In this document: in pieces, positions 1 through 64,000 of the stretch
How the letters are laid out: every line of letters begins with the position of its first letter
How positions within the stretch are numbered: the stretch's first letter is position 1
Source of the DNA: Pseudovibrio sp. M1P-2-3
GTDB lineage: Bacteria; Pseudomonadota; Alphaproteobacteria; Rhizobiales; Stappiaceae
Assembly (NCBI RefSeq): GCF_031501865.1
Contig: NZ_JARRCW010000001.1
Span: 691,001-755,000 of the forward strand
Direction of reading: 5' to 3'
Length of the DNA: 64,000 bases
Translations under genes and position numbers: made by a program
Notes under the pieces: generated by a model
The model's database searches: none
What the model was told of the DNA's origin: nothing
The model's input: the letters and a program-made list of their open reading frames with translations, nothing else

Positions 1-4
1 GCTG

Positions 5-199
5 CTATATCTTGCAGGGGAACCTAGGCCCTTGTTGAATAAAATAATGCGCAAATAGTGGGTTGGCATAAGAAATAACGAAAATTTCAAACCCGTTGGT
101 TCTTGCAGTTTCCTTCACTTGGTGTGAGATGGTGCTTTCACAAAACTGCACCATATAGTATTGCTCAGAGTATCTAGTCGGAGCATAGAAAAACTCCAA
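5..199 (-). CDS. possible small hypothetical protein (64 aa)
   Basis: An open frame of 64 codons begins with TTG at 199 and ends with TAG at 5-7. The start has an AAAGG-like ribosome site a few bases upstream. The protein is rich in Tyr and Phe and has no signal peptide, membrane segment or motif that I recognise. Codon use looks natural, but the frame is short, uses a rare start and stands alone at the window edge, so it may be spurious. Confidence 0.22.
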   Translation of the reverse strand: MEFFYAPTRYSEQYYMVQFCESTISHQVKETARTNGFEIFVISYANPLFAHYFIQQGPRFPCKI

Positions 200-307
200 G
201 ATAACCTTTCAATAAAATAAAACCTAAAATTTTAAACTGAGTAATAGACAGACTCAGATTAATCATAATACACTAATTTAGTTAAAATTATCTCCAAGGG
301 TTTCAGA

Positions 308-586
308 ATGTACTTCATTGATGAAAAACCGGAATTGGCTATTAGGGCTTTTCACGCCGTCGGAATCACAGTCATTGTGGTGGCGGTCTTGGGGTTCTTT
401 CTTGGTATTGTAGCTGCACTCGGGGCTCCGGCGTACATGTTTGGTACGCTGGCCTTATATGTGGCCTTTGCGGCCGGTGGGGGCATCGTGACAGGAATGA
501 TCTTTGTAGCCCTTGCACAAATCATCACCTACCTGCGAAAAAACGTACAGTTGCTTGAAGATATAAAACAATCATCTCGTTACTAA
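308..586 (+). CDS. small two-helix membrane protein
   Basis: This 92-residue protein of unknown function starts at an ATG with AAGGG about 9 bases upstream. Residues about 18-40 and 46-71 form two strongly hydrophobic, Gly/Ala-rich membrane helices joined by a short loop. A basic/acidic tail (about 74-92) is probably cytoplasmic. It converges on the OpgC-like gene, with the two stop codons overlapping by 4 bp. An AT-rich stretch (200-307) upstream probably holds its promoter. I do not recognise the family. Confidence 0.6.
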   Translation: MYFIDEKPELAIRAFHAVGITVIVVAVLGFFLGIVAALGAPAYMFGTLALYVAFAAGGGIVTGMIFVALAQIITYLRKNVQLLEDIKQSSRY

Positions 587-1740
587 GAGGGTTTTTTCCA
601 GGGCTTTGCCTTAAACCATCCTGCTAGATAAGCCACTGCAATTAAAGCAATAAAGCCGATTAGGTTGGAGATTATAGTCTCCCATGCCTCAGTTTCCAGC
701 CCTGTGGTAAGCAACATTTCCTGATCAAGGTTGAAAAAACTATCCCGGCCAATTGCGATGAGCTGGCCCAGATAGATAGAGGCCAGAAACGTTGCCAGAG
801 ATTGCTCGCCCACTTTGCGGATCATGGCAACCAGCTTCCCGCCCAAGCCACCCATCAGCAAACGCTTTCCACCCTCGCCAACAGCTCTCCACGCCAGATA
901 GGCAAGGGCTAGAAAGTGCAGGAGGCGTAGCAATCCCATATCGGTTTTCGAGGTTAATGGCTCTATGAGCTCAGCGCTGTAGGCAAGTGCCGGGTAGGCC
1001 AGAGTAAAGCGGAAACTGGCAAAGGGGATACTCATAAACAAAATAAGAATACTAAGTAATATCAGAGAATTAGACCTTGGTGGCGCGGAAAGCCACCCTC
1101 GCATAAAAGCAAATCCGGTAAAGAATAAAAGTTGCCATGCAAAGGGATTGAAAAACCACGGGCGATCGGACCATGGTTCGGCGGGCAAGTTTAAGAACCC
1201 CAGATTGGCAATGATCCAGAGGTAAAAAACCAGCAAAAAAACGCCCAAACGGCCTATCAGACTGTGAACCAGCATCATGGGCGCTATGAGTGCGATCAGG
1301 ACGACATAGAGGGGTAAAATATCAAAGAGGTTGGGCACATAGGTCAAGGTCAAAAGAGCAGGAAGGGAAAAAAGAGGGTCTTGAAAAAACGGCCAGAGGT
1401 TAAGTCTTTCAATATAGTCATTAGATACCCAGCCACTCAATTGTATGAGGGTAACAGTTCCCACCGTTGCAAAGAAAAGACAAATGTGAGCCCAGTAAAT
1501 TTGCCAGGCTCTGTAAAGAACACGGGCAGACCCAATAAACTGTCCGCAGTGCGCAAAAATACTACCAAAAGCCAGTCCCGATGCCAGACCGGAGCAGAAT
1601 ACGAAAATCTCGGCGGAATCAGAAAATCCCCAGCGGGCAGGGGTCCACAATTCCCAGCTGTTATCCGGCAAATGGGAGATAAAGATCACGAAGATTGCAA
1701 TGCCACGGAAGAAATCCATACGTGGATCGCGCTTGGTCAT
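583..1740 (-). CDS. OpgC-type membrane acyltransferase
   Basis: This is a 385-residue integral membrane protein with about ten hydrophobic segments. Its N-terminal signature (R-x-D-F-F-R-G followed by ISHLP) is that of the OpgC family. In characterised members OpgC transfers succinyl groups to osmoregulated periplasmic glucans, and the wider acyltransferase-3-like group O-acylates surface sugars. It is the last gene of the minus-strand operon that also encodes the exosortase and its probable substrate. That setting suggests it modifies a glycan or glycolipid used by the same system rather than bulk periplasmic glucan. The family call is from sequence; the substrate is inference. Confidence 0.82.
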   Translation of the reverse strand: MTKRDPRMDFFRGIAIFVIFISHLPDNSWELWTPARWGFSDSAEIFVFCSGLASGLAFGSIFAHCGQFIGSARVLYRAWQIYWAHICLFFATVGTVTLIQLSGWVSNDYIERLNLWPFFQDPLFSLPALLTLTYVPNLFDILPLYVVLIALIAPMMLVHSLIGRLGVFLLVFYLWIIANLGFLNLPAEPWSDRPWFFNPFAWQLLFFTGFAFMRGWLSAPPRSNSLILLSILILFMSIPFASFRFTLAYPALAYSAELIEPLTSKTDMGLLRLLHFLALAYLAWRAVGEGGKRLLMGGLGGKLVAMIRKVGEQSLATFLASIYLGQLIAIGRDSFFNLDQEMLLTTGLETEAWETIISNLIGFIALIAVAYLAGWFKAKPWKKPS

Positions 1741-1906
1741 ACAGCTTCCACCTCGTTCAAATTACCGATGTTTCCTGAAACCCTACCGCGGGGGCTGGCC
1801 GTAGCAGAAAACGGTTCCATTCACTTTAGCTTTCCTGACTTTCCAATCCTCTAATGCAATTCGGTAGCGTGAAGACAAATTGGCAAGGAAACAGGTTGCC
1901 GGAGCT

Positions 1907-2410
1907 TTACTTGGCCCGCCAGATGGTCTTCGGTTGAGGGCAACCTTCCGCTTTTGGAAAGTAGACGCTGAACATGGGGATGAACTGAGCGGTTTCACCA
2001 CGCACAGCATGGCTCAGCAATTGCACAAAATTCGCTATTTGAAAGCGCAATGTCAGGAACTCATTTACCTTCTCGTTGCCCAGATATGTCTGTGTTTCCC
2101 TGTTCAGGTAACTGGGCAGAAGTTCCGCGCCGCTGGCATCTGGCGACAAGATGGTTACAAAAGCGATCGAGTTGCATTGGGGGTAGCTGAAACGTAGGGA
2201 GCGTGTGGATCCTTCGGTTGTAAGGTCCACAGAGGACAATGGGCTCCATCCCTGCTCCTCCAGCGATTTAATAACCATTGGCTCAATGGCTTCGCGGTAG
2301 TCATCGACTTGGGGGAGGGTGTAGCGCCGTATTTTCAGGCTGAGAGATACGGCTAGAATGAGTGCCACCACAAAGAAGATGAGAAACATTTTTGGGCGCG
2401 TAAGGGTCAA
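1907..2410 (-). CDS. membrane-anchored exosortase-associated protein (unknown function)
   Basis: This 167-residue protein has one N-terminal membrane helix (about residues 8-25) and a soluble domain that should lie in the periplasm. Its start overlaps the exosortase stop by 4 bp, so the two genes are probably translationally coupled. Many exosortases are paired with a small anchored partner of the EpsI type. This one has a comparable layout, but I cannot see a firm EpsI signature, so the role is inferred only from the coupling. It lies upstream of the OpgC-like gene in the same operon. Confidence 0.6.
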   Translation of the reverse strand: MTLTRPKMFLIFFVVALILAVSLSLKIRRYTLPQVDDYREAIEPMVIKSLEEQGWSPLSSVDLTTEGSTRSLRFSYPQCNSIAFVTILSPDASGAELLPSYLNRETQTYLGNEKVNEFLTLRFQIANFVQLLSHAVRGETAQFIPMFSVYFPKAEGCPQPKTIWRAK

Positions 2411-3231
2411 TTATTGCTACCAACTTTACTGTTTTCAGTGTCAACCGTGTCAGCAGAAGGCCAAAAAGCCCCCATTACAATAAGAAGGCTAAGCAACCCG
2501 TCATATATCATTCCCCCGTCCGGACCGTGTGCGAACTCATAGGTTTCAGGGGAATGGGCCATCAGAAGAAGGCGCCCGAGGTTGAGCAGGACGATAGATG
2601 TAACGAGTGTGGGGAGCCACCAGGCAAAGAAAGGACGATTGCCGTTTGCCAGCGTGTAAAAGGCTGCAAAGCCTATAATAACCGTTCCCATTTGAGAAAA
2701 AGCACTGCAATCTCGGCGCATTACAAGCGGTTGGCCACCTTCTGCAAGAATAAGGGTACCTATAGATTCAGCGCTGCCAATAAAAGTGGAGTATATCTTG
2801 GCAATAACCCAAGCCTCAATTTCATAGAGCGTTGTTCCCGCAACTTTAAGACCAATAGCCCGCCAGATGACGACAAAACACAGGCCCATTATAATGAGGT
2901 AGGAACGGCGGGACCCCCTATCAACAATGTAGCTTGCAACGCACAGAACAAGCAGGACTGACCACGCAATCAGCGAGCTGGGTACCAGCGCGACTGAAAG
3001 AGAAATAACCGCAAATGTGCCCAGCCAGACATGGGAAAGACTGCTCTTATCATGAATGATCTGATAGAGCGCTATACACAGCACAAGCGGGTAGACAGGG
3101 GAAAGCAATACATCGGCATTCTCACGCGTCAACTTCATGACTGCGTCATGGGTGAAGCCGTTGATTGCCAGTGTGGCAATCAATGCAGCCAGAACGAGGC
3201 GCTCTTTATTCTGCAAGGCGGACGCAAACAT
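2407..3231 (-). CDS. exosortase/archaeosortase family transpeptidase
   Basis: This 274-residue polytopic protein carries the three hallmark residues of the exosortase family in the expected order: Cys175 in RRDCSAFSQM, Arg220 in NLGRLLLM and His235 in AHGPDGG, each next to a membrane helix. Exosortases cleave the C-terminal sorting signal of secreted proteins at the inner membrane and pass them to a surface anchor. The gene just upstream (3335-3589) encodes a protein with a matching tripartite C-terminus. I cannot assign it to a numbered Xrt subtype; it lacks an extra protease domain. The start at 3231 follows a 103-bp gap after the substrate gene. Confidence 0.82.
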   Translation of the reverse strand: MFASALQNKERLVLAALIATLAINGFTHDAVMKLTRENADVLLSPVYPLVLCIALYQIIHDKSSLSHVWLGTFAVISLSVALVPSSLIAWSVLLVLCVASYIVDRGSRRSYLIIMGLCFVVIWRAIGLKVAGTTLYEIEAWVIAKIYSTFIGSAESIGTLILAEGGQPLVMRRDCSAFSQMGTVIIGFAAFYTLANGNRPFFAWWLPTLVTSIVLLNLGRLLLMAHSPETYEFAHGPDGGMIYDGLLSLLIVMGAFWPSADTVDTENSKVGSNN

Positions 3232-3334
3232 TGATCAACCAGTCTTTGGTTCATTAAGTTCATGCTTTGGCGGCTGCGCCAAACGCAATTTTTCCGATGC
3301 TGCTCAGCGAAGTATGCAGGAAACTTTTTAAGAT

Positions 3335-3589
3335 CTACCTACTTTTTTTCCTTCGATAATAAGCGTAGCCGAGCCCTGCGATAACAATTACCCCTCCAAT
3401 AAGACCGGCCGCAACTGCAGGCGTTGGGGCGTCACCGGGAAATCCACCGGGCCCACCTCCAAGGCAGTCGGGATGGTCTGAATAGTTGGGGTTTGCGCAC
3501 TCAATTTTTGCTTGGGCAGGGCCAGACATGGCCATAAAATACAACAGAGGCGCTATCGCAACTAATAGATATCTTATTGATCTCATCAT
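3335..3589 (-). CDS. small secreted protein with exosortase-type C-terminal sorting signal
   Basis: This is an 84-residue protein. Residues 1-27 form a Sec signal peptide ending in AQA. The mature part is short, with two Cys (31 and 42) and a Gly/Pro-rich stretch (44-58). The C-terminus is tripartite: a short PTPA motif (55-58), a membrane helix (about 59-78) and a basic tail RRKKSR. This is the layout of PEP-CTERM-like sorting signals, although the usual VPEP motif is absent. It is the first gene of the exosortase operon, so it is probably the dedicated substrate. A mature protein of about 30 residues before the signal is unusually small and might act as a peptide or lipid-linked tag. Confidence 0.72.
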   Translation of the reverse strand: MMRSIRYLLVAIAPLLYFMAMSGPAQAKIECANPNYSDHPDCLGGGPGGFPGDAPTPAVAAGLIGGVIVIAGLGYAYYRRKKSR

Positions 3590-3848
3590 AGAGGTCTCTC
3601 CATGGTATACTTGAGGTTCAATAATGTTGTATTCTATATTAAATGACTATATTTTATATGATGGTTGGTTAATTGGTGGTTTTGTTTATTATTACTATAA
3701 TAATACATGTATTTATATTTTTTATTTTGATTTTATTGGAATGTAACTTTTAAAGTTTCTTTTACTTTGTAAGCAAAATGGCATGGAAACCTTCGGAAAC
3801 TGGTATGTAATGGCTGTTTAATAAGAGGGTCGAATTAGGGAGCCGCGA

Positions 3849-4871
3849 ATGAACAAGTTGAGGGAGGTCGCTTATTCTTTTTGTGTACATAGTGGCCTTG
3901 CAAGGGTGATCTCGTACTTTCACCGCGATAGGCTGGCGATCCTGTGTTTTCATAGCATTTCTCTAAAAGATGAGAACCAGTTCTGGCCAGGCGTTTTCAT
4001 ATCCCAGCCAAAACTGATTGAATTGCTCGACTACCTCAAGACCTCACATTATTCAGTTATTAGCCTTCAGGAAGCCGAGCGTTTTCTTAAAGGCGAGGTC
4101 ACCTATGACAACCCATTGGTCATCACTATTGACGATGGCTGGTTCTCTAGTGTCAGCGAGTTAATTCCGGTTATTTCCTCCTATAATTTCCCATGTACCC
4201 TCTATGTCACCACCTATTATTGCGATCATCAGATCCCCGTAGTGAATGTGCTGCTGCAATATTGGCTTTGGCAAAAGCCTACCCAAAACATTTCTATTGA
4301 GTTTGAAGGTGAAACCCATTGCTTTTCGGGGGAGCCGCAAGATGTGGTCAAGGCGGTGGAGCAGGCTATGGAGGGGATGGGAGACCAGCGAAAAGTTGCG
4401 TTTCTTCGGTGTTTCGCCCGCAAGATTGGAGTGAGTGATGAGGCCATAGATTCGCGCCGGTTCCACAATGCAACCTATGAAGAGCTGGAGCAGGTTTTAA
4501 TTTCCCCCTTGGTGGACGTGCAACTGCATACCCATACGCACAAACTGCCATTTGATGAGGCCTCGATGGATAGGGAAGTGGCGACCAACAAAAGGCTTTT
4601 GAAGCGACGTCTTTCGCCCGTAAACAGTTTGGAACACCTGTGTTACCCCAGTGGTATCTGGTCTCCCAAACACATTCCACATCTGGAGGAAATGGGGATG
4701 GCTACAGCCACGACACTGGATGAAGGGTTGAATGCGACGAGCCAGCATCCTCTCAAGCTCAAAAGAAATCTGGTCATGGATAGCCGCAGCCTGCCTCACT
4801 TTATTGTAACCATCTCCGGTATTTTAGAAGTAATGCGCCGCAGTTTAAGGAAATTGAAAAGGGCAAATTAG
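3849..4871 (+). CDS. polysaccharide deacetylase family protein (NodB homology)
   Basis: This 340-residue protein has a NodB-type deacetylase fold. Motif 1 is TIDDGW with Asp95 and Asp96. Motif 2 is HTHTH (residues 227-231), which supplies the metal-binding histidines. An insert of about 100 residues separates them. There is no signal peptide, so it may act on a lipid-linked or nucleotide-linked sugar in the cytoplasm. The family removes N- or O-acetyl groups from polysaccharides. It is the first gene of the plus-strand operon, reads divergently from the sortase operon across an AT-rich gap, and precedes the FkbH gene by 34 bp. Confidence 0.85.
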   Translation: MNKLREVAYSFCVHSGLARVISYFHRDRLAILCFHSISLKDENQFWPGVFISQPKLIELLDYLKTSHYSVISLQEAERFLKGEVTYDNPLVITIDDGWFSSVSELIPVISSYNFPCTLYVTTYYCDHQIPVVNVLLQYWLWQKPTQNISIEFEGETHCFSGEPQDVVKAVEQAMEGMGDQRKVAFLRCFARKIGVSDEAIDSRRFHNATYEELEQVLISPLVDVQLHTHTHKLPFDEASMDREVATNKRLLKRRLSPVNSLEHLCYPSGIWSPKHIPHLEEMGMATATTLDEGLNATSQHPLKLKRNLVMDSRSLPHFIVTISGILEVMRRSLRKLKRAN

Positions 4872-4905
4872 GCCATTTCTTCTAGAACTCTAATGAACAA
4901 GTTCA

Positions 4906-6714
4906 ATGGGTCGCATTATGGTCGAGACTGTCTACACAGAGCTGGATCCCCCTTTTGATCGGGCGTATTTGCAGCGTTACCGAAAAAAAATTCGGCGTAC
5001 GTTGAAACAGAACATGACAAAGCCGCCGCTGCATCTGGCCATACTTGGCGGGTCAACCACCCATGAGCTTGCCCAGTTTCTCGAAATATTTCTTTTGCAT
5101 GAAGGCATTAATGTCGAGATCTACGAGTCCGACTACAATCAGTTTTATGGGGAGGCTGTCTTTGAAAATTCCAAGCTCAATGAGTTCAACCCCTCAATCA
5201 TCTACTTGCATACCAGCTGCATAAATATCCCCCAATGGCCAAAGCTGGACGATACACAAGTGCAGGTAAATGAGAGGCTGGAGCAGACCCTTGAGCACTT
5301 CAAGAGCATCTGGATGTCTCTTTCCAGCAAGTACCGTGCAACGATTATTCAAAATAATTTTGAGCTTCCCTTTGCTCGTCCCCTTGGCAATCTGGATGGG
5401 ACTGCCGCATGCGGGCGCACCCGCTTTGTCCGTAGCCTCAATGAACGGTTTGCGGAGTGTGTCAGCGAACACTCAAACCTCATCGTGCATGACTTGAATT
5501 ACCTCTCCTCACAGGTCGGGTTGCAGCACTGGTACGATCAAGCCCAGTGGTATGCCTACAAATACGCAATGAACAGCGATGCTTTTCCCGATATCGCCCA
5601 TAGTGTGGCCGCACAGGTCAAAGCCACACTGGGCCTTGGTAAAAAGGCTGTTATTTGCGATCTGGACAACACCCTTTGGGGCGGGGTGATCGGTGATGAT
5701 GGGGTTGAAGGTATCAAGATCGGAGAAGGGAACAGTGAGGGCGAAGCCTATTCTCATTTCCAAAGGTATTTGAAAAACCTGCACGAGCGCGGCGTTCTTC
5801 TGGCCGTATGTAGCAAAAATGAACCGGAAAACGCAAAACAAGGTTTCTCCCATCCAGACAGCACGCTGTCGCTTGCTGATTTTGCCGTGTTCGAGGCCAA
5901 CTGGAACAATAAGGACGGTAACATAGAACAGATCGCGAAGACCTTGAATATCGGCTTGGATGCCCTTGTCTTTCTGGATGATAACCCAAGTGAGCGGGCA
6001 TTGGTGCGCGAGCGGCTTCCCATGGTGTGTGTGCCGGATATTGGCTCTGATGTGACAAACTACTTGAGTACTCTGGATAGGGCAGGGTTGTTTGAGCTTG
6101 TCTCCCTAAATCCGGAGGACATGAAGCGCTCCAAGATGTATGAGCACAATATTCAGCGCAGCAAACTCGAAACCCAGTTTGCAGATTACGGAGAGTTTTT
6201 AAAATCCCTTCATATGGAAGCCTTGATCAAACCGTTCGATCAGATTTCCCTTCCCCGCATTACCCAGCTTACCAATAAAACCAACCAGTTTAATCTCACG
6301 ACCCAAAGGTACGGATTTCAGGAAATGGAGAGCTTTATGCACTCCGACAAACACCTCACCCTTTACGGGCGCTTAAAAGACAAGTTTGGTGACAATGGTA
6401 TCGTCTCGGTTGTTCTGGGCGAGCAGGAGGGCGAGGAGCTGCACCTGCACCTGTGGCTCATGAGTTGCCGTGTGTTCAAGCGGGATATGGAACAGGCCAT
6501 GTTCTTGTGTTTGAAAGAAGAGGCGCGGCAGTGGCCGGTAACGAAACTGGTGGGCCATTACATTCCCAGCAAAAAAAACGGCTTGGTCAGCATGCACTAT
6601 CAGGCGCTCGGGTTTTCCTGTGTTGAAGAAAATGATCAGGGCAAAAGCACTTGGGAATATCCGCTGTCGCAGGCCGATGAGCCGCGCGATATACCAATCA
6701 CTCTTCTAAACTAG
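4906..6714 (+). CDS. FkbH-like HAD-superfamily protein (glyceryl/acyl transfer to ACP)
   Basis: This 602-residue protein has the FkbH layout. An N-terminal SGNH-like half (LGGSTTHEL near 47-55) is followed by a HAD phosphatase domain with D252-L-D254-N-T-L-W-G-G and a C-terminal acetyltransferase-like region (about 420-590). Characterised FkbH-type proteins move a glyceryl unit from 1,3-bisphosphoglycerate to an acyl carrier protein and release phosphate. Others occur in capsule and lipopolysaccharide loci. The next gene is an acyl carrier protein, which fits. An alternative ATG lies 12 bp downstream at 4918. Confidence 0.85.
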   Translation: MGRIMVETVYTELDPPFDRAYLQRYRKKIRRTLKQNMTKPPLHLAILGGSTTHELAQFLEIFLLHEGINVEIYESDYNQFYGEAVFENSKLNEFNPSIIYLHTSCINIPQWPKLDDTQVQVNERLEQTLEHFKSIWMSLSSKYRATIIQNNFELPFARPLGNLDGTAACGRTRFVRSLNERFAECVSEHSNLIVHDLNYLSSQVGLQHWYDQAQWYAYKYAMNSDAFPDIAHSVAAQVKATLGLGKKAVICDLDNTLWGGVIGDDGVEGIKIGEGNSEGEAYSHFQRYLKNLHERGVLLAVCSKNEPENAKQGFSHPDSTLSLADFAVFEANWNNKDGNIEQIAKTLNIGLDALVFLDDNPSERALVRERLPMVCVPDIGSDVTNYLSTLDRAGLFELVSLNPEDMKRSKMYEHNIQRSKLETQFADYGEFLKSLHMEALIKPFDQISLPRITQLTNKTNQFNLTTQRYGFQEMESFMHSDKHLTLYGRLKDKFGDNGIVSVVLGEQEGEELHLHLWLMSCRVFKRDMEQAMFLCLKEEARQWPVTKLVGHYIPSKKNGLVSMHYQALGFSCVEENDQGKSTWEYPLSQADEPRDIPITLLN

Positions 6715-6735
6715 GAAAAGGCAGGTCTGGGCTTC

Positions 6736-6984
6736 ATGGATGTATTTAATGTGGTTTCTCAAATAATTGTGGATGTGCTCGATGAGGATGATCTCATAGT
6801 CACCAAAGAGACGGTTGCCGATGATGCCGAGGATTGGGACTCTCTTGCCCAGATCCAGATTATCGATGCGCTAGAAAAGGAGCTGAAAATCAAATTCAGC
6901 CTTCAGGAGATCGAGCAGCTCAACGCCTCCAGCAACGTGGGAAACACTGTCGATCTGATTTCCAGAAAAATCTCTGCTCACTAG
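6736..6984 (+). CDS. acyl carrier protein
   Basis: This is an 82-residue acidic, helical protein with the phosphopantetheine attachment motif DWDSL (Ser36). Its length and charge are typical of stand-alone acyl carrier proteins. It sits 21 bp after the FkbH-like gene and before a MaoC-type hydratase and a reductase, so it probably carries the acyl or glyceryl intermediate on which they act. It differs from a fatty-acid-synthesis ACP in sequence and context and is most likely pathway-specific. Confidence 0.9.
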   Translation: MDVFNVVSQIIVDVLDEDDLIVTKETVADDAEDWDSLAQIQIIDALEKELKIKFSLQEIEQLNASSNVGNTVDLISRKISAH

Positions 6985-7006
6985 GACTGATGAACTGGCA
7001 GGTGCG

Positions 7007-7432
7007 ATGAACAGCTATACCATAGACACAATGGACGTGGGCTTGAACCACCAGTTCACTTCAAAGGTGAGTGAGGAAAAGCTCAAGGCTTTCTTGCTGG
7101 TGAGCGGCGATGTGAACCCTTTGCACACAAATGCGGACCATGCACGTGCCTGCGGTCATCCGGATGTGGTTGTTTATGGAATGCTCACAGCCTCTCTTTA
7201 TTCCACCCTTGTAGGCGTCTATTTGCCGGGAAAATGGGCGTTGCTGCAAGAGGTGCAGACCAAGTTCACGCGGCCCGTTTATCTGCAGGATGAATTGACC
7301 GTCAGCGGGGAAGTGATGGATGTTCACCGCCTTTTGAGGCGCGTGGAACTGAAAGCCTCCATTCGTAACCAGCATGGAAATGTGGTGTCCAAAGCACGCA
7401 TTTATTCAGGTGTGGGAGAAATACAGATATGA
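7007..7432 (+). CDS. MaoC-like hot-dog dehydratase/enoyl hydratase
   Basis: This is a 141-residue single hot-dog domain. The hydratase-2 motif is visible as SGDVNPLH followed by A and YGML (about residues 34-65), with the Asp and His that catalyse (R)-specific hydration of enoyl thioesters. The length is normal for a stand-alone MaoC protein. It lies between the acyl carrier protein and the reductase gene, and its stop overlaps the next start by 4 bp (ATGA), showing tight coupling. It probably interconverts enoyl- and 3-hydroxyacyl-ACP in the pathway; the true substrate is unknown. Confidence 0.85.
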   Translation: MNSYTIDTMDVGLNHQFTSKVSEEKLKAFLLVSGDVNPLHTNADHARACGHPDVVVYGMLTASLYSTLVGVYLPGKWALLQEVQTKFTRPVYLQDELTVSGEVMDVHRLLRRVELKASIRNQHGNVVSKARIYSGVGEIQI

Positions 7433-8160
7433 ACCGCTCATGCCTGATTATTGGTGCAAGCTCTCTCATCGCCCGGCAGATTATGCAGGAGCTGGATTGC
7501 CAGAGCATGCAGTTCATTGCCCATGCCCATTCCAATGTGGAGGCGTTGCACAAGGATAACGGGCTGGAAAATAGTGAAGTGGTGCCCCTTCAGGCCGACC
7601 TTGCCAGTCCAGAGGGAGCATATTCCCTGATTTCCCAAGCAAGTGCAATCTGCGGTGTCCCCGACGCAATTATTTTTGCGCAGGCTCCGCCATTGCGGCT
7701 GACCCGTTTTAAAAGCCTGAAACTGGAGCAGGTCCAAGAACACTTACAAGTCCAGCTGCTCAGTAGCGTTGAAATTGCCCGCGCGTTTCTGCCTGCAATG
7801 GCCAGACGCGGCAGTGGGCGCGTTGTCTTCATAATATCCAGTGTCACTTTGGGCCTGCCCCCAGCGGCGATGGCCGATTATACAATTGCCAAGTACGCGC
7901 AATTGGGACTGGTTCGTTCTCTAGCTTCGGAGTACGGACCAAAGGGACTACGTATCAACGCTGTCTCTCCGTCCATGGTGGACACGCCCTATCTGAATGC
8001 TCTGCCTGATAACATGGTTACACAAAATGCAGCAGGTCACCCGCTTGGCCGCAATGCTTTGCCGCAGGAAATTGCGCCTGTGGTTCGCCTGCTTCTTTCC
8101 AGTCAGGCAACATATATGAACGGTGTCAATATTCCCATAACCGGGGGAGTCTGCGTGTGA
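7429..8160 (+). CDS. short-chain dehydrogenase/reductase
   Basis: This is a 243-residue classical SDR. The N-terminal nucleotide loop reads IGASSLIA, which departs from the usual TGxxxGIG. The active site has ISS followed 13 residues on by YTIAK (Tyr and Lys). The C-terminal GGVCV end is like FabG-type ketoacyl reductases. With the ACP and MaoC genes upstream it probably reduces a 3-ketoacyl-ACP, but the altered glycine loop leaves cofactor choice open. It overlaps the next gene through a GTGA junction. Confidence 0.87.
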   Translation: MNRSCLIIGASSLIARQIMQELDCQSMQFIAHAHSNVEALHKDNGLENSEVVPLQADLASPEGAYSLISQASAICGVPDAIIFAQAPPLRLTRFKSLKLEQVQEHLQVQLLSSVEIARAFLPAMARRGSGRVVFIISSVTLGLPPAAMADYTIAKYAQLGLVRSLASEYGPKGLRINAVSPSMVDTPYLNALPDNMVTQNAAGHPLGRNALPQEIAPVVRLLLSSQATYMNGVNIPITGGVCV

Positions 8161-9089
8161 AGGCTAAGAACAAATTACAACAGGCACTTGGCGTCTTGGA
8201 AGGTGGCTTCGGCGACATCACAGAGTTGCAACCTGCTGTCCAAAAATACACCTATTGTATGCAGCATGATATGGCGGAGAGGCCATACTTCGAGTTTCCG
8301 GGAATCATGTCGGATTGGTTTGAGGAGCTGGAAAATCAATATGAAGGCGAAGCCTTTCAGGTGATCCATGAAATAGCAATGATCACCTTGATGTGCAAAA
8401 GCCTTGATAAACTACTCAATGCCTCCCGTGATGACACACTTCCTCCTTCTGTTATGGAGGCAGTCGACCAATGGTTTTGTTTCTTGTCCGAGCAAATTGC
8501 AGAAGGGACATATCCACTGGATGTGGAAGGGGACCTTTTTAAAAAGGATATCTCCATCTGTGCCCTGAACATGTGGCCCAGCAATACTATTTGTCATTAT
8601 GAGCAACGTGCTCTCCCGCGGAGTTTTTTGCTCACAAACGGGGGCAGGCAGCTTGTGGAGGGGCTTAAAATGATCGGGGGAGCTCTTCGCTTCAATTATA
8701 AGAATATGTATGAGCTGCATATGGAAGATCGCCGGACCACGCCTGACTTTCTTGAGCCGGGATGGCGGCGGTTTTATCTGGACATGGCAGAGCGGTTGAA
8801 ATACGAACCTCAAATATCTGGAATATTTGCCCAAGGATGGTTCTGGGATCCCTTTGTGATGCAACAGTCCCCAAGAATAACCTATCTAAGGTGCCTTCCA
8901 GAAGAGGGGGGAGCTCTTTTCTTCAAGCTAGGTGAGTGCAATGATCCCGATCATGTGGCCTTGAAAAACAAGAGGCGGCTCCAGCTATTTGAGCAAGGCA
9001 AATATGAGCCAACCAACTACTTAATGGTTTGGCCTCGGGATGATTTGCTAAACTGGGCAAGCAAGCAAACAGCCGAAACCATACATTGA
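8157..9089 (+). CDS. unrecognised 310-residue protein of the ACP/FkbH operon
   Basis: The gene starts with GTG at 8157, overlapping the SDR stop, so it is translationally coupled to that operon. The protein has no signal peptide or membrane helix. It is rich in Trp, Tyr and Phe, and aromatic clusters such as QGWFWDPF (about 222-229) and VWPRDDLLNWA near the end suggest a binding pocket. I do not recognise the family. Position alone suggests it serves the same acyl/glycan pathway, perhaps as a transferase. It ends 46 bp before IS481 copy 1, but its frame looks complete. Confidence 0.72.
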   Translation: MKAKNKLQQALGVLEGGFGDITELQPAVQKYTYCMQHDMAERPYFEFPGIMSDWFEELENQYEGEAFQVIHEIAMITLMCKSLDKLLNASRDDTLPPSVMEAVDQWFCFLSEQIAEGTYPLDVEGDLFKKDISICALNMWPSNTICHYEQRALPRSFLLTNGGRQLVEGLKMIGGALRFNYKNMYELHMEDRRTTPDFLEPGWRRFYLDMAERLKYEPQISGIFAQGWFWDPFVMQQSPRITYLRCLPEEGGALFFKLGECNDPDHVALKNKRRLQLFEQGKYEPTNYLMVWPRDDLLNWASKQTAETIH

Positions 9090-9135
9090 AGAAAACCAAC
9101 GGGCGCGCATACCAATGAATGCAGCATGCGCTAAA

Positions 9136-10182
9136 TGTATAGTCCCGCAAGGAGATGGAATCAGTTTATTATTGACGCCATCTTGTAAGGAGGGGCTATG
9201 GGACAGGTATTGCACGGCAGCGCCACGACTACTCACGCGGTTCGATCGGCCATCCAAAAATCGGATGCGACAATCAAGGAATTAAGCATCCGTTATAACA
9301 TCAACCCTAAAACGGTGATGAAATGGAAGAAACGGACCAGCGTAGAAGATCAACCCATGGGACGGGAAAATCCGCGCTCTACAGTCCTCACTCTGGCTGA
9401 AGAGGCTGCGTGTGTCGCTTTTCGCAAGCACTCTTTGTTACCGCTTGATGACTGCCTTTATGCTCTGCAGGATGAAATCCCGCATCTGAGCCGGTCCTCC
9501 CTTCACCGCTTGTTCCAGCGTCACGGAATCTCGCGTCTTCCAGCTCCAGATAAGGACAAGGTGAAGAAACGTTTCAAAGCTTATCCGATCGGCTATTTTC
9601 ACATCGATATCGCGGAAGTCCGAACTGCAGAAGGCAAACTGTATCTGTTTGTGGCCATTGATCGCACATCTAAATTTACCTTTATGCAGCTGCATGAAAA
9701 AGCGACCAGAAGGATTGCTGGCGACTTTCTACGTAGCCTCATCAAGGTGGTTCCCTATAAAATCCACACCGTTCTGACAGACAACGGCACCCATTTCACC
9801 GATCCCAAAGGCGACAGCTGGAACGCTAAGGACATTACGCATATGCTCGCTACTGGCCAGCCATTTCGCTGCCATGGCTTTGTTCTGGCTTGCGCCCAAA
9901 ACCATATCGATCACCGGCTCACAAAACCAGCTCACCCCTGGACGAATGGCCAGGTCGAACGCATGAACCGCACCCTCAAAGAGGCCACTGTCCGGCGCTA
10001 TTATTATCAGACACACAGCGAACTACGCACTCATCTGGAAACGTTCATACAGGCTTATAACTTTGCCAAGCGCCTCAAGGCTCTCAAAGGACAAACGCCC
10101 TTTGAGTACATCACCAAGCAATGGACAAAAGAGCCGGACAGATTTATGAAACAACCACACCATCTCATCGTGGGACTAAACA
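9136..10182 (+). mobile_element. IS481-family insertion sequence, copy 1
   Basis: This 1047-bp element has 13-bp imperfect terminal inverted repeats (9136-9148 and 10170-10182) that begin TGT and end ACA. Flanking hexamers GCTAAA (9130-9135) and CCTAAA (10183-10188) form a 5-6 bp target duplication with one mismatch. The target core CTAA resembles the NCTAGN preference known for IS481. It differs from copy 2 (26639-27685) at only three inner positions. It sits at the edge of a dispersed palindromic repeat. Confidence 0.93.
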
Positions 10183-10187
10183 CCTAA
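9198..10187 (+). CDS. IS481-family DDE transposase, copy 1
   Basis: This is a 329-residue transposase. It has an N-terminal helix-turn-helix (about 15-45), then an rve-type catalytic core with the first Asp in FHIDIAEV (Asp137), the second in LTDNGTHF and the Glu in GQVERMNR. The start follows AAGGAGGGG. The reading frame runs through the right inverted repeat: the last codon and the TAA stop (10185-10187) lie in the target duplication, not in the element. The gene is full length and probably active. Confidence 0.95.
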   Translation: MGQVLHGSATTTHAVRSAIQKSDATIKELSIRYNINPKTVMKWKKRTSVEDQPMGRENPRSTVLTLAEEAACVAFRKHSLLPLDDCLYALQDEIPHLSRSSLHRLFQRHGISRLPAPDKDKVKKRFKAYPIGYFHIDIAEVRTAEGKLYLFVAIDRTSKFTFMQLHEKATRRIAGDFLRSLIKVVPYKIHTVLTDNGTHFTDPKGDSWNAKDITHMLATGQPFRCHGFVLACAQNHIDHRLTKPAHPWTNGQVERMNRTLKEATVRRYYYQTHSELRTHLETFIQAYNFAKRLKALKGQTPFEYITKQWTKEPDRFMKQPHHLIVGLNT

Positions 10188-10578
10188 AGCAACGAGACTT
10201 TTTATTGAAACACATCGTTGCTCTAAATCTTTGTTTTACGCGTATCTCCGAAAACCGGTATCCACTTTGCGGAGATACGCTGTAATGAAATAGCCACTTT
10301 TCGAAAGGTATTATACCAACCGGCAGTATTGCAAACCTGTTGGTATGTTTGGATCCGGGCTCATTGGTCGCGATGATGGCGGAAAGTTTGGCGAAGTCTG
10401 GTAACCCCTCTTGGGTTATGCTGTGCAAGCGAAGCGCCGATCCGGTATCCAGATCACAAACTATTGGGTTTTACTGGTATTATTTCAAAAATTGGCACGG
10501 TGTTGGTGTTCATTGCGTTCATTTAAACGGGAATGAAATTTGATGAGAGTTTCGTTTCTTGGAAGCACTCCTTAATAC
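10183..10578. other. intergenic region with a family-2 repeat
   Basis: This is 396 bp between IS481 copy 1 and the ChaC gene. The first 100 bp are a dispersed repeat (listed separately). The rest, about 10290-10578, holds no frame with convincing coding character and no terminator. The promoter of the ChaC gene should be near its right end, but I cannot place boxes with confidence. Confidence 0.5.
10184..10288. repeat. dispersed palindromic repeat, family 2, copy a
   Basis: Two hairpin modules follow each other. The first pairs AGCAACGA (start) with TCGTTGCT and has the internal stretch TTTTATTGAAAC. The second carries GCGTATCTCCG, the core AAACCGGTATCCACTTT and a closing CGGAGATACGC. Copies of the same layout occur at 51723-51832 and in part at 35655-35712. 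Repeats of this style are well known between genes in rhizobial genomes. IS481 copy 1 has inserted at its CTAAAG edge. Confidence 0.7.
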
Positions 10579-11325
10579 ATGGAGGCAGGTGTTTTGCCGA
10601 AAAAAAGTGAGGGTGGAAAGCCGGTTGGAAAAGGGACAACCGGAAGCCCGCCTCAAGATATTAACCGTATTACCCGGGAAGGTTTGAAAGACGGTTCTCT
10701 TTTGAAGGCAGCACGTGCGCTGACCGGTCAGAAGTTTCCCTTGGCAACAGATGAGGAACTTCTGGCCTCCTTCCAGAAAGTAATCTCGAAAATTCCAAAG
10801 CAACAAGATATCTGGGTTTTTGGCTACGGCTCCCTAATCTGGAATCCGTCCTTTAAATTTACCGCTCGAAAAGTTGCTGTTTTGCAGAACTGGCACCGGT
10901 CTTTCTGCCTCTCCACATTTGGACGTGGAGCCTCTGATAACCCCGGTGTTATTCTGGGGCTGGATAAGGGAGGCAGCTGCAAAGGGGTGGTGTTTCGAAT
11001 TGATGCCCGACAAATCGAAGAAGAACTTAAGATACTATGGCAGCGGGAAATGATTGTCGGTGCCTACAAGCCGTGCTGGTTACCTCTTGAAGTCGATGGG
11101 GAAGATACAAAAGCTCTGGCCTTTGTCGTTAATCAAGAGCACGGCAGGTATCTGGGAGATATAAGCGAGGAAGAGGTTGCCAAGCGTATCGTCAACGCTC
11201 ATGGACCGCTTGGAAGTTGTCTGGAGTACTTTGAAAATACCTTCTCAAGTTTGAGCAGTTTAGGGCTCCATGACGAGCATCTGGAGGGGGTTAGAAGTAA
11301 GGTAGATGAACTTCTGCAAGGGTAA
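10579..11325 (+). CDS. ChaC-family gamma-glutamylcyclotransferase
   Basis: This is a 248-residue protein. The core begins with the family signature FGYGSLIWNP (about 78-87), which forms the glycine-rich substrate loop. ChaC enzymes cleave the gamma-glutamyl bond of glutathione, giving 5-oxoproline and Cys-Gly. The first 75 residues are a less conserved, basic extension. A TTG at 10594 could be an alternative start. It stands alone between IS481 copy 1 and a convergent hydrolase gene. Confidence 0.88.
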   Translation: MEAGVLPKKSEGGKPVGKGTTGSPPQDINRITREGLKDGSLLKAARALTGQKFPLATDEELLASFQKVISKIPKQQDIWVFGYGSLIWNPSFKFTARKVAVLQNWHRSFCLSTFGRGASDNPGVILGLDKGGSCKGVVFRIDARQIEEELKILWQREMIVGAYKPCWLPLEVDGEDTKALAFVVNQEHGRYLGDISEEEVAKRIVNAHGPLGSCLEYFENTFSSLSSLGLHDEHLEGVRSKVDELLQG

Positions 11326-11384
11326 GGCGGACCTTGATATAAAACAGTGCCATTGAAGAGGTGGGTACAGGTGCCGTTGACCTT

Positions 11385-12098
11385 CTACGTGTCCAGCCAG
11401 TGTTCCAGTGCTGTTGTTGTTGCTTCGGGCTGCTCAAGGGGAACGAAATGCCCCGTATTGTTGATGATCACCAGAGTTGCATGCGGAAATGCAGTTGCCA
11501 TCCTCCTGTGAACCTCCAGAGAAAACACCATACTGTCATCACCGCCGATAATGGTTGTCGGGCACTTGATATTTGCCAGTTTTTCGCCATTTCTTTGATA
11601 ATTCATCAGCGCTTTCATGTGCCGGATTGCTATCAAGGGGCCTATCTCAAGCGCCATATCCATGTAGGTTTGTTTGATAGCAGGGTCTATGGTTGGCTCC
11701 GCTTTAAAGTAGATTGCAAAGGCACCTTTCACATAACCCAGAAAATTACCGCGGTTTATCCTGTCTATACCAACCTTCCAGCGCTCGCGGATCCCCGCGG
11801 GAATACGCAGGCCTGTTGTTTCAATAAGGGCAAGCCGTTCAACCCGCTCTGGAGCTTGCAATGCAATCTCCATTGCAGCCTGACCTCCCATTGAAAAACC
11901 GCAGAGACTAAATTTTGGAGGAGCTTGATCAAGAACGCCCCGCGCCATTTCCTCAATGCTGTGGTACGGCGTTAGATCAGGAACCGTGATCTGCGCCCGG
12001 TCTTCCAATGCTTTTACCTGCGGCGAAAAAACTCTTGCATCACACAGCAATCCGGGAAGAAAGACTAGATTATCCTGCATATCAATAGGCAACTTCAT
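11385..12098 (-). CDS. alpha/beta hydrolase
   Basis: This is a 237-residue alpha/beta-hydrolase-fold protein. The nucleophile elbow is GFSMGG (Ser near residue 68), an oxyanion-hole motif sits at LPGLLCD (residues 14-20), and the catalytic His is in TGHFVPLEQP near the C-terminus. There is no signal peptide, so it is cytoplasmic. The family includes esterases, lactonases and C-C hydrolases, and the substrate cannot be told from sequence. It is a single gene convergent with ChaC. Confidence 0.87.
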   Translation of the reverse strand: MKLPIDMQDNLVFLPGLLCDARVFSPQVKALEDRAQITVPDLTPYHSIEEMARGVLDQAPPKFSLCGFSMGGQAAMEIALQAPERVERLALIETTGLRIPAGIRERWKVGIDRINRGNFLGYVKGAFAIYFKAEPTIDPAIKQTYMDMALEIGPLIAIRHMKALMNYQRNGEKLANIKCPTTIIGGDDSMVFSLEVHRRMATAFPHATLVIINNTGHFVPLEQPEATTTALEHWLDT

Positions 12099-12484
12099 AG
12101 TTGGAGTGCATCGTTATTGCGGCTTTGATCTTTTAATCTCAGTATCCGAGCACCTCTGTTATAGGACGAAGCAACCTACAGAGTTCTTACTTTGGTGTGC
12201 CTATCTGTACGCCGAAGCATGATAGCGCTTAATTTTTCCTTTATCGATATACTAGAGGGGACACAGGCTAAAACTTAGCCGGGTCAAATAAACTCAAAGA
12301 TACAAGGGATGCACCTCCCCAAACGGTCATGCATCCTTGTTTGTGAGCAGGACTAGCCGTTGGTAAGAGTAGAAAGACTGTGCCAAGCGCAATGATAGGA
12401 GGTGCAGACATCATCGCTTTTTATATAGTGCTCGGCCAAGTCCAAAGCCTCCACCGAAGGTGAAGGTGTGTTTTTCTTATAAAA
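12099..12484. other. intergenic region, no gene seen
   Basis: This stretch between the hydrolase start and the ychF terminator has no open frame that looks coding and no RNA gene that I recognise. It should contain the promoter of the hydrolase at its left side. Confidence 0.5.
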
Positions 12485-12507
12485 AATCCCCGCACAAGGC
12501 GGGGATT
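12478..12507 (-). terminator. rho-independent terminator of the rplY-pth-ychF operon
   Basis: On the minus strand a 9-bp stem AATCCCCGC/GCGGGGATT (12485-12507) is followed by a run of U. It lies 25 bp after the ychF stop and ends the operon. Confidence 0.88.
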
Positions 12508-12532
12508 AGAACTGATAGGGTAGGGTTGGAGA

Positions 12533-13633
12533 TCAGGTGTTGAACTTGAACATCAGCACGTCGCCGTCCTGAACAACGTATTCCTTGCCTTCATCGCGGG
12601 CCTTGCCTTGCTCTTTGGCAGGAACTTCGCCGCCAAGGGTGACGTAGTCTTCATAGGCAATGGTCTGGGCGCGGATGAAGCCACGCTCGAAATCCGTATG
12701 AATGACACCGGCAGCCTGTGGCGCCTTGGTGCCTTTTTCAATAGTCCAGGCACGGGTTTCTTTCGGGCCGGCAGTGAAGTAGGTGATCAGGCCAAGCAGG
12801 TTATAGCCAGCACGGATCAAACGATCGAGGCCGGGCTCTTCCAGCCCCATGCTGTCCATGTATTCCGCAGCTTCCTCATCGTCCAGCTGTGCAATTTCCG
12901 CTTCAATGGCTGCGGAAATGATGACAACGGCAGCACCTTCCGCCTTTGCCTTCTCGACAACTTTTGCAGAAAGCGAGTTGCCTTCCGCAACAGACTCTTC
13001 TTCCACGTTACAAACGTAAAGAACAGGCTTAGAGGTCAGCAGGTTGAGAGAACGCATCTGACGCTCTTCGTCCGCATCAGCCAGTTCCACTGTGCGGGCA
13101 GGCTTGCCCTCTTGCAGAGCTTTGAGAGCCGCTTCCATGATTGGCAGCTGGGCTTTAGCTTCCTTGTCGCCAGAGCGGGCTTTCTTTTCCAGCGGCGAAA
13201 TACGCTTTTCAAGGCTCTCCATATCGGAGACCATCAGCTCGGTTTCTACCGTGTCCGCATCGGCGATGGGGTCGATCGTGCCTTCAACGTGGGTGATGTC
13301 GTCGTCTTCAAAACAACGCAGAACATGTGCAATCGCATCCACTTCGCGAATGTTTGCAAGGAACTGGTTGCCAAGGCCTTCGCCTTTGGACGCGCCGCGC
13401 ACAAGGCCGGCAATGTCCACGAAGGTCAACCGTGTCGGGATGATTTCCTTGGAACCTGCAATTTTTGCTAATTCTACCTGCCGCGGATCTGGAACAGCCA
13501 CTTCGCCGGTGTTGGGCTCAATGGTGCAGAACGGATAGTTCGCCGCTTGTGCTGCCGCTGTTTTGGTCAGCGCGTTGAACAGGGTTGATTTGCCAACGTT
13601 GGGAAGGCCAACGATACCACACTGGAAACCCAT
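12533..13633 (-). CDS. ychF: redox-regulated ribosome-associated ATPase YchF (Obg family)
   Basis: This 366-residue protein has the Obg-like P-loop GLPNVGKSTL (residues 8-17), a central coiled-coil insert and a C-terminal TGS domain. YchF binds ribosomes, hydrolyses ATP rather than GTP and affects translation and oxidative stress resistance. The length matches the family. It directly abuts the pth stop, and pth-ychF is a common bacterial pair. Transcription ends at the strong hairpin at 12485-12507. Confidence 0.97.
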   Translation of the reverse strand: MGFQCGIVGLPNVGKSTLFNALTKTAAAQAANYPFCTIEPNTGEVAVPDPRQVELAKIAGSKEIIPTRLTFVDIAGLVRGASKGEGLGNQFLANIREVDAIAHVLRCFEDDDITHVEGTIDPIADADTVETELMVSDMESLEKRISPLEKKARSGDKEAKAQLPIMEAALKALQEGKPARTVELADADEERQMRSLNLLTSKPVLYVCNVEEESVAEGNSLSAKVVEKAKAEGAAVVIISAAIEAEIAQLDDEEAAEYMDSMGLEEPGLDRLIRAGYNLLGLITYFTAGPKETRAWTIEKGTKAPQAAGVIHTDFERGFIRAQTIAYEDYVTLGGEVPAKEQGKARDEGKEYVVQDGDVLMFKFNT

Positions 13634-14395
13634 TTAGTCTTGTCCTTTTGATCCGAACAGTCGCTCCAGCCCTGAGGCGAGCGGTCCTTTTTTAGTCTCT
13701 GGTTGGAGAGCTGGCGCACTCTGTTTCTTAGTGGGAGCCGCGCTGGCATCTTTTTGTTTCACAGCCGTCTTTTCGTCTGCGGCTTTGCGAGATGATTCTT
13801 TTTTGTAGGGCTTGCTTTGTGTTTGGGGGCGCGTTGCCAGTGTCACCTTGTTGGCAAACTGGTTGTCGTGTCCCTTGGCAAGCAGGGCAGCGTTATCTGC
13901 AACCGCTTCCAGAAGCGGCTCAAGCCACTCGTGGTCAACTTTTGGAAAATCCCCAAGCACCCACTGGTGCACGCGGTCCTTATGGCCAGGATGACTGATG
14001 CCAAGACGAACGCGCCGGTAGTTTTCCGAAATGTGAGCCGTGAGAGAGCGAAGCCCGTTATGGCCACCGTGTCCGCCACCGGTTTTCATACGGAACCGTC
14101 CGGCAGGCAGGTCCAGCTCGTCGTACAAAACAACCACATCTTCGGGGGAGATTTTATAAAACCGCATGGCTTCGCCAGCAGCCCGGCCCGACTCATTCAT
14201 AAAAGTCGTTGGCTTCATAAGAAGGATTTTCTCGCCATCCAGCGTTCCTTCGGAAGTCAATGCCTGAAAGCGCGAACGCCATGGAGAAAAGGAGCCATGG
14301 CGGCGATGAATTTCATCTGCCGCCATAAAGCCGATATTGTGTCTGTTTCTCTCATATTTTGGGCCCGGATTTCCAAGGCCGATGAACAGCTTCAT
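13634..14395 (-). CDS. pth: peptidyl-tRNA hydrolase with long basic C-terminal tail
   Basis: This enzyme recycles peptidyl-tRNA released from stalled ribosomes. The N-terminal signature GLGNPGPKY and the catalytic His in RHNIGF (about residue 20) are intact, as is the [11 protein letters not shown] motif (about 107-117). The protein is 253 residues, about 55-60 longer than E. coli Pth. The extra tail (about 195-253) is Lys/Ala/Ser/Pro-rich and probably disordered. Similar tails occur in related alphaproteobacteria. The gene lies 30 bp after rplY and immediately before ychF. Confidence 0.96.
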
Positions 14396-14425
14396 AGTTG
14401 AAACCCCAACCCTTAAAAGAGAAAA

Positions 14426-15046
14426 TTACTCAGCGCTTGCTTCGCCTTCACCTTCAGCGTCTGCGTCGGCTTCTTTCAGGCCGGCAGGAGCTGCAATGGT
14501 GGAGATTGTGAAGTCACGGTCAGTGATTGTTGGCGCACAGCCCTTTGGCAGCTCAACAGCAGAAATGTGCTGGGAAGAACCAAGGTTTGCTTCGCCAAGA
14601 TCGATGATCAGAGCTTCTGGAATTGCGTTCGCAGGAACAGTCATTTCAACAGTGTGACGTACAACGTTCACAACACCGCCGCGCTTGAGGCCCGGAGAAG
14701 TTTCTTCGTTGATGAACTTCACAGGAATATCTACTGTCAAAGTTGCGTCCGCAGAAATGCGCAGGAAATCGATGTGCATCACGGTGTCTTTAACAGGATG
14801 CAGCTGGAAGTCTTTCGCGATTACGGAGATCTTGTCGCCGTCCAGATCAACTGTACCAGTGTGGGAAAGGAAACCGCCCTTATGCAGGGTCATGGTTGTT
14901 TCTTTCACTGGCAGATCGATGGAAACTGCTGCTTTTTTGTCGCCGTAGATGACTGCAGGAACAAGACCTGCACGACGAGATGCACGCGCGGCCCCCTTGC
15001 CAACACGTTCACGCACCGTTGCTTTCAGCTCATAGCTGTTTGCCAT
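14426..15046 (-). CDS. rplY: 50S ribosomal protein L25/general stress protein Ctc
   Basis: This 206-residue two-domain L25 protein binds 5S rRNA through its N-terminal barrel. The start MANSYELKATVRERVGKGAARASRR is typical of the family. The second domain (about 95-185) is the Ctc/TL5 extension, and the tail is Glu/Ala-rich. It is the first gene of the rplY-pth-ychF operon, which is a standard order. A GGAG site lies just ahead of the ATG. Confidence 0.97.
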   Translation of the reverse strand: MANSYELKATVRERVGKGAARASRRAGLVPAVIYGDKKAAVSIDLPVKETTMTLHKGGFLSHTGTVDLDGDKISVIAKDFQLHPVKDTVMHIDFLRISADATLTVDIPVKFINEETSPGLKRGGVVNVVRHTVEMTVPANAIPEALIIDLGEANLGSSQHISAVELPKGCAPTITDRDFTISTIAAPAGLKEADADAEGEGEASAE

Positions 15047-15326
15047 GGTGGTTTCTCCTTAATAAAACTATAAAAGAGGCCGCAGGAGCAAAGGAAAACC
15101 TAACTCTACAACGGCCAGCGATGTGCGCCTCCTCCAAGGGTGTCGACGCAGCCGGATTGCTATAGCTGATAGCACTTGAAAGCGCAAGAGAAACTCATTT
15201 TCTATAAAGGGCGGGATTACGGGAGAGCTGCAAAACCCCTTTGTTAAAAACTAGAGGAACGATTTGTTCCAAATTTTAAGCGAGTTGGATTACTCTACAA
15301 CTCAAATGGTGAACTGAGGGGGAATT
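15047..15326. other. divergent intergenic region upstream of rplY and the TauE-type gene
   Basis: These 280 bp separate two divergent genes and must hold both promoters. A small inverted repeat GGAAC-gattt-GTTCC (15256-15270) lies about 55 bp before the TauE-type start and could be an operator. No coding frame is evident. Confidence 0.4.
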
Positions 15327-16151
15327 ATGGCCCATGTAGGCTATTGGGATCTGTTTACGTTGGCTGCTGCGCTGCTGACAACAGGCGTTATTGCCGGGCT
15401 GGTCGCCGGATTGCTGGGAGTTGGGGGCGGCATTGTTATTGTGCCAGTCCTCTATTTTATGTTTGACCTGATCGGTGTTGCACCGAATGTCAATATGCAC
15501 TGCGCAGTGGGGACGTCCTTGGCGACTATTCTTGCAACAGGTACGTCCTCTTCGTATTCCCACGTCAAGCGGGGCGGGGTGGATGGCCCGCTACTGCGCC
15601 AGTGGGGGCTGCCCATTGTTATCGGGGTTTTATCGGGCTCTGTCCTCGCGGGGCTTGTCAGCGGGCAAGTCTTGATCGGGGTGTTTGGCGTCATCGTGCT
15701 TGTTGTTGCGGTAAATATGGCCTTCAAAAACAAACGCTCATCCCTTGCCGACCAGTTGCCGGGAACGCCGTGGCGGCAGATTATCGGTTTCTTTATCGGT
15801 GGGTTCTCGGTGATGATGGGTATTGGCGGCGGCACACTGGGCGTACCAACCCTGACCCTTTTCAACTACCCCATTCGCCGTGCCGTCGGTACATCCGCCG
15901 TCATTGGCCTGATCATTGCGGTTCCGGGAACATTGGCTGCCATTTACTTCGGCTGGGGGGAGGCTGGAAGGCCGCCGTATTCATTGGGCTATGTAAATGT
16001 GATTGGCTTTTTGCTGATTATACCAGCCTCGGTTCTGCTTGCACCGGTTGGTGCAAAGTTAGCCCACACCATCAAGCCCCAATTGCTTGACCGCCTGTTT
16101 GCGCTCTTCCTGCTGATAACCGGCTTGAAGATGCTTTCGGATGTCTTATGA
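15327..16151 (+). CDS. TauE/SafE-family sulfite/anion exporter
   Basis: This is a 274-residue membrane protein with about eight helices. The two family repeats are visible through the glycine motifs GLLGVGGGIVIVP (about 32-44) and MGIGGGTLGVPTL (about 166-178). TauE/SafE proteins export sulfite, sulfoacetate or related organic anions. No sulfur-metabolism gene is adjacent, so the substrate is unknown. The gene is monocistronic and ends at a terminator shared with prs. Confidence 0.9.
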   Translation: MAHVGYWDLFTLAAALLTTGVIAGLVAGLLGVGGGIVIVPVLYFMFDLIGVAPNVNMHCAVGTSLATILATGTSSSYSHVKRGGVDGPLLRQWGLPIVIGVLSGSVLAGLVSGQVLIGVFGVIVLVVAVNMAFKNKRSSLADQLPGTPWRQIIGFFIGGFSVMMGIGGGTLGVPTLTLFNYPIRRAVGTSAVIGLIIAVPGTLAAIYFGWGEAGRPPYSLGYVNVIGFLLIIPASVLLAPVGAKLAHTIKPQLLDRLFALFLLITGLKMLSDVL

Positions 16152-16157
16152 GGCAAC

Positions 16158-16192
16158 AAAAAAGGCAGGCCGTTTAAGCCTGCCTTTTTAAG
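16158..16192. terminator. bidirectional rho-independent terminator
   Basis: The inverted repeat AAAAAAGGCAGGC / GCCTGCCTTTTTT with a 7-base loop lies between the convergent TauE-type gene and prs. It has A and U runs on both sides and should stop transcription from both directions. Confidence 0.9.
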
Positions 16193-16206
16193 AAAATCTC
16201 TCAAGC

Positions 16207-17139
16207 TCAGTCGAAGAGGCTGGAAACAGACTTTTCCTGCGCAGTCCGGTTAATCGCCTCGCCCATGAGCGGCGCGATGGAGATTGTGCGGATGTTTGGA
16301 GCCGCCTCTACTGCCGCTGTCGGTTCAATGGAGCTTGTGATCACCAGCTCTTTCAGCTTGGAAGCTGAAACGCGGGCAACTGCACCGCCCGAAAGAACAC
16401 CGTGGGTGATGTAGGCCGTCACGGATTTTGCCCCCTTCGCCAGAAGGGCATCAGCCGCATTGCATAAAGTGCCACCGGAATCCACAATGTCATCCACAAG
16501 GATACAGTCATAGCCTTCAACATCGCCGATGATGTTCATGACCTCTGATTCCCCGGGCTTGTCGCGGCGCTTGTCAACGATGGACAACGGCGCGTCAATG
16601 CGTTTTGCGATGGCCCGTGCCCGAACAACACCGCCAACATCAGGGGAGACCACCATCACATTGTCGGTTGCGTAACGCTCTTTGATATCACGTGTCATAA
16701 CCGGTGCAGCATAAAGGTTATCTGTTGGGATATCGAAGAAGCCCTGAATTTGACCTGCATGCAGGTCCAGTGTCAGAACGCGGTCCGCACCAGCATGGGT
16801 GACAAGATTGGCCACAAGCTTTGCCGAGATGGGTGTTCTTGGCCCCGCCTTACGGTCCTGTCTGGCATAACCGAAGTAAGGGATCACTGCCGTGATGCGC
16901 TTTGCAGAAGAACGGCGCAATGCATCAATGATGATCAGCAGTTCCATCAGGTGGTCGTTTGCCGGATAACTGGTGGATTGCACAATGAAAACGTCTTCAC
17001 CGCGAACGTTTTCCTGTATTTCTACGTAAATTTCCTGATCTGCAAAGCGGCGTACCTGACATTTTGCCAGTGGTACATCAAGATACTTTGAGACTTCTTC
17101 AGCCAACGCGCGATTTGAGTTACCCGCGACGATTTTCAT
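16207..17139 (-). CDS. prs: ribose-phosphate pyrophosphokinase
   Basis: This enzyme makes PRPP from ribose 5-phosphate and ATP for nucleotide, His and Trp synthesis. The PRPP loop is [13 protein letters not shown], and [15 protein letters not shown] and [10 protein letters not shown] are intact. I place the start at 17139 (MKIVAGNSN), giving 310 residues, the usual length. A frame extending to 17187 would add an unconserved leader. It is the last gene of the lgt...prs run and ends at a bidirectional terminator. Confidence 0.97.
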
Positions 17140-17366
17140 GACCCGCAAGTCCTTCTGGGATTTTGCCTTCGTGTACCAAAGTGGCACTTCGAAAGGGATA
17201 TGTTGGGGCCCGCAGCATACAGACCCATTCTTCTCTCACGGCATGCGTGATCGTTCGGCGCCTTGTAGCAATCTCAAAACAAGCCGACAATAGGTCACAT
17301 GCATGATCTGGTCAGTTTTTTTGCTCAGGTAAATTTTTCAAGGAGTTCCAACGTGGATTAGCCTGT

Positions 17367-17873
17367 TTATCGGGAGTGAAGCCACGCTTGAAGAGCCGTT
17401 ACCGACCGTGTCGCAATCTGCTCAAGAGAATCACTGGAGATACTTGCCCATGGATCACTGCTGTCACCGTCAGATGGTTCTTGTCCTTCAATGCGGTGCA
17501 CGCGATTGCCCTTCACATCAACCACATCAAAAACATAAAACACTGTAGAGTTGTACTGGTCACCGGCAGCGGACAGGTATCCTTTTACTCGATAACTGGC
17601 GGGAGCTCCCACACGGCGGACAAGCTTCAGATTCTTTTTTACAGCAACTTTTGCAATGTACTCGGAAAGACTGTCGGCCACATTGCCGGGGGCACCTGAA
17701 ATGCGCTCGAAAGCAAATGTTGCTTTTGCAGGGGAGACAGCGGGAGCAATATTGCCAGCACTTGGCGCCGAACTTGCCAGATCACCGGGGGGAACATTGT
17801 TTGATCCACAAGCCACCAAAAGCGTAAGAAAGGCAAGGCTTGCAAACAGCCCAAGTTGTTGTCGTTTGAACAT
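17367..17873 (-). CDS. putative lipoprotein
   Basis: This is a 168-residue protein. A signal peptide with lipobox LVAC (Cys near residue 22) shows it is lipidated at the inner membrane. The mature part begins with a Pro/Ser/Ala-rich linker and then a globular domain with no motif that I recognise. The start at 17873 has AGGG about 7 bases upstream; an upstream extension to 17936 is less likely. It lies between the M24 peptidase and prs on the same strand. Confidence 0.78.
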   Translation of the reverse strand: MFKRQQLGLFASLAFLTLLVACGSNNVPPGDLASSAPSAGNIAPAVSPAKATFAFERISGAPGNVADSLSEYIAKVAVKKNLKLVRRVGAPASYRVKGYLSAAGDQYNSTVFYVFDVVDVKGNRVHRIEGQEPSDGDSSDPWASISSDSLEQIATRSVTALQAWLHSR

Positions 17874-17959
17874 TGTAGTCCCTAATAATCCCCGAAACAT
17901 GCCAAGCCTATATAGAGATTCGGCAAGTGCATACAATATTTTGTCAATCTAAAATAGCT

Positions 17960-19120
17960 TTAGCCTGACTTTATTGGAAGGTCGAGGGAAAGCTTGGATA
18001 AACTCTCCGGGCCGTTTGCCCCCGTAATATAGCTCTGGCCCAGTGTCATTGCGGTTTCACTGTCTGAATCCATAATAATCATATGCATAAACAGGACCAT
18101 ATTCTCCTCAATTTTGTGGGGATTGTCCTTGTAGGCCATGTAAGGTGCGTCCATCCAGCTTGGGGAAAAGCGGGCGCCCAGCGAATAACCGCAGGCATTT
18201 AAGCGGTGGGGCAATAGGTCGTGGCTGTCCATAATATTTGCATGGGCAGAAAAGAGGTCACCGAAGGTGTTGCCCACCTGCATGACCTCTTCAACCGCGT
18301 TCAAGGCAGCCAAGGCGATCCGGTGCAGCTCAATGTGTCGTGGTCTGGGCCTGCCAATAATGACGGTACGCATGAGCGCCGCGTGGTAATGGCGGTAGAC
18401 ACCGGCAAATTCTAGCGTCAGCTGGTCATTGTGAGAAAGGTTTCTGCGCCCGCTTTTATAGCGGCATAAAAGAGCGTCCCGGCCGGAGCCGATAATGAAA
18501 TCATTTGCAGGATAATCGCCGCCACCATCAAAAACGGCGGACTGCATGGCGGAGAGAATCGCCCCTTCATTCGCTCCCGGAACGGCTTTTTCCAACCCGG
18601 CCTCAAAGGCCTTATCAGCCAGTTTCGCGGCTTCACGCACATACACCAGTTCTTCCGGAGATTTGATCAGGCGTAGTTCCGCAACCACATCAGATGCATC
18701 TTCCAGATCTGCAAAGGATTTTAGCAGTTCATCCACTTCGCGTCCGTTGGCGGCTGTTAGTCCGTGGGTGTTGTATTCGATACCGATGCGGGACCCAAGC
18801 ATGTTAAACTCATAGAGCAGGTCCTTGAGCTGGCTCACGGGCGATTTTCCGCCCCTGTCAATCCAGAGGCGAATGTCTTTCAAGGTAGAGGTGTGCTGGG
18901 CCTGCCTCAGGTCCGTTGAGCGAACCAGAAGCGTAGGCTCTTCATCCGGCCGGATGACCATGCACTGAAAGAAGCAATAGCCAAAGCTGTCAAAGCCGGT
19001 GAGCCAGTAATGGCTTTCCTGCGCAAACAGGATCAGGCAATCCAGCTTTCTGGCTTTCATTGCCGCCTCGAGAGCTTGGCGGCGTCTGGCAAACTCCTCA
19101 GTGGTAAAGTGCAGGGCCAT
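17960..19120 (-). CDS. M24-family (creatinase-like) hydrolase lacking canonical metal ligands
   Basis: This 386-residue protein has the creatinase/aminopeptidase-P two-domain layout. The N-terminal domain (about 1-140) is followed by a pita-bread domain. The usual metal-binding Asp-Asp pair appears replaced: the stretch around GVYRHYHAALMRTV stands where most M24 peptidases have a D...SD..RT motif. Creatinase and ectoine hydrolase (DoeA) also work without metal, so it is probably a non-peptidase amidohydrolase of that type. It lies between pgeF and the lipoprotein gene. Confidence 0.8.
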   Translation of the reverse strand: MALHFTTEEFARRRQALEAAMKARKLDCLILFAQESHYWLTGFDSFGYCFFQCMVIRPDEEPTLLVRSTDLRQAQHTSTLKDIRLWIDRGGKSPVSQLKDLLYEFNMLGSRIGIEYNTHGLTAANGREVDELLKSFADLEDASDVVAELRLIKSPEELVYVREAAKLADKAFEAGLEKAVPGANEGAILSAMQSAVFDGGGDYPANDFIIGSGRDALLCRYKSGRRNLSHNDQLTLEFAGVYRHYHAALMRTVIIGRPRPRHIELHRIALAALNAVEEVMQVGNTFGDLFSAHANIMDSHDLLPHRLNACGYSLGARFSPSWMDAPYMAYKDNPHKIEENMVLFMHMIIMDSDSETAMTLGQSYITGANGPESLSKLSLDLPIKSG

Positions 19121-19139
19121 TGCGTCTCTCGTCCTTTTG

Positions 19140-19907
19140 TTACGCGCTCAAAGAAATAGCGGAGATTTGCCGTCCATAATCAGGTTCACTTCGATGCGTT
19201 GCTCGTCGGTAGGAAAAGAATTGCTGTTCTTGAGCATAGGTGCAACAGTTTATGTCAATGATACTTGCGATTTTCGTTTGTTTTAGTTGCATACCTATGA
19301 ATTCTGGCAGGTTGAACAGGAAGTGCCCCCCCTTGGAGGATGGGGAAAAAAATGAGTGGTGACTCTCGTCGGCCTCTATAAATGTACCGTGAAATTCTGG
19401 ACCAACCTCGTAATTCCTTTGGGAAATTAGGGGACCAATGACAGCAATAATCGCCCCCCGCTCAGCTCCCAGCGCCTCCATTGCCTCTACAGTGTTCTGT
19501 AAAATGCCCGAGAAGGCTCCTTTCCAACCCGCGTGAGTAGCCCCAATGACTCGATTTTTGGGATCAGCAAACAAAACAGGCCCGCAGTCGGCGGTCAACA
19601 CACCAATGGCAAGCTCTGGTGTGTTGGTTACAAGGGCATCAGCCTTGCGGTCCTGTTCATCTGACAGCGGAGCCTTCACGCTCAATACCCGGCTGGAGTG
19701 TACCTGATAGGCTGTAACCAGATTTTCAGAGCTAACTCCCATCCTTTGCGCCACAAGTGCTCTGTTTTTAAGAACCGTTTCACGCTCGTCATCAGAGCCG
19801 AGCCCCACGTTCAGGCTTTTGTAAAGGCCGGTGGAAAGGCCATTTTTCCGGGTGAAAAAGCCGTGCTTTATTCCGCTGAGTTCTTCCAGAGCTGGCGCTG
19901 TAATCAT
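19140..19907 (-). CDS. pgeF: peptidoglycan editing factor/laccase-domain purine nucleoside phosphorylase
   Basis: This is a 255-residue YfiH/PgeF family protein. Family motifs include GFFTRKNGLSTG near the start, YQVHSSRV with a metal-binding His (about 68-75) and ADCGPVLFAD and THAGWKGA with the metal-binding Cys and His (about 105-127). Members hydrolyse wrongly added amino acids in muropeptide precursors or cleave purine nucleosides. It follows the MidA-like methyltransferase by 17 bp, an arrangement common in alphaproteobacteria (lgt, methyltransferase, pgeF). Confidence 0.93.
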   Translation of the reverse strand: MITAPALEELSGIKHGFFTRKNGLSTGLYKSLNVGLGSDDERETVLKNRALVAQRMGVSSENLVTAYQVHSSRVLSVKAPLSDEQDRKADALVTNTPELAIGVLTADCGPVLFADPKNRVIGATHAGWKGAFSGILQNTVEAMEALGAERGAIIAVIGPLISQRNYEVGPEFHGTFIEADESHHSFFSPSSKGGHFLFNLPEFIGMQLKQTKIASIIDINCCTYAQEQQFFSYRRATHRSEPDYGRQISAISLSA

Positions 19908-19924
19908 GGGGGCTCCTTTTGGGA

Positions 19925-21007
19925 TTAGGCCGGAAATGGCAGAGGAGAGGAGGAGGACTGACCTATTGCAAGTACCTTAAACAGCGTGCCCATTTGGTTG
20001 TCGGCGGCCAGACGCTCAACAGCCTTTCGGATTTCATCCTGCTCGGCCTGAGATTTTCCTGCACCCAGTTGTCCGGCACGCTCCAGTAGCCCCAGCTGCA
20101 ACAGAAAGTCCGCTTGGGAGATAGGGCCATACGCCACTGCGCCCCCTTTTCGGGTCGCCGCAATGAGGGCGGGGAAATTCACATGAGCGGTTAAATCCGC
20201 TTGTCCCGGTGTGGCCAGCGGGGAGGTGAATTCATGGTTCCGGATGGCTTGGAAAGTTTCACCCACTGAGGCCTTGGTGTAACCGTAGTCTATAACCAAA
20301 GCTGCGCCGCCGTTTTTCGTTATGCGCTGGGCAATTTGCTCCATCAAGGCGCTGGCAAGGGGAGAGACTTCCAGCACACTTCCCTCAACTGCGCTCTGCG
20401 CCTGTTTGGGCAGGGCTGCCGTATCCAGTGCCGACACCCCTAAGCCAAAGCTCAGTTCTCCGGTCTCATCAAGTCCCACACAGCGCTCATGCCAGCCGTT
20501 GGGAGTCTTTACAAACTGATGCACGGGGAGGGCATCAAACAACTCGTTTGCAATAAGGTAGACCGGTCCTTCCGGCACATCCGCAAAGCTTTCGTGCCAG
20601 TGGGCGCGGGTGCCATGCAGTGTTTTTTGCTGCTCGTTTTGCAGCTTGGGGCTGGTCTCCACCATGTGAAGGGTCACAGCCTGTTCAAACTCGGGAAGAG
20701 CCTTGGCAACACGCATGATATCTTTCATCAAGGTGCCGCGGCCCGGTCCAAGTTCCACCAGTCGGGCATTTGCAGGCTTGCCATCCTGCACCCACTGGTG
20801 CACCAGCCACGCCCCGATGATTTCACCGAAAAGCTGGGAAACTTCTGGGGCCGTGATAAAGTCACCGTCTTTGCCAAAAGGGTTTCCGGTGGCGTAATAC
20901 CCATGTTTGGGGTCGGAAAGGCACATGGACATATAGTCCGCAATAGACAAAGGCCCCAGATTTTCGATTCTCAGCCTTATGATATCCAGAAGCGACGATG
21001 CGCTCAT
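19925..21007 (-). CDS. MidA/NDUFAF7-family SAM-dependent methyltransferase
   Basis: This is a 360-residue class I methyltransferase. Family motifs are seen at [20 protein letters not shown] (about 32-51) and the SAM loop [11 protein letters not shown] (about 83-93). The mitochondrial homologue NDUFAF7 methylates an Arg of the complex I subunit NDUFS2; the bacterial role is less clear. Its start overlaps the lgt stop by 4 bp, so the two are co-translated, and pgeF follows. Confidence 0.92.
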
Positions 21008-21840
21008 TTGGTAGCACCTTCTTTATTAGCTTTATTAAATGCCCAGAAAACGAGGCCCGCGCCCGCCAGTACCATTGGAAGGCTCAGCACCATGCCCATG
21101 GTTATGAACCCCGCAAAATAGCCGATTTGCGCGTCCGGCACGCGGAAAAACTCCACGAAGATGCGAGAGAGGCCATATCCAATAGCAAAAGCACCGGCAG
21201 CCGCCCCCGGTTTTTGCAGGAATTTGTATTTGTAGACCAGAACTCTCATCACGAAGAACAGCAAAATGCCTTCCAGTGCCGCCTCATAAAGCTGGCTCGG
21301 ATGGCGCGGCAAGGGACCGCCGGTTGGAAACACAAAGGCCCACGGCACATCAGTAACCCGTCCCCACAACTCGCTATTAATAAAATTGGCAAGCCTGCCA
21401 AAGAACAGACCGATGGGGGCGACACAGGCAATCAGATCAAAAAAGCCCAGTGTGGAGAGCTTGCGGGAGCGCGCATATAAGATGATCGCAAGCGACAGCC
21501 CCAGAAGGCCGCCATGGAACGACATGCCCCCGTGCCACACGGCAAGAATTTCCGAAGGGTTTTGCAAGTAGTAGGGCAGGTTATAGAAAAGGACGTAGCC
21601 CAGACGCCCGCCCAAAACGATGCCAAGGGCCGCCCACGTAACGAAGTCGTCAATGTCTTTTGCCGAGGGGACCGGCGCGCCTTTTGCAAACGGGGCAAGG
21701 CGGGTCAGGCGTTTCATATAATACCATGCAAGCAAAATGCCTGCGATATAGGCCAGCGCATACCAGCGAATTTGCAAGGGCCCCAGCTCCAGTAAAACAG
21801 GGTCAATGCTGGGAAAGGGCAGCGCGAACAAGGACATCAT
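21004..21840 (-). CDS. lgt: prolipoprotein diacylglyceryl transferase
   Basis: Lgt attaches diacylglycerol to the lipobox Cys of prolipoproteins at the inner membrane. The family signature is visible as [12 protein letters not shown] and [14 protein letters not shown], with HPSQLYEA later. I place the start at 21840 or 21837 ([14 protein letters not shown]), giving about 278 residues. The frame extends to 21954 but the extra N-terminus is not family-like. It is the first gene of the run ending in prs. Confidence 0.95.
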
Positions 21841-22041
21841 CAAAAATCTCGGATTCGGGTCAAAAGAATGAAACTGTGTTAACTTCCAACTGTTTTTATA
21901 GCAAATCATCCAGTGTCCCAAGCACCAGCGGACAATTCCGGTGTGCAATACCAATAAAACAGGTGTTGGCCACTTGTCCGGCTTGAAGTTCGCTCAAAGG
22001 GACAATAGGTATTTTTAGAAAGTCTATTAGCGGAGAGCACT

Positions 22042-22317
22042 ATGAGCCAGACACCAAACCGTTTATTCGATGAACTTGCGAAGCTGATGACCGATGCCGC
22101 AGGCGTGGCGCAGGGCGCACAGCGCGAAGTTCAAACGGCATTCAAGGCGCAGGCCGAACGCTTTCTTTCCGACATGGATATAGTTTCGCGAGAAGAATTT
22201 GATGCCGTAAGAGATATGGCAATTCGCGCTTTGGATCGTGTGGAGGCTCTAGAAGAGCGGATTGCCGCTTTGGAAGGCGAAGACGCTGAAAAAGAGACCA
22301 GCGAAAAAACCGAGTAA
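22042..22317 (+). CDS. UbiK/YqiC-type accessory factor (BMFP domain)
   Basis: This is a 91-residue helical protein with an amphipathic N-terminal half and a C-terminal coiled coil (about 55-82) ending in an acidic tail. Such proteins trimerise and bind membranes; UbiK assists aerobic ubiquinone synthesis in E. coli. The sequence RLFDELAKLMTDAAGVAQGA is typical. GGAG lies upstream of the ATG. It reads divergently from lgt. Confidence 0.88.
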   Translation: MSQTPNRLFDELAKLMTDAAGVAQGAQREVQTAFKAQAERFLSDMDIVSREEFDAVRDMAIRALDRVEALEERIAALEGEDAEKETSEKTE

Positions 22318-22592
22318 TCCTCCTAATTTTGGTTAAAATTACATGTGAATATTCTGTGGGCGGCAGCCTGTCGTCCACAAGTTCGTGAGCACCTTGTTCC
22401 CCCCTGTATATCGTTTTTCATAAAACTGTCTGTATAGTGGAAGCAAGAAAAGATTCGAAATCAGTGTTTTGTGCCGGAAACCGTAGCTATCTGATTACAG
22501 TTGTTTTTCAATATTCGGCTATCTACTCTTTTTCGTATCCTAAAAAAGAAAGCTGTGTCGTTACCTGCAACTCCAATTGGGGGGACCTGTCT
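22318..22592. other. intergenic region upstream of the YbjN-type gene
   Basis: These 275 bp hold no terminator that I can define and no convincing gene. A frame continuous with the YbjN gene reaches back to 22437, but the added sequence has no conserved character. Confidence 0.35.
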
Positions 22593-23093
22593 ATGAGCCT
22601 CGTAGAAATCGAAGTAGAACGTTCCAGTAACCCAGTAGATGCGATTGAGCAGCTTGCCACCGTAAATGACTGGACTTTTGAACGGGTGGGTGAAGACGAG
22701 ATCTCCATCTCAGTCAAGGGTAATTGGGCAGACTATCATATTTCCTTCTCCTGGATGGAAGATTTGGAAGCGCTGCATCTGGCCAGCGCATTTGACCTCA
22801 AGGTTCCCGAAATACGCCGAGTCGAAGTCACAAAACTTCTTGCCCTTGCAAATGAGCAAATGTGGATTGGCCATTTTGATCTATGGTCGCAAGAAGGTGT
22901 TGTTATCTTCCGCCAGACATTGCTTCTAGCGGGCGGAGCTGAAGCCACCCCCCAGCAGCTTGAAGTGCTTTTGACCAATGCTCTAGAGTCCTGCGAAAGA
23001 TATTATCAGGCATTCCAGTTTGTTGTTTGGGCTGGTAAAACGGCCTCGGACGCTATCGAGACAGCGTTGTTCGAGACTGCAGGAGAAGCATGA
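22593..23093 (+). CDS. YbjN domain-containing protein
   Basis: This is a 166-residue acidic protein with a YbjN (type III secretion chaperone-like) fold. I start it at 22593 (MSLVEIEVE), preceded by a G-rich ribosome site. YbjN proteins affect motility and stress traits, and the mechanism is unclear. Its stop overlaps the proC start by 4 bp, a pairing common in Hyphomicrobiales. Confidence 0.87.
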   Translation: MSLVEIEVERSSNPVDAIEQLATVNDWTFERVGEDEISISVKGNWADYHISFSWMEDLEALHLASAFDLKVPEIRRVEVTKLLALANEQMWIGHFDLWSQEGVVIFRQTLLLAGGAEATPQQLEVLLTNALESCERYYQAFQFVVWAGKTASDAIETALFETAGEA

Positions 23094-23908
23094 GTTTTAC
23101 CAAGGAAAGTCCTCTCGTCCTCGTTGGCGCAGGCAAAATGGGCGGCGCATTGCTCGCCGGATGGATTGCAAATGGTGTTCACCCTGACGCAGTTGTTGTG
23201 GTTGACCCCGGCCCCTCCAGCGAAATGCTGGCGTTTTTGGATGAAAAGGGCATTCGCTGGGAAGCAACAACGCAAGGGGTGCCTGTTGCTCAGGCTTTGA
23301 TTGTTGCCGTGAAACCTCAGCTCATGGAGAAGGTCCTGCCAGCCATCGTTACTCTGGTGGCGCAGAGCACCGTGGTTCTTTCCATGGCCGCAGGCACCAG
23401 CGTTGAAACGTTCCATCGGCATCTGGGACAAGAAACGGTGGTTGTGCGCTGTATGCCCAATACGCCTGCTCAGGTGGGCCGTGGCATTACTGGCGGCTAT
23501 GCATCGGGCGCTATTTCGCAAAAACAGCAGGATATGGTTAACGAGCTTTTACAGGCCGTTGGTGAATTTGTCTGGGTGGACAGTGAAGAGCAAATTGATT
23601 TTGTGACAGCAGTCAGCGGCTCCGGTCCAGCCTACCTGTTTCATATGACTGAGTGTCTGGCCGAGGCCGGAAAAGCACTGGGGCTTTCGGCAGAAGTGGC
23701 AGAAAAGCTGGCCCGACATACGGTTAGCGGGGCAGGGGAGCTGTTGCATCAGTCTCCTGAAAGTGCTTCACGTCTGCGTGAAAACGTAACATCCCCAGGT
23801 GGCACGACAGCTGCGGCGCTGCATGTGCTCATGGATGAAAAACGCCTTCAGACATTGATGGAACAAGCTGTTGCTGCGGCGGCGCAACGCGCCAAGGAGC
23901 TGGCCTGA
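23090..23908 (+). CDS. proC: pyrroline-5-carboxylate reductase
   Basis: This catalyses the last step of proline synthesis, NAD(P)H-dependent reduction of 1-pyrroline-5-carboxylate. The Rossmann loop VGAGKMGGALLAGW is at residues 12-25, and the substrate signature AVSGSGPAY is near 169. The C-terminal dimer motif VTSPGGTTAAAL is intact. The 272-residue length is normal. It is translationally coupled to the YbjN gene. Confidence 0.96.
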   Translation: MSFTKESPLVLVGAGKMGGALLAGWIANGVHPDAVVVVDPGPSSEMLAFLDEKGIRWEATTQGVPVAQALIVAVKPQLMEKVLPAIVTLVAQSTVVLSMAAGTSVETFHRHLGQETVVVRCMPNTPAQVGRGITGGYASGAISQKQQDMVNELLQAVGEFVWVDSEEQIDFVTAVSGSGPAYLFHMTECLAEAGKALGLSAEVAEKLARHTVSGAGELLHQSPESASRLRENVTSPGGTTAAALHVLMDEKRLQTLMEQAVAAAAQRAKELA

Positions 23909-23964
23909 CAAATGGCCTATACCTCGGGTATTTGTTACTAGACAACTAAAGATTTAATGATAGC

Positions 23965-23997
23965 CTGTCTCCCCAAGGGGAAACCTTGAGGAGACAG
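23965..23997 (+). promoter_or_regulatory. hairpin that buries the ribosome site of the TetR-type gene
   Basis: CTGTCTCCCCAAGG (23965-23978) pairs with CCTTGAGGAGACAG (23984-23997) around a 5-base loop, with one mismatch or wobble. The GAGGAG ribosome site for the ATG at 24000 lies inside the right arm. In RNA it could block translation; in DNA it could be an operator for autoregulation. Confidence 0.55.
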
Positions 23998-23999
23998 AG

Positions 24000-24677
24000 A
24001 TGCCAACAGAAAAGACCCGCCAGAAAATTGTAACTTCCTTTATGTCCCTGCTAGAGGAAAAAACACTGCAGGAAGTCAGCTTTGCCGATCTCTCGGAAAA
24101 AGCGGGTGTGGGTCTTGATGTATTGCGTGCCAGTTTTGATGGGCGTTTGGCAATTTTGAAAGAGTTTAGCAGTGGCATTGATCAAAAGGTATTGAGCGAG
24201 CGGGATGAGGATACCTTAAGTGAACCGCCCAAGGACCGGCTTTTCGATGTGCTCATGTTGCGTATTGATTTTTTGGAAAATCATCGTGGTGCCATGAGAA
24301 ATTTAAATACTTCCCTCAACGCGGCGCCCAGCCTTGTTGTGCCTTTGAACCGTATCTCAACCACAGCCATGAGCTGGATGTTGACAGCTGCCAATATTGA
24401 AACAACCGGCCTTCGCCGCAGGGCTATGTCGCGCGCCCTTGCTCTGGGGTTTGGCCGTGTTTTACGTGTTTGGCTGGAAGATGAAGAAGAGGGCAGACCC
24501 AAGACCTTGAAAGCCATGGAAGAGATGCTGAGTCGTGGCGAATTCTGGATGAAAAAAGTCGATAAGCTGGAATTTGCCCTACGTCCCCTAAAAAAAGGTT
24601 TCAAAAGACCGCACCGCCCCCACACACGCCATCACCACCACGAGCCTAAAGACGAGACCCCTGTTCCTGCGGACTAG
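24000..24677 (+). CDS. TetR-family transcriptional regulator
   Basis: This is a 225-residue protein. Residues about 5-50 form a TetR-type helix-turn-helix (RQKIVTSFMSLLEEKTLQEV...FADLSEKAGV). The rest is a helical ligand domain of unknown specificity. The C-terminus (about 195-225) is basic and His-rich (TRHHHH), which may bind metal. The stop codon TAG touches the border of the IS110 element, so the last residues could have been altered by insertion. The SD lies in a hairpin. Confidence 0.82.
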   Translation: MPTEKTRQKIVTSFMSLLEEKTLQEVSFADLSEKAGVGLDVLRASFDGRLAILKEFSSGIDQKVLSERDEDTLSEPPKDRLFDVLMLRIDFLENHRGAMRNLNTSLNAAPSLVVPLNRISTTAMSWMLTAANIETTGLRRRAMSRALALGFGRVLRVWLEDEEEGRPKTLKAMEEMLSRGEFWMKKVDKLEFALRPLKKGFKRPHRPHTRHHHHEPKDETPVPAD

Positions 24678-24691
24678 AGTATCCGTCTTGG

Positions 24692-25627
24692 TCAAGCCGT
24701 TTTTGGTTGCCATTGCCGGTCCGCTTTTATGAGAGCGTTTGCCAGTTCGATTAGCTTACGCATGAGAGCTATTATGGCGATTTTGGGAGGCTTACCAGCC
24801 GCTCGCATCTGGTTGTATTTGGCTTTCAGGTCTGGATTATAACGGCTGGCAACAACGGCAGGCATGTAGAGTGCATCGCGTACCGGCTTGCGCCCTGCTT
24901 GAATAAAAGCAGCGCCCCGCCAGCGTCCTGACTGGCGGGTCATGGGGGCCAGCCCCGCCAGAGCAGCGGCCTGTTTACGGGATAATTGTCCAAGCTCTGG
25001 CATTTCAATCACCAGCGCCGCGACGGCGACCTGTCCCAGCCCGGGAATAGAGTGTAAAATCTTTGCTGCCCGCGCCCTTTGAGGGCTCTGCTCAATTTGC
25101 TTTTGAGTTTCGGCGTTAAGGGCCTCCAATTGCTTTCGCACGAGTTTCAGGCGTTGCTGTGTCTGTTTGCGAACCAGGTTCACCCGTTGTGTTTTCAACC
25201 GGTTCTCCAGTTGCGTGGCTTCTTTTACAAGAGCTTGACGTGCAACGCGTATCTCTTTGAGATGACATAGGCTTGCATCGACTGGCTTGTCTGGTTCCAA
25301 CTGGAAATCCTGCCCCATTTGGGCCAGCAGGCGCGCATCAATCCGGTCCGTCTTCGCCCTCTTGCCTTTGGCCTGTGCAAACCGGCGTGCTTGCCATGGG
25401 TTAACTTTGCTCAGAGGATAGGAACCCGACAATGCCAACTCAAAAGCGCCGTGATAAGAACCTGTGGGTTCAAAAATAATTCGAGCGACAGGCAGGCCTT
25501 TCAGCCAGCTTTTTAACTGTCTGTACCCTGCAGCTGTATTGGTAAACTGCTTGCTCTGCTCATCCGGCAGGCAGTACACATCAAGATGGTCTTTCGAAAT
25601 ATCGACACCAATGGTAACCTCAGACAT
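24692..25627 (-). CDS. IS110-family DEDD transposase
   Basis: This is a 311-residue transposase. The RuvC-like N-terminal domain has GVDISKDHLDV (Asp8), FEPTGSYHG (Glu) and KTDRIDA (Asp). The C-terminal Transposase_20 domain has IPGLGQVAVAAL and the catalytic Ser in RQSGRWRG. IS110 enzymes recombine without making target duplications, guided by a structured RNA from the element. The frame is complete, and the ATG at 25627 abuts an 8-bp stem (25628-25635 with 25691-25698). Confidence 0.95.
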   Translation of the reverse strand: MSEVTIGVDISKDHLDVYCLPDEQSKQFTNTAAGYRQLKSWLKGLPVARIIFEPTGSYHGAFELALSGSYPLSKVNPWQARRFAQAKGKRAKTDRIDARLLAQMGQDFQLEPDKPVDASLCHLKEIRVARQALVKEATQLENRLKTQRVNLVRKQTQQRLKLVRKQLEALNAETQKQIEQSPQRARAAKILHSIPGLGQVAVAALVIEMPELGQLSRKQAAALAGLAPMTRQSGRWRGAAFIQAGRKPVRDALYMPAVVASRYNPDLKAKYNQMRAAGKPPKIAIIALMRKLIELANALIKADRQWQPKTA

Positions 25628-25830
25628 CTTCGCAAGTATCCTATGCTTGTCGTGCAGAGCTTTGGGCTGCTGCGTATCCGTTCAGGCCTGTTGCGAAGAC
25701 GGTGGCCGATCATACTCTAAAACGGTCCCTTGTGACCTAGCGCGTCCCGATCCGACCACCGCCACTGCCCTCCCGACTCAATACGGTGGCCATTGGCCTA
25801 TATTCGCAGAAGACACTAAAAAGCATAAGA
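25628..25830 (-). ncRNA. candidate bridge RNA region of the IS110 element
   Basis: About 200 bp of non-coding DNA lie upstream of the transposase, the position and length expected of the bridge RNA in IS110-group elements. It contains a stem CTTCGCAA/TTGCGAAG (25628-25635 and 25691-25698) ending at the start codon. I cannot fold it or identify guide loops by eye, so the call rests on position. Confidence 0.4.
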
Positions 25831-25832
25831 CA

Positions 25833-25931
25833 AGCGCGTTCCGTTTGATTGGGTTCAATCAAACGGAACGCGCTCAAAATAAATAAGTTAGAGTGCACAG
25901 CGTGAATGCGAATGAACGTGATGTGCTCTAG
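25833..25931. repeat. dispersed repeat, family 1, copy a
   Basis: The unit begins GCGCGTTCCGTTTGATTG-GGTT-CAATCAAACGGAACGCGC, a near-perfect hairpin. It continues CTCAAAATAAATAAGTTAGAGTGCACAGCGTGAATGCGAATGAACG and ends GATGTGCTCTAG. It is almost identical to 26534-26638 and is found inverted at 56746-56842, with a fragment at 29267-29302. Confidence 0.85.
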
Positions 25932-26177
25932 GCCCTGCACAATTGGAAAACCGTTTTCTAACTGGGCTGAAACAGAACCCCGATCAAGTGTGATGTCGCA
26001 CTCATTGTTTGTAGGGGGACACCCCGGCCTTTGAGCGGGGATCCAGAAAACTCTCTTCACAGTGACCTGGATAACACAAGCTTTGGCCGTGAAAATTCAA
26101 TGGTCACAAGCGCGTGCAGTTGCTAATGTTTCGCCCATAAATAGATTCGTACGCTCTCATGTTCTCAAGGTGGTTCC
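25932..26177. other. intergenic region before the CsaA gene
   Basis: No gene is seen. A short G/C hairpin CCCCG-gcctttgag-CGGGG (26022-26040) resembles palindromes at 45090-45108 and 45294-45315. The csaA promoter should be near the right end. Confidence 0.4.
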
Positions 26178-26534
26178 ATGACTGTTGAAGGTCTTGCTGA
26201 CATTGCAAGTTTTGATGATTTTATGAAAGTTGATATTCGTGTTGGCCAGATTGTAGAGGCCACCGACTACCCCGAGGCCCGCAAACCCGCCTATAAACTG
26301 AAAATAGATTTCGGCTCTGAAATCGGCATCAAAAAGTCCTCCGCCCAGATCACCGCGCACTACTCGCTTGAGGATCTGGTGGGCAAACGGATCATGGCGG
26401 TGATCAACTTCAAGCCCCGCCAGATAGGCAAGTTTATGTCCGAGGTTCTCACACTTGGCGTGCCTGACGGCAACGGTGAAGTCATCCTTCTCACCCCCGA
26501 CAAAGACGCCCCGTTGGGTGGGCGGTTATACTAG
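26178..26534 (+). CDS. CsaA-type tRNA-binding chaperone-like protein
   Basis: This is a 118-residue single-domain protein with the EMAP-II/OB-fold tRNA-binding motif. Features include VDIRVGQI near residue 19, a SSAQIT segment and the VINFKPRQIG motif, followed by GVPDGNGEVILLTPD. B. subtilis CsaA is a homodimeric chaperone linked to secretion; other members bind tRNA. It is boxed between the IS110 element with repeat copy a and repeat copy b with IS481 copy 2. The frame is intact. Confidence 0.92.
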   Translation: MTVEGLADIASFDDFMKVDIRVGQIVEATDYPEARKPAYKLKIDFGSEIGIKKSSAQITAHYSLEDLVGKRIMAVINFKPRQIGKFMSEVLTLGVPDGNGEVILLTPDKDAPLGGRLY

Positions 26535-26638
26535 AGCGCGTTCCGTTTGATTGGGTTCAATCAAACGACAAGAATTCGCTCAAAATAAATAAGTTAGAGT
26601 GCACAGCGTGAATGCGAATGAACGCGATGTGCTCTAGG
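26534..26638. repeat. dispersed repeat, family 1, copy b
   Basis: This matches copy a over its full length, except that the right arm of the first hairpin reads ACAAGAATTCGC instead of GGAACGCGC. It begins at the csaA stop codon. IS481 copy 2 has inserted at its terminal CTCTAGG, using TCTAGG as target. Confidence 0.85.
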
Positions 26639-27685
26639 TGTATAGTCCCGCAAGGAGATGGAATCAGTTTATTATTGACGCCATCTTGTAAGGAGGGGCT
26701 ATGGGACAGGTATTGCACGGCAGCGCCACGACTACTCACGCGGTTCGATCGGCCATCCAAAAATCGGATGCGACAATCAAGGAATTAAGCATCCGTTATA
26801 ACATCAACCCTAAAACGGTGATGAAATGGAAGAAACGGACCAGCGTAGAAGATCAACCCATGGGACGGGAAAATCCGCGCTCTACAGTCCTCACTCTGGC
26901 TGAAGAGGCTGCGTGTGTCGCTTTTCGCAAGCACTCTTTGTTACCGCTTGATGACTGCCTTTATGCTCTGCAGGATGAAATCCCGCATCTGAGCCGGTCC
27001 TCCCTTCACCGCTTGTTCCAGCGTCACGGAATCTCGCGTCTTCCAGCTCCAGATAAGGACAAGGTGAAGAAACGTTTCAAAGCTTATCCGATCGGCTATT
27101 TTCACATAGATATCGCGGAAGTCCGAACTGCAGAAGGCAAACTGTATCTGTTTGTGGCCATTGATCGCACATCTAAATTTACCTTTATGCAGCTGCATGA
27201 AAAAGCGACCAGAAGGATTGCTGGCGACTTTCTACGTAGCCTCATCAAGGTGGTTCCCTATAAAATCCACACCGTTCTAACAGACAACGGCACCCATTTC
27301 ACCGATCCCAAAGGCGACAGCTGGAACGCTAAGGACATTACGCATATGCTCGCTACTGGCCAGCCATTTCGCTGCCATGGCTTTGTTCTGGCTTGCGCCC
27401 AAAACCATATCGATCACCGGCTCACAAAACCAGCTCACCCCTGGACGAATGGCCAAGTCGAACGCATGAACCGCACCCTCAAAGAGGCCACTGTCCGGCG
27501 CTATTATTATCAGACACACAGCGAACTACGCACTCATCTGGAAACGTTCATACAGGCTTATAACTTTGCCAAGCGCCTCAAGGCTCTCAAAGGACAAACG
27601 CCCTTTGAGTACATCACCAAGCAATGGACAAAAGAGCCGGACAGATTTATGAAACAACCACACCATCTCATCGTGGGACTAAACA
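26639..27685 (+). mobile_element. IS481-family insertion sequence, copy 2
   Basis: This 1047-bp element has the same TGT...ACA ends as copy 1, flanked by perfect 6-bp direct repeats TCTAGG (26633-26638 and 27686-27691). It differs from copy 1 by three silent substitutions (27108, 27279 and 27456). It lies in direct orientation with copy 1, bracketing 16.5 kb. Confidence 0.95.
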
Positions 27686-27690
27686 TCTAG
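26701..27690 (+). CDS. IS481-family DDE transposase, copy 2
   Basis: The 329-residue product is identical to copy 1 apart from the last residue (Ile in place of Thr), because the last codon and the stop (TAG, 27688-27690) come from the flanking target duplication. All three catalytic acidic residues are intact. Identity to copy 1 shows a recent transposition or conversion. Confidence 0.95.
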   Translation: MGQVLHGSATTTHAVRSAIQKSDATIKELSIRYNINPKTVMKWKKRTSVEDQPMGRENPRSTVLTLAEEAACVAFRKHSLLPLDDCLYALQDEIPHLSRSSLHRLFQRHGISRLPAPDKDKVKKRFKAYPIGYFHIDIAEVRTAEGKLYLFVAIDRTSKFTFMQLHEKATRRIAGDFLRSLIKVVPYKIHTVLTDNGTHFTDPKGDSWNAKDITHMLATGQPFRCHGFVLACAQNHIDHRLTKPAHPWTNGQVERMNRTLKEATVRRYYYQTHSELRTHLETFIQAYNFAKRLKALKGQTPFEYITKQWTKEPDRFMKQPHHLIVGLNI

Positions 27691-27691
27691 G

Positions 27692-27914
27692 CACAGGACT
27701 CATAATCAGACTATTTCGGTTGCAGCAATAGAGATTTCCGATTTGAATATGTCTGGCATCGGCGTATCGCATAGCGATACGCTCTAAAGGAATACAGACT
27801 TCAATATCCTGATCTATATCGGTTTTTCTGATCCTCTTAAGATCATATTCGCGATCTTCGATCCGAACCTTATCATCTGGTAAGTCTGGCAGGAGCGCTT
27901 TTGCTCCCTTGTAA
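27692..27914. other. intergenic region with hairpin remnants
   Basis: This is 223 bp between IS481 copy 2 and the MFS gene. A hairpin GCGTATCGC-ata-GCGATACGC (27762-27783) followed by TCTAAAGG resembles the tail of family-2 repeats. No coding frame is evident. Confidence 0.4.
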
Positions 27915-29204
27915 TTACTGGTTTGTCCGGCTGTCAGATGAAGCCGCTCCTTCCGGCCTGTCCCTATCGGGATGATGCAGCGCCAGCATGATTATAATGG
28001 AAAGAGCTGTGAGCCCAGACATGAGCAGGAAGGCTGAAGAGAAGCTTCCGGTTTTTTGTACGATCTCCCCCGTAATAGACGGGGCGATGAAGCCTGCCAC
28101 AGCAAACACAAGGGTCATCATGCCCATAGCGGTTCCGGGGTACTGGGGGGCAATGTCCGTGACAACTGCGTAGTAAACGGAATTGGCAGAGATAATTGCA
28201 GCAACAGAGATTGTGATGCAGGTGAGGGCAACTGCGAGGCTCTCAAAGTAGAGAATGGGCAGTATAGAAACCGCAGAAATAAACTGACTACCAACAATCA
28301 AGTAGGTCCGCGCCTGCCGGAAGCTTTGGGTCTTTTTTATGATTGCATCCGACCAGAGCCCCACCAGCACCATGGCACCAGCTGCCACCAGCCATGGCAG
28401 CACTGTCAACAGCCCCACACTTTCGATTTTGATGTGGTAGGTGCTTTGCAGATAGGTGGGTAGCCACGTCATATAGAAAAACAGAAGGTATCCGAACAGG
28501 AAATAAGCGCAGTAGTTGGCAACAAGGGTTTTGTTGGTCAGTACCGTTTTGACCATCTTGCCGGAAAACAGATGAGCGGCCTCCATGGGGGGCAGGTCGG
28601 CCTTGGTGCGTTGGAGCACAAAAAGCCACAGAGGGAGCCAGAGAAGGGTTGTCAGCGCCAGAAGAAAGAAGATCAGCCGCCAGTCAAAATATACTAGAAT
28701 GAGCGAAACCAGCGGTCCACCCAGTGCAAGGGAAAGCGGCACAGCGACAAGGGCGCCGCTTAAGCGGGAGGCACTGGTAAGCGATCCTGTCTGGTGTCCA
28801 ATGGCGTTTGTGATTGCAGGAAAGCTTGGCCCCTCCGCGAGGCCCAGCAAAATTCTTGAGGCAAACATCATGGCAAAGCCAATGGATGCCCCTGTCCAGC
28901 CGATTGCCAACGACCAGAGAAGGACGATGACCAGAAACGAGCGTTTAGCTCCGAACAGGTCTACAAAAAAACCGCCTATGAGAGAGGTGAGAATATAGCC
29001 AATGCCAAAAGCCCCCAGAATAAGCCCCGTCTGCCCTGTTGAAAGACCAAATAGGTTTTTGATAAGGGGCATGGCATAGGAAATCGAAGAGCGATCCAGA
29101 TAGTTGATAATGGTAATCACGAAAAGCAGGATGATTACTGATCGCTGTCCTGCTACCCGAGAGGTCATGGGACTGTCCTTTGGCACCGCGTCTTTCATGC
29201 TCAT
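27915..29204 (-). CDS. MFS transporter, anion:cation symporter type
   Basis: This is a 429-residue protein with about 12 membrane helices. The MFS signature after helix 2 is present (GGFFVDLFGAKRSFL, about 77-91). NYLDRSSISYAMP in helix 1 is typical of the anion:cation symporter family, which imports hexuronates, glucarate, phthalate and similar organic anions. No catabolic gene is adjacent, so the substrate is unknown. The N-terminus is a short charged leader and a start at a later Met is possible. Confidence 0.87.
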   Translation of the reverse strand: MSMKDAVPKDSPMTSRVAGQRSVIILLFVITIINYLDRSSISYAMPLIKNLFGLSTGQTGLILGAFGIGYILTSLIGGFFVDLFGAKRSFLVIVLLWSLAIGWTGASIGFAMMFASRILLGLAEGPSFPAITNAIGHQTGSLTSASRLSGALVAVPLSLALGGPLVSLILVYFDWRLIFFLLALTTLLWLPLWLFVLQRTKADLPPMEAAHLFSGKMVKTVLTNKTLVANYCAYFLFGYLLFFYMTWLPTYLQSTYHIKIESVGLLTVLPWLVAAGAMVLVGLWSDAIIKKTQSFRQARTYLIVGSQFISAVSILPILYFESLAVALTCITISVAAIISANSVYYAVVTDIAPQYPGTAMGMMTLVFAVAGFIAPSITGEIVQKTGSFSSAFLLMSGLTALSIIIMLALHHPDRDRPEGAASSDSRTNQ

Positions 29205-29266
29205 GCCAAAGGATTATAGGAGGAGGGTCTTAACAGACCCCTTGGGAGCTACGACCGTTAAAGCCC

Positions 29267-29302
29267 GCCGCATTCATTTGCATTCACATCTCGCACTCTA
29301 AA
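29267..29302. repeat. fragment of dispersed repeat family 1
   Basis: CATTCATTTGCATTCACATCTCGCACTCTAA matches the inverted orientation of the distal half of the family-1 unit (compare 56757-56791). It overlaps the end of the histidine kinase gene and lies in the gap before the MFS gene. Confidence 0.55.
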
Positions 29303-30680
29303 TGGGTATACGAGCCCGAACCCTTAGCCCGCCCATGGGCGACTGGCGCAGGAAGATTTCGCCGCCGTGGCTACGGATGATATCGCGGGCGATGGCAAGG
29401 CCAAGGCCAGAGCCGCCGCTGTCTTGATTACGGGCTGAATCCAGCCGGTAAAACGGGCGGAAAACGGCCTCGCGCTCGTCCTCGGGAATGCCGGGCCCAT
29501 CGTCATCAAATGTGATAATCAGCCAGTCCGGGGTGCGGTTGGCTTTAATGCGAATGGTTTTGCCATAGCGAGCCGCATTGGAAATGATGTTGAGCAGGAA
29601 CCGGCGGAAGGCACGTTCCTTCACAATCACATTGGGGTCACCGTCAAACTCCGAGGAGATGTCCGCGCCCACCACTTCCGCTTCCACTTCCAGATCCTCA
29701 ATAAGTAGCGCCACATCCACTTCATGGGCCTGCTCGTCTCCGTAGCCTTTGCTGAAGCTGAGGTAATCCTCCAGCATGATGCTCATTTCGTCTACGTCCC
29801 GACGCAGAGCTCCCAGCTCCGGCGTGTCTCCCATCACGGCGAGCTGCAGGCGGAAGCGGGTTAAAATGGTTCGCAGGTCATGGCTCACTCCGGCCAGCAT
29901 GGTGGTGCGCTGCTCCACCTGCCGCTCGATGCGTCGGCGCATATCAAGGAAGGTATGGGCGGCCCGTCTCACCTCCCGCGCGCCTTTGGGTTTGAAATAG
30001 GCGACATCCCTTCCGCGCCCAAAATCTTCCGCAGCTTTTGCCAGCTGCTCAATGGGCCGGATCTGGTTGCGCAGGAACAGGAGTGAAATGCTAATGAGAA
30101 CAAACGAGGTCACCACCATCCACACAATGAAGATGTGGGAGTTGGACGCGTAGGTCAAATTTCTGCGGGTGATGATGCGCAGGGTTTTGTCGGGAAGCTG
30201 GATTCTGACCTCTATAAACCGGTTGTCGCCAAAGGTATCAATCCAGAACGGGCGACCGATTTCCTTGGCAATTTCCTGACTCATATATTTGTCGGGAAGG
30301 TCAAACAGCGGCCTCGGGCGCAAGGGGGGCAGGGGTTCGGCTGGCAGCACATTCACCGACAGGCGCATGGTGGAGGCCGCGATCCGTTTCAAGTTGGCGT
30401 AATTATCGGTGTTGGGGTAGGTATCCACCATCTCCACAACAGCAGCCATTTGCCGGACCACCGATTCAGACAGTCGCCGGGTTACCAGATCATAGTGACG
30501 GTCCATAAAAACAAAGGTGAGAACAGATTGCAGCAGCACAATGGGCGTGAGGATGATCAGCATCGCCCGAAAGTAGAGCCCTTTTGGCAAACGCCGGTAG
30601 AGCCAGCTTGACAGAGCCTCATAGGGAATGAAAAGCGGCTCCAGCCAGTTTGGGAGCTTCCAGTTATTAAAAAGCCGCAT
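29298..30680 (-). CDS. sensor histidine kinase (EnvZ-like) partner of PetR
   Basis: This is a 460-residue inner-membrane kinase. Membrane helices at about 38-57 and 183-203 flank a periplasmic sensor domain. A HAMP segment (about 204-255) precedes the H-box AGVSHDLRT with phospho-acceptor His267. The ATPase domain has N-box NIISNAARYG, G1 DDDGPGIP and G2 GGSGLGLAIA. It lies 43 bp after petR on the same strand, so it is the likely cognate kinase. Confidence 0.92.
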   Translation of the reverse strand: MRLFNNWKLPNWLEPLFIPYEALSSWLYRRLPKGLYFRAMLIILTPIVLLQSVLTFVFMDRHYDLVTRRLSESVVRQMAAVVEMVDTYPNTDNYANLKRIAASTMRLSVNVLPAEPLPPLRPRPLFDLPDKYMSQEIAKEIGRPFWIDTFGDNRFIEVRIQLPDKTLRIITRRNLTYASNSHIFIVWMVVTSFVLISISLLFLRNQIRPIEQLAKAAEDFGRGRDVAYFKPKGAREVRRAAHTFLDMRRRIERQVEQRTTMLAGVSHDLRTILTRFRLQLAVMGDTPELGALRRDVDEMSIMLEDYLSFSKGYGDEQAHEVDVALLIEDLEVEAEVVGADISSEFDGDPNVIVKERAFRRFLLNIISNAARYGKTIRIKANRTPDWLIITFDDDGPGIPEDEREAVFRPFYRLDSARNQDSGGSGLGLAIARDIIRSHGGEIFLRQSPMGGLRVRARIPI

Positions 30681-30723
30681 GTAGCCCTGTCACCTGTTTT
30701 TAATTGTTTATGCGCTTTTGCGC

Positions 30724-31428
30724 TTAATCTGTTATCAGCCGGTAGCCAACACCGCGCACTGTTTGCAGATAGTGCGGGTTGCCCGGGTCCGCTTCCAGTT
30801 TTCGGCGCAAGCGGTTGATCTGGACATCCACGGTGCGCTCTCCCAACTTGCCATCTTCGCCAATCAGGTCAAGGCGGGCAACCGTCTGGTCGGAGCTTTC
30901 GGCAAACAGGTTGAGAATGTGCTTCTCGCGGTCAGTCAGGCGTACGAAGTCATCGTCTTTGCGCAGCTCCCCCCGCTCAGGGTTATAGGTGAACGGGCCA
31001 AAGCGAATTTTTTCGGGGCGCGGCGCAGGTTTTGGCCCCCCGCGGCGTAATATGGCGGACAGGCGCAGCAAGAGTTCGCGCGGTTCAAAAGGTTTGGCCA
31101 GATAATCATCCACGCCCACTTCCAGCCCTTTGATCCTGTCATCAATCTCGGCGCGGGCGGTGAGCATGAGGATGGGGATCTGGCTTTTCTTTCGCAAATC
31201 GCGGGCAAGCTCCAGTCCGCTTTCCCCCGGCATCATCACATCCAGAATAAGCAGGTCAAACTCAAGGCCGCCCATACGGGCACGTGCTTCCAGAGCATCC
31301 TTGGCAACGGTGACACGGAAACCGTGGTCGGCAAGAAAACGTTTGAGCAAATCGCGAATGCGGCTGTCATCATCTATGACAAGAATATGGGAGGCGTTGT
31401 CCTGTGGAACAGGGGGGCGGGGCGTCAC
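30724..31428 (-). CDS. petR: OmpR-family response regulator PetR
   Basis: This is a 234-residue regulator. The receiver domain (about 10-125) has the acidic pair DDD near 18-20, the phospho-acceptor in LILDVMMPG and Lys in LAKPF. A winged-helix DNA-binding domain follows (about 140-232). The sequence closely follows Rhodobacter PetR. It sits between petP and the kinase gene, 3 bp after petP. Confidence 0.9.
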   Translation of the reverse strand: MTPRPPVPQDNASHILVIDDDSRIRDLLKRFLADHGFRVTVAKDALEARARMGGLEFDLLILDVMMPGESGLELARDLRKKSQIPILMLTARAEIDDRIKGLEVGVDDYLAKPFEPRELLLRLSAILRRGGPKPAPRPEKIRFGPFTYNPERGELRKDDDFVRLTDREKHILNLFAESSDQTVARLDLIGEDGKLGERTVDVQINRLRRKLEADPGNPHYLQTVRGVGYRLITD

Positions 31429-31431
31429 GTT

Positions 31432-31902
31432 CTAATCCTCTTGCCTGTCAGTTCTACCAATAAGATCGGTGACATGGTCTCGCTGGTCCTCGTCAATCAT
31501 CAGGTAGAAGAATTGTTTGATTGTTTCATCGCTGCCCTCAGGCAAACGGGAGACGGCTTCATTTATTCTTTTTGTTTGCAGTCGCGCAAGTTGCTGACAG
31601 ATATTTTCGCCTCTATTAGTTGTGTATAGAAGGCGTTGGCGGCGGTCCTGCGGTCCCGGCTCTTGCCGGATATAGTCTTCATCAACCAACTGCTTGAGAA
31701 CACGGGCAAGGCTCTGCTTGGTAATTTTTAAAATATCCAGCAGTTCAGACACGGAAATGCCGGGATTCCGGTGCACGAAATATAAAACACGGTGATGGGC
31801 GCGGCCAAAACCGATCTTGTTCAACTGCTCGTCAGGGTCTCCGGTAAAGTCCCGATAGGCAAAAAAGAGAAGTTCTATAATATCAAATCTAGGCTTTTCC
31901 AT
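31432..31902 (-). CDS. petP: MarR-family regulator PetP
   Basis: This winged-helix regulator has the PetP signature GFGRAHHRVLYFVHRNPG and LKITKQSLARVLKQLV (recognition helix). I place the start at 31902 (MEKPRFDI), which has a GGGCGAG-like site; frames from 31914 or 31959 are possible. In Rhodobacter, petP and petR form a pair linked to expression of cytochrome bc1. Here the three genes petP-petR-kinase form one operon read away from ilvE. Confidence 0.88.
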   Translation of the reverse strand: MEKPRFDIIELLFFAYRDFTGDPDEQLNKIGFGRAHHRVLYFVHRNPGISVSELLDILKITKQSLARVLKQLVDEDYIRQEPGPQDRRQRLLYTTNRGENICQQLARLQTKRINEAVSRLPEGSDETIKQFFYLMIDEDQRDHVTDLIGRTDRQED

Positions 31903-32222
31903 CAGCTCGCCCATAACAAAATCGTGGTGCAACCTACCCTCGCTTACCCATAAACACAATCTAACGGAAAATACGTCAGCACTGTTGACTTATAAATTCA
32001 TCATAGTTACAAATGCAATGCTGACGGGGTTTTATTCAAATAAATTTTCATGTCAGTTTGTAATATAGTTTCAAAGTTGCGTTCTTGCCTGTGATTCTTG
32101 TTGATCACACTTTCGCTTTTTTGCAAAGGCAATGTGGCGCAATCGTTGAAATGGCCAATTAAAAGAATAGGCAAGGCTACCTTCCCATGAGAGGTGAAGG
32201 CCCTGCACAAGGAGTTAGAGCA
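31903..32222. promoter_or_regulatory. divergent petP/ilvE control region
   Basis: About 320 bp separate petP and ilvE. CGTCAGCA (31974-31981) and TGCTGACG (32019-32026) form an 8-bp inverted repeat around an AT-rich core with TTGACT (31984-31989). It may be a regulator site or a hairpin. The right part has no clear gene. Confidence 0.4.
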
Positions 32223-33125
32223 ATGGCGGGTGTTCCGTTTGATCAGCTAGAAGGCACTATTTGGTATAATGGTAAATTCGTGGATTGGGCGGATGCAAAG
32301 GTGCACGTGCTGAACCACGGCCTGCACTATGCCAGCTGTGTTTTTGAAGGTCAGCGCGCCTATGGTGGAGAAATTTACAAGCTGGACGAGCACACACGCC
32401 GCCTGCGTGAATCCGGTAAAATCCTCGGCTTTGATCTTCCTTACAGCGATGAAGTCATCAACGACACCTGTTATGAGCTGCTGGAGCGCATGAACCTGAG
32501 CGATGCTTACCTGCGCCCCTTCGCATGGCGCGGCAGTGAGATGATGGCAATTTCTGCGCAGCAAACATCCATTCATGTTGCCATTGCCGCTTGGGCGTGG
32601 CCGAGCTACTTCACGAGGGAAGAGCGCTTGAAGGGCCTGCGTCTGGATATTGCCAAGTACCGCCGCCCTGCGCCTGAAACCGCTCCGTTTGCGGCCAAAG
32701 CTGCCGGTCTTTATATGATCTGCACACTCTCCAAACATGAGGCCGAGGCCAAAGGCTACACAGATGCCTTGATGCTGGACTGGCGCGGACAGGTGGCGGA
32801 GGCGACAGGGGCCAACGTGTTTTTTGTGAAAGACGGTGCCATTCACACGCCAAAGCCTGACTGCTTTTTGGACGGTATCACCCGCCGCACCGTTATTGAT
32901 CTGGCGAAGAAGCGCGGTATCGAAGTTGTCGAGCGGGTCATCATGCCCGACGAGCTGGCAAGCTTTGAACAGTGTTTCCTGACAGGAACAGCTGCGGAAG
33001 TGACACCGGTCTCTCAAATTGCATCCTACAACTTTGAAGTTGGCGAGATGACCAAAACCTTGATTGACGACTACACAGCAGAAGTACAGCCCAAGGGCGA
33101 CGTCCGCCTGAAGAAGGCTTCTTGA
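32223..33125 (+). CDS. ilvE: branched-chain amino acid aminotransferase
   Basis: This 300-residue class IV PLP aminotransferase carries out the last step of Ile, Leu and Val synthesis. Family motifs are LNHGLHYASCVFEGQRAY (about 30-47), the PLP-lysine segment in PFAAKAAGLYM and ATGANVFFVKDG. The start at 32223 has AAGGAG 8 bases upstream; a frame from 32187 lacks one. D-amino-acid transaminase of the same fold is the alternative but less likely. It is a single gene ending at a hairpin. Confidence 0.94.
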   Translation: MAGVPFDQLEGTIWYNGKFVDWADAKVHVLNHGLHYASCVFEGQRAYGGEIYKLDEHTRRLRESGKILGFDLPYSDEVINDTCYELLERMNLSDAYLRPFAWRGSEMMAISAQQTSIHVAIAAWAWPSYFTREERLKGLRLDIAKYRRPAPETAPFAAKAAGLYMICTLSKHEAEAKGYTDALMLDWRGQVAEATGANVFFVKDGAIHTPKPDCFLDGITRRTVIDLAKKRGIEVVERVIMPDELASFEQCFLTGTAAEVTPVSQIASYNFEVGEMTKTLIDDYTAEVQPKGDVRLKKAS

Positions 33126-33135
33126 GTTACCTACC

Positions 33136-33167
33136 GCCTCTCGCTGGCTAAAAGCGAGAGGCTTTAT
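33136..33167 (+). terminator. rho-independent terminator after ilvE
   Basis: A 10-bp stem GCCTCTCGCT/AGCGAGAGGC (33136-33145 and 33153-33162) with a 7-base loop is followed by TTTATT. It lies 10 bp after the ilvE stop and just beside the convergent nucleotidyltransferase end. Confidence 0.87.
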
Positions 33168-33964
33168 TGCTGATTGTCTTGTAAGCTGATCAGGAAAGGT
33201 ATGAGAGTATCGGTGAGGTTGGAAATGACTTCGAAATTTCCAACCGGTGCAACCGCCAGTTCAGCCGCTTCCCAGATTGTAGAAGTGAGATGAGGGAAGT
33301 CTTTACAAGCTTGAAGTGCACAAGGGTAGATGTCTCTGGAGTAGGCGTTGTGTTCCAGCATCTTGGCCTCAAATAGCGCGCGAACAATTCGCTTCATTAT
33401 CCAGCTGCAAACGCGCTGCCGCTCAGCTTCGGTTTCTGCTTCTGCAAAATATACAGGCCATCTGCTTGCCCATTTTTCCACCGCATTAAAATGTGCAATA
33501 GCATGGCCCCCAAGGGTAGGGGCCGGTAAGGCTTCCAAAACTCCATCCGCATCAATCCCATAGCTAGAAAAAGCGATTGAAAATCGCAACCACTTATATT
33601 TGGGGGACGTCTGGAGTGAATTTGGGGCAATCCATTCCAGATCCAAGAAGGTCGTGTCTATGAGCTCATCAAGTGTAGTGAGCAGCTCTTCGTTCTTCCG
33701 TGAAGTGGATAAAATAACTAGGTCGAGATCTGAGAATCCCCTAACAAAGGTCCCTCGGGATGCGGAACCGCGGACAACTAGGCCATAGTAGTGTTGCCCA
33801 AGTTCCTTCTTGAGAAGCTTGGAATAGGTTTCCAGTATATTCAGTAGGGGACCTGATGGCGCTTGACCAATAGGTGATAAAGCAGCCTCACTATTGGCTG
33901 AGACAAGTATACCAACTGGACGCAAAATCTGCGTTTTCCTTGCAATAGTTTCCATGATGCCCAA
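33164..33964 (-). CDS. nucleotidyltransferase-domain protein
   Basis: This is a 266-residue protein with a Pol-beta-type nucleotidyltransferase motif: GSASRGTF followed by SDLDLVI (about 66-83), giving the first two metal-binding Asp. A helical C-terminal half (about 150-260) may be the substrate domain. Families of this kind include aminoglycoside adenylyltransferase-like enzymes and toxin-type transferases. The specificity cannot be told. It is a single gene, convergent with ilvE. Confidence 0.75.
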   Translation of the reverse strand: MGIMETIARKTQILRPVGILVSANSEAALSPIGQAPSGPLLNILETYSKLLKKELGQHYYGLVVRGSASRGTFVRGFSDLDLVILSTSRKNEELLTTLDELIDTTFLDLEWIAPNSLQTSPKYKWLRFSIAFSSYGIDADGVLEALPAPTLGGHAIAHFNAVEKWASRWPVYFAEAETEAERQRVCSWIMKRIVRALFEAKMLEHNAYSRDIYPCALQACKDFPHLTSTIWEAAELAVAPVGNFEVISNLTDTLIPFLISLQDNQQ

Positions 33965-34067
33965 GCCCTCTAAAAGGTTGCCCAGATCCTGTTACTGCCA
34001 TCCCCTTACTGCAAAACAGGTTCTATCTTTCAATGTACAACTATTTATAATTGAGCCGTTCGAAAAA

Positions 34068-34691
34068 TCAGGTAACTGCTGGTTCTTCTTCAGGCAAACC
34101 CAGCGCGGTTATTGCTCTGTCTGCCACCCGTTCCAGTTTTTCGGTAGTGACGCCGGAGCGGGCCAAGGCGGCTGTTCCGTGCATTATGGTAATGAGAAAC
34201 AGGGCAAGATCTTCTGCGTTTTTGTCCAGCTTTAACGATTTTGCTTCGCTGTCATTGCACAGCAGGGCTGTTATGGTTTCCACGTTTGCACTGTTTGTCT
34301 CCAGAATTGTTTTGGTGCTTGGTTCGCTCAAGATGTCGCTTGCTGCATCCGAAATGCACTGGGACATGTAACAGCCATAGGGGGCTTGTGTTTCAGATTG
34401 AAGCCTCATAACCGCGATCAGATAATTTTTCAGGCGCGTGCGTAACGGGGTTCCTTCCTCGCTCAGTAACGCGAAGCGTGGCTGTATATAGTGCTCCATG
34501 TACCGCTCTAACCCCGCGAGAAAGAGCGCTTCCTTGTTTCCAAATGCCCCGTAAAGGCTGGGTTTATTCAGGCCTGTCGCGTCGGTGAGATCGCTCATGG
34601 ACGTTCCTGCAAAGCCTTTTTTCCAGAACACGCGCATCGCGGCGTCCAGAACGTCGTTCCTGTCAAATTTGGGTTTACGCCCGCTGGCCAT
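34068..34691 (-). CDS. TetR-family repressor divergent to an SDR gene
   Basis: This is a 207-residue TetR protein. The helix-turn-helix (about 28-47: GTSMSDLTDATGLNKPSLYGAF) is followed by a C-terminal ligand domain of the TetR_C_6 type with Cys near residue 106 (YGCYMSQC). It is transcribed away from the SDR gene, and two matching palindromes lie in the gap, so it probably represses both genes in the absence of its ligand. Confidence 0.9.
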   Translation of the reverse strand: MASGRKPKFDRNDVLDAAMRVFWKKGFAGTSMSDLTDATGLNKPSLYGAFGNKEALFLAGLERYMEHYIQPRFALLSEEGTPLRTRLKNYLIAVMRLQSETQAPYGCYMSQCISDAASDILSEPSTKTILETNSANVETITALLCNDSEAKSLKLDKNAEDLALFLITIMHGTAALARSGVTTEKLERVADRAITALGLPEEEPAVT

Positions 34692-34712
34692 GGATTGTTT
34701 CCTAAAAAAATC

Positions 34713-34741
34713 TTGACTCTCAATATACCGATTGGTACATA
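34713..34741 (+). promoter_or_regulatory. promoter of the SDR gene
   Basis: TTGACT (34713-34718) and TACATA (34736-34741) are spaced by 17 bp and make a sigma-70-type promoter. The first palindromic operator covers the -10 side, which fits repression by the TetR protein. Confidence 0.5.
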
Positions 34742-34764
34742 AAAATCAACTTTACCGATCGGTA
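34726..34764. promoter_or_regulatory. twin palindromic TetR operators
   Basis: TACCGATTGGTA (34726-34737) and TACCGATCGGTA (34753-34764) are two near-identical 12-bp palindromes, 27 bp apart, each followed by CATAA. They lie between the divergent TetR and SDR genes. Confidence 0.75.
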
Positions 34765-34806
34765 CATAATAATCGAGCCAACATATACCAATCTAGGAGA
34801 TTGAGC

Positions 34807-35541
34807 ATGGGTGTTTTAGTCAAAGACAAAGTCGCACTGGTGACAGGTGCAAACCGTGGTATCGGCAAGTCTATTGTCGAAGCTTTTCTCACTGAGGGCG
34901 CAAAAAAGGTCTATCTGGCCGTTCGGGATGTAAATAACGTTGCCGATTTGGTTGAGGCTTATGGTGATAGGGTTTCTCCTATCCGCGTTGATGTATCAGA
35001 TGATGAAACCGTGAAGGCTGCAGCGGAAGCCGCGAAGGATGTTCAGATCCTTGTTGCCAATGCGGGTATTGTTGCTGCCAACGATATTGTAAGCGGTGAG
35101 GCTGAAAACGAGTTCCGCCGCGAGCTGGATGTAAACGTATTTGGTTTGCTGCGTTTGGTTCGTGCCTTCCTGCCCGCTTTGAAAGAAAATGAGGATACGG
35201 CGCTTGTTCAGCTGAACTCCGTTGCATCGATCAAGTCATTTGCAGGAATTGCGACTTACTCTGTTTCAAAAGCCGCGTCGTATTCGTTGACACAGGCGTT
35301 CCGAGATATGCTGGTTGGCGATAATGTTCAGGTTCTCAGCGTTCATCCGGGCCCGATTGAAACCGATTTGACCAAGGATCTTGAGCTGGGTGAAATGGGC
35401 TCCACAAGTGAAGTTGCCCAAGGCATCGTCACGTCACTGGCAAACGGTGAGTTCCACCTGTTCCCCGATGCCGTGGCCAAGAACTTTGAAGGCGCCTACG
35501 ATAGTTTTGCAAAGAGCATTGTAGAGGCTGAGCTGGCCTAA
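34807..35541 (+). CDS. short-chain dehydrogenase/reductase under TetR control
   Basis: This is a 244-residue classical SDR. The cofactor loop is TGANRGIG (about 13-20), NAG sits near residue 85, and catalytic Ser (NSVAS) and Tyr/Lys (YSVSK) are intact. The start at 34807 has AGGAGA 7 bases upstream. The pair with a TetR gene suggests induction by a quinone, aldehyde or similar compound. It ends at a strong terminator. Confidence 0.92.
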   Translation: MGVLVKDKVALVTGANRGIGKSIVEAFLTEGAKKVYLAVRDVNNVADLVEAYGDRVSPIRVDVSDDETVKAAAEAAKDVQILVANAGIVAANDIVSGEAENEFRRELDVNVFGLLRLVRAFLPALKENEDTALVQLNSVASIKSFAGIATYSVSKAASYSLTQAFRDMLVGDNVQVLSVHPGPIETDLTKDLELGEMGSTSEVAQGIVTSLANGEFHLFPDAVAKNFEGAYDSFAKSIVEAELA

Positions 35542-35578
35542 AAGATCCCGGTCGACATATTTTGATGAGCAATTTGAT

Positions 35579-35617
35579 GCTCCGGGTGCGTTTTAAACTC
35601 ACCCGGAGCTTTTTATT
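35579..35617 (+). terminator. rho-independent terminator after the SDR gene
   Basis: GCTCCGGGTG (35579-35588) pairs with CACCCGGAGC (35600-35609) and is followed by TTTTTATTT. Confidence 0.9.
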
Positions 35618-35654
35618 TGAATACTATCTGCGGCTCACTGACTTGGCCTATTGT

Positions 35655-35712
35655 TTAGGTGCGTATCTTTAATCGAAATCCGGTATCCAGTTTTCAGCGA
35701 TACGTTCTAAAG
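35655..35712. repeat. dispersed palindromic repeat, family 2, partial copy
   Basis: TTTAGGTGCGTATCTTTAATCG, then AAATCCGGTATCCAGTTTTCAGCGATACGTTCTAAAG, matches the second module of the family-2 unit at 10184-10288. It lies between convergent genes, overlapping the end of the efflux gene by a few bases. Confidence 0.6.
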
Positions 35713-36957
35713 GTTGCTCTCATAGTGCGGGTTAAACAGCCGCCCTTTTTCTGTGATGAACACCACAAGGGTTGCAGCAAGGCCCAGAATTGCACAGCTG
35801 AGGGTGTAGGGCAGGGTGGAGTGATCAAAGAAGTGGCCAATGCCTGCTCCAAGAAGTGCCCCGACCATGGTGGTGAAGAATCCAAGCATTGCTGAGCCGG
35901 TTCCCGCAATCTTGCCTAACGGCTCCATAGCCATGGTATTGAAGTTTGCGCCGATAAAGCCAAAGAAGAACATGGCGACAAACTGGAGGAGGACGAAGTT
36001 CCAAAGGCTTGCATGCTCTGTATATCCAATGATTGCATTGATGATATTGACGAGTGTGAAGCACAGGACCGCCGCATGGGAGAGTTTGCGCAGGCCCCAG
36101 CGTTCCACCAATTGGGCGTTGATGAAGGATGAGGCTGCCAGAGACAGTGCGATAAACCCGAAGATGAGCGGGAAGCTCTCTTCCAGCTTGAAGACATCCA
36201 TAAAAATCTGCTGGGATGAGTTGATAAAGCCGAACAGACAGCCCATGACCAGAGAGGCGGCGAGCATGTACCCGAAAGTGAGACGAATAGTGAGTGTGGA
36301 TTTATAGGCACTCAGCACCGACCTGAAGCCGATCTTCCGACGGTTCTCTGGGGGCAGGCTCTCCGGCAGGCGCAGGGCGGACCAAAGCAAAATTACGGTA
36401 CCAACGACGGTGAGCAGGAAAAAGACCCAACGCCACGGCCCCACCAGCAGAACGCTTTGCCCGATGCTTGGTGCCACAATAGGGGCAATCATGAACACTG
36501 TCATGGCAAGAGACATGACGCGGCCCATTTGTCGGCCTGAATACCAGTCCCGCACCATGGAAATGCTCATCACCCGCGGCGAGGCCGCGCCCACACCCTG
36601 TATCACCCGTGCAATCAGCATGGTCTCGAAAGTCTCTGCAGTGGCGGAAAAAACCGTTCCCACCGTAAACAGGGCAAGTCCGAAGAGTAGAACCTTCTTG
36701 CGCCCGAGCCAGTCTGAAAGCGGCCCGAAGACAAGGGAGGCAACTGCAAGGCCGGTCAAGTAGGCTGTAATGAGAAGCTGCCTGTTGTTGGGGTCATAAA
36801 CAGCAAGGTCCTCCCCGATCAAGGGCAGGGCAGGTAGCATGATATCAATGGAAAGGGCATTCAGCGCCATTAAAGCTGCAAGCAGTGCAATGAACTCCAG
36901 AAAACCAATTCCGCTATGGGGAGATGCGGCTGCATGATCAACTGTAGATGAAGACAT
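35707..36957 (-). CDS. Bcr/CflA-family multidrug efflux transporter
   Basis: This is a 416-residue MFS protein with 12 membrane helices. The Bcr/CflA signature is seen in ALNALSIDIMLPALP in helix 1, FGPLSDWLGRKKVLL after helix 2 and RVIQGVGAASPRV in helix 4. The family exports bicyclomycin, chloramphenicol and sulfonamides by proton antiport. No regulator is adjacent. Confidence 0.93.
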   Translation of the reverse strand: MSSSTVDHAAASPHSGIGFLEFIALLAALMALNALSIDIMLPALPLIGEDLAVYDPNNRQLLITAYLTGLAVASLVFGPLSDWLGRKKVLLFGLALFTVGTVFSATAETFETMLIARVIQGVGAASPRVMSISMVRDWYSGRQMGRVMSLAMTVFMIAPIVAPSIGQSVLLVGPWRWVFFLLTVVGTVILLWSALRLPESLPPENRRKIGFRSVLSAYKSTLTIRLTFGYMLAASLVMGCLFGFINSSQQIFMDVFKLEESFPLIFGFIALSLAASSFINAQLVERWGLRKLSHAAVLCFTLVNIINAIIGYTEHASLWNFVLLQFVAMFFFGFIGANFNTMAMEPLGKIAGTGSAMLGFFTTMVGALLGAGIGHFFDHSTLPYTLSCAILGLAATLVVFITEKGRLFNPHYESNL

Positions 36958-37139
36958 TCCGGATCCTTAATAAAAGCGCGCAGAATTGATTGCCACACCA
37001 ATGTAGGCGACTTTTAGATTTATTTGAAAAATCAAATGGTTATAGGAGGCGTCAAGCCGGCCCGATCATAAAAATGGCTATGAAATGCCAAAAGAACGAA
37101 GGAGGGAATTAGTAGGGCCGGTTCTGATTGATGTCAAGT

Positions 37140-37607
37140 TCATTGAGTCCAGCGTTTGGTGTCAGCTTGATCGCTGGCCTTGGCCTCTACCCAGCTTCCC
37201 TTGCCGCCGCCCTTTGGAATTTCCTTTTTCCAGAAAGGGGCATTGGTCTTTAAAAAGTCCATCATAAAGTCTGCAGCTTCAAAGGCATCCCGGCGGTGGC
37301 TGCTTGCCGCGATAACCAGCACAATGTTCTCCCCCGGAGGAATTTCTCCGTACCGGTGAATAACGGTAAGGCCGGTCAAAGACCACTTTTCCAGTGCCTT
37401 GTTTGCAATGCGCGTCAGTTCCGCCTCTGCCATGCCGGGGTAGTGCTCCAGCACAAGGGCGTCCAGTTTGCCCCCTTCATCGCGGCAAAGGCCGGTAAAG
37501 GCCACCACAGCGCCAACATCCTTGCGGCCTTTACAAAGAGCGCGAGTTTCAAGCTCTTGATTAAAGTCCTCATGCTGGACGCGGAGGGTTAAAAGATCGC
37601 TCGTCAT
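37140..37607 (-). CDS. moaE: molybdopterin synthase catalytic subunit MoaE
   Basis: The large subunit of molybdopterin synthase inserts two sulfurs into precursor Z. Motifs include AVVAFTGLCRDE near residue 33, LVLEHYPGMAE (about 50-60), VIHRYG and ASSHRRDAFEA, and the C-terminal PFWKKE with the catalytic Lys. The 155-residue length is normal. It follows moaD by 6 bp. Confidence 0.95.
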   Translation of the reverse strand: MTSDLLTLRVQHEDFNQELETRALCKGRKDVGAVVAFTGLCRDEGGKLDALVLEHYPGMAEAELTRIANKALEKWSLTGLTVIHRYGEIPPGENIVLVIAASSHRRDAFEAADFMMDFLKTNAPFWKKEIPKGGGKGSWVEAKASDQADTKRWTQ

Positions 37608-37613
37608 CGTGGC

Positions 37614-37874
37614 CTAGCCCCCTGTCATGGGTGGGAAGAAGGCAATTTCGCTTGCACCAGCCAGCGGCTGGTCATGCTCCACATGCTCTTGATCTAACGC
37701 TACCCGCACATTATCACAATCTTCAAACGCATAGGCGTAACGCTCGTCCTTCTGGATCAACCACTCCATCAAGCCCTTGGGAGTGACAACCTGCTCGGGC
37801 AGGTCCAGCGTTTCCTCGTCGGTTCCGGTTCTCTCGCGGATCCAGGCGAAATAGACAATTTTGAGGGTGCTCAT
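37614..37874 (-). CDS. moaD: molybdopterin synthase sulfur carrier subunit MoaD
   Basis: This is an 86-residue ubiquitin-like protein ending in the required Gly-Gly (PPMTGG), which is thiocarboxylated. The start MSTLKIVYFAWIRERTG is typical. It lies between pgsA and moaE in the conserved order. Confidence 0.96.
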   Translation of the reverse strand: MSTLKIVYFAWIRERTGTDEETLDLPEQVVTPKGLMEWLIQKDERYAYAFEDCDNVRVALDQEHVEHDQPLAGASEIAFFPPMTGG

Positions 37875-37909
37875 GTGCGATATTCCAAATGCGGTGCAGC
37901 AGGCTGCAC

Positions 37910-38482
37910 TCAGTCGTCGATAAGGTGTCCTATGCCAGCTCTGAAATAATCATAGCCGGTATAAAGGGTCAAAACCGCGGCAATCCACAAAAGGGCTGTG
38001 CCGAACTGGGTTGTGTAGGCAAACCATTTGTCTCCAGCTGGACCCACAATCAAAAAGGCGAGGGCAATGAGCTGAACGGTGGTTTTCCACTTGGCAAGCT
38101 GGGTAACGGGAACACTCACCTGAAGCTCTGCCAGAAACTCGCGCAGGCCGGAAACAAGAATTTCACGGCACAAGATAATGATGGCGGCAATGAGCGACCA
38201 TTCGCCGATTGTTCCCTCATGGGCCAGCACCAACAGGCTCACCGAGACAAGAAGTTTATCGGCAATGGGATCGAGCATCCGGCCAAGTTTGGACTGTTGT
38301 TCCCATGCACGGGCCAGATAGCCGTCTAGAAAGTCTGTAATCGCGGCGGTGATAAAAATGACAAGAGCAACCCAGCGTGCGGTGGTTCCAGGGAAATAAA
38401 AGCACGCGACCAGAGCCGGAACGGCAAGAATTCTACCGTATGTGAGAAGGTTGGGCAGAGAAAACACAACTTTGCTGGACAT
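37910..38482 (-). CDS. pgsA: CDP-diacylglycerol-glycerol-3-phosphate 3-phosphatidyltransferase
   Basis: This 190-residue membrane enzyme makes phosphatidylglycerol phosphate. The CDP-alcohol phosphotransferase motif D-G-x2-A-R-x8-G-x3-D-x3-D is complete (about residues 49-70). The order pgsA-moaD-moaE is conserved in Hyphomicrobiales, usually right after uvrC. Here uvrC is 9 kb away. Confidence 0.95.
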   Translation of the reverse strand: MSSKVVFSLPNLLTYGRILAVPALVACFYFPGTTARWVALVIFITAAITDFLDGYLARAWEQQSKLGRMLDPIADKLLVSVSLLVLAHEGTIGEWSLIAAIIILCREILVSGLREFLAELQVSVPVTQLAKWKTTVQLIALAFLIVGPAGDKWFAYTTQFGTALLWIAAVLTLYTGYDYFRAGIGHLIDD

Positions 38483-38512
38483 TAGCGCCTTCTTTTAATC
38501 CTAATATTAAGG

Positions 38513-38543
38513 CCATTCCCACACAAGCTGTGTGGGTGGCCTA
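38513..38543. terminator. large palindrome between hlyU-type gene and pgsA
   Basis: GGCCA-TT-CCCACACA-AGC-TGTGTGGG-TGGCC makes a two-part stem. It lies after the HlyU-type gene and before pgsA on the minus strand. It may be a terminator, though the U-run is weak. Confidence 0.5.
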
Positions 38544-38630
38544 TACAAAACTTGAGCATGAACATTGTTACCCTAGTGTGTGAGGGAACTTAGCAGCTAA
38601 GTTTAAGCAAGAGAAGCGGATTTACCCTAG

Positions 38631-38930
38631 TTAGGAAATTTCTCCAAACAGGCTGTCTCCCATCTGGTCAACAAGTTGCTTGCCTTTGCGTAATGTAAAT
38701 TCCCTGCATTCGTTTTCACTTGGAAAGGTATCTGCACGAATAAAACTATGTTCTCTGGTTTCGCCGTCCACGGTTTTCAAGATTGTGCCGGAAAGACGCC
38801 ATTGGCCTGATTCATCAATGGGGTCAGCAGTAATCTGATACCCGTTATAGTCAAGGGGCGGCGTGGCCTCCTTCGGTTTTTGGGTCTCTTGTTTGTCCGG
38901 TCCTTTAAACAGGCGGGATAAAAAAGACAT
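38631..38930 (-). CDS. HlyU-family protein
   Basis: This is a 99-residue protein with a basic N-terminal stretch (MSFLSRLFKGPDK) and a C-terminal domain with YNGYQITADPI and QWRLSGTI. These match the HlyU family named after the Vibrio haemolysin activator, although these alphaproteobacterial members are not proven DNA-binders. The start at 38930 has GGAG 6 bases upstream. Confidence 0.82.
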   Translation of the reverse strand: MSFLSRLFKGPDKQETQKPKEATPPLDYNGYQITADPIDESGQWRLSGTILKTVDGETREHSFIRADTFPSENECREFTLRKGKQLVDQMGDSLFGEIS

Positions 38931-39001
38931 AGTCAACTCCATTGGGAATATGCAGGTACAAGGGATAACGCCCAGTCCGGTGTGGTGCTTCCCGTTATAT
39001 T

Positions 39002-39631
39002 TTAAGCAGCGCTACAAGCAAAGCTCTGCTTGTCTGGCTGGCGCATAGTATCGGGTTGCAATTGCTTTGCCAACCAATGGGAGCGGCACAGGGAAACATA
39101 GGATTCCTCACCCCCAATAACCACTTGGTCCCCTTCGTCGACGATTTCACCAAGACTGTTCAGGCGGGCAACCATTGTAGCCTTGCGTCCACACCAGCAA
39201 ATTGTGCGCACTTCGCGCAGCACATCGGCCAGCGCCAGAAGGGCTGCGCTTCCGGGAAACAGTTTTCCTTGAAAATCGGTGCGAAGGCCATAACACATAA
39301 CAGGAATGCCGAGGGTGTCCGCCACTTTCGCCAGCTGCCACACCTGTGTTTCATTCAGAAACTGGGATTCATCAATAAACACCGCATCCAGTTTGTTACC
39401 TGCGATAAACTCACTCACGCGTGCAAACAGGTCCAGTTCGCCATCAAAAATTTCCGCATCGGCTTTCAGCCCGATACGGGAGGCGATTTCTCCCACCTTG
39501 GTCCTGTCGTCAAGTGCTGCCGTAAACAGCAAGGCGTGCATACCGCGCTCTTGATAGTTATAGGAGGCTTGGAGCAGGAGAGTAGACTTGCCTGCGTTCA
39601 TTGTAGAGTAGTTGAAATAGAGCTTTGCCAT
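39002..39631 (-). CDS. tdk: thymidine kinase
   Basis: This is a 209-residue type II thymidine kinase of the salvage pathway. The P-loop is STMNAGKST (residues 9-17), the DESQF motif (about 88-92) has the catalytic Glu, and the zinc-binding Cys are in TICWCGRKA, with a further Cys in the C-terminal part. Length and motifs are normal. It is a lone gene in the pgsA-uvrC interval. Confidence 0.95.
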   Translation of the reverse strand: MAKLYFNYSTMNAGKSTLLLQASYNYQERGMHALLFTAALDDRTKVGEIASRIGLKADAEIFDGELDLFARVSEFIAGNKLDAVFIDESQFLNETQVWQLAKVADTLGIPVMCYGLRTDFQGKLFPGSAALLALADVLREVRTICWCGRKATMVARLNSLGEIVDEGDQVVIGGEESYVSLCRSHWLAKQLQPDTMRQPDKQSFACSAA

Positions 39632-39871
39632 GGTCCGCTGAAATTGTCTGTGTGTCTTGCTTGTCTAACTCATACAGGATTTCTGGGCGCGGGGATGGAG
39701 CTTTCTATTTTTTCCAAAAACTTCTGGAAGTTCTCAACGCTCTTTTAAAGAGGGCACTGCAATTTCTTCTAGAGGAGGTCGTAAGATGGGCCGCTAAAAA
39801 GAGAGCAGGGCAGATACTGGAGGGCAAAGCCACGATTGCCCTGATCTCTTTTCCCGATGGGGGCATCGGAA

Positions 39872-40600
39872 CTATGTATGCAGAACATACTCCAAAGGCG
39901 CACCCAGCTCATCCCGCTCCAGTGCAGGTTTTTCACCGGTAATGAGGTAGTCATCAAACCAGATGTGTGGCAGCTGATCGGCTTTTCTCATCCACTCGTC
40001 CACCAGCGGATCGGCGCAGATGGTTTCCATCCAGCTTTTGGAAAGCGGCCAGCGTGAAAGGTCTGGGGTGTGCCTAAGCAGCCGGATCGCCGCTGGTGTG
40101 AGAGAATGATCTGCAAGGGAGGCTGCACCAAATAAATAAGGCCCGCCGCTCTTTTCCAAAATCGGTTCAATCGCAGCGCATAAGCGCTCAGCGTCCTTTT
40201 GCTCACCTTCTGTCAGGGCGCGCTTATAAGGATAAAACGCGCTTTCAAAGGAAATGCGGGCGCAGATGCTGGAAAGCCCCGCATGTTGCCACGCCACAAG
40301 TGAGCGCGCTTGCGCCCGTTTTACAAGGTCCACCGGCAGCAGGCGGCCCTCGCACGTATCATTGGCGAATTCCATAATGGCGAGGCTGTCGAAAATGGTC
40401 AGCCCGTCCACCACCAAGGCAGGGACTGTTGCCGAGGGTGAAAGGCTGGCCATATGGTCCAGATTGGCAAATCGTTGGGGGCGTTTGATATCAACCATGA
40501 TCTCTTCAAAGATCAGGTCCGCCGCCTTCAAAGAAAGCCATGCCCGCATTGCCCAACTAGACGCATTATAAGTGCCGCAATAAAATCTGAGGCTTTTCAC
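39872..40600 (-). CDS. glutathione S-transferase family protein
   Basis: This is a 242-residue GST-like protein. The thioredoxin-like N-terminal domain starts CGTYNASSWAMRAWL and has VPALVVDG and DSLAIMEF motifs; a helical C-terminal domain follows. A GTG at 40600 is the likely start, as upstream sequence to 40657 is not family-like. The reaction is unknown. Confidence 0.85.
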   Translation of the reverse strand: MKSLRFYCGTYNASSWAMRAWLSLKAADLIFEEIMVDIKRPQRFANLDHMASLSPSATVPALVVDGLTIFDSLAIMEFANDTCEGRLLPVDLVKRAQARSLVAWQHAGLSSICARISFESAFYPYKRALTEGEQKDAERLCAAIEPILEKSGGPYLFGAASLADHSLTPAAIRLLRHTPDLSRWPLSKSWMETICADPLVDEWMRKADQLPHIWFDDYLITGEKPALERDELGAPLEYVLHT

Positions 40601-40806
40601 TTGTTTCCATCTCCAGAATTGATAACTATTAAAATAATAGCGATTCGGAGTGCGCATGGCAATGACCTCATGAAAATACGGTCACCCGCAGATGAAATTG
40701 CAGGATAGGAAACAATCACTGAAGCCATTGCTCTTTCGCTTTTTTATGGGGTATTGCATCATTGGCTTAAGCATGAGGCTTAACCGCTTTGAAAAGGTAG
40801 AGGTTT

Positions 40807-41181
40807 ATGACGGCAACGCCCAAAATTTCCATTCCCCAACCCGGTCAGCCAGTTCGTGGATCGAAAACGGGTGCGCCGGTTATGGCGCTGCTGGACCTTT
40901 TGGGTCGGCGCTGGGCGCTTGGGGTTCTGTGGGTATTGGCGGAGAATGCGCCGTGTACATTCAATGCCCTGCAAGCCAAGTGCACCGGCATTTCACCGGG
41001 GGTTCTCAACACCCGCTTGAAAGAGCTGAAGCTGGCAAACCTGATTGAGCAGGGGGAAAGTGGCTATGCGCTGACCTCGCAGGGCGCGGAACTTTTTAAC
41101 ATGATGGAACCACTGGGTATGTGGGCCAAATACACATGGGCACCAACATTTGAAGAAAGCGAAGTGCCGGCAAAGAAATAG
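40807..41181 (+). CDS. HxlR-family transcriptional regulator
   Basis: This is a 124-residue winged-helix regulator. LLDLLGRRWALGVLWVL (about 28-44) and FNALQAKCTGISPGVLNTRLKEL are the family core. It lacks the N-terminal Cys seen in redox-sensing HxlR proteins such as HypR. It reads divergently from the GST gene, which it may regulate. Confidence 0.9.
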   Translation: MTATPKISIPQPGQPVRGSKTGAPVMALLDLLGRRWALGVLWVLAENAPCTFNALQAKCTGISPGVLNTRLKELKLANLIEQGESGYALTSQGAELFNMMEPLGMWAKYTWAPTFEESEVPAKK

Positions 41182-41190
41182 GCTGGCGCC

Positions 41191-41403
41191 TTACTTCTCC
41201 AGCAGCTTGTGGCTATCTCTTGCTTTTAGATCAAGGCTATAGGCCGCTTTCATCTTCTCGATAAACTGGATGGTTTCCTTACCAAAGGGGGCCTTGCCTT
41301 CAAAGCTGTGTAGCACTATACCTCCTATCAGGTCTCCCAGACCTACCTCTTTTTCTGCTGCCACAGCCTTTAGTACCTTCAAAACCCGCTTTTCCAAGCG
41401 CAC
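41191..41403 (-). CDS. short conserved ribbon-helix-helix-like protein
   Basis: This is a 70-residue protein starting at GTG (41403). VRLEKRVLKVLKAVAAEKEV followed by GDLIGGIVLHSFEGK resembles a small family of proteins in related bacteria that usually begin with ERVQTGVRLEKR. Those codons are present just upstream here, but an in-frame TAG seven codons back leaves no good longer start. It is convergent with the HxlR gene. Confidence 0.5.
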   Translation of the reverse strand: MRLEKRVLKVLKAVAAEKEVGLGDLIGGIVLHSFEGKAPFGKETIQFIEKMKAAYSLDLKARDSHKLLEK

Positions 41404-41518
41404 GCCTGTTTGAACGCGTTCTATCTTTTTCTATCTGGGGTCATTGTGATCTCAGTGTCTTCTAGTCGTCACTGTGGTGCCACGGTACCAAATGGCGAGC
41501 AATACGGAGTAATTGCCT

Positions 41519-42451
41519 ATGTTAAGAGCCAGTACAGCCCTCAATTCCATCAAGAATCCGCCCGAACATCTGGCGGGAGTATTTTGGGCGTTACTGGCGA
41601 CTTTACTGTTTTCAATCGTAGCGGCAATGGCGAAGATGGCAGCTCTGGAATATCACGTGCTGCAAATCCTGTTCATTCGGCAGGTGGTTGTCACCCTCTC
41701 CTCGCTTCCCTCCATTGCCCGCTCGTTTCCCCATAGCCTGAAAACCCAGTATCCTTTGCTTCATGGATTACGCTTGGTGGGGTCCTTTGTGGCTCTTGCC
41801 TGTGGTATCTGGGCGGTGACCGAGCTTCCTTTGACAACAGCTATAACACTAGGCTTTTCCAAGGTGTTTTTCATCACCGTTCTTTCTATTTTATTTCTAG
41901 GGGAAGTTGTTGGAATGCACCGCATTTCTGCGGTGGTTCTTGGGTTCTTGGGGGTGGTCATTGCCATGAAACCGGGTACGGAAGGGCTGTTTGAACTCTC
42001 CACGTTGATACCGCTTTTGGGCGCCGCAGGCGCGGCTGTCGCGGTGACCACTGCCCGCCGCCTCTCACAAACCGAAAGCACCGCCACCATGCTGCTTTTT
42101 CAAGCGCTGTTTGTGGGTGGTCTGGCGGCTGTTCCCATGTTCTGGTTCTGGAAGACACCGGACCTTGAAGGGCTGCTGTTCCTACTCGTCCTAAGCATCC
42201 TTGCAACTGTTGGCCAGTGGTCGGGCATTCAGGCCCTGCGCGAAGGGGAGGCTAGCATTCTTGGCTCTATTGAATACACCAAGCTGATCTATGTGGCCCT
42301 TCTGGGGTTCATCCTGTTCGCTGAAATTCCAGACCTCTATACCATCCTCGGCGCGGCTCTCATTGTCGGTTCCGCTGCCTACATGCTGCACCGCGAGGCT
42401 ATTAAAAAGCGGGGGGCGCAGCAGAGTCTTATGGACACCGGATCTCAGTAA
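41519..42451 (+). CDS. EamA/DMT-family transporter
   Basis: This is a 310-residue membrane protein with ten helices arranged as two EamA repeats (about 20-150 and 165-300). The start at 41519 has GGAG 9 bases upstream. DMT proteins export or import small metabolites such as amino acids and nucleosides; the substrate is unknown. Confidence 0.9.
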   Translation: MLRASTALNSIKNPPEHLAGVFWALLATLLFSIVAAMAKMAALEYHVLQILFIRQVVVTLSSLPSIARSFPHSLKTQYPLLHGLRLVGSFVALACGIWAVTELPLTTAITLGFSKVFFITVLSILFLGEVVGMHRISAVVLGFLGVVIAMKPGTEGLFELSTLIPLLGAAGAAVAVTTARRLSQTESTATMLLFQALFVGGLAAVPMFWFWKTPDLEGLLFLLVLSILATVGQWSGIQALREGEASILGSIEYTKLIYVALLGFILFAEIPDLYTILGAALIVGSAAYMLHREAIKKRGAQQSLMDTGSQ

Positions 42452-42569
42452 GGGCTGACCAAGGAGAAAGGGCTCACACCTTAACCAATAGATATTGGCA
42501 TATCGGACACGTGAAACGTAGGTCCGGTATGCTGCATTGCGTGCTCACTTATAAAACTACGCTATTATT

Positions 42570-42989
42570 TTAGCTTATTCTTCTGATCAAGGCAGTTGCA
42601 GAGGAGCGGGCTATCAACTTTCCATGTTGCATGAGTTCCCCCTCCACCACGCAGACCGACCGCCCCTTGGAGATAACGCGGCCATGACCTGTCAGCTTGC
42701 CAACCAGCGCGGGCGCAATAAAGTTTGTTTTCAATTCCAGTGTGGGGGCAAACTCGTTTTCGCCCAGAGTTGCCGTTAGCGCCGGTCCCATTGTGTCATC
42801 CAGCATGGCAGCTAGAAAACCACCCTGAATATTCCCGATAGGATTGGTAAACTCTTCTTTCCCATCAAATTCAACAGTGATGGTTCCAGCCTTTGAATCA
42901 ACTTCTAAAATGCGAGCCCCTAGCGTTTGTGCAGCCTTTGGCTGCGCAATTTCTCCATCCAGCATTTTTTGAAATATGCCCCGCCCCAT
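42570..42989 (-). CDS. PaaI-family hot-dog thioesterase
   Basis: This is a 139-residue single hot-dog domain. The motif NIQGGFLAAMLDDTMG (about 55-70) holds the catalytic Gly and Asp of the PaaI/4-hydroxybenzoyl-CoA thioesterase group. I start it at 42989 since GGGGAG lies 6 bases upstream; an ATG at 42995 is in frame but overlaps the ribosome site. The frame continues to 43238 without conserved sequence. Confidence 0.9.
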   Translation of the reverse strand: MGRGIFQKMLDGEIAQPKAAQTLGARILEVDSKAGTITVEFDGKEEFTNPIGNIQGGFLAAMLDDTMGPALTATLGENEFAPTLELKTNFIAPALVGKLTGHGRVISKGRSVCVVEGELMQHGKLIARSSATALIRRIS

Positions 42990-43194
42990 ACTCATCTCCC
43001 CTAATAAGAAACAGTCCCCTGACTCCCATAGTATTTTGCAGATTACACCTTTTGCTCCGCACTTTTTCGAGGTTCCTATGGGGAGGCATAACTTGAGTAG
43101 ACAACCCCGTTTAACTTTCGTCAAGCAGTAGCCACAAGCACGCCCTCCTGCACCGGCTAGGTTTCCCCGGAACAGAAACTTGAAAAGCCATTCG

Positions 43195-43965
43195 TTATGT
43201 AGGCAAACCGGCTTCAAAGTAACGCTGCCTGACGTCAAGAATGCAGCGCTGACGTGAGGATCTGCTCACTTCATGGGGGGCAAAATCAGCTTCCACGCTG
43301 TCCAGCAGGTCAACCGTTTGCCGTAAAACCTCCTTGGTGCGGTCTGCCATTTCCTCAGGGGTGATAGCGGTCAAGTACTTGATAAACCGAACACCGGTCT
43401 GCTTAAGAAATATTGTTTCCGGCAGGTTGTCGCGAGTACACACACCGTAAGTCCCATCCAGAAAATACCCCCACGTCTCCTCAAACTGGGCCGGACTTAT
43501 GCTGTTGCGTAGGTCTGGCATGAGCTCATCCAGTGCTTGCCCAAGTGTACCGGCAAAAAATGCTTGTTGAGCTGCTTCGAACCGGACGAGAAAATAAGCT
43601 TTGGCTTGCGGCTCCCCTTCAATCCCCATGGACTTGATGGCCTTGATCCAATCCACTTGTCCTTTTGAATAAAAACGAAGGTCTTGCCTCTCCTGATGCT
43701 CCCCGAAAAACGAATGAGACTTGCAGCTCATATCAAGGCGGTAGGATGGTGCGGGGACCACTTGCGCCTCAATAAGGTCGTGTAGGCGTTGTGAATTTCC
43801 CCCCGTTTGCGCAAGCAAGCGGGGCTCGCTCAGAAAGTTATTATTGAGGTAGTCGAAAAGCATGGGTCCACTCCAATTATCATCCCCGAGATTATAGAGG
43901 GATCCATCTTTTGAAGGTTCGTTACTGGGCGAACTATGAAAACAAGAATGTCTGAATAGGTCCAC
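43195..43965 (-). CDS. DUF6058-like protein
   Basis: This is a 256-residue protein. The segment from LFDYLNNNFLSEPRLL to VVPAPSYRLDM, with CKSHSFFGEHQ and YSKGQVDW after it, resembles DUF6058, a family of unknown function annotated around natural-product loci in marine bacteria. There are no membrane helices. A start at Met35 is possible. It stands alone beside the IS30 element. Confidence 0.6.
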   Translation of the reverse strand: MDLFRHSCFHSSPSNEPSKDGSLYNLGDDNWSGPMLFDYLNNNFLSEPRLLAQTGGNSQRLHDLIEAQVVPAPSYRLDMSCKSHSFFGEHQERQDLRFYSKGQVDWIKAIKSMGIEGEPQAKAYFLVRFEAAQQAFFAGTLGQALDELMPDLRNSISPAQFEETWGYFLDGTYGVCTRDNLPETIFLKQTGVRFIKYLTAITPEEMADRTKEVLRQTVDLLDSVEADFAPHEVSRSSRQRCILDVRQRYFEAGLPT

Positions 43966-44041
43966 ACAAGGCGAACGGAGAGGGGGCGCGCGTTAAGAAC
44001 ATATCGCGAGCAAACCCTATTGCAGCATTAAACTGATGGAT

Positions 44042-45081
44042 TCACGTTTGAAGTGCAACACAGCTAGTGTCGTGTTGTTATGGGACAAGTTTATTCACAT
44101 TTAAGCCTTGAAGAACGTATTGAGATTTATCGCTTGCGTTGCGGCGGTATGTCTCTTCGTGGAATTGGCCGGGAGATAGGTCGTTCTGCGTCAACGATCA
44201 GTAGAGAACTGGGGCGCAATTGCGGGGACCGCCGCGGGCGTGACGGTCCATATAATCCTGTTAAAGCAAACCATCGCGGGTGGATGCGTCGGCGTATGCG
44301 GCGATGTTTCAAGTTGGCGCTGCATCCAAACCTACGCGAACTGGTTCGCACTAAACTTGCGGGGGGATGGTCTCCCGAGCAGATTTCCGGTTGGTTGGCC
44401 CTGACACGTAATCCCCTGCAGATTAGTCATGAATCCATCTATCGTTACATCTATCATCGCAACCATCTTTATCGCGATCATTGGCATAAGTTATTGCCAT
44501 TGCGTCGTTATCGGCGAGGACATAAGCGCCGACGTAAGGGAGCACTGGATGTTATCAAACACCGTCATGGCGTGAGTAAACGTTGCGTCAGTGCCAAAGA
44601 CCGTCAAATTGCGGGGCATTGGGAGGCAGATTTGATGTGCTTTTCAATAACCGGACCTGTTTTGTTGATTGCACATGAACGTTACTCACGCTTAACTCTT
44701 GTCACATTTCACAAAACCAAGACCTCAAAGCCATTGATGAACACCCTTTGTAGGCATATGCACGGTCTGCCCCATACTCTCAGACAAACTATTGTTTTTG
44801 ATAATGGAACCGAGTTTGCCAGTCACATGCTGCTTGCAAAGAGGCTTGGGATGATGAGCTACTTTTGTGATCCTAGATCACCATGGCAGAAAGGAGGCGT
44901 CGAAAATGCAATTCTTCGCTTACGACGGTGGCTGCCTCGATCCACCAATATTACCTCTCTTTCAAAAAAGGAACTTGATGAGATCGTTCACAAGTATAAT
45001 TCTACACCAAGAAAGTGCCTTCAATTTCGAACGCCAAAACAAGTGTTCGAAAATGCCTTAACCGTTGCACTTCGCTCGTGA
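44042..45081 (+). mobile_element. IS30-family insertion sequence
   Basis: This is about 1040 bp with 18-bp imperfect terminal inverted repeats: TCACG, three mismatches, then GAAGTGCAAC on the left (44042-44059) and its complement at 45064-45081. I could not settle the target duplication. Confidence 0.85.
44080..45081 (+). CDS. IS30-family transposase
   Basis: This is a 333-residue transposase. It has an N-terminal helix-turn-helix (HLSLEERIEIYRL..., with SASTISRELGRN), and a DDE core with Asp in HWEADLM, Asp in FDNGTEF and Glu in KGGVEN. The stop TGA (45079-45081) lies inside the right inverted repeat. The frame is intact. Confidence 0.95.
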   Translation: MGQVYSHLSLEERIEIYRLRCGGMSLRGIGREIGRSASTISRELGRNCGDRRGRDGPYNPVKANHRGWMRRRMRRCFKLALHPNLRELVRTKLAGGWSPEQISGWLALTRNPLQISHESIYRYIYHRNHLYRDHWHKLLPLRRYRRGHKRRRKGALDVIKHRHGVSKRCVSAKDRQIAGHWEADLMCFSITGPVLLIAHERYSRLTLVTFHKTKTSKPLMNTLCRHMHGLPHTLRQTIVFDNGTEFASHMLLAKRLGMMSYFCDPRSPWQKGGVENAILRLRRWLPRSTNITSLSKKELDEIVHKYNSTPRKCLQFRTPKQVFENALTVALRS

Positions 45082-45364
45082 GTCTCCAACCCCGGATCAA
45101 GTCCGGGGTGACACTGGTGCTTGTAACCGAGCCCTCACACCACTCTGCCGTCATCACCTAAACGAATGACTTGATACTGCTGGATACCGGATCGGCGCTT
45201 TGCTTGTCCGGTATGACAAAGGGAGAATACTGAAATCAAACTGAGAGCTAGCAAGAGTGGGGACTTCAGTGAAGCCACAAGCCACCCAGTCATCCCGGCC
45301 CCCGAGCCGGGATCCATACAAAAAGGATAAATAATGAGATTAAATGACGGGTACACCCAGCCCT
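45082..45364. repeat. cluster of GC-rich palindromes
   Basis: Three hairpins follow each other: CCCCGGA-tcaag-TCCGGGG (45090-45108), ATACCGGA...TCCGGTAT (45184-45214) and ATCCCGG...CCGGGAT (45294-45315). The first type (CCCCGGATCAAGTCCGGGGTGAC) is widespread between genes in alphaproteobacteria. No gene is seen. Confidence 0.65.
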
Positions 45365-45418
45365 TCACTCATGAAAATGATCATAGATCACTTTCGCAGT
45401 ACACCTTAAAATGCCTTC
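45365..45418 (-). pseudogene. second, diverged copy of the last codons of uvrC
   Basis: Read on the minus strand this encodes [18 protein letters not shown] plus stop, against [17 protein letters not shown] plus stop at the end of the intact uvrC (47517-47569). Twenty bases are identical (45366-45385 and 47518-47537), and several other differences are silent. It lies 10 bp after the stop of the 588-residue gene. Confidence 0.8.
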
Positions 45419-45427
45419 TTCAGTTAC

Positions 45428-47194
45428 TCAACGTCCGCCCTCAATACGGCTTTCGTGAATCAATTTGCCAATATTCCAAATAGCCTCTCCAACATTTGAA
45501 ATAAGCTGTTCCCCTTGTCTCATATACGACCGGCCTTCATCAACACCAGCTAATTTTAGAGCTTCACCAATCTTTGAGCTGGTTGGGTGTGCATCACCTA
45601 CTCTCATGTCGTATGCTCCGACGATTGGACCGAAGACCGACCTAGCTATATCCGCACCAACATTTTGGGCCAGAATATCCTGAAGAAGCTTATTGGAACC
45701 AAATTTATTTTTATCAGAATGTGTAGATATTTTACGAAGTTCACTAACGTTAAGTCTCTCCGAAAAAACACGAACAAGCTCTTTCGCTAGTCTCAGCAAC
45801 GACGCCTGATCTTTACTTTCAAAGCGGGAAATATGTCTAAGGCTTACCACTTTATCTACGTCGCGGGAGAAAAGAGAAATGTTGAACACCTGATCAAATT
45901 CCATCTCTAGCTGCTCCATGCCCTCGAAAAAGAGAACTTCGACAGCTTCGGTGGAGGCAGGCTGTATCTTAACTTGTGCGTCTAGCAACTCTAATGAGAC
46001 CTTCCCATCAGGGACGACATTATGAGCTGCCCAAATGTGCTGCTCCCAACTTGCAAGGCGCGCGATATCAGCGGCATACACTGTTATTAAGTCAGATTGG
46101 TTGATACCAAAATGTGTCTCGTAGCTCGAAGTTGAGCAAATTACTCCTGTTTCCAACGTACACCATCTAAGAGAAAAACCTCTGAGGCTTAAAAGCTCGT
46201 TAACTACACTGGATCGAAACCACAACCATCGACCACTTTCGTCGTTGTCTAGCTCTGAAGAAGCCATTCGTGTTCCGTCGGTTTCGGTAATGAACTGTGG
46301 TAGAGATTTATCGGCATCACCACGGACGCGTGTGCTTTGCTCTTGATGTTCAATCCACTCGTCACGCCAGTACCCACCTTCAACCCGCATACCTTCATAA
46401 CCTCCTCGATAACCCTTTGAGCTCTCATAGTCGGTGTTATTATCGTTTTCCGGCCCCATCACAGGCGCGTCGTCCTCTTCATCGACGTCAGTACGCCAAG
46501 CCCTAAATAAAGCAAAACTTCTACCAAAAATACTTTCAAGCTGGTTTACTCGGAGTTCAAATCGACCGTTATTTCGTTGTTCACTAATACTTTCTAGGTT
46601 CGCGTATGGGCTACCTTCAAGGGAGGCAACATTTTCTACTCTTTCACGGTAGTAGGAAAGGCGAAGCGAGAGGTTTCGAGCTGCTAGGTAGTCGATCAAA
46701 AACTCTCGCTTTATTTCAATAAGGCAATGATCCCCACTCTCATTAAGAACTTCTCGGGCCACAACGATAAAATTCTCTTCTGGTCTTACCCAGTTTGTAC
46801 CCTCTTTTATCAAACCGAGTGCAATAACTAGATCTGGATTTAGGATCCATTGCCTTCTACCCACAACTGGCTGGACGTACTCAAAAACAAGGTGAAAACC
46901 AATCGGTTCCTTGTTGTTATATTCATACTGCTCAACAGGCGAGTAGTCACCATCGTCGTATGCATAAGGTCCAGTATTGCAACTGATACCAATGTCTCTC
47001 CAGCTAAGTTTTTCGGCTAATTCGCGGTGCCCCGGAGGAAATGCAACTGATCCGCATCCCTTATATTCTTTAATGTAGCCTATCTCTTTAATTCCCACCT
47101 TCTCGTCACATATGGATTCTCGTAAAGGAATCCAAGTTGCTTTGGAGAAGAAACGGCGTGTTTCTTTTCTATGAAGAATCCAGTCTTGGTCCAT
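45428..47194 (-). CDS. orphan 588-residue protein of a small island at the uvrC 3' end
   Basis: I do not recognise this protein. It has no signal peptide or membrane helix. The first 230 residues are mixed with several aromatic patches (WIPLRES, YAYDDGDYSPVEQYEY). A region near 235-300 is acidic, Tyr/Gly-rich and probably disordered. The second half is more helical and ends with a Gly-rich stretch. The codon use is more AT-rich than that of its neighbours. It lies alone between duplicated uvrC 3' ends, which suggests horizontal gain. A defence or accessory function is a guess from context only. Confidence 0.72.
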   Translation of the reverse strand: MDQDWILHRKETRRFFSKATWIPLRESICDEKVGIKEIGYIKEYKGCGSVAFPPGHRELAEKLSWRDIGISCNTGPYAYDDGDYSPVEQYEYNNKEPIGFHLVFEYVQPVVGRRQWILNPDLVIALGLIKEGTNWVRPEENFIVVAREVLNESGDHCLIEIKREFLIDYLAARNLSLRLSYYRERVENVASLEGSPYANLESISEQRNNGRFELRVNQLESIFGRSFALFRAWRTDVDEEDDAPVMGPENDNNTDYESSKGYRGGYEGMRVEGGYWRDEWIEHQEQSTRVRGDADKSLPQFITETDGTRMASSELDNDESGRWLWFRSSVVNELLSLRGFSLRWCTLETGVICSTSSYETHFGINQSDLITVYAADIARLASWEQHIWAAHNVVPDGKVSLELLDAQVKIQPASTEAVEVLFFEGMEQLEMEFDQVFNISLFSRDVDKVVSLRHISRFESKDQASLLRLAKELVRVFSERLNVSELRKISTHSDKNKFGSNKLLQDILAQNVGADIARSVFGPIVGAYDMRVGDAHPTSSKIGEALKLAGVDEGRSYMRQGEQLISNVGEAIWNIGKLIHESRIEGGR

Positions 47195-47516
47195 ATATCA
47201 ATAGGCTCCATCCGTACTTTCAGAGTGCAAAATCATCACAAGAACCGGATCTTTTAGCTAGGTGATCAAGGCTAAAACATAGACATTCAGGCTATTGCTA
47301 AAGATGGGGTTCTCACCGAAACAAGATAGTCTCACTAATTATTTGCAGCAATAAATTGCATTAATCAATTGCTGTAATTTTAAGTATGCACTTAGTTAAT
47401 GCGGCACAGCCACATGTTTGCGCTCAAATGAATGGCAGCGGTGGCCTTATACCAGCAGGGACTTTTCAAGCAGCATACAAACGAAGGAAGCACAGTGTAA
47501 TTTTCCCCACCACCCC
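47195..47516. other. AT-rich region upstream of the orphan gene
   Basis: These 322 bp are AT-rich and hold no gene. They should contain the promoter of the 588-residue gene and form the uvrC-proximal border of the putative island. No integrase or tRNA is present. Confidence 0.5.
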
Positions 47517-49553
47517 TCACTCATGAAAATGATCATAAATCACCTTGGCGATGCTCCGTGAAATGCCCTCTACCTTAGCAAGATCCTCTACGCCCGCTTT
47601 AGACACAGCTTTGGCGGTGCCGAAGTGGCGCAGGAGGGTGCGTTTGCGGGTGGGGCCGATTCCGGCGATTTCGTCAAGCGGGTTGGCAACAATGGCCTTG
47701 GAGCGTTTGGCGCGGTGGGTGCCAATGGCAAAGCGGTGGGCTTCATCGCGCAGGCGCTGCACGAAGTAAAGCACCGGATCACGCTCTGGCAACATGAAGC
47801 TTTGTTGGCCGGTGATGAAGAATTTCTCCCGCCCCGCGTCCCTGTCCGGCCCCTTGGCAATGCCCACTAGCGGAACACCCGTGATGCCCATTTCTTTCAA
47901 TGTATCACGCACCGTGCTCAGCTGGCCCATGCCGCCATCAATGAGCACAAGGTCCGGCCACTCGGGCACATCCGCGCTGGTGAGCGCATTATCCTCGCCA
48001 GCCTCTTTTTCTTCCAAAGTGCTGGCAGCCGTAACGAACTTGGCGGTTTGCGCTTCGCCCTCGGGGCATTCTTTTTGCAAGCGGGTGAAGCGGCGTTGCA
48101 GCACTTCGCGCATCATGCCGTAATCATCACCCGGCTCAATATCCTCGGACTTGATATTGAACTTGCGGTATTGCCCCTTTGCAAAGCCTTCCGGCCCCGC
48201 CACGATCATACCGCCCACGGCATTGGTTCCCTGAATGTGGGAGTTGTCATAGACATCAATGCGGCGCGGGGTGCGGTCCAGCTTGAAGGCCTTGGCTACA
48301 CCTTTAAGAAGGCGTTGCTGGCTGGAGGTTTCCGCCAGCCTGCGGCCCAGTGCGCCCTTGGCGTTGGCAAGAGCATGGTCCAGCAGTTCCTTTTTCTCAC
48401 CGCGCTTTGGAACGGTGATCTCCACCTTGTGGGAGGAACGGGCGGAAAGCGCTTGCGAGAGCAGCTCCATCTCCTCAAGATCGTGGGAAAGCAGAACAAG
48501 GCGCGGCGCGGGCTTGTTGTCGTAAAACTGGGTGAGAAAGCTCTGCAGGATTTCTTCCTCGGTAAAGCTCTTGTCCGCTTTGGGGAAATAGGCCCTGTTG
48601 CCCCAGTTCTGGCCGGTGCGGAAAAAGAACACCTGTACGCAGGTCTGCCCGCCCTCCTGATGCACGGCGAACACATCCGCTTCCTCGGTGTTTTGCGGGT
48701 TGATGCCCTGATGGCTCTGCACATGGGAAAGCGCTGCGATCCTGTCGCGGTAAACGGCGGCGCGCTCGAAATCCAGATTTTGCGAAGCTTTTTCCATCGC
48801 GCTCGCCAGCTCTTTCTTGATGGCTTGCGAGCGGCCTGAGAGGAAAGCGCTGGCCTCGTTCACCAGCCCCTGATAATCCTCTTTCGAGATCTCTCCCGTA
48901 CATGGCCCCGCACAGCGCTTGATTTGGTAAAGCAGGCAGGGGCGGGAGCGGTTGGCGTAGTAGCTGTCGGTGCAGTTGCGCAGCAAGAACGCTTTTTGCA
49001 AGGCGTTGATGGTTTCATTCACCGCGCCTGCATTGGCAAAGGGCCCGAAAAACTTACCTTGTCTGCTGCGCGCCCCGCGGTGCTTGATAAGGGCAGGGGC
49101 CTCGTGGTTGCCGCTGATGAGGATATAGGGAAACGACTTGTCATCGCGCAGCAGCACGTTAAAGCGCGGGCTCAGGCGCTTGATGAGGTTGGCTTCCAGC
49201 AGCAGAGCTTCCGCCTCTGTTTTTGTCTCCACAAACTCCATGGAGCGGGTGGCCATGATCATGCGCATGATGCGGTTGGACTGGCCCTGCAGACGGGTGT
49301 AGCTGCTCACCCTTTTCTTGAGCGAACGCGCCTTGCCCACATAAAGTACATCTCCCGCTTCATCGAACATGCGGTATACACCGGGGCTAAACGGCAGACG
49401 CTTCACAAAGTGGGCAATCACCTCAACGCCCTTCGCACCTTCCGGCACCTGAGAGGCCGAGCCGCTTTCAAAGGTAATTGCGGGCTCGCTCCCTCCCTCG
49501 GGAAGGGTTTGTTCTGCCTGTTCCGGTTTATCCATGTCTGGTGTGCTCGTCAT
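47517..49553 (-). CDS. uvrC: excinuclease ABC subunit C
   Basis: This 678-residue nuclease makes both incisions in nucleotide excision repair. The N-terminal GIY-YIG domain has PGVYRMFD and [12 protein letters not shown] (about 55-85). A UVR segment lies around 240-275. The RNase H-like domain has [17 protein letters not shown] and [12 protein letters not shown]. The C-terminal helix-hairpin-helix ends in IYDHFHE. The first 45 residues are an acidic extension. Confidence 0.97.
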
Positions 49554-49628
49554 GCGGTTGAGTATAGCGTAGAGGCAGAAAAAAGGGCGAGCGTTTGTTG
49601 TGGGTTGAACGCTCGCCCTCTTGGAGTT

Positions 49629-50615
49629 TTAGGCAGATCCCAACATAAGAACCATGTAGATATAGGCAATGTAGCCAAGGGTCATGAGAGCACCGCCCAC
49701 TTTGCCAAGGCAAACTTTTCTCATAGCGAAATACATCAGCAACACCGCACAGGCCAGCATCACCCACAGGTCAAAGCTCAGCAACTGCTCGGGCACGGGC
49801 ACCGGTATGATGATCGTCGTGATCCCCAAAATTGCCAGAATGTTGAAGATGTTGGAGCCAATGACGTTGCCCAGTGCAACACCGGACTGCTTGCGAATTG
49901 CGGCCATGAGGGTCGTTGCCAGTTCTGGCAGCGAGGTGCCAAGAGCAACCACGGTCAAGCCAATGGCAGCATCGGTCACGCCCCAACTGCGGGCAATTTC
50001 CACGGCTCCTTCAATGGTGAAGTGTGCGCCAACAGGCAGACCAATCAGGCCAATGACAACGTAAACCAGGATCTTCCACAAATCATCGGGTACACTGTCG
50101 GGGTCGATCTCGTCCATCGGGTTATCGCTGCTACAGGCATTTTTCTGGGCCTTTTCCGCCTTGCGATGCTGCATGGCGTGGTATGCGGAGTAGCCAAGGA
50201 ACAGTGCAAGCAGCGCAAGCAGCAAAATGCCCGAGAGATAAGAGAGCGGGCCGTAAAAACACAAGGCGATAAATACAAGGGAGATAACGACTGCAAAAAC
50301 CGCATTGCGTGTGGCCCCTTTTTCGCTGCAGGGGGTGGCGGCAATCAAGGCGGGCAAGCCCAGCACAAGCAGAACATTGGCAATGTTGGAGCCAACCACA
50401 TTCCCGATTGCTATTCCGCCAGCACCCTCAAGCGCGGACTTTAGTGAAATAACAAGTTCTGGAGCGGAGGTGCCAAAGGCAACAATTGTCAGGCCAATAA
50501 CAAGGGAGGGAATGCCCAGCTTGGTGGCTGCGCCAACAGATCCGCGCACGAGAAGATCTCCGGCAAAAACGAGGGCAGCCAAACCACCGATGAGGCTTAT
50601 GTAAGCAAAGAGCAT
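49629..50615 (-). CDS. calcium/sodium antiporter of the CaCA family (YrbG-like)
   Basis: This is a 328-residue protein with about ten helices in two inverted repeats. The alpha motifs are IVAFGTSAPELVISL (about 45-59) and VVALGTSLPELATTL (about 226-240), and a loop of acidic and charged residues lies between the halves. The family exchanges Ca2+ for Na+ or K+ across the inner membrane. Confidence 0.92.
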   Translation of the reverse strand: MLFAYISLIGGLAALVFAGDLLVRGSVGAATKLGIPSLVIGLTIVAFGTSAPELVISLKSALEGAGGIAIGNVVGSNIANVLLVLGLPALIAATPCSEKGATRNAVFAVVISLVFIALCFYGPLSYLSGILLLALLALFLGYSAYHAMQHRKAEKAQKNACSSDNPMDEIDPDSVPDDLWKILVYVVIGLIGLPVGAHFTIEGAVEIARSWGVTDAAIGLTVVALGTSLPELATTLMAAIRKQSGVALGNVIGSNIFNILAILGITTIIIPVPVPEQLLSFDLWVMLACAVLLMYFAMRKVCLGKVGGALMTLGYIAYIYMVLMLGSA

Positions 50616-51019
50616 AGGATCATTAAGTCCGCGTTAGGGTTCCCGCAGCATCTGCGAAGTTACTGAAAAATCTATCAAGGGGATAGCTCAGGGGTATATA
50701 ATCGTTTCCCGGTGCTTCTTGAACCCTTTGAGCGAAATTAATGGTGAAACTAAAAGAAGGCGGAGTCCACAGGCTCCATTAAAAAATATTAAGTGGTTAA
50801 AATTATTTATGTTTTTTAAAATGACGCTGCGGCATGAATGGGTTGCGCTTGCCGCCTCATTTAGACCTAGATTTGCCTCAAATTCTCCATTTTTCCGCAA
50901 TTTTCCACCCCCAATTTCTCTCCATACCATTTTGACGCGTGCAGGGCAGAGGCTTTTGCATGTGTTCGGGCACGACAAACTCAAAAATAATTTGCCCTTT
51001 AAAAATTGGAGAAAAGATC
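50616..51019. other. intergenic region upstream of the Omp25-like gene
   Basis: These 404 bp contain no gene that I can support. The part from about 50730 to 51010 should hold the promoter and leader of the outer-membrane gene. A stretch at 50684-50700 looks like a tRNA D-arm but has no T-arm. Confidence 0.45.
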
Positions 51020-51667
51020 ATGTTGCGTATTGCATCCGGCTCAGCCTTGCTGGCCGTACTTGCTACTTCTGCATTTGCTGCAGATCTGCCCCAAGAGACA
51101 CCGGTTGCTTACGAAGAGCCGGTCACTGTGCAGGGCTATGATTGGAACGGAGCTTATGCAGGTGCATCTGCTGGCTGGGGCTTCTTGGGAGCCGACGGCA
51201 AGTCTGGAGCTTCCGGCGCGCTTGACACAGATACAGATGGAGTAAATCTGGGTGTGTTTGGTGGTTATAACTTCATGGCCTCCCCGAACATTCTTCTGGG
51301 CACAGAAGCAGATATTTCCTTCAACGACTATGACAAGTCCGTTAGCGGCACCGAGCTGAAATCTGACTGGAATGGTAGCTTGCGTGGACGCGCCGGTTAC
51401 GTGATGGACCGCACCCTTGTCTACGGTACAGGTGGTCTTGCTCTGGCTGATTTCGAGGCGAAAAGCTCCAGCGATAAAGACGATACCATTGCCGTGGGTT
51501 ATGTGGTCGGTGCAGGCGTCGAGCAGGCACTCACAGATCGCGTGAATGCTCGTATTGAATATAACTACCAAGATTTTGGTACAGAGAAGTTTGATCTGGA
51601 CGGCGAAACCCAGAAGGTTTCCCTCGATGACCATCTCGTACGTGCAGGCGTAAGCGTAAACTTCTAA
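51020..51667 (+). CDS. outer-membrane beta-barrel protein (Omp25/OmpA-like barrel)
   Basis: This is a 215-residue protein. A signal peptide (residues 1-20, AFAA|D) is followed by an eight-stranded barrel. YDWNGAYAGASAGWGF, GVFGGYNFM and the final phenylalanine (VNF) are typical of the Omp25/31 group abundant in Hyphomicrobiales. I start it at 51020, where GGAGAAAAG lies just upstream. It ends at a terminator. Confidence 0.92.
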   Translation: MLRIASGSALLAVLATSAFAADLPQETPVAYEEPVTVQGYDWNGAYAGASAGWGFLGADGKSGASGALDTDTDGVNLGVFGGYNFMASPNILLGTEADISFNDYDKSVSGTELKSDWNGSLRGRAGYVMDRTLVYGTGGLALADFEAKSSSDKDDTIAVGYVVGAGVEQALTDRVNARIEYNYQDFGTEKFDLDGETQKVSLDDHLVRAGVSVNF

Positions 51668-51681
51668 ACCGGTTCTAAAAG

Positions 51682-51718
51682 GAAAGTGCCGGACCTGATC
51701 TGGCACTTTCTATTATAT
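51682..51718 (+). terminator. rho-independent terminator after the Omp25-like gene
   Basis: GAAAGTGCC (51682-51690) pairs with GGCACTTTC (51702-51710), followed by a TA-rich tail. Confidence 0.78.
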
Positions 51719-51721
51719 ATA

Positions 51722-51832
51722 TCTAGAGCAGTGAGGCGTTTTATTGAAACAGCTCACTGCTTTAACCTATTGTTTAGCCACGTGTCTTTACTAGAAAACT
51801 GGTATCTACTTTTTCAAAGGCACGCCCTAATC
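51722..51832. repeat. dispersed palindromic repeat, family 2, copy b
   Basis: AGAGCAGTGAGGCGTTTTATTGAAACAGCTCACTGCTTTAA forms the first hairpin. It is followed by GTGTCTTTACTAGAAAACTGGTATCTACTTTTTCAAAGGCACGC as the second. The layout equals that of 10184-10288. Confidence 0.68.
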
Positions 51833-51841
51833 TCTTTAAAG

Positions 51842-52453
51842 TTAGGGTTGCATTCTTGTGGCTTCAAATGACGGTACAGCTGCTTCGAAGTCATTGAGCC
51901 ATTTCAATAGATTGGGATAGGATTCGCGCCATTTTCCTTCAAATCGCAAATCAAGGTATCCCAGAGCGCAGGCAAGGGCGATCTGGGCCGCGTCCGGTGA
52001 GTTATGAGCTACAAAGTGCAGCGGCCCGTTTTCAAAGGTGGTCAAGGCACGGTCAATTTTTTCCTGCTGATAGTTCAGCCAGCCATCAAACCACTTTTCC
52101 TGTGGCCGCACCCGTTTTTCAACCACCAGAAGAATAGCCGCATCACAAATACCATCTGCCAAAGCCTGCTTTGTCAGCAGCTCAAAACGGCTTGCATCTG
52201 AGGGAAGAATTTTTTTGTGCTCGGAGATGAAATCCAGATACTCGGTAATAACCCGGCTATCGTAAAGGACTGTGTCATCCTCGGTGATCATCGCCGGAAT
52301 TTTGCCAAGGGGGTTCTGCTGGCGCAGGGAGTCTGTGGGAGAGTTTGTATCTGCTAATTCTATACTGAGATTTTCCTCAAGCCCCAGAACAGAGGCCGCA
52401 ATCTTGATTTTTCGGCCAAAAGGTGAAGCGGGGGAAGATCGTAGTATTAACAT
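51842..52453 (-). CDS. glutathione S-transferase family protein
   Basis: This is a 203-residue GST. SPFGRKIKIAA near the N-terminus takes the active-site position, and NPLGKIPAMI and DSRVITEYLD are the glutathione-binding motifs. The start at 52453 (MLILRSSP) is preferred over upstream Met codons. It resembles the YibF-type group. It is a lone gene. Confidence 0.9.
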   Translation of the reverse strand: MLILRSSPASPFGRKIKIAASVLGLEENLSIELADTNSPTDSLRQQNPLGKIPAMITEDDTVLYDSRVITEYLDFISEHKKILPSDASRFELLTKQALADGICDAAILLVVEKRVRPQEKWFDGWLNYQQEKIDRALTTFENGPLHFVAHNSPDAAQIALACALGYLDLRFEGKWRESYPNLLKWLNDFEAAVPSFEATRMQP

Positions 52454-52589
52454 TGGTAGGTATCCCATTAAATTGTCAAAGCGTGCCAAGCTTGCCGATT
52501 TTTGAGAAAATTACAACCTTTGGGAGATGTACCGCGAGCTGCCGCCATAAACAGGTGCCACACAGTGGGAGTTGGTCCAATAAGGTCTG

Positions 52590-53123
52590 TTAAGTCCAGT
52601 CGGACAGTTTGCGGGCAAAGGCTTCCACGTGCTCCCAGTCTGTGAATTCATAGGAGTTTTTGGTATTTGTTGGCCCGCCTGTCATTTTCATAATGAGCTG
52701 GATCATTAAGCGGTCGTGCCACTGGTAATTCGGATAGTGCAGTGCGCCGGCAAACACCCCGCACACTTTCGGGGAAAATCTGGAGCGCTCAAGAAATTTA
52801 CAAAGATAACTATTTGTTTCCGGTGTGGACTTCTCGGGCTTTCTGGCGGTCAGATTCACGGAGATAAACGCCGTTTCTGCTGTGTTCAATCGCTCACAGT
52901 GGAGGCTCACAAAATCGCGGAATTCTCTCAAATGGTGCCCGTAACGAATGGGGCAGGCTAGAATAATTCTTTGAGGCCGCAGATCTTCGGGAAACGGGAG
53001 AGACTGGCTGCCCAAGGGAATAAGCGTGGTCGAATGCCCCAGACTCTCCAAAGTACTGGTAATTTTCTCCGTAATTTTTTGTGTTTGCCCGTCTCGACTG
53101 GCGAAAATAGCGGAATAGTGCAC
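52590..53123 (-). CDS. hemG: menaquinone-type protoporphyrinogen oxidase HemG (flavodoxin-like)
   Basis: This is a 177-residue flavodoxin-fold protein. FASRDGQTQKI near the start is the FMN phosphate loop. SVNLTARKPEKSTPETN (about 88-104) and the C-terminal MKMTGGPTNT...FTDWE segment are hallmarks of HemG. It oxidises protoporphyrinogen IX in haem synthesis, using the respiratory quinone. HemG is mainly gammaproteobacterial, while alphaproteobacteria mostly use HemJ. Confidence 0.88.
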   Translation of the reverse strand: MHYSAIFASRDGQTQKITEKITSTLESLGHSTTLIPLGSQSLPFPEDLRPQRIILACPIRYGHHLREFRDFVSLHCERLNTAETAFISVNLTARKPEKSTPETNSYLCKFLERSRFSPKVCGVFAGALHYPNYQWHDRLMIQLIMKMTGGPTNTKNSYEFTDWEHVEAFARKLSDWT

Positions 53124-53218
53124 GTTCCTGCCCTTTTTGAGGGTAGGCTACACCAATAACCCGCAGGTTTCTCCAGAAAACCTATCGAAGATTCTAGGGA
53201 AATTGTCGCAGGAAAAAC

Positions 53219-53794
53219 CTACTCATAAAAATACTCAATTCTCACCGTGCGGCACTTGCCATCGTAGACGCGAAATTTATCCAGACCGAGAAGGCAGGCT
53301 TCCACACCCCAAAGCAGGCCGAGAAAACCGTCATGCTCAATAATCTTGTAGTAAATAGCTCTCTGGGTTCCATTGGAGAGATTTGCAGTACCGGCGCAAT
53401 AGCGTCTGGCCACGGGGCTTGGATTTCCCAGCCGGTATCCCGTTTCCTTTATGTGTTCTACACCTCGAACGCGTAACCCGCCGTAGTAGGGGTAAACAGC
53501 ATTGCCAATGGCGGATTTGACAAAATACATGGTCCACATGGAGTCGCAGCTGGGCAGGCGGTTTTCTCCGCCCAACGAGAAGTAAACTTTGTTGTCCAAC
53601 AGTGTATCTTCCGCCTGATGGCGTGACTGGCCGTGGTGTCCATATAGGTGAGGCGGGTTTTGTGGGTAGGGGGTGTCATAGACCCTGTCTCCGCGCGTTG
53701 TCATGGCAAATGAGGTGGGTGCGAGCGCAATGCTCGTCACAGCAACTGATAGGAGTGCAATAAGCCAGAAGTTCCTGTGCAGGCCAACAGTCAT
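53219..53794 (-). CDS. secreted protein of unknown function
   Basis: This is a 191-residue protein with a signal peptide (cleavage after SFA, near residue 30). The mature part has four to five Cys (in PSCDSM, ARRYCAGTANLSNG, EACLLG, DGKCRTV), which suggests disulfides in the periplasm. His-rich and aromatic residues are common. I do not recognise the family. It is a single gene. Confidence 0.7.
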   Translation of the reverse strand: MTVGLHRNFWLIALLSVAVTSIALAPTSFAMTTRGDRVYDTPYPQNPPHLYGHHGQSRHQAEDTLLDNKVYFSLGGENRLPSCDSMWTMYFVKSAIGNAVYPYYGGLRVRGVEHIKETGYRLGNPSPVARRYCAGTANLSNGTQRAIYYKIIEHDGFLGLLWGVEACLLGLDKFRVYDGKCRTVRIEYFYE

Positions 53795-53879
53795 GGGTTT
53801 CCCTTAGAGCAACATAACGCATCAAATGACATAATGCTGAGTGCGCTCCAAGGGATCAATTCGCTGAATCGGGGGGAGT

Positions 53880-54728
53880 CTATTCCGCAATAGCCTGTTT
53901 TGCAGACCAGTGGGCCTGAGGCCCCTGTTTCAATGTCTTACAGATCCACGGCAGGGCGGTTTCCATGTCCTTCAAAAGGGTCCAAGGTGGATTAATAATC
54001 ATCATTCCGCTGGCCCGCATGGGAGCATCTGGAGATATGTGTCCGGCGCCAAGCTCCAGTGAAACCACGTTGCGGATACCGGCGCTTTCCAAAGTTGCAG
54101 CGAGATCCAGCGGGTTTCTATAGTGCTTTACCGGATACCACAGGGCGTAGATGCCAGTGTTCCAGCGTTTCCAGCCGCGAATAGCGCCGTCAGCCAACCG
54201 TTCAAACTCGTCTTCCACTTCGAATGCGGGGTCAACCAGCACAAGGCCACGGCGCTCTTTGGGCGGCACGAAGCTGCCTAGGGCGAGCCATGCATCCAGA
54301 TCAATAACCTTGACCTTCTTGTCGCCGCCAAAGTTTTCCTGCAACTCTTCAAAGTCTTCCCGGTGCAATTCGGTGAGTGTCAAACGGTCCTGTTTACGCA
54401 GCAATGTGCGGGCAATCTCTGGTGATCCGGGGTAAAGATTCACGCCTTTTTGCGGGTTAAGCTCCCGCACCACAGAGAGCCACGGCTCAAGGACTGCTGC
54501 CACGTCCGCAGGAATTTCTGCATCAATAATTTTGCCGATCCCGTTTTGCCACTCACCTGTCTTCTGGGCTTTTTCTGAGGTGAGGTCGTAAAGGCCGGGT
54601 CCTGCGTGCGTGTCAAGAACCCTAAATGCAGCCTCTTTCTTTTGAAGGTATGCAATTATCGAGGCAAGCACTGTGTGCTTGAGCACATCTCCAATGTTTC
54701 CTGCGTGATAGATGTGGCGATAATTCAT
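53880..54728 (-). CDS. rlmJ: 23S rRNA (adenine-2030-N6)-methyltransferase
   Basis: This is a 282-residue methyltransferase. The start MNYRHIYHAGNIGDVLKH is the family signature. The SAM motif is VLDTHAGPGLYDL (about 37-49) and the catalytic DPAF-type motif is VDPAFE (about 165). RlmJ makes m6A2030 in 23S rRNA. Length and motifs are normal. Confidence 0.95.
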   Translation of the reverse strand: MNYRHIYHAGNIGDVLKHTVLASIIAYLQKKEAAFRVLDTHAGPGLYDLTSEKAQKTGEWQNGIGKIIDAEIPADVAAVLEPWLSVVRELNPQKGVNLYPGSPEIARTLLRKQDRLTLTELHREDFEELQENFGGDKKVKVIDLDAWLALGSFVPPKERRGLVLVDPAFEVEDEFERLADGAIRGWKRWNTGIYALWYPVKHYRNPLDLAATLESAGIRNVVSLELGAGHISPDAPMRASGMMIINPPWTLLKDMETALPWICKTLKQGPQAHWSAKQAIAE

Positions 54729-54833
54729 TGGGCTGTCGTTTCTTGTTGGAGGCTTGATGGGCGTGAGGCTGCAAGAACCTCAAAATTCACTTGAGGCATG
54801 GTTTAGGCGGTGAGCCGTATGCCCGCAACAAGA

Positions 54834-54864
54834 AAAGGCAGCTACAGGAGCTGCCTTTCTTTAA
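54834..54864 (-). terminator. rho-independent terminator of the cold-shock gene
   Basis: AAAGGCAGCT/AGCTGCCTTT (54834-54858) has a short loop. On the minus strand it is followed by TTCTTG. It lies about 150 bp after the cold-shock gene. Confidence 0.65.
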
Positions 54865-55006
54865 AACCTATGGATACTAAGGGCTCATAGGCTGTGCGAA
54901 GATGGATGCCCTCGATTGCACGCCCATGTTTTAGCCCTGAGGTCTTTTGAGAAGGTTCCGTCCTTGGGTCAACCCGCTAAAACTACCAGTACCCATACTT
55001 GATTAC

Positions 55007-55471
55007 CTAAGAGGCTTCAGAGGTGTTTTCCTCTTCAAGGCGAAGCTCAACAGCTTTCGGGCCTTTACCTCTGCGGTCTGGTTCCGTTTCAAAGGAAATG
55101 CGCTGCCCGCTGCTCAGATCTCCCAATCCGGAGCGTTCAACTGCTGAAATGTGAACAAAAACATCAGTTTCACTGCCATCTGGAGTGATAAAGCCAAAGC
55201 CCTTGTCTTCCTTGAAAAACTTAACAGTTCCATGTTGGCGTGGTCCGCGTTCTACAGGCTTGCTTTCACTTTGCTGAAAGCGGTTGTTGTAGTCGCCGCC
55301 ACCCTTAAAGCTCTCGGTCTCCCCTTCTCCACCTGCTGGTTTTGAGTAGCCTTGATTAGGCATGAGAAAGTCCGGTGCGCTAAAGTCTGAGCCGAAACCT
55401 TGCGAATCCCCAAATTCGCGTTTACCACCACGTCTGCCGCGTTGGCGGCGGCCCGAATTCCCATTATACAT
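55007..55471 (-). CDS. cold-shock-domain protein with Gly/Arg-rich N-terminus
   Basis: This is a 154-residue protein. Residues 1-80 are low complexity: RQRGRRGGKRE near the start, then Gly/Asn/Gln/Ser-rich. Residues about 81-145 form a cold-shock domain with RNP1-like KGFGFIT and RNP2-like DVFVHIS. Such proteins bind single-stranded RNA as chaperones. The N-terminal extension is much longer than in CspA and may add RNA binding or assembly. The start is at 55471 (MYNGNSG). Confidence 0.9.
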   Translation of the reverse strand: MYNGNSGRRQRGRRGGKREFGDSQGFGSDFSAPDFLMPNQGYSKPAGGEGETESFKGGGDYNNRFQQSESKPVERGPRQHGTVKFFKEDKGFGFITPDGSETDVFVHISAVERSGLGDLSSGQRISFETEPDRRGKGPKAVELRLEEENTSEAS

Positions 55472-56081
55472 TACCAATCGCCTTTCTTTCTGGCATCCAT
55501 CCACCTACGCCAGAAACCAAAGAAATGTCATTTGACTATAAAATCCAATGACTAAAGTTATTATCGAAACAACGTCTCCCATAAATTTATGTCCCCCCAT
55601 TATAATAGACGCTGGTTAACGAGCCACATGTACACCCAATGATCATGCAACCCTTAACTGTTTGGGGGTATAGCGCATCATAAAGTTTAATTGGTAAGAG
55701 ATGCAAGGCAATTATGGTTATCTATGGTATGAACTCCTGTAAATTGATGGTTTAAAGCAAATACCTATTCAAATGTATATGGTAATTATTGATTATATAT
55801 TTGCAATCGTCTTACCTATCAGGCTGAGAAATAGTAATTGTCTCTTCTATAATGATTAATTATTGTTCAGCTCAAGGAGCTCCTTGGATATGGTGGTTAT
55901 GATTCTTGATAATGGCTGAGAATTAGTAAAACTTAACTGGCTAACCCTACGTCCTGTAATTTCACCGTTTTATCTCAGCGGTGAATGTTCGACCTTCTTG
56001 GCATTTCATCTTTTTCGAATTTGTTATAGCAACATATATGAGCGTCACGCTGTTTCATGAATTTTGCAGGCACCCCAAATA
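55472..56081. other. long AT-rich intergenic region upstream of the cold-shock gene
   Basis: These 610 bp have no coding frame of note. The part close to 55471 should be the 5' leader of the cold-shock gene, which is often long and structured. The right part contains the promoter of the hydrolase. An unlisted small RNA is possible, but I see no defined promoter-terminator pair. Confidence 0.45.
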
Positions 56082-56741
56082 ATGACCAACGCATCAGAAC
56101 AACAAGCCCAACTTCAAGTTTCCGTCGTACCGGTTACACCGTTTCAGCAAAATTGCAGTATTCTTTACAACCCCGAAAGCAAGCTGGGTGTTGTGGTTGA
56201 TCCGGGCGGAGACAAGGACCGCATCTTGAAAGCGATTCAAGAGCACGGGCTGACAATCGAACGCATCCTGATCACCCATGGGCATATCGATCACGTGGGC
56301 GGTGCAAAAGACCTTGCCGAGGAGCTGTCCGTTAAAATTGAAGGTCCCCATAAAGATGACAGGGACCTGATTGCCCGCGTAGAAGAGCAAGCCGCACAGT
56401 TCGGCATTGCTGCGGTGAAGAGCTTTGAGCCCGATCGCTGGTTGAACGAAGGGGATACCGTTGACGTTGCTGGCATGAGTTTTCAGGTGCTGCATTGCCC
56501 CGGCCACTCTCCCGGCCATGTGGTGTTCTACAATGCGGCAATGCGCTTTGCTGTATCTGGAGATGTTTTGTTTGCGGGCTCCGTGGGCCGCACCGACCTA
56601 CCAGGTGGCAATCATGAAACCTTGATCAAGTCCATCAAGGAAAAGCTGTTGCCTTTGGGCGATAATGTTACCTTCTTACCCGGCCATGGCGGAGCATCCA
56701 CCTTGGGGCAGGAGCGCCTCACCAATCCGTTCCTGAAATAG
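56082..56741 (+). CDS. metallo-beta-lactamase-fold hydrolase, glyoxalase-II-like
   Basis: This is a 219-residue enzyme. The metal motif THGHIDHVGG (about 70-79), CPGHSPGH (His, about 143-150), SGDVLF (Asp) and the final PGHGG (His) are all present. The group (YcbL type) hydrolyses S-lactoylglutathione or related thioesters. I start it at 56082 (MTNASEQ). Confidence 0.92.
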   Translation: MTNASEQQAQLQVSVVPVTPFQQNCSILYNPESKLGVVVDPGGDKDRILKAIQEHGLTIERILITHGHIDHVGGAKDLAEELSVKIEGPHKDDRDLIARVEEQAAQFGIAAVKSFEPDRWLNEGDTVDVAGMSFQVLHCPGHSPGHVVFYNAAMRFAVSGDVLFAGSVGRTDLPGGNHETLIKSIKEKLLPLGDNVTFLPGHGGASTLGQERLTNPFLK

Positions 56742-56745
56742 TTGC

Positions 56746-56842
56746 TTTAGAGTACGTCGCGTTCATTTGCACTCACGCCGCGCACTCTAACTTTTATATT
56801 CTGAGCGAATTCCTGTCGTTCAATCAAACAGAACGTACTTTA
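56746..56842. repeat. dispersed repeat, family 1, copy c (inverted)
   Basis: This is the reverse complement of 26534-26638 with a shortened hairpin: AGAGTACGTCGCGTTCATTTGC...CACTCTAAC...GAGCGAATTCCTGTCGTT-CAATCAAACAGAACG. It lies right after the hydrolase gene between convergent genes. Confidence 0.78.
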
Positions 56843-56853
56843 AGGGAGGGGGC

Positions 56854-57822
56854 TTATTTTATAAGCGCCCTGATCTGGTCCAGACGGTCATTGATCAGCC
56901 AGCCATAATAATTCTCCGAAGGCCACAGCCTCGGGGAAGATCTTTTTCTAGCCTTGTAGCTATGGGCCCGCTCCCAAGGATTTCCTAGATTATAAAGCGT
57001 TGATGTAATTCCCGGGTTGGAGGAAATATCAACACCTGCAACACGTTTATAGGCATTGATGGCATCAACCAGAACAGCGGCGGTGTAGTGCAGGGACTTG
57101 GAAGGGTCCATGACTGTTTTGTAGACAGCCATGGGGTTGTCCGGCGAAAGCTTGGGAAAGCCACTGACTTTATGAACCAGATCACTCATCTTCAAAGCTG
57201 TAAGCGGTGTCAACTGACCGATGCCGAAACTCTGACCCGCAAATAGCGGCCGGAAGAACACCTGATGGAACAGCTTGTTTGGATAGCTGGTGCCATCCAC
57301 TGGCCGTCCCAGATACTGGGTATTCCACACGGTCTCATAGCACCGCCACAAGTCGCTGCTGCTTTGTTTTGCGGTGCAGCGGGCAAAGCGGGGCCGTTTC
57401 ACAAAGCGGCTGACCAGCTCCCCGTCATAGGCAAATTTCACCCGAATGCCGGAATATTCAACGGCCTTCATATAGTAGCTTTGAGCAGAATCCAGACTGT
57501 CATAATTATAGGTATGCTCACCGATAATAGCACCCAGTATGTGAACCGGATCAATGCCATAGAGCTTTGAAACATTGCGGATGTTTTTCATCAGCCGTTT
57601 ATCGCGGCGTAAAACCCCGAGAATCTTGTTGAATTTCCTGTCGTAGCTGGAGTGGCTGGCCCGTGTGCGGCTTGCTGAGGCTTGCGGAATACGGGGCTGG
57701 ACTGCATTTCTGTTGCCACTTGGAACAGAAACCATAGCCTGCGCCGCAACACTGGCTCCGGCTATGAGCAAGAGGGCCAGAAGCGTATTGAGGATAACCC
57801 GCTGCGGTGCAAATGTGATCAT
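56854..57822 (-). CDS. DUF1402 family periplasmic protein (lysozyme-like)
   Basis: This is a 322-residue protein with a signal peptide (about 1-30). The region LYGIDPVHILGAIIGEHTYN resembles a lytic-transglycosylase-type helix with Glu in the catalytic position; GQSFGIGQLTPLTAL follows the same pattern as the G-x-G-Q-x-x-P motif of SLT enzymes. DUF1402 occurs in Hyphomicrobiales and has no proven activity. I start it at 57822 (MITFAPQR). Confidence 0.86.
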   Translation of the reverse strand: MITFAPQRVILNTLLALLLIAGASVAAQAMVSVPSGNRNAVQPRIPQASASRTRASHSSYDRKFNKILGVLRRDKRLMKNIRNVSKLYGIDPVHILGAIIGEHTYNYDSLDSAQSYYMKAVEYSGIRVKFAYDGELVSRFVKRPRFARCTAKQSSSDLWRCYETVWNTQYLGRPVDGTSYPNKLFHQVFFRPLFAGQSFGIGQLTPLTALKMSDLVHKVSGFPKLSPDNPMAVYKTVMDPSKSLHYTAAVLVDAINAYKRVAGVDISSNPGITSTLYNLGNPWERAHSYKARKRSSPRLWPSENYYGWLINDRLDQIRALIK

Positions 57823-58128
57823 GCTGTTAAAACTAATAGAAAGATGTCCCACGGTGTATACCGTACCACTCAAAACTTAAAATAGAATACCAGTGCCGCC
57901 GAAACCCCAGCTCACGTTGGGGCAAAAATTAACAGGAGGTAAATAACGCAGACGTCACCTGAGGCGCAAGTGAGAAATTAATGAAAATAAAATTGCTCAA
58001 CAGGCAAATAAAATTTCTTAGTGAAGTGAGTAGTTTAAAGTGAATAATGCTTCGATTTTACAAGGATCCATAGTTTTTACTAAATATTTAAGCATAGTCA
58101 GCTGGTTACTGCCTATATTACGTAGGTG
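57823..58128. other. intergenic region before DUF1402, no gene seen
   Basis: These 306 bp are AT-rich on the right side. CCCCA-gctcacg-TTGGGG (57907-57923) is a small hairpin that may end the rlpA transcript. No coding frame is convincing. Confidence 0.4.
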
Positions 58129-58539
58129 CTATTCCAGAATTGCCAGTTCTACGCTTCCAACACCCGCAGAGATGATACCAATTTCTTTTGCTGCTGCTTT
58201 ACTCAGGTCAATAATTCTTCCCTTTATGAAAGGGCCGCGATCGTTAATGCGTACGGTAACCGATTTTCCATTACTGCGGTTTGTCACTTTAACTTTGGTG
58301 CCAAAGGGCAGGGAGCGGTGAGCGGCTGTAAGTGCATTGGGGTTCATACGCTCGCCGCTGGCGGTGATGGATGTCAAAGCATACCACGACGCCCGCCCTT
58401 TTTGAGTAGAAGCCGCCTGCGCGTCTTGCGCTGTTAGTATGCTGCCCAAAACCACTGTGAAAAGAAGTCCGCCCAGCAATAAGGCGAAAGACATGGCATG
58501 GCCAAAGCCGCGGCCCGCGCGTGCAGTTGCAGTTGTCAT
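58129..58539 (-). CDS. RlpA-like double-psi beta-barrel protein
   Basis: This is a 136-residue protein with an N-terminal signal anchor (about 15-42) and an RlpA domain. GRASWYA and the conserved [28 protein letters not shown], with VRINDRGPF and [10 protein letters not shown], are the family core. RlpA cleaves or binds denuded glycan strands at the septum. There is no SPOR domain. The Asp of NDRGPF is the catalytic-type residue. Confidence 0.92.
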
Positions 58540-58669
58540 AATGAATGCCCGTTATTGATTCAAAGTCGGGCGTATCCTCCACTCAAACACGGCAAGAAAA
58601 TGTCGCCAAGGGAAGCGGGTGCTTTAAACCGTTTGTCTTTAGGGGGTGTGTACACTATGGAAATAACAG

Positions 58670-59671
58670 GTGAAGTTACGTAGGGCAGTGGGCAATTTGG
58701 GAGCAGTGAACGTGGGCAGTTCAGCCAGTAAACCTAGAAAATACATATATATAGACGTGCTGCGCGGTTTGGCCCTGTTGGCTATGGCTATCTATCACCT
58801 GAGTTGGGATCTTTCATGGTTCCAGGTGGTGCCATGGAATGTTTCCACAGGGGAGGGGTGGCGGCTGTTTGCGCGGCTCATTGCCTCCAGTTTCCTTTTT
58901 TTGGTCGGATTCTCCCTCACACTGGCCCATGCAAACGCAATAAGGTGGCGCCCTTTCTTTAAGCGGGAAGTGAAAATTGTGGCGGCGGCGGTTCTGGTGT
59001 CCATCGTCACCTATTTTGCTTTTGGCGAACACATGGTGCGCTTCGGCATCTTGCATAATATTGCACTCACCAGCCTGCTGGCAGTCTTTCTGGTCACAGT
59101 ACCGCTATGGGTGTGTGGGGCCGGTGTGGTGGGAGCGGCTTGTCTTTCCCTATATGTTATGGGGCTGGAACCTTCCCCTTGGTTTTATTGGATTGGAATT
59201 GGAGGAGTAGGTCGACCCTCCGTAGACTTTGTTCCCTTGTTGCCGTGGGGCACTGTGGTGTTCGCGGGCGTGCTCGTTGCGCGCATCCTTGAGCGGTTTA
59301 ACCTCATGAGGCTGTTCAAAGGGAGAGGTCAGCCATCTGCCCTCACACGCGTTGCTGCGTGGTCCGGTCGCCATTCCCTGCCTATATATCTTCTGCATCA
59401 ACCGGTTCTCTATGGAAGTGTGTGGGCTCTGCTGCAACTGGGGCTGATAACGGACCCGCCGGAAAAGCAGTTTCAAAAAAGTTGCGTGCAAGCCTGCTCT
59501 GGGCAGAGTGAGGCGAACCTATGTGAGAGTATATGCCGTTGCACGCTGGAAGATATGAAGGGCAGCGGCCTGTGGTCTGCTTTTAAAGAAAATCCGGTGA
59601 ATCCGAGTGTGACAGCCAAAGTTCAGCACTCGTACCGCTATTGTGAAAAGGGCTCTGAAACTTCCCCTTAG
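58670..59671 (+). CDS. DUF1624 (heparan-alpha-glucosaminide N-acetyltransferase-like) membrane protein
   Basis: This is a 333-residue protein with about seven membrane helices; IDVLRGLALLAMAIYHLSWD (about 28-47) is the family signature. After the last helix the C-terminal tail (about 265-333) carries five Cys within 23 residues plus one near the end, unlike typical acetyltransferases. The start is GTG at 58670; a later GTG/TTG is possible. Confidence 0.85.
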   Translation: MKLRRAVGNLGAVNVGSSASKPRKYIYIDVLRGLALLAMAIYHLSWDLSWFQVVPWNVSTGEGWRLFARLIASSFLFLVGFSLTLAHANAIRWRPFFKREVKIVAAAVLVSIVTYFAFGEHMVRFGILHNIALTSLLAVFLVTVPLWVCGAGVVGAACLSLYVMGLEPSPWFYWIGIGGVGRPSVDFVPLLPWGTVVFAGVLVARILERFNLMRLFKGRGQPSALTRVAAWSGRHSLPIYLLHQPVLYGSVWALLQLGLITDPPEKQFQKSCVQACSGQSEANLCESICRCTLEDMKGSGLWSAFKENPVNPSVTAKVQHSYRYCEKGSETSP

Positions 59672-60199
59672 GCCACTTTCTCCGGATTCTCCCGCTTGAG
59701 TCTAGTAGTCAGATTCGGCGGAATTCCCCCGTTTTGCCTCTATTTTAACCATCCGTAGCAATTGAGTGTGGTTCTATTGCAACATTCGCTAAAATACATA
59801 TGTATTTCCGATGAATATTTTCCTCGGGCTAGAAACATCAAATTTTATGGGTTTTTGCAGTTATGCGTCATACAACTGCGATAACTTACGGCAAAAATGG
59901 CGTTTTTTACGATGAATTTGAGATGTTTTAGGATGCGTGTATTTTTTTAGGCGTTTTTCCGGCCTTTTTGTGCCCTTTTCCTGTTCCCCTTGCTATTGAC
60001 CACCCATTAATCATTGGACAATATCCCCCCATCATTCAATGCTTAGTCATTAAGTATCTGTTTTTTCGGTTTTTCCGTTTCGGCAGGCGGGCGTCGGGGG
60101 TTCTGCGCCCGGGGAGGGAGTTTGCACTCAAATCTCCCCTGCCAGCGAAATAGAAGCGGCCACAGCGTTTGCATCGCGGGCCGCTTAATTGGAGGGGTT
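59672..60199. other. long upstream region of the FadL-like gene
   Basis: These 528 bp have no gene. The AT-rich part (59750-59960) and the GC-rich part (60070-60190) probably hold the promoter and a 5' leader. A frame reaching back to 60122 is an extension of the porin frame and not conserved. Confidence 0.45.
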
Positions 60200-61486
60200 A
60201 TGCAAAAGTTTAAGCGCATTGCGCTCATGAGTACCGCACTTGGAATTCTGGCTGCACCAACATCCGTTCTGGCATCCGGCTGGGACACCACCCGCATCGG
60301 CGGCTACGACCTACTGTTCTCTCCAAAGAAGGTCGTCGTTGAAGGCCAAGCCACTTACGTTGACCGTAATGTTGACTTTAAGAATGTTGAGGGCTCCAGT
60401 AACGGTGGCGTCCACCTTGATAGCAGTGGTGCTCTTGTTGACCAATCTTACCTCACATCTGTTGAAGGCTCTTCAAATGGGGCCATTCCAAACCTAGATC
60501 TCTACACTCTATCTGCCAAAGTGAATCTAGTTGACCCAGTCGACTGTCTGGCACAGCTGCACACGCCTATGATTATTGCTGAAAATCCGGGTGATAACTG
60601 GGGTGGTCGTTATGCGCTTGCAGAAACTGATGCCAGAACTCTCTCTGGTGATTTGACCTGTTCCTACAGCTTTAACATCAATGAAAAGAGCAAGTTTCGT
60701 TTGATCGGTGGTGTAGGTGCAACCGATACAACTTACTACACCAGATCAATGTTCTTCCTGCCTGACAACCCACTTACAACAGTGGATGATAGCATCCATT
60801 CGGGTATGGTAGGGGACTATAAAACAGAAGTTGACCTTGAGTCTGATGGTTTAAGCTTCGGTTGGCGGGCTGGAGCGGCCTATGAGCGTCCTGACATCGC
60901 ACTACGTGCTTACGTCATCTATAACTCCGAAATTGACGTTGATCTGGAGGGAAGCTTCCTGCTCAGTAACCCAATAGTGGGGGACTTCGCTACAGCTAAT
61001 GCAAATGCTTCAATTGTCCTGCCTCAATCTGTTGAGTTCGGTATTCAGTCCGGTATTGCACCTAACTGGCTCCTTGGTATCTCTGCCAAGTGGATGGACT
61101 GGAGCGTAATGGATGCAATCGGGGTGACATTCTCCGACCAGAGCTTAAGCAGCGTGCCAGACGCTACAACCCGCGTTCTGAACTACTCTGACGCTTGGTC
61201 TGTAGAAGCCACATTGGCGCACCGTTTCAATGAGCGCTTGTATGTTGGGGCCACAGTGAAATGGGATGAAGGTATTGGTGACATCTACTCCGATACCTAC
61301 CAGTTCGGTCTTGGCGGTGCCTACGACATCACTGAGCACGTGAAGCTCTCTCTCGGTGGCCGTGCAGTTTACAAGACTGACGGTAACGGTACTTATCAGA
61401 CTGAAGAGTCATACGCTAAGGCTGACTACGACTACGACGACTCTTGGAACTTCATCGCGTCCTCCCGCCTGACGTTCTCGTTCTAA
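60200..61486 (+). CDS. FadL/OmpP1-type outer-membrane transport protein
   Basis: This is a 428-residue protein with a signal peptide ending VLASG (about residue 24). The mature N-terminus lies in the FadL hatch region, and the barrel follows, ending in LTFSF with the C-terminal Phe needed for outer-membrane assembly. FadL-type proteins take up fatty acids and other hydrophobic compounds. GGAGGGG lies right ahead of the ATG. A VEGSSNG motif is repeated (about 61-67 and 88-94). Confidence 0.92.
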   Translation: MQKFKRIALMSTALGILAAPTSVLASGWDTTRIGGYDLLFSPKKVVVEGQATYVDRNVDFKNVEGSSNGGVHLDSSGALVDQSYLTSVEGSSNGAIPNLDLYTLSAKVNLVDPVDCLAQLHTPMIIAENPGDNWGGRYALAETDARTLSGDLTCSYSFNINEKSKFRLIGGVGATDTTYYTRSMFFLPDNPLTTVDDSIHSGMVGDYKTEVDLESDGLSFGWRAGAAYERPDIALRAYVIYNSEIDVDLEGSFLLSNPIVGDFATANANASIVLPQSVEFGIQSGIAPNWLLGISAKWMDWSVMDAIGVTFSDQSLSSVPDATTRVLNYSDAWSVEATLAHRFNERLYVGATVKWDEGIGDIYSDTYQFGLGGAYDITEHVKLSLGGRAVYKTDGNGTYQTEESYAKADYDYDDSWNFIASSRLTFSF

Positions 61487-61512
61487 TCTGATCACAACGC
61501 AGATTTAAAATT

Positions 61513-61549
61513 AAAGACCCGGTGGCATCTGCCTCCGGGTCTTTTCTAT
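61513..61549 (+). terminator. rho-independent terminator of the FadL-like gene
   Basis: AAAGACCCGG (61513-61522) pairs with CCGGGTCTTT (61535-61544), followed by TCTATA. Confidence 0.88.
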
Positions 61550-61710
61550 ATATGCCACCCCCAATGAAGGTATTTGATCTTGTGTATTGGGGGTTACTCA
61601 AAAAACACTAGCCCAAAGCTTCAAGGAGCGAGTGTGTGTCTGTAAGCTGATGAAATTCCAGTAATAGCACGAGTTGCGAAGAGTTGACTGCTAAGCAGGC
61701 CTGCTGCCGC

Positions 61711-61986
61711 AACTGCCGTGCACTGGTTCAACGAGAAATTCGATAGGAGCGGTGCAGCCAAGTGGGATAAAGGCAACGGTCACGTTTACTCCGACATTCA
61801 CCAGTTCTGTCTTGGCAATGCCTAAGTCATCACGGATTATGTGAAAGAGCCTCTCGGCGGCCGAGCTGTTTACAAGTCTTCCGGTGACGGCATCTATGAA
61901 ACAGAATAGCCTCTGGCGATAGGTGAGCGCGAGTACTATCCCTCTTGGAATTTCATCGCCTTCTCCCGTCTGGCATTTTCGTTCTA
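61711..61986 (+). pseudogene. decayed 3' end of a second FadL-like gene
   Basis: This stretch is similar to the last 270 bp of the intact gene (61207-61486). Matching segments include GTTCAACGAG, AAGTGGGATAAAGGCAACGG and CACCAGTTCTGTCTTGGCAATGCCTA. It ends in the same TTCTCCCG...TTTTCGTTCTAATCTG. It contains in-frame stops (TAA in GCCTAAG, TAG in AATAGCC) and indels. It keeps its own terminator at 62007-62036. Confidence 0.85.
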
Positions 61987-62006
61987 ATCTGGTGGGAGTC
62001 TAAATA

Positions 62007-62036
62007 AAAACCCAAATGCCGCTGCACTCGGGTTTT
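62007..62036 (+). terminator. relic terminator of the decayed FadL-like copy
   Basis: AAAACCC (62007-62013) pairs with GGGTTTT (62030-62036). The position after the pseudogene stop equals that of the terminator after the intact gene. Confidence 0.7.
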
Positions 62037-62139
62037 CTCGTAACTGCAATATTTAAAAAAACGGTTAAAGCGGAAACCGACCAAAATCTGGGTGCACTAC
62101 CTTTAAAATATCAGGAGTAAGTAGAGTTTTTGATTTGTC

Positions 62140-63270
62140 CTAGCCCCCAAGCTTCAAAGAGTTAATGGACGTAAGTAGGTCAGGTGAAATCCCAGAGGCA
62201 GCGCCACCGGCAAATAGCTGAACAGTCGGGCTAGTTGTTGCTTGTTGTGCGTCGTACAAATTTACGAATTTCTCGACGAATTTCTCGACTTCATCTGGGT
62301 CCTGAAGCTTTTCAATATCGTATTTACGATTAATAAGTGCAGCTTGGCCATCTATGTCAGTCCCGACTAGATTATCGGGTATACCAAGAACTGTTCTGAC
62401 CACTTCATAAAGAGCGGGTGAAGACAGAATTTGGTAGGCGTCCGTAATATCTCCCGCGGTCCTTTGAAAGTTCAGGGCAAGCCTTACGCCTTCGTCTTTT
62501 TCACCCTCTTCCTCTTCAAAGGTTACCTGAATATATTGGTCAATGACACTTTCTTTAAGGTCAATCTGGCGTTGTTCTATGGGTGCCCTGTATTTATTGA
62601 TTGCCTCTTGAACTGCTTCCGGGTCCTTCATCTCCTCAACATCGAGGTTCTCCTGAAACCACTCTACGCGGTCATCGCTCGGGCCGTTGATAATTTCCTG
62701 TGGGACATCATAGGCGACGGCGATAATTGTATAGAGTGCTGGGTCTGTGAGAAGCTCGGTGGTGAAGAGAATTTCTTCCCTGTTATTGATGGGGAGCATT
62801 CTTTCTTCATAGTAGCGCGTCAGGCGGTCAAGGTCGTCAATTTCTCCTCCTGGAGGAGTTGCCTTGCGAAGATACTTTTGATTGACCGCATAGTCGCCAT
62901 TTTCATTTTTCGCCTTCCAGTCGCTAAAGCCACCGGGGAGGGATCCGTCTTCTTCAAACTGAAAAGTGCTTGCAAGTTCATAGTAACGGCCGTCATTCAT
63001 CGTATTGGCGAGAGCTTCATCAGAGTCAGTGCCCTGAACCAGAACTTCTCGAATCAAGCCTTTTGCATAGATCATGTCCTCCAGTCCCATGCTTTTCATC
63101 ATGAAAGTGTAGAGGCGATGGTCATCCAGCAGGTCATCAACAGTCTTGACGTTGTCGAAATTCTCTTCGAAATACTCGATTTCGGGGGCAATATCTGGGG
63201 CCTTGGCTGTCTGTTCCCTTGCTGCAGGTAAGTCATGAACAAGCAGAGAATAGCGAAGAGTTGTATCCAT
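62140..63270 (-). CDS. DUF1217 (flagellar-type) protein
   Basis: This is a 376-residue acidic, helical protein. Two or more DUF1217 repeats are seen: compare ALANTMNDGRYYELASTFQF (about 84-103) with the parts around EILFTTELLTDPALYTIIAVAYDVP and ITDAYQILSSPALYEVVRTVLGIP (about 273-296). The family is linked to flagellar clusters of rhizobia, where the function is unproven. No flagellar gene is present in this window. Confidence 0.88.
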   Translation of the reverse strand: MDTTLRYSLLVHDLPAAREQTAKAPDIAPEIEYFEENFDNVKTVDDLLDDHRLYTFMMKSMGLEDMIYAKGLIREVLVQGTDSDEALANTMNDGRYYELASTFQFEEDGSLPGGFSDWKAKNENGDYAVNQKYLRKATPPGGEIDDLDRLTRYYEERMLPINNREEILFTTELLTDPALYTIIAVAYDVPQEIINGPSDDRVEWFQENLDVEEMKDPEAVQEAINKYRAPIEQRQIDLKESVIDQYIQVTFEEEEGEKDEGVRLALNFQRTAGDITDAYQILSSPALYEVVRTVLGIPDNLVGTDIDGQAALINRKYDIEKLQDPDEVEKFVEKFVNLYDAQQATTSPTVQLFAGGAASGISPDLLTSINSLKLGG

Positions 63271-63916
63271 TGAATTGCACCCGATTGAAAAATACTCAGA
63301 GTCATAGTGACTCAGTTGTCTTGCCTGAACCTGTTCGATACTTAGTTTTTGCTGAGTCCGTCAATTATACTTGGTAAGTACCGTGGTTCGGCGAAGGTCT
63401 TTAACAAGACTTGCCCTTCATTTGAATTCATCAATATATGCAAGTTGTGTCTCAAGCCATCATAGGGGGGCGAGAGCAGGTCATTAGTGCTTTGGTGATT
63501 CTACATTTCTTATGTGGTTTATTTTAAATAATTATATGCAAGTTACATTTTAGTTTGTGACTCTAAAAAGTATATATATTGCTTGAATGAGCATTGCCTC
63601 TCCGTAATTTTTTAAAAAAAATGTCTATATCACGTAGTTTTGTTGATTTGATCGCAAAATTTGACAGTGCCTATATTTTTCTACCTAGTTTTGTTTGTTG
63701 GTTATTGAAAAATACCTTACTTGATTTGACCTCCTTTAAAAAACTACCCAAAATACAAGTGGTAATACCTACAATGTTGAAGGTGACACCCTTAATGATT
63801 GTGGAAGCGGACTGCTTTTGCTCGTTGGGCAATGGGGCAGGGGACCTTGGTCAGCTTTCACTGCGGGGAGTAACGGCAGCGGAAATACGCGTGTGCGCTG
63901 TCGATATGGAGGGGAA
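63271..63916. other. AT-rich region upstream of DUF1217 and the next porin gene
   Basis: These 646 bp are very AT-rich (63480-63740). No convincing gene is present. An open frame from 63594 runs across the next porin start in another frame and has no family character. The porin promoter should lie in the right half. Confidence 0.45.
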
Positions 63917-64000
63917 ATGCATAAGTTTAATAGTAGTATTCAATTTGCAGCCATTCTTGGAACGGCTTTAGCACCAGTATCAGCTCTAGCAACCGGCTGG
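63917..64000 (+). CDS. N-terminus of a further FadL-like protein, cut by the window end
   Basis: GGAGGGG precedes an ATG at 63917. The 28 codons visible encode a signal peptide with the ending SALATGW, like VLASGW of the intact FadL-type protein at 60200. The spacing and ribosome site are almost the same, so this is a paralogue. The rest lies outside the window. Confidence 0.82.
   Translation, partial: MHKFNSSIQFAAILGTALAPVSALATGW

Follow-up and report, generated by a model that had tools for sequence, protein, structure and literature searches.

The 3′ end of uvrC in Pseudovibrio sp. M1P-2-3 is duplicated, and the two copies enclose an islet of 2.15 kb with a single long gene. The duplication is rare among relatives, the gene has a mobile and integron-cassette history elsewhere, and one relative of it, in Gallionella, stands in a like architecture for which an empty site is known. 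We read the islet, with a confidence that is about even, as an integrase-less element that would be a minimal CIME by form, would have arrived by a crossover at uvrC and would carry a cassette-derived gene. All positions refer to the window, i.e. the whole stretch of 64,000 nucleotides that was analysed (contig NZ_JARRCW010000001.1, positions 691,001 to 755,000).

A repeat search of the window gave a direct repeat of 59 nt with 81% identity and a spacing of 2152. The proximal copy (47513-47571, minus strand) is att-like and continuous with uvrC, and the diverged distal copy (45361-45419, minus strand) begins 9 nt past the stop codon of the enclosed gene. Both contain an identical core of 21 nt, TCACTCATGAAAATGATCATA, at 45365-45385 and 47517-47537 on the minus strand. 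Even when three mismatches are tolerated, the window has no more than these two occurrences (0.00 expected). Direct repeats resembling attL and attR thereby flank the islet. Towards tdk no third copy of the core was found. Across the 4.96-Mb genome a 101-bp query matched these two places and no third at E ≤ 0.001, with an E-value of 1.6e-9 for the second copy. The preliminary description had claimed a duplicated uvrC end with 20 identical bases and with silent as well as replacement changes in the second copy, and this is borne out: the core is one base longer, and the 11 differences comprise six at third codon positions, four at first or second positions and one just past the stop codon. Relatives were compared as candidate empty sites by means of a degenerate but exactly matched pattern of the uvrC end. 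It fits 36 of the 87 genomes of the family, the other 51 being uninformative, and gave one match in each of 35 relatives and two in the own genome only; a decayed second copy would escape it. In an even draw across the order the pattern fits 16 of 397 genomes, and the double match was again that of the own genome alone.

The gene uvrC (47517-49553, minus strand, 678 aa) is intact, with the Pfam domains GIY-YIG, UVR, UvrC_RNaseH and HHH, and its 3′ end is the apparent insertion point. In 16 relatives uvrC also finishes in HFHE and a stop codon. The proximal copy is closer than the distal copy to these ends in 14 of the 16 relatives, with one tie and one in which it is farther (congener L017 was left out of this comparison), and the distal copy differs from all 16 at one conserved Ser codon. 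Over a stretch of 36 nt that closes the distal copy and was chosen post hoc, the uvrC end of a member of another genus (L061) shares 34 positions with the distal and 30 with the proximal copy; across 55 nt the counts are 41 and 39. From these alignments the distal copy would fit a foreign uvrC end that has been carried for long. An exact 24-nt match at G037:C91 was considered as an island holding the distal copy and was rejected, since what matches there is the normal uvrC terminus of the genome concerned.

The sole long ORF between the copies encodes a protein of 588 aa (45428-47194, minus strand) and is separated from uvrC by a leader of 318 bp (47195-47512, GC 40.9%), which among the 87 family genomes has a match in the own genome only. 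The last ~26 nt of this leader resemble, by eye only, the cassette leaders of relatives of the gene. The inner segment (2093 bp) has a GC content of 44.1%, whereas the window as a whole has 50.4%. None of 248 grid windows of the same size is as low, although one at 61751 (44.2%) comes very near, which agrees with the GC shift that had been looked for across the islet. A shift in k-mer composition did not single it out, since the tetranucleotide distance was exceeded by six of the 248 windows, with uvrC itself on top, and the measure is therefore not specific. In the wider context, uvrC forms one edge of a 7.9-kb stretch (39632-47516, reaching to tdk at 39631) that is missing from three congeners and holds genes for GST, EamA, thioesterase and DUF6058 proteins, an insertion sequence and the islet. 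The congeners have uvrC (67–73% DNA identity to the own uvrC), then a single gene, then tdk and the genes beyond; tdk (Pfam TK) and the gene order beyond are kept in the window. The single gene, which we take by eye to belong to the endonuclease/exonuclease/phosphatase family, had no match in the own genome in a search run without a positive control. Because the distal flank of the islet (insertion sequence, DUF6058 gene, thioesterase gene) is unlike that of the congeners, the native junction cannot be checked against them.

The absence of an integrase, as claimed in the preliminary description, was confirmed: none of 19 uncurated recombinase queries matched an ORF of at least 60 aa in 40001-52000 at E ≤ 1e-4. 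The transposase recognised nearby belongs to the IS30-type insertion sequence (44039-45084, plus strand; ORF 44080-45081; 21-nt terminal inverted repeats, 81% complementary), which lies outside the repeats. Elsewhere the genome has 13 matches to the phage integrase family, 11 of them above the cut-off, among which there are presumably Xer-type recombinases. When viral contigs were searched for a helper bearing the uvrC core, a 19-nt part of the core matched once, and this was discarded as a source and taken as chance since it lies inside a phage gene. Among the literature matches listed for uvrC together with island, none names a uvrC-targeting island, nor does the word uvrC occur in any of them.

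The description of the 588-aa gene as an orphan does not stand. A scan of a genome collection gave 33 loci in many phyla at 64–73% protein identity (L050 and L051 among them being partial near duplicates), and within the family of 87 genomes the gene is present in the own genome only. Relatives were also found in 13 plasmid records (28–66% identity; 10 were opened) and at four viral-contig loci, and no relative in phage records. In E. coli, 21 of 5426 genomes match, 20 of them across most of the query. Four of them were opened; in each, the gene adjoins a tyrosine recombinase sited at tRNA-Asn and a MobQ relaxase gene is close by (e.g. L080:4107-12902). One of these four copies of the gene is broken into two ORFs. 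The tree places the window protein among attC-bearing members, as sister to another alphaproteobacterial copy, with a support of 91/82 that falls short of the star level of the tree and on a long branch. The gene has spread horizontally outside this family of genomes. Some relatives occupy other settings. In Actinobacillus vicugnae one lies between cas4-like and cas1-like ORFs of an operon that by eye is type I-C-like CRISPR (L049:3256-13186). On a Fusobacteria plasmid the R gene and the M gene of a type I restriction-modification operon are separated by a distant relative (L059:4460-12555), and on a Nostoc plasmid a very distant one is surrounded by DUF499 genes, DUF1156 genes and a multiubiquitin/ThiF set (L092:174-10735).

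Many relatives have GCATAACAAGGCGCT...GCGTTA after their stop codon, in an attC-like layout; this is the layout of integron attC sites. Counted over 42 loci (window included, L050 and L051 excluded), an R′′-like motif within 38 nt past the stop codon occurs at 22 (500 shuffles: mean 1.8, maximum 8), GTTAT within 60 nt upstream at 17 (mean 3.2, maximum 9) and both elements at 15. A stricter test for complementary ends was positive at nine of 44 loci, one of them doubtful, and no covariance model was built as the loops in the attC alignment are very uneven. At L039 an integron integrase stands beside the gene (TIGR02249, 296 bits against a cut-off of 265), as one of ten recombinase-like ORFs scanned, and L053 has two integron-integrase fragments that score under the curated cut-off. 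In the window there is no attC after the gene, where the uvrC copy starts 9 nt past the stop codon, and no integron integrase was found at 40001-52000. The window gene would accordingly be a member of an integron-cassette lineage that probably lost its attC.

The sequence of the window protein had no match in Pfam, NCBIfam, PADLOC, PHROGs or PDB, and PADLOC assigned it to none of its families of described anti-phage systems. A profile built from 45 relatives gave one PDB match at E 1.6; a Pfam scan of these relatives gave seven weak families (best E 0.013), and PADLOC gave two Cas1 models, one member each (best E 0.013). R531 and H536, which form an R-x4-H motif, are invariant in all 45 aligned rows. 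The motif R-x4-6-H is the hallmark of HEPN RNases, in which the residue after R is described as usually polar, N, D or H (PMC3710099), whereas the window protein has V after R531. The C-terminal 198 residues were modelled as helical with a pLDDT of 83.6; Foldseek returned no match for this model at E ≤ 0.001, and no HEPN title was among the best 50 matches listed per search. A fold search with the full-chain AlphaFold model was discarded because the model is poor (pLDDT 57). We keep a HEPN RNase identity only as a weak lead. Annotated neighbours of the plasmid relatives include restriction-modification genes with an FRG-domain protein, a type I restriction-modification operon, a RES-family protein and a multiubiquitin/ThiF set with DUF499 and DUF1156; the other opened plasmids have no such defence-like neighbours. 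From these neighbours, a role of the family in defence is a reasonable guess.

Repeats around the relatives were scanned at 40 places (39 loci and the window) over 3 kb on each side, and eight of these places, compared with six of 183 random placements, have a direct repeat scoring 30 or more. Inspected by eye, three of the eight are gene 3′ ends, namely those in the window, at L037 and at L047. Of the other five, two look like attC, a third starts at the end of an attC, a fourth consists of repeated coding sequence and the fifth is unexplained. The repeats of L027 and L035 (attC-like), L041 (starting at the attC end) and L056 (repeated coding sequence) were set aside on this inspection, as was that of L049, which resembles an uptake sequence. 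L047 is truncated by its contig and the host gene is not visible; by eye only it may be a histidine kinase gene. The unexplained repeat, 79 bp long and 89% identical, brackets another relative, in an Ignavibacteriota MAG (L024:9703-13508).

The locus L037, from a Gallionella MAG, is the closest parallel in architecture. Here a gene for an AcrB-type RND transporter has, at its 3′ end, an insert of 3.16 kb that holds a BrnT/BrnA pair and a relative of the 588-aa gene. The insert is flanked by 155-bp copies of the RND gene end that are 90% alike, and no integrase was found in it. A second Gallionella genome, which elsewhere holds a copy of the gene 95% alike in DNA to that of L037 (L034), has an empty site (L093) that joins both flanks with a 155-bp overlap. 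Counted from the stop codon of the gene, the empty allele equals the distal copy at eight of the first ten informative sites and the proximal copy at all seven beyond (permutation p 0.002 on the three-way alignment, any split point allowed). Such a switch from one copy to the other is what a single reciprocal crossover would leave. Since the two genomes are MAGs, assembly error is possible.

That the islet was inserted at the 3′ end of a gene is well supported by analogy: for uvrC it draws on the finding of two uvrC ends in the own genome only, on the presence of the gene in one of 87 genomes, on its horizontal spread elsewhere and on the empty site of the Gallionella relative. Under our preferred reading, a circular element would have borne the 588-aa gene together with an attachment segment resembling the uvrC 3′ end, and a single reciprocal recombination within the 21-nt core would have placed it at the end of uvrC. 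On one side uvrC would have remained intact, while on the other the diverged uvrC-like arm of the element would have come to lie next to the gene. The cargo itself would stem from an integron-cassette lineage and would have shed its attC. We infer that a site-specific recombinase acted, that its gene was lost from this copy and that the crossover at uvrC ran in this direction. The preliminary description had seen here the footprint of site-specific insertion by an element that may be mobilised in trans. Insertion into the uvrC end is supported, with the empty site in Gallionella as a parallel; the footprint would be the same for a decayed element that has lost its integrase or for a crossover made by RecA.

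In the RecA reading, which we regard as unlikely, a non-replicating circle with a foreign uvrC end would have integrated by homologous recombination and no site-specific recombinase would have been needed. It is favoured by the Gallionella insert, where the homology to either side is much longer than a core could plausibly be (155 bp at 90%) and the switch falls near the middle, by the unequal lengths of the gene-end repeats (59, at least 136 and 155) and by the post hoc likeness of the distal copy, in its closing 36 nt, to the uvrC end of L061, a likeness that shrinks over 55 nt. Against it, 59 nt at 81% identity is a very short and diverged substrate, on which a RecA crossover is disfavoured, and differences are absent from one block of 21 nt, although the chance of such a clean run given 11 randomly placed differences is borderline (P 0.05). 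Somewhat less probable still is a more general reading, in which there would be a class of recombinase-free circles whose cargo is a gene of cassette origin, in some cases together with a toxin-antitoxin pair. Each would bear the 3′ end of some core gene (that of uvrC, of an RND pump gene, perhaps of one for a kinase), which would serve as an address tag and direct a single crossover into that gene in new hosts.

A local duplication of the uvrC end through replication slippage or duplication-insertion, with later decay of the outer copy and no element involved, appears improbable to us. The replacement changes in the distal copy do hit positions that are conserved among relatives, as they would in a decaying copy, and the clustering of the differences is no better than borderline. 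On the other side, six of the ten coding differences are, by plain count, at third positions, the distal copy is in part like the uvrC of another genus, and the mosaic in Gallionella, read against its empty site, argues against this mechanism. Slightly more doubtful even than this is that the islet has lacked an integrase from the start and is mobilised in trans by the recombinase of another element: the gene and the repeats are separated by only 318 and 9 bp of noncoding DNA, phage-integrase-family genes are at hand elsewhere in the genome and the Gallionella insert is of the same integrase-free kind, but no helper that shares the core was found (two pattern matches in the genome and the one chance viral match), and decay explains the missing integrase equally.

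Taken as an integrase-less element, the islet can be set beside three known systems. CIMEs (cis-mobilizable elements) are described as cargo between attL/attR-like sites that has no integration or transfer genes (PMC5704250). The islet is like them in its att-like repeats around the cargo and in the lack of such genes, and differs in that it is 2.15 kb with one gene and that no parent ICE or IME was found at uvrC. The e14 element and phage 21 insert into icd, with an integrase of their own and a much larger size, and duplicate the 3′ end of the gene in diverged form. They share with the islet the diverged duplicate of a protein-gene end and the intact resident gene, but are far larger and encode the integrase that the islet is without. 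Integron and solitary attC cassettes share the gene family, and the window copy keeps, by eye, a cassette-like leader, but the islet has no attC after its gene and no integron integrase near. To our knowledge, cassette insertion at attI, attC or attG duplicates no gene end. Work on attG is cited in the reference list of PMC11023631. The islet would be a one-gene, CIME-like unit with cassette-derived cargo.

The analysis links an unannotated gene family to integron cassettes, plasmids, integrative elements and solitary islets at gene ends. If recombinase-free circles of the kind outlined above exist, they would be a way for integron cassettes to settle outside integrons. The two loci, uvrC here and the RND gene with its empty site in Gallionella, would lend themselves to direct study of how genes borne on cassettes settle in chromosomes outside integrons.
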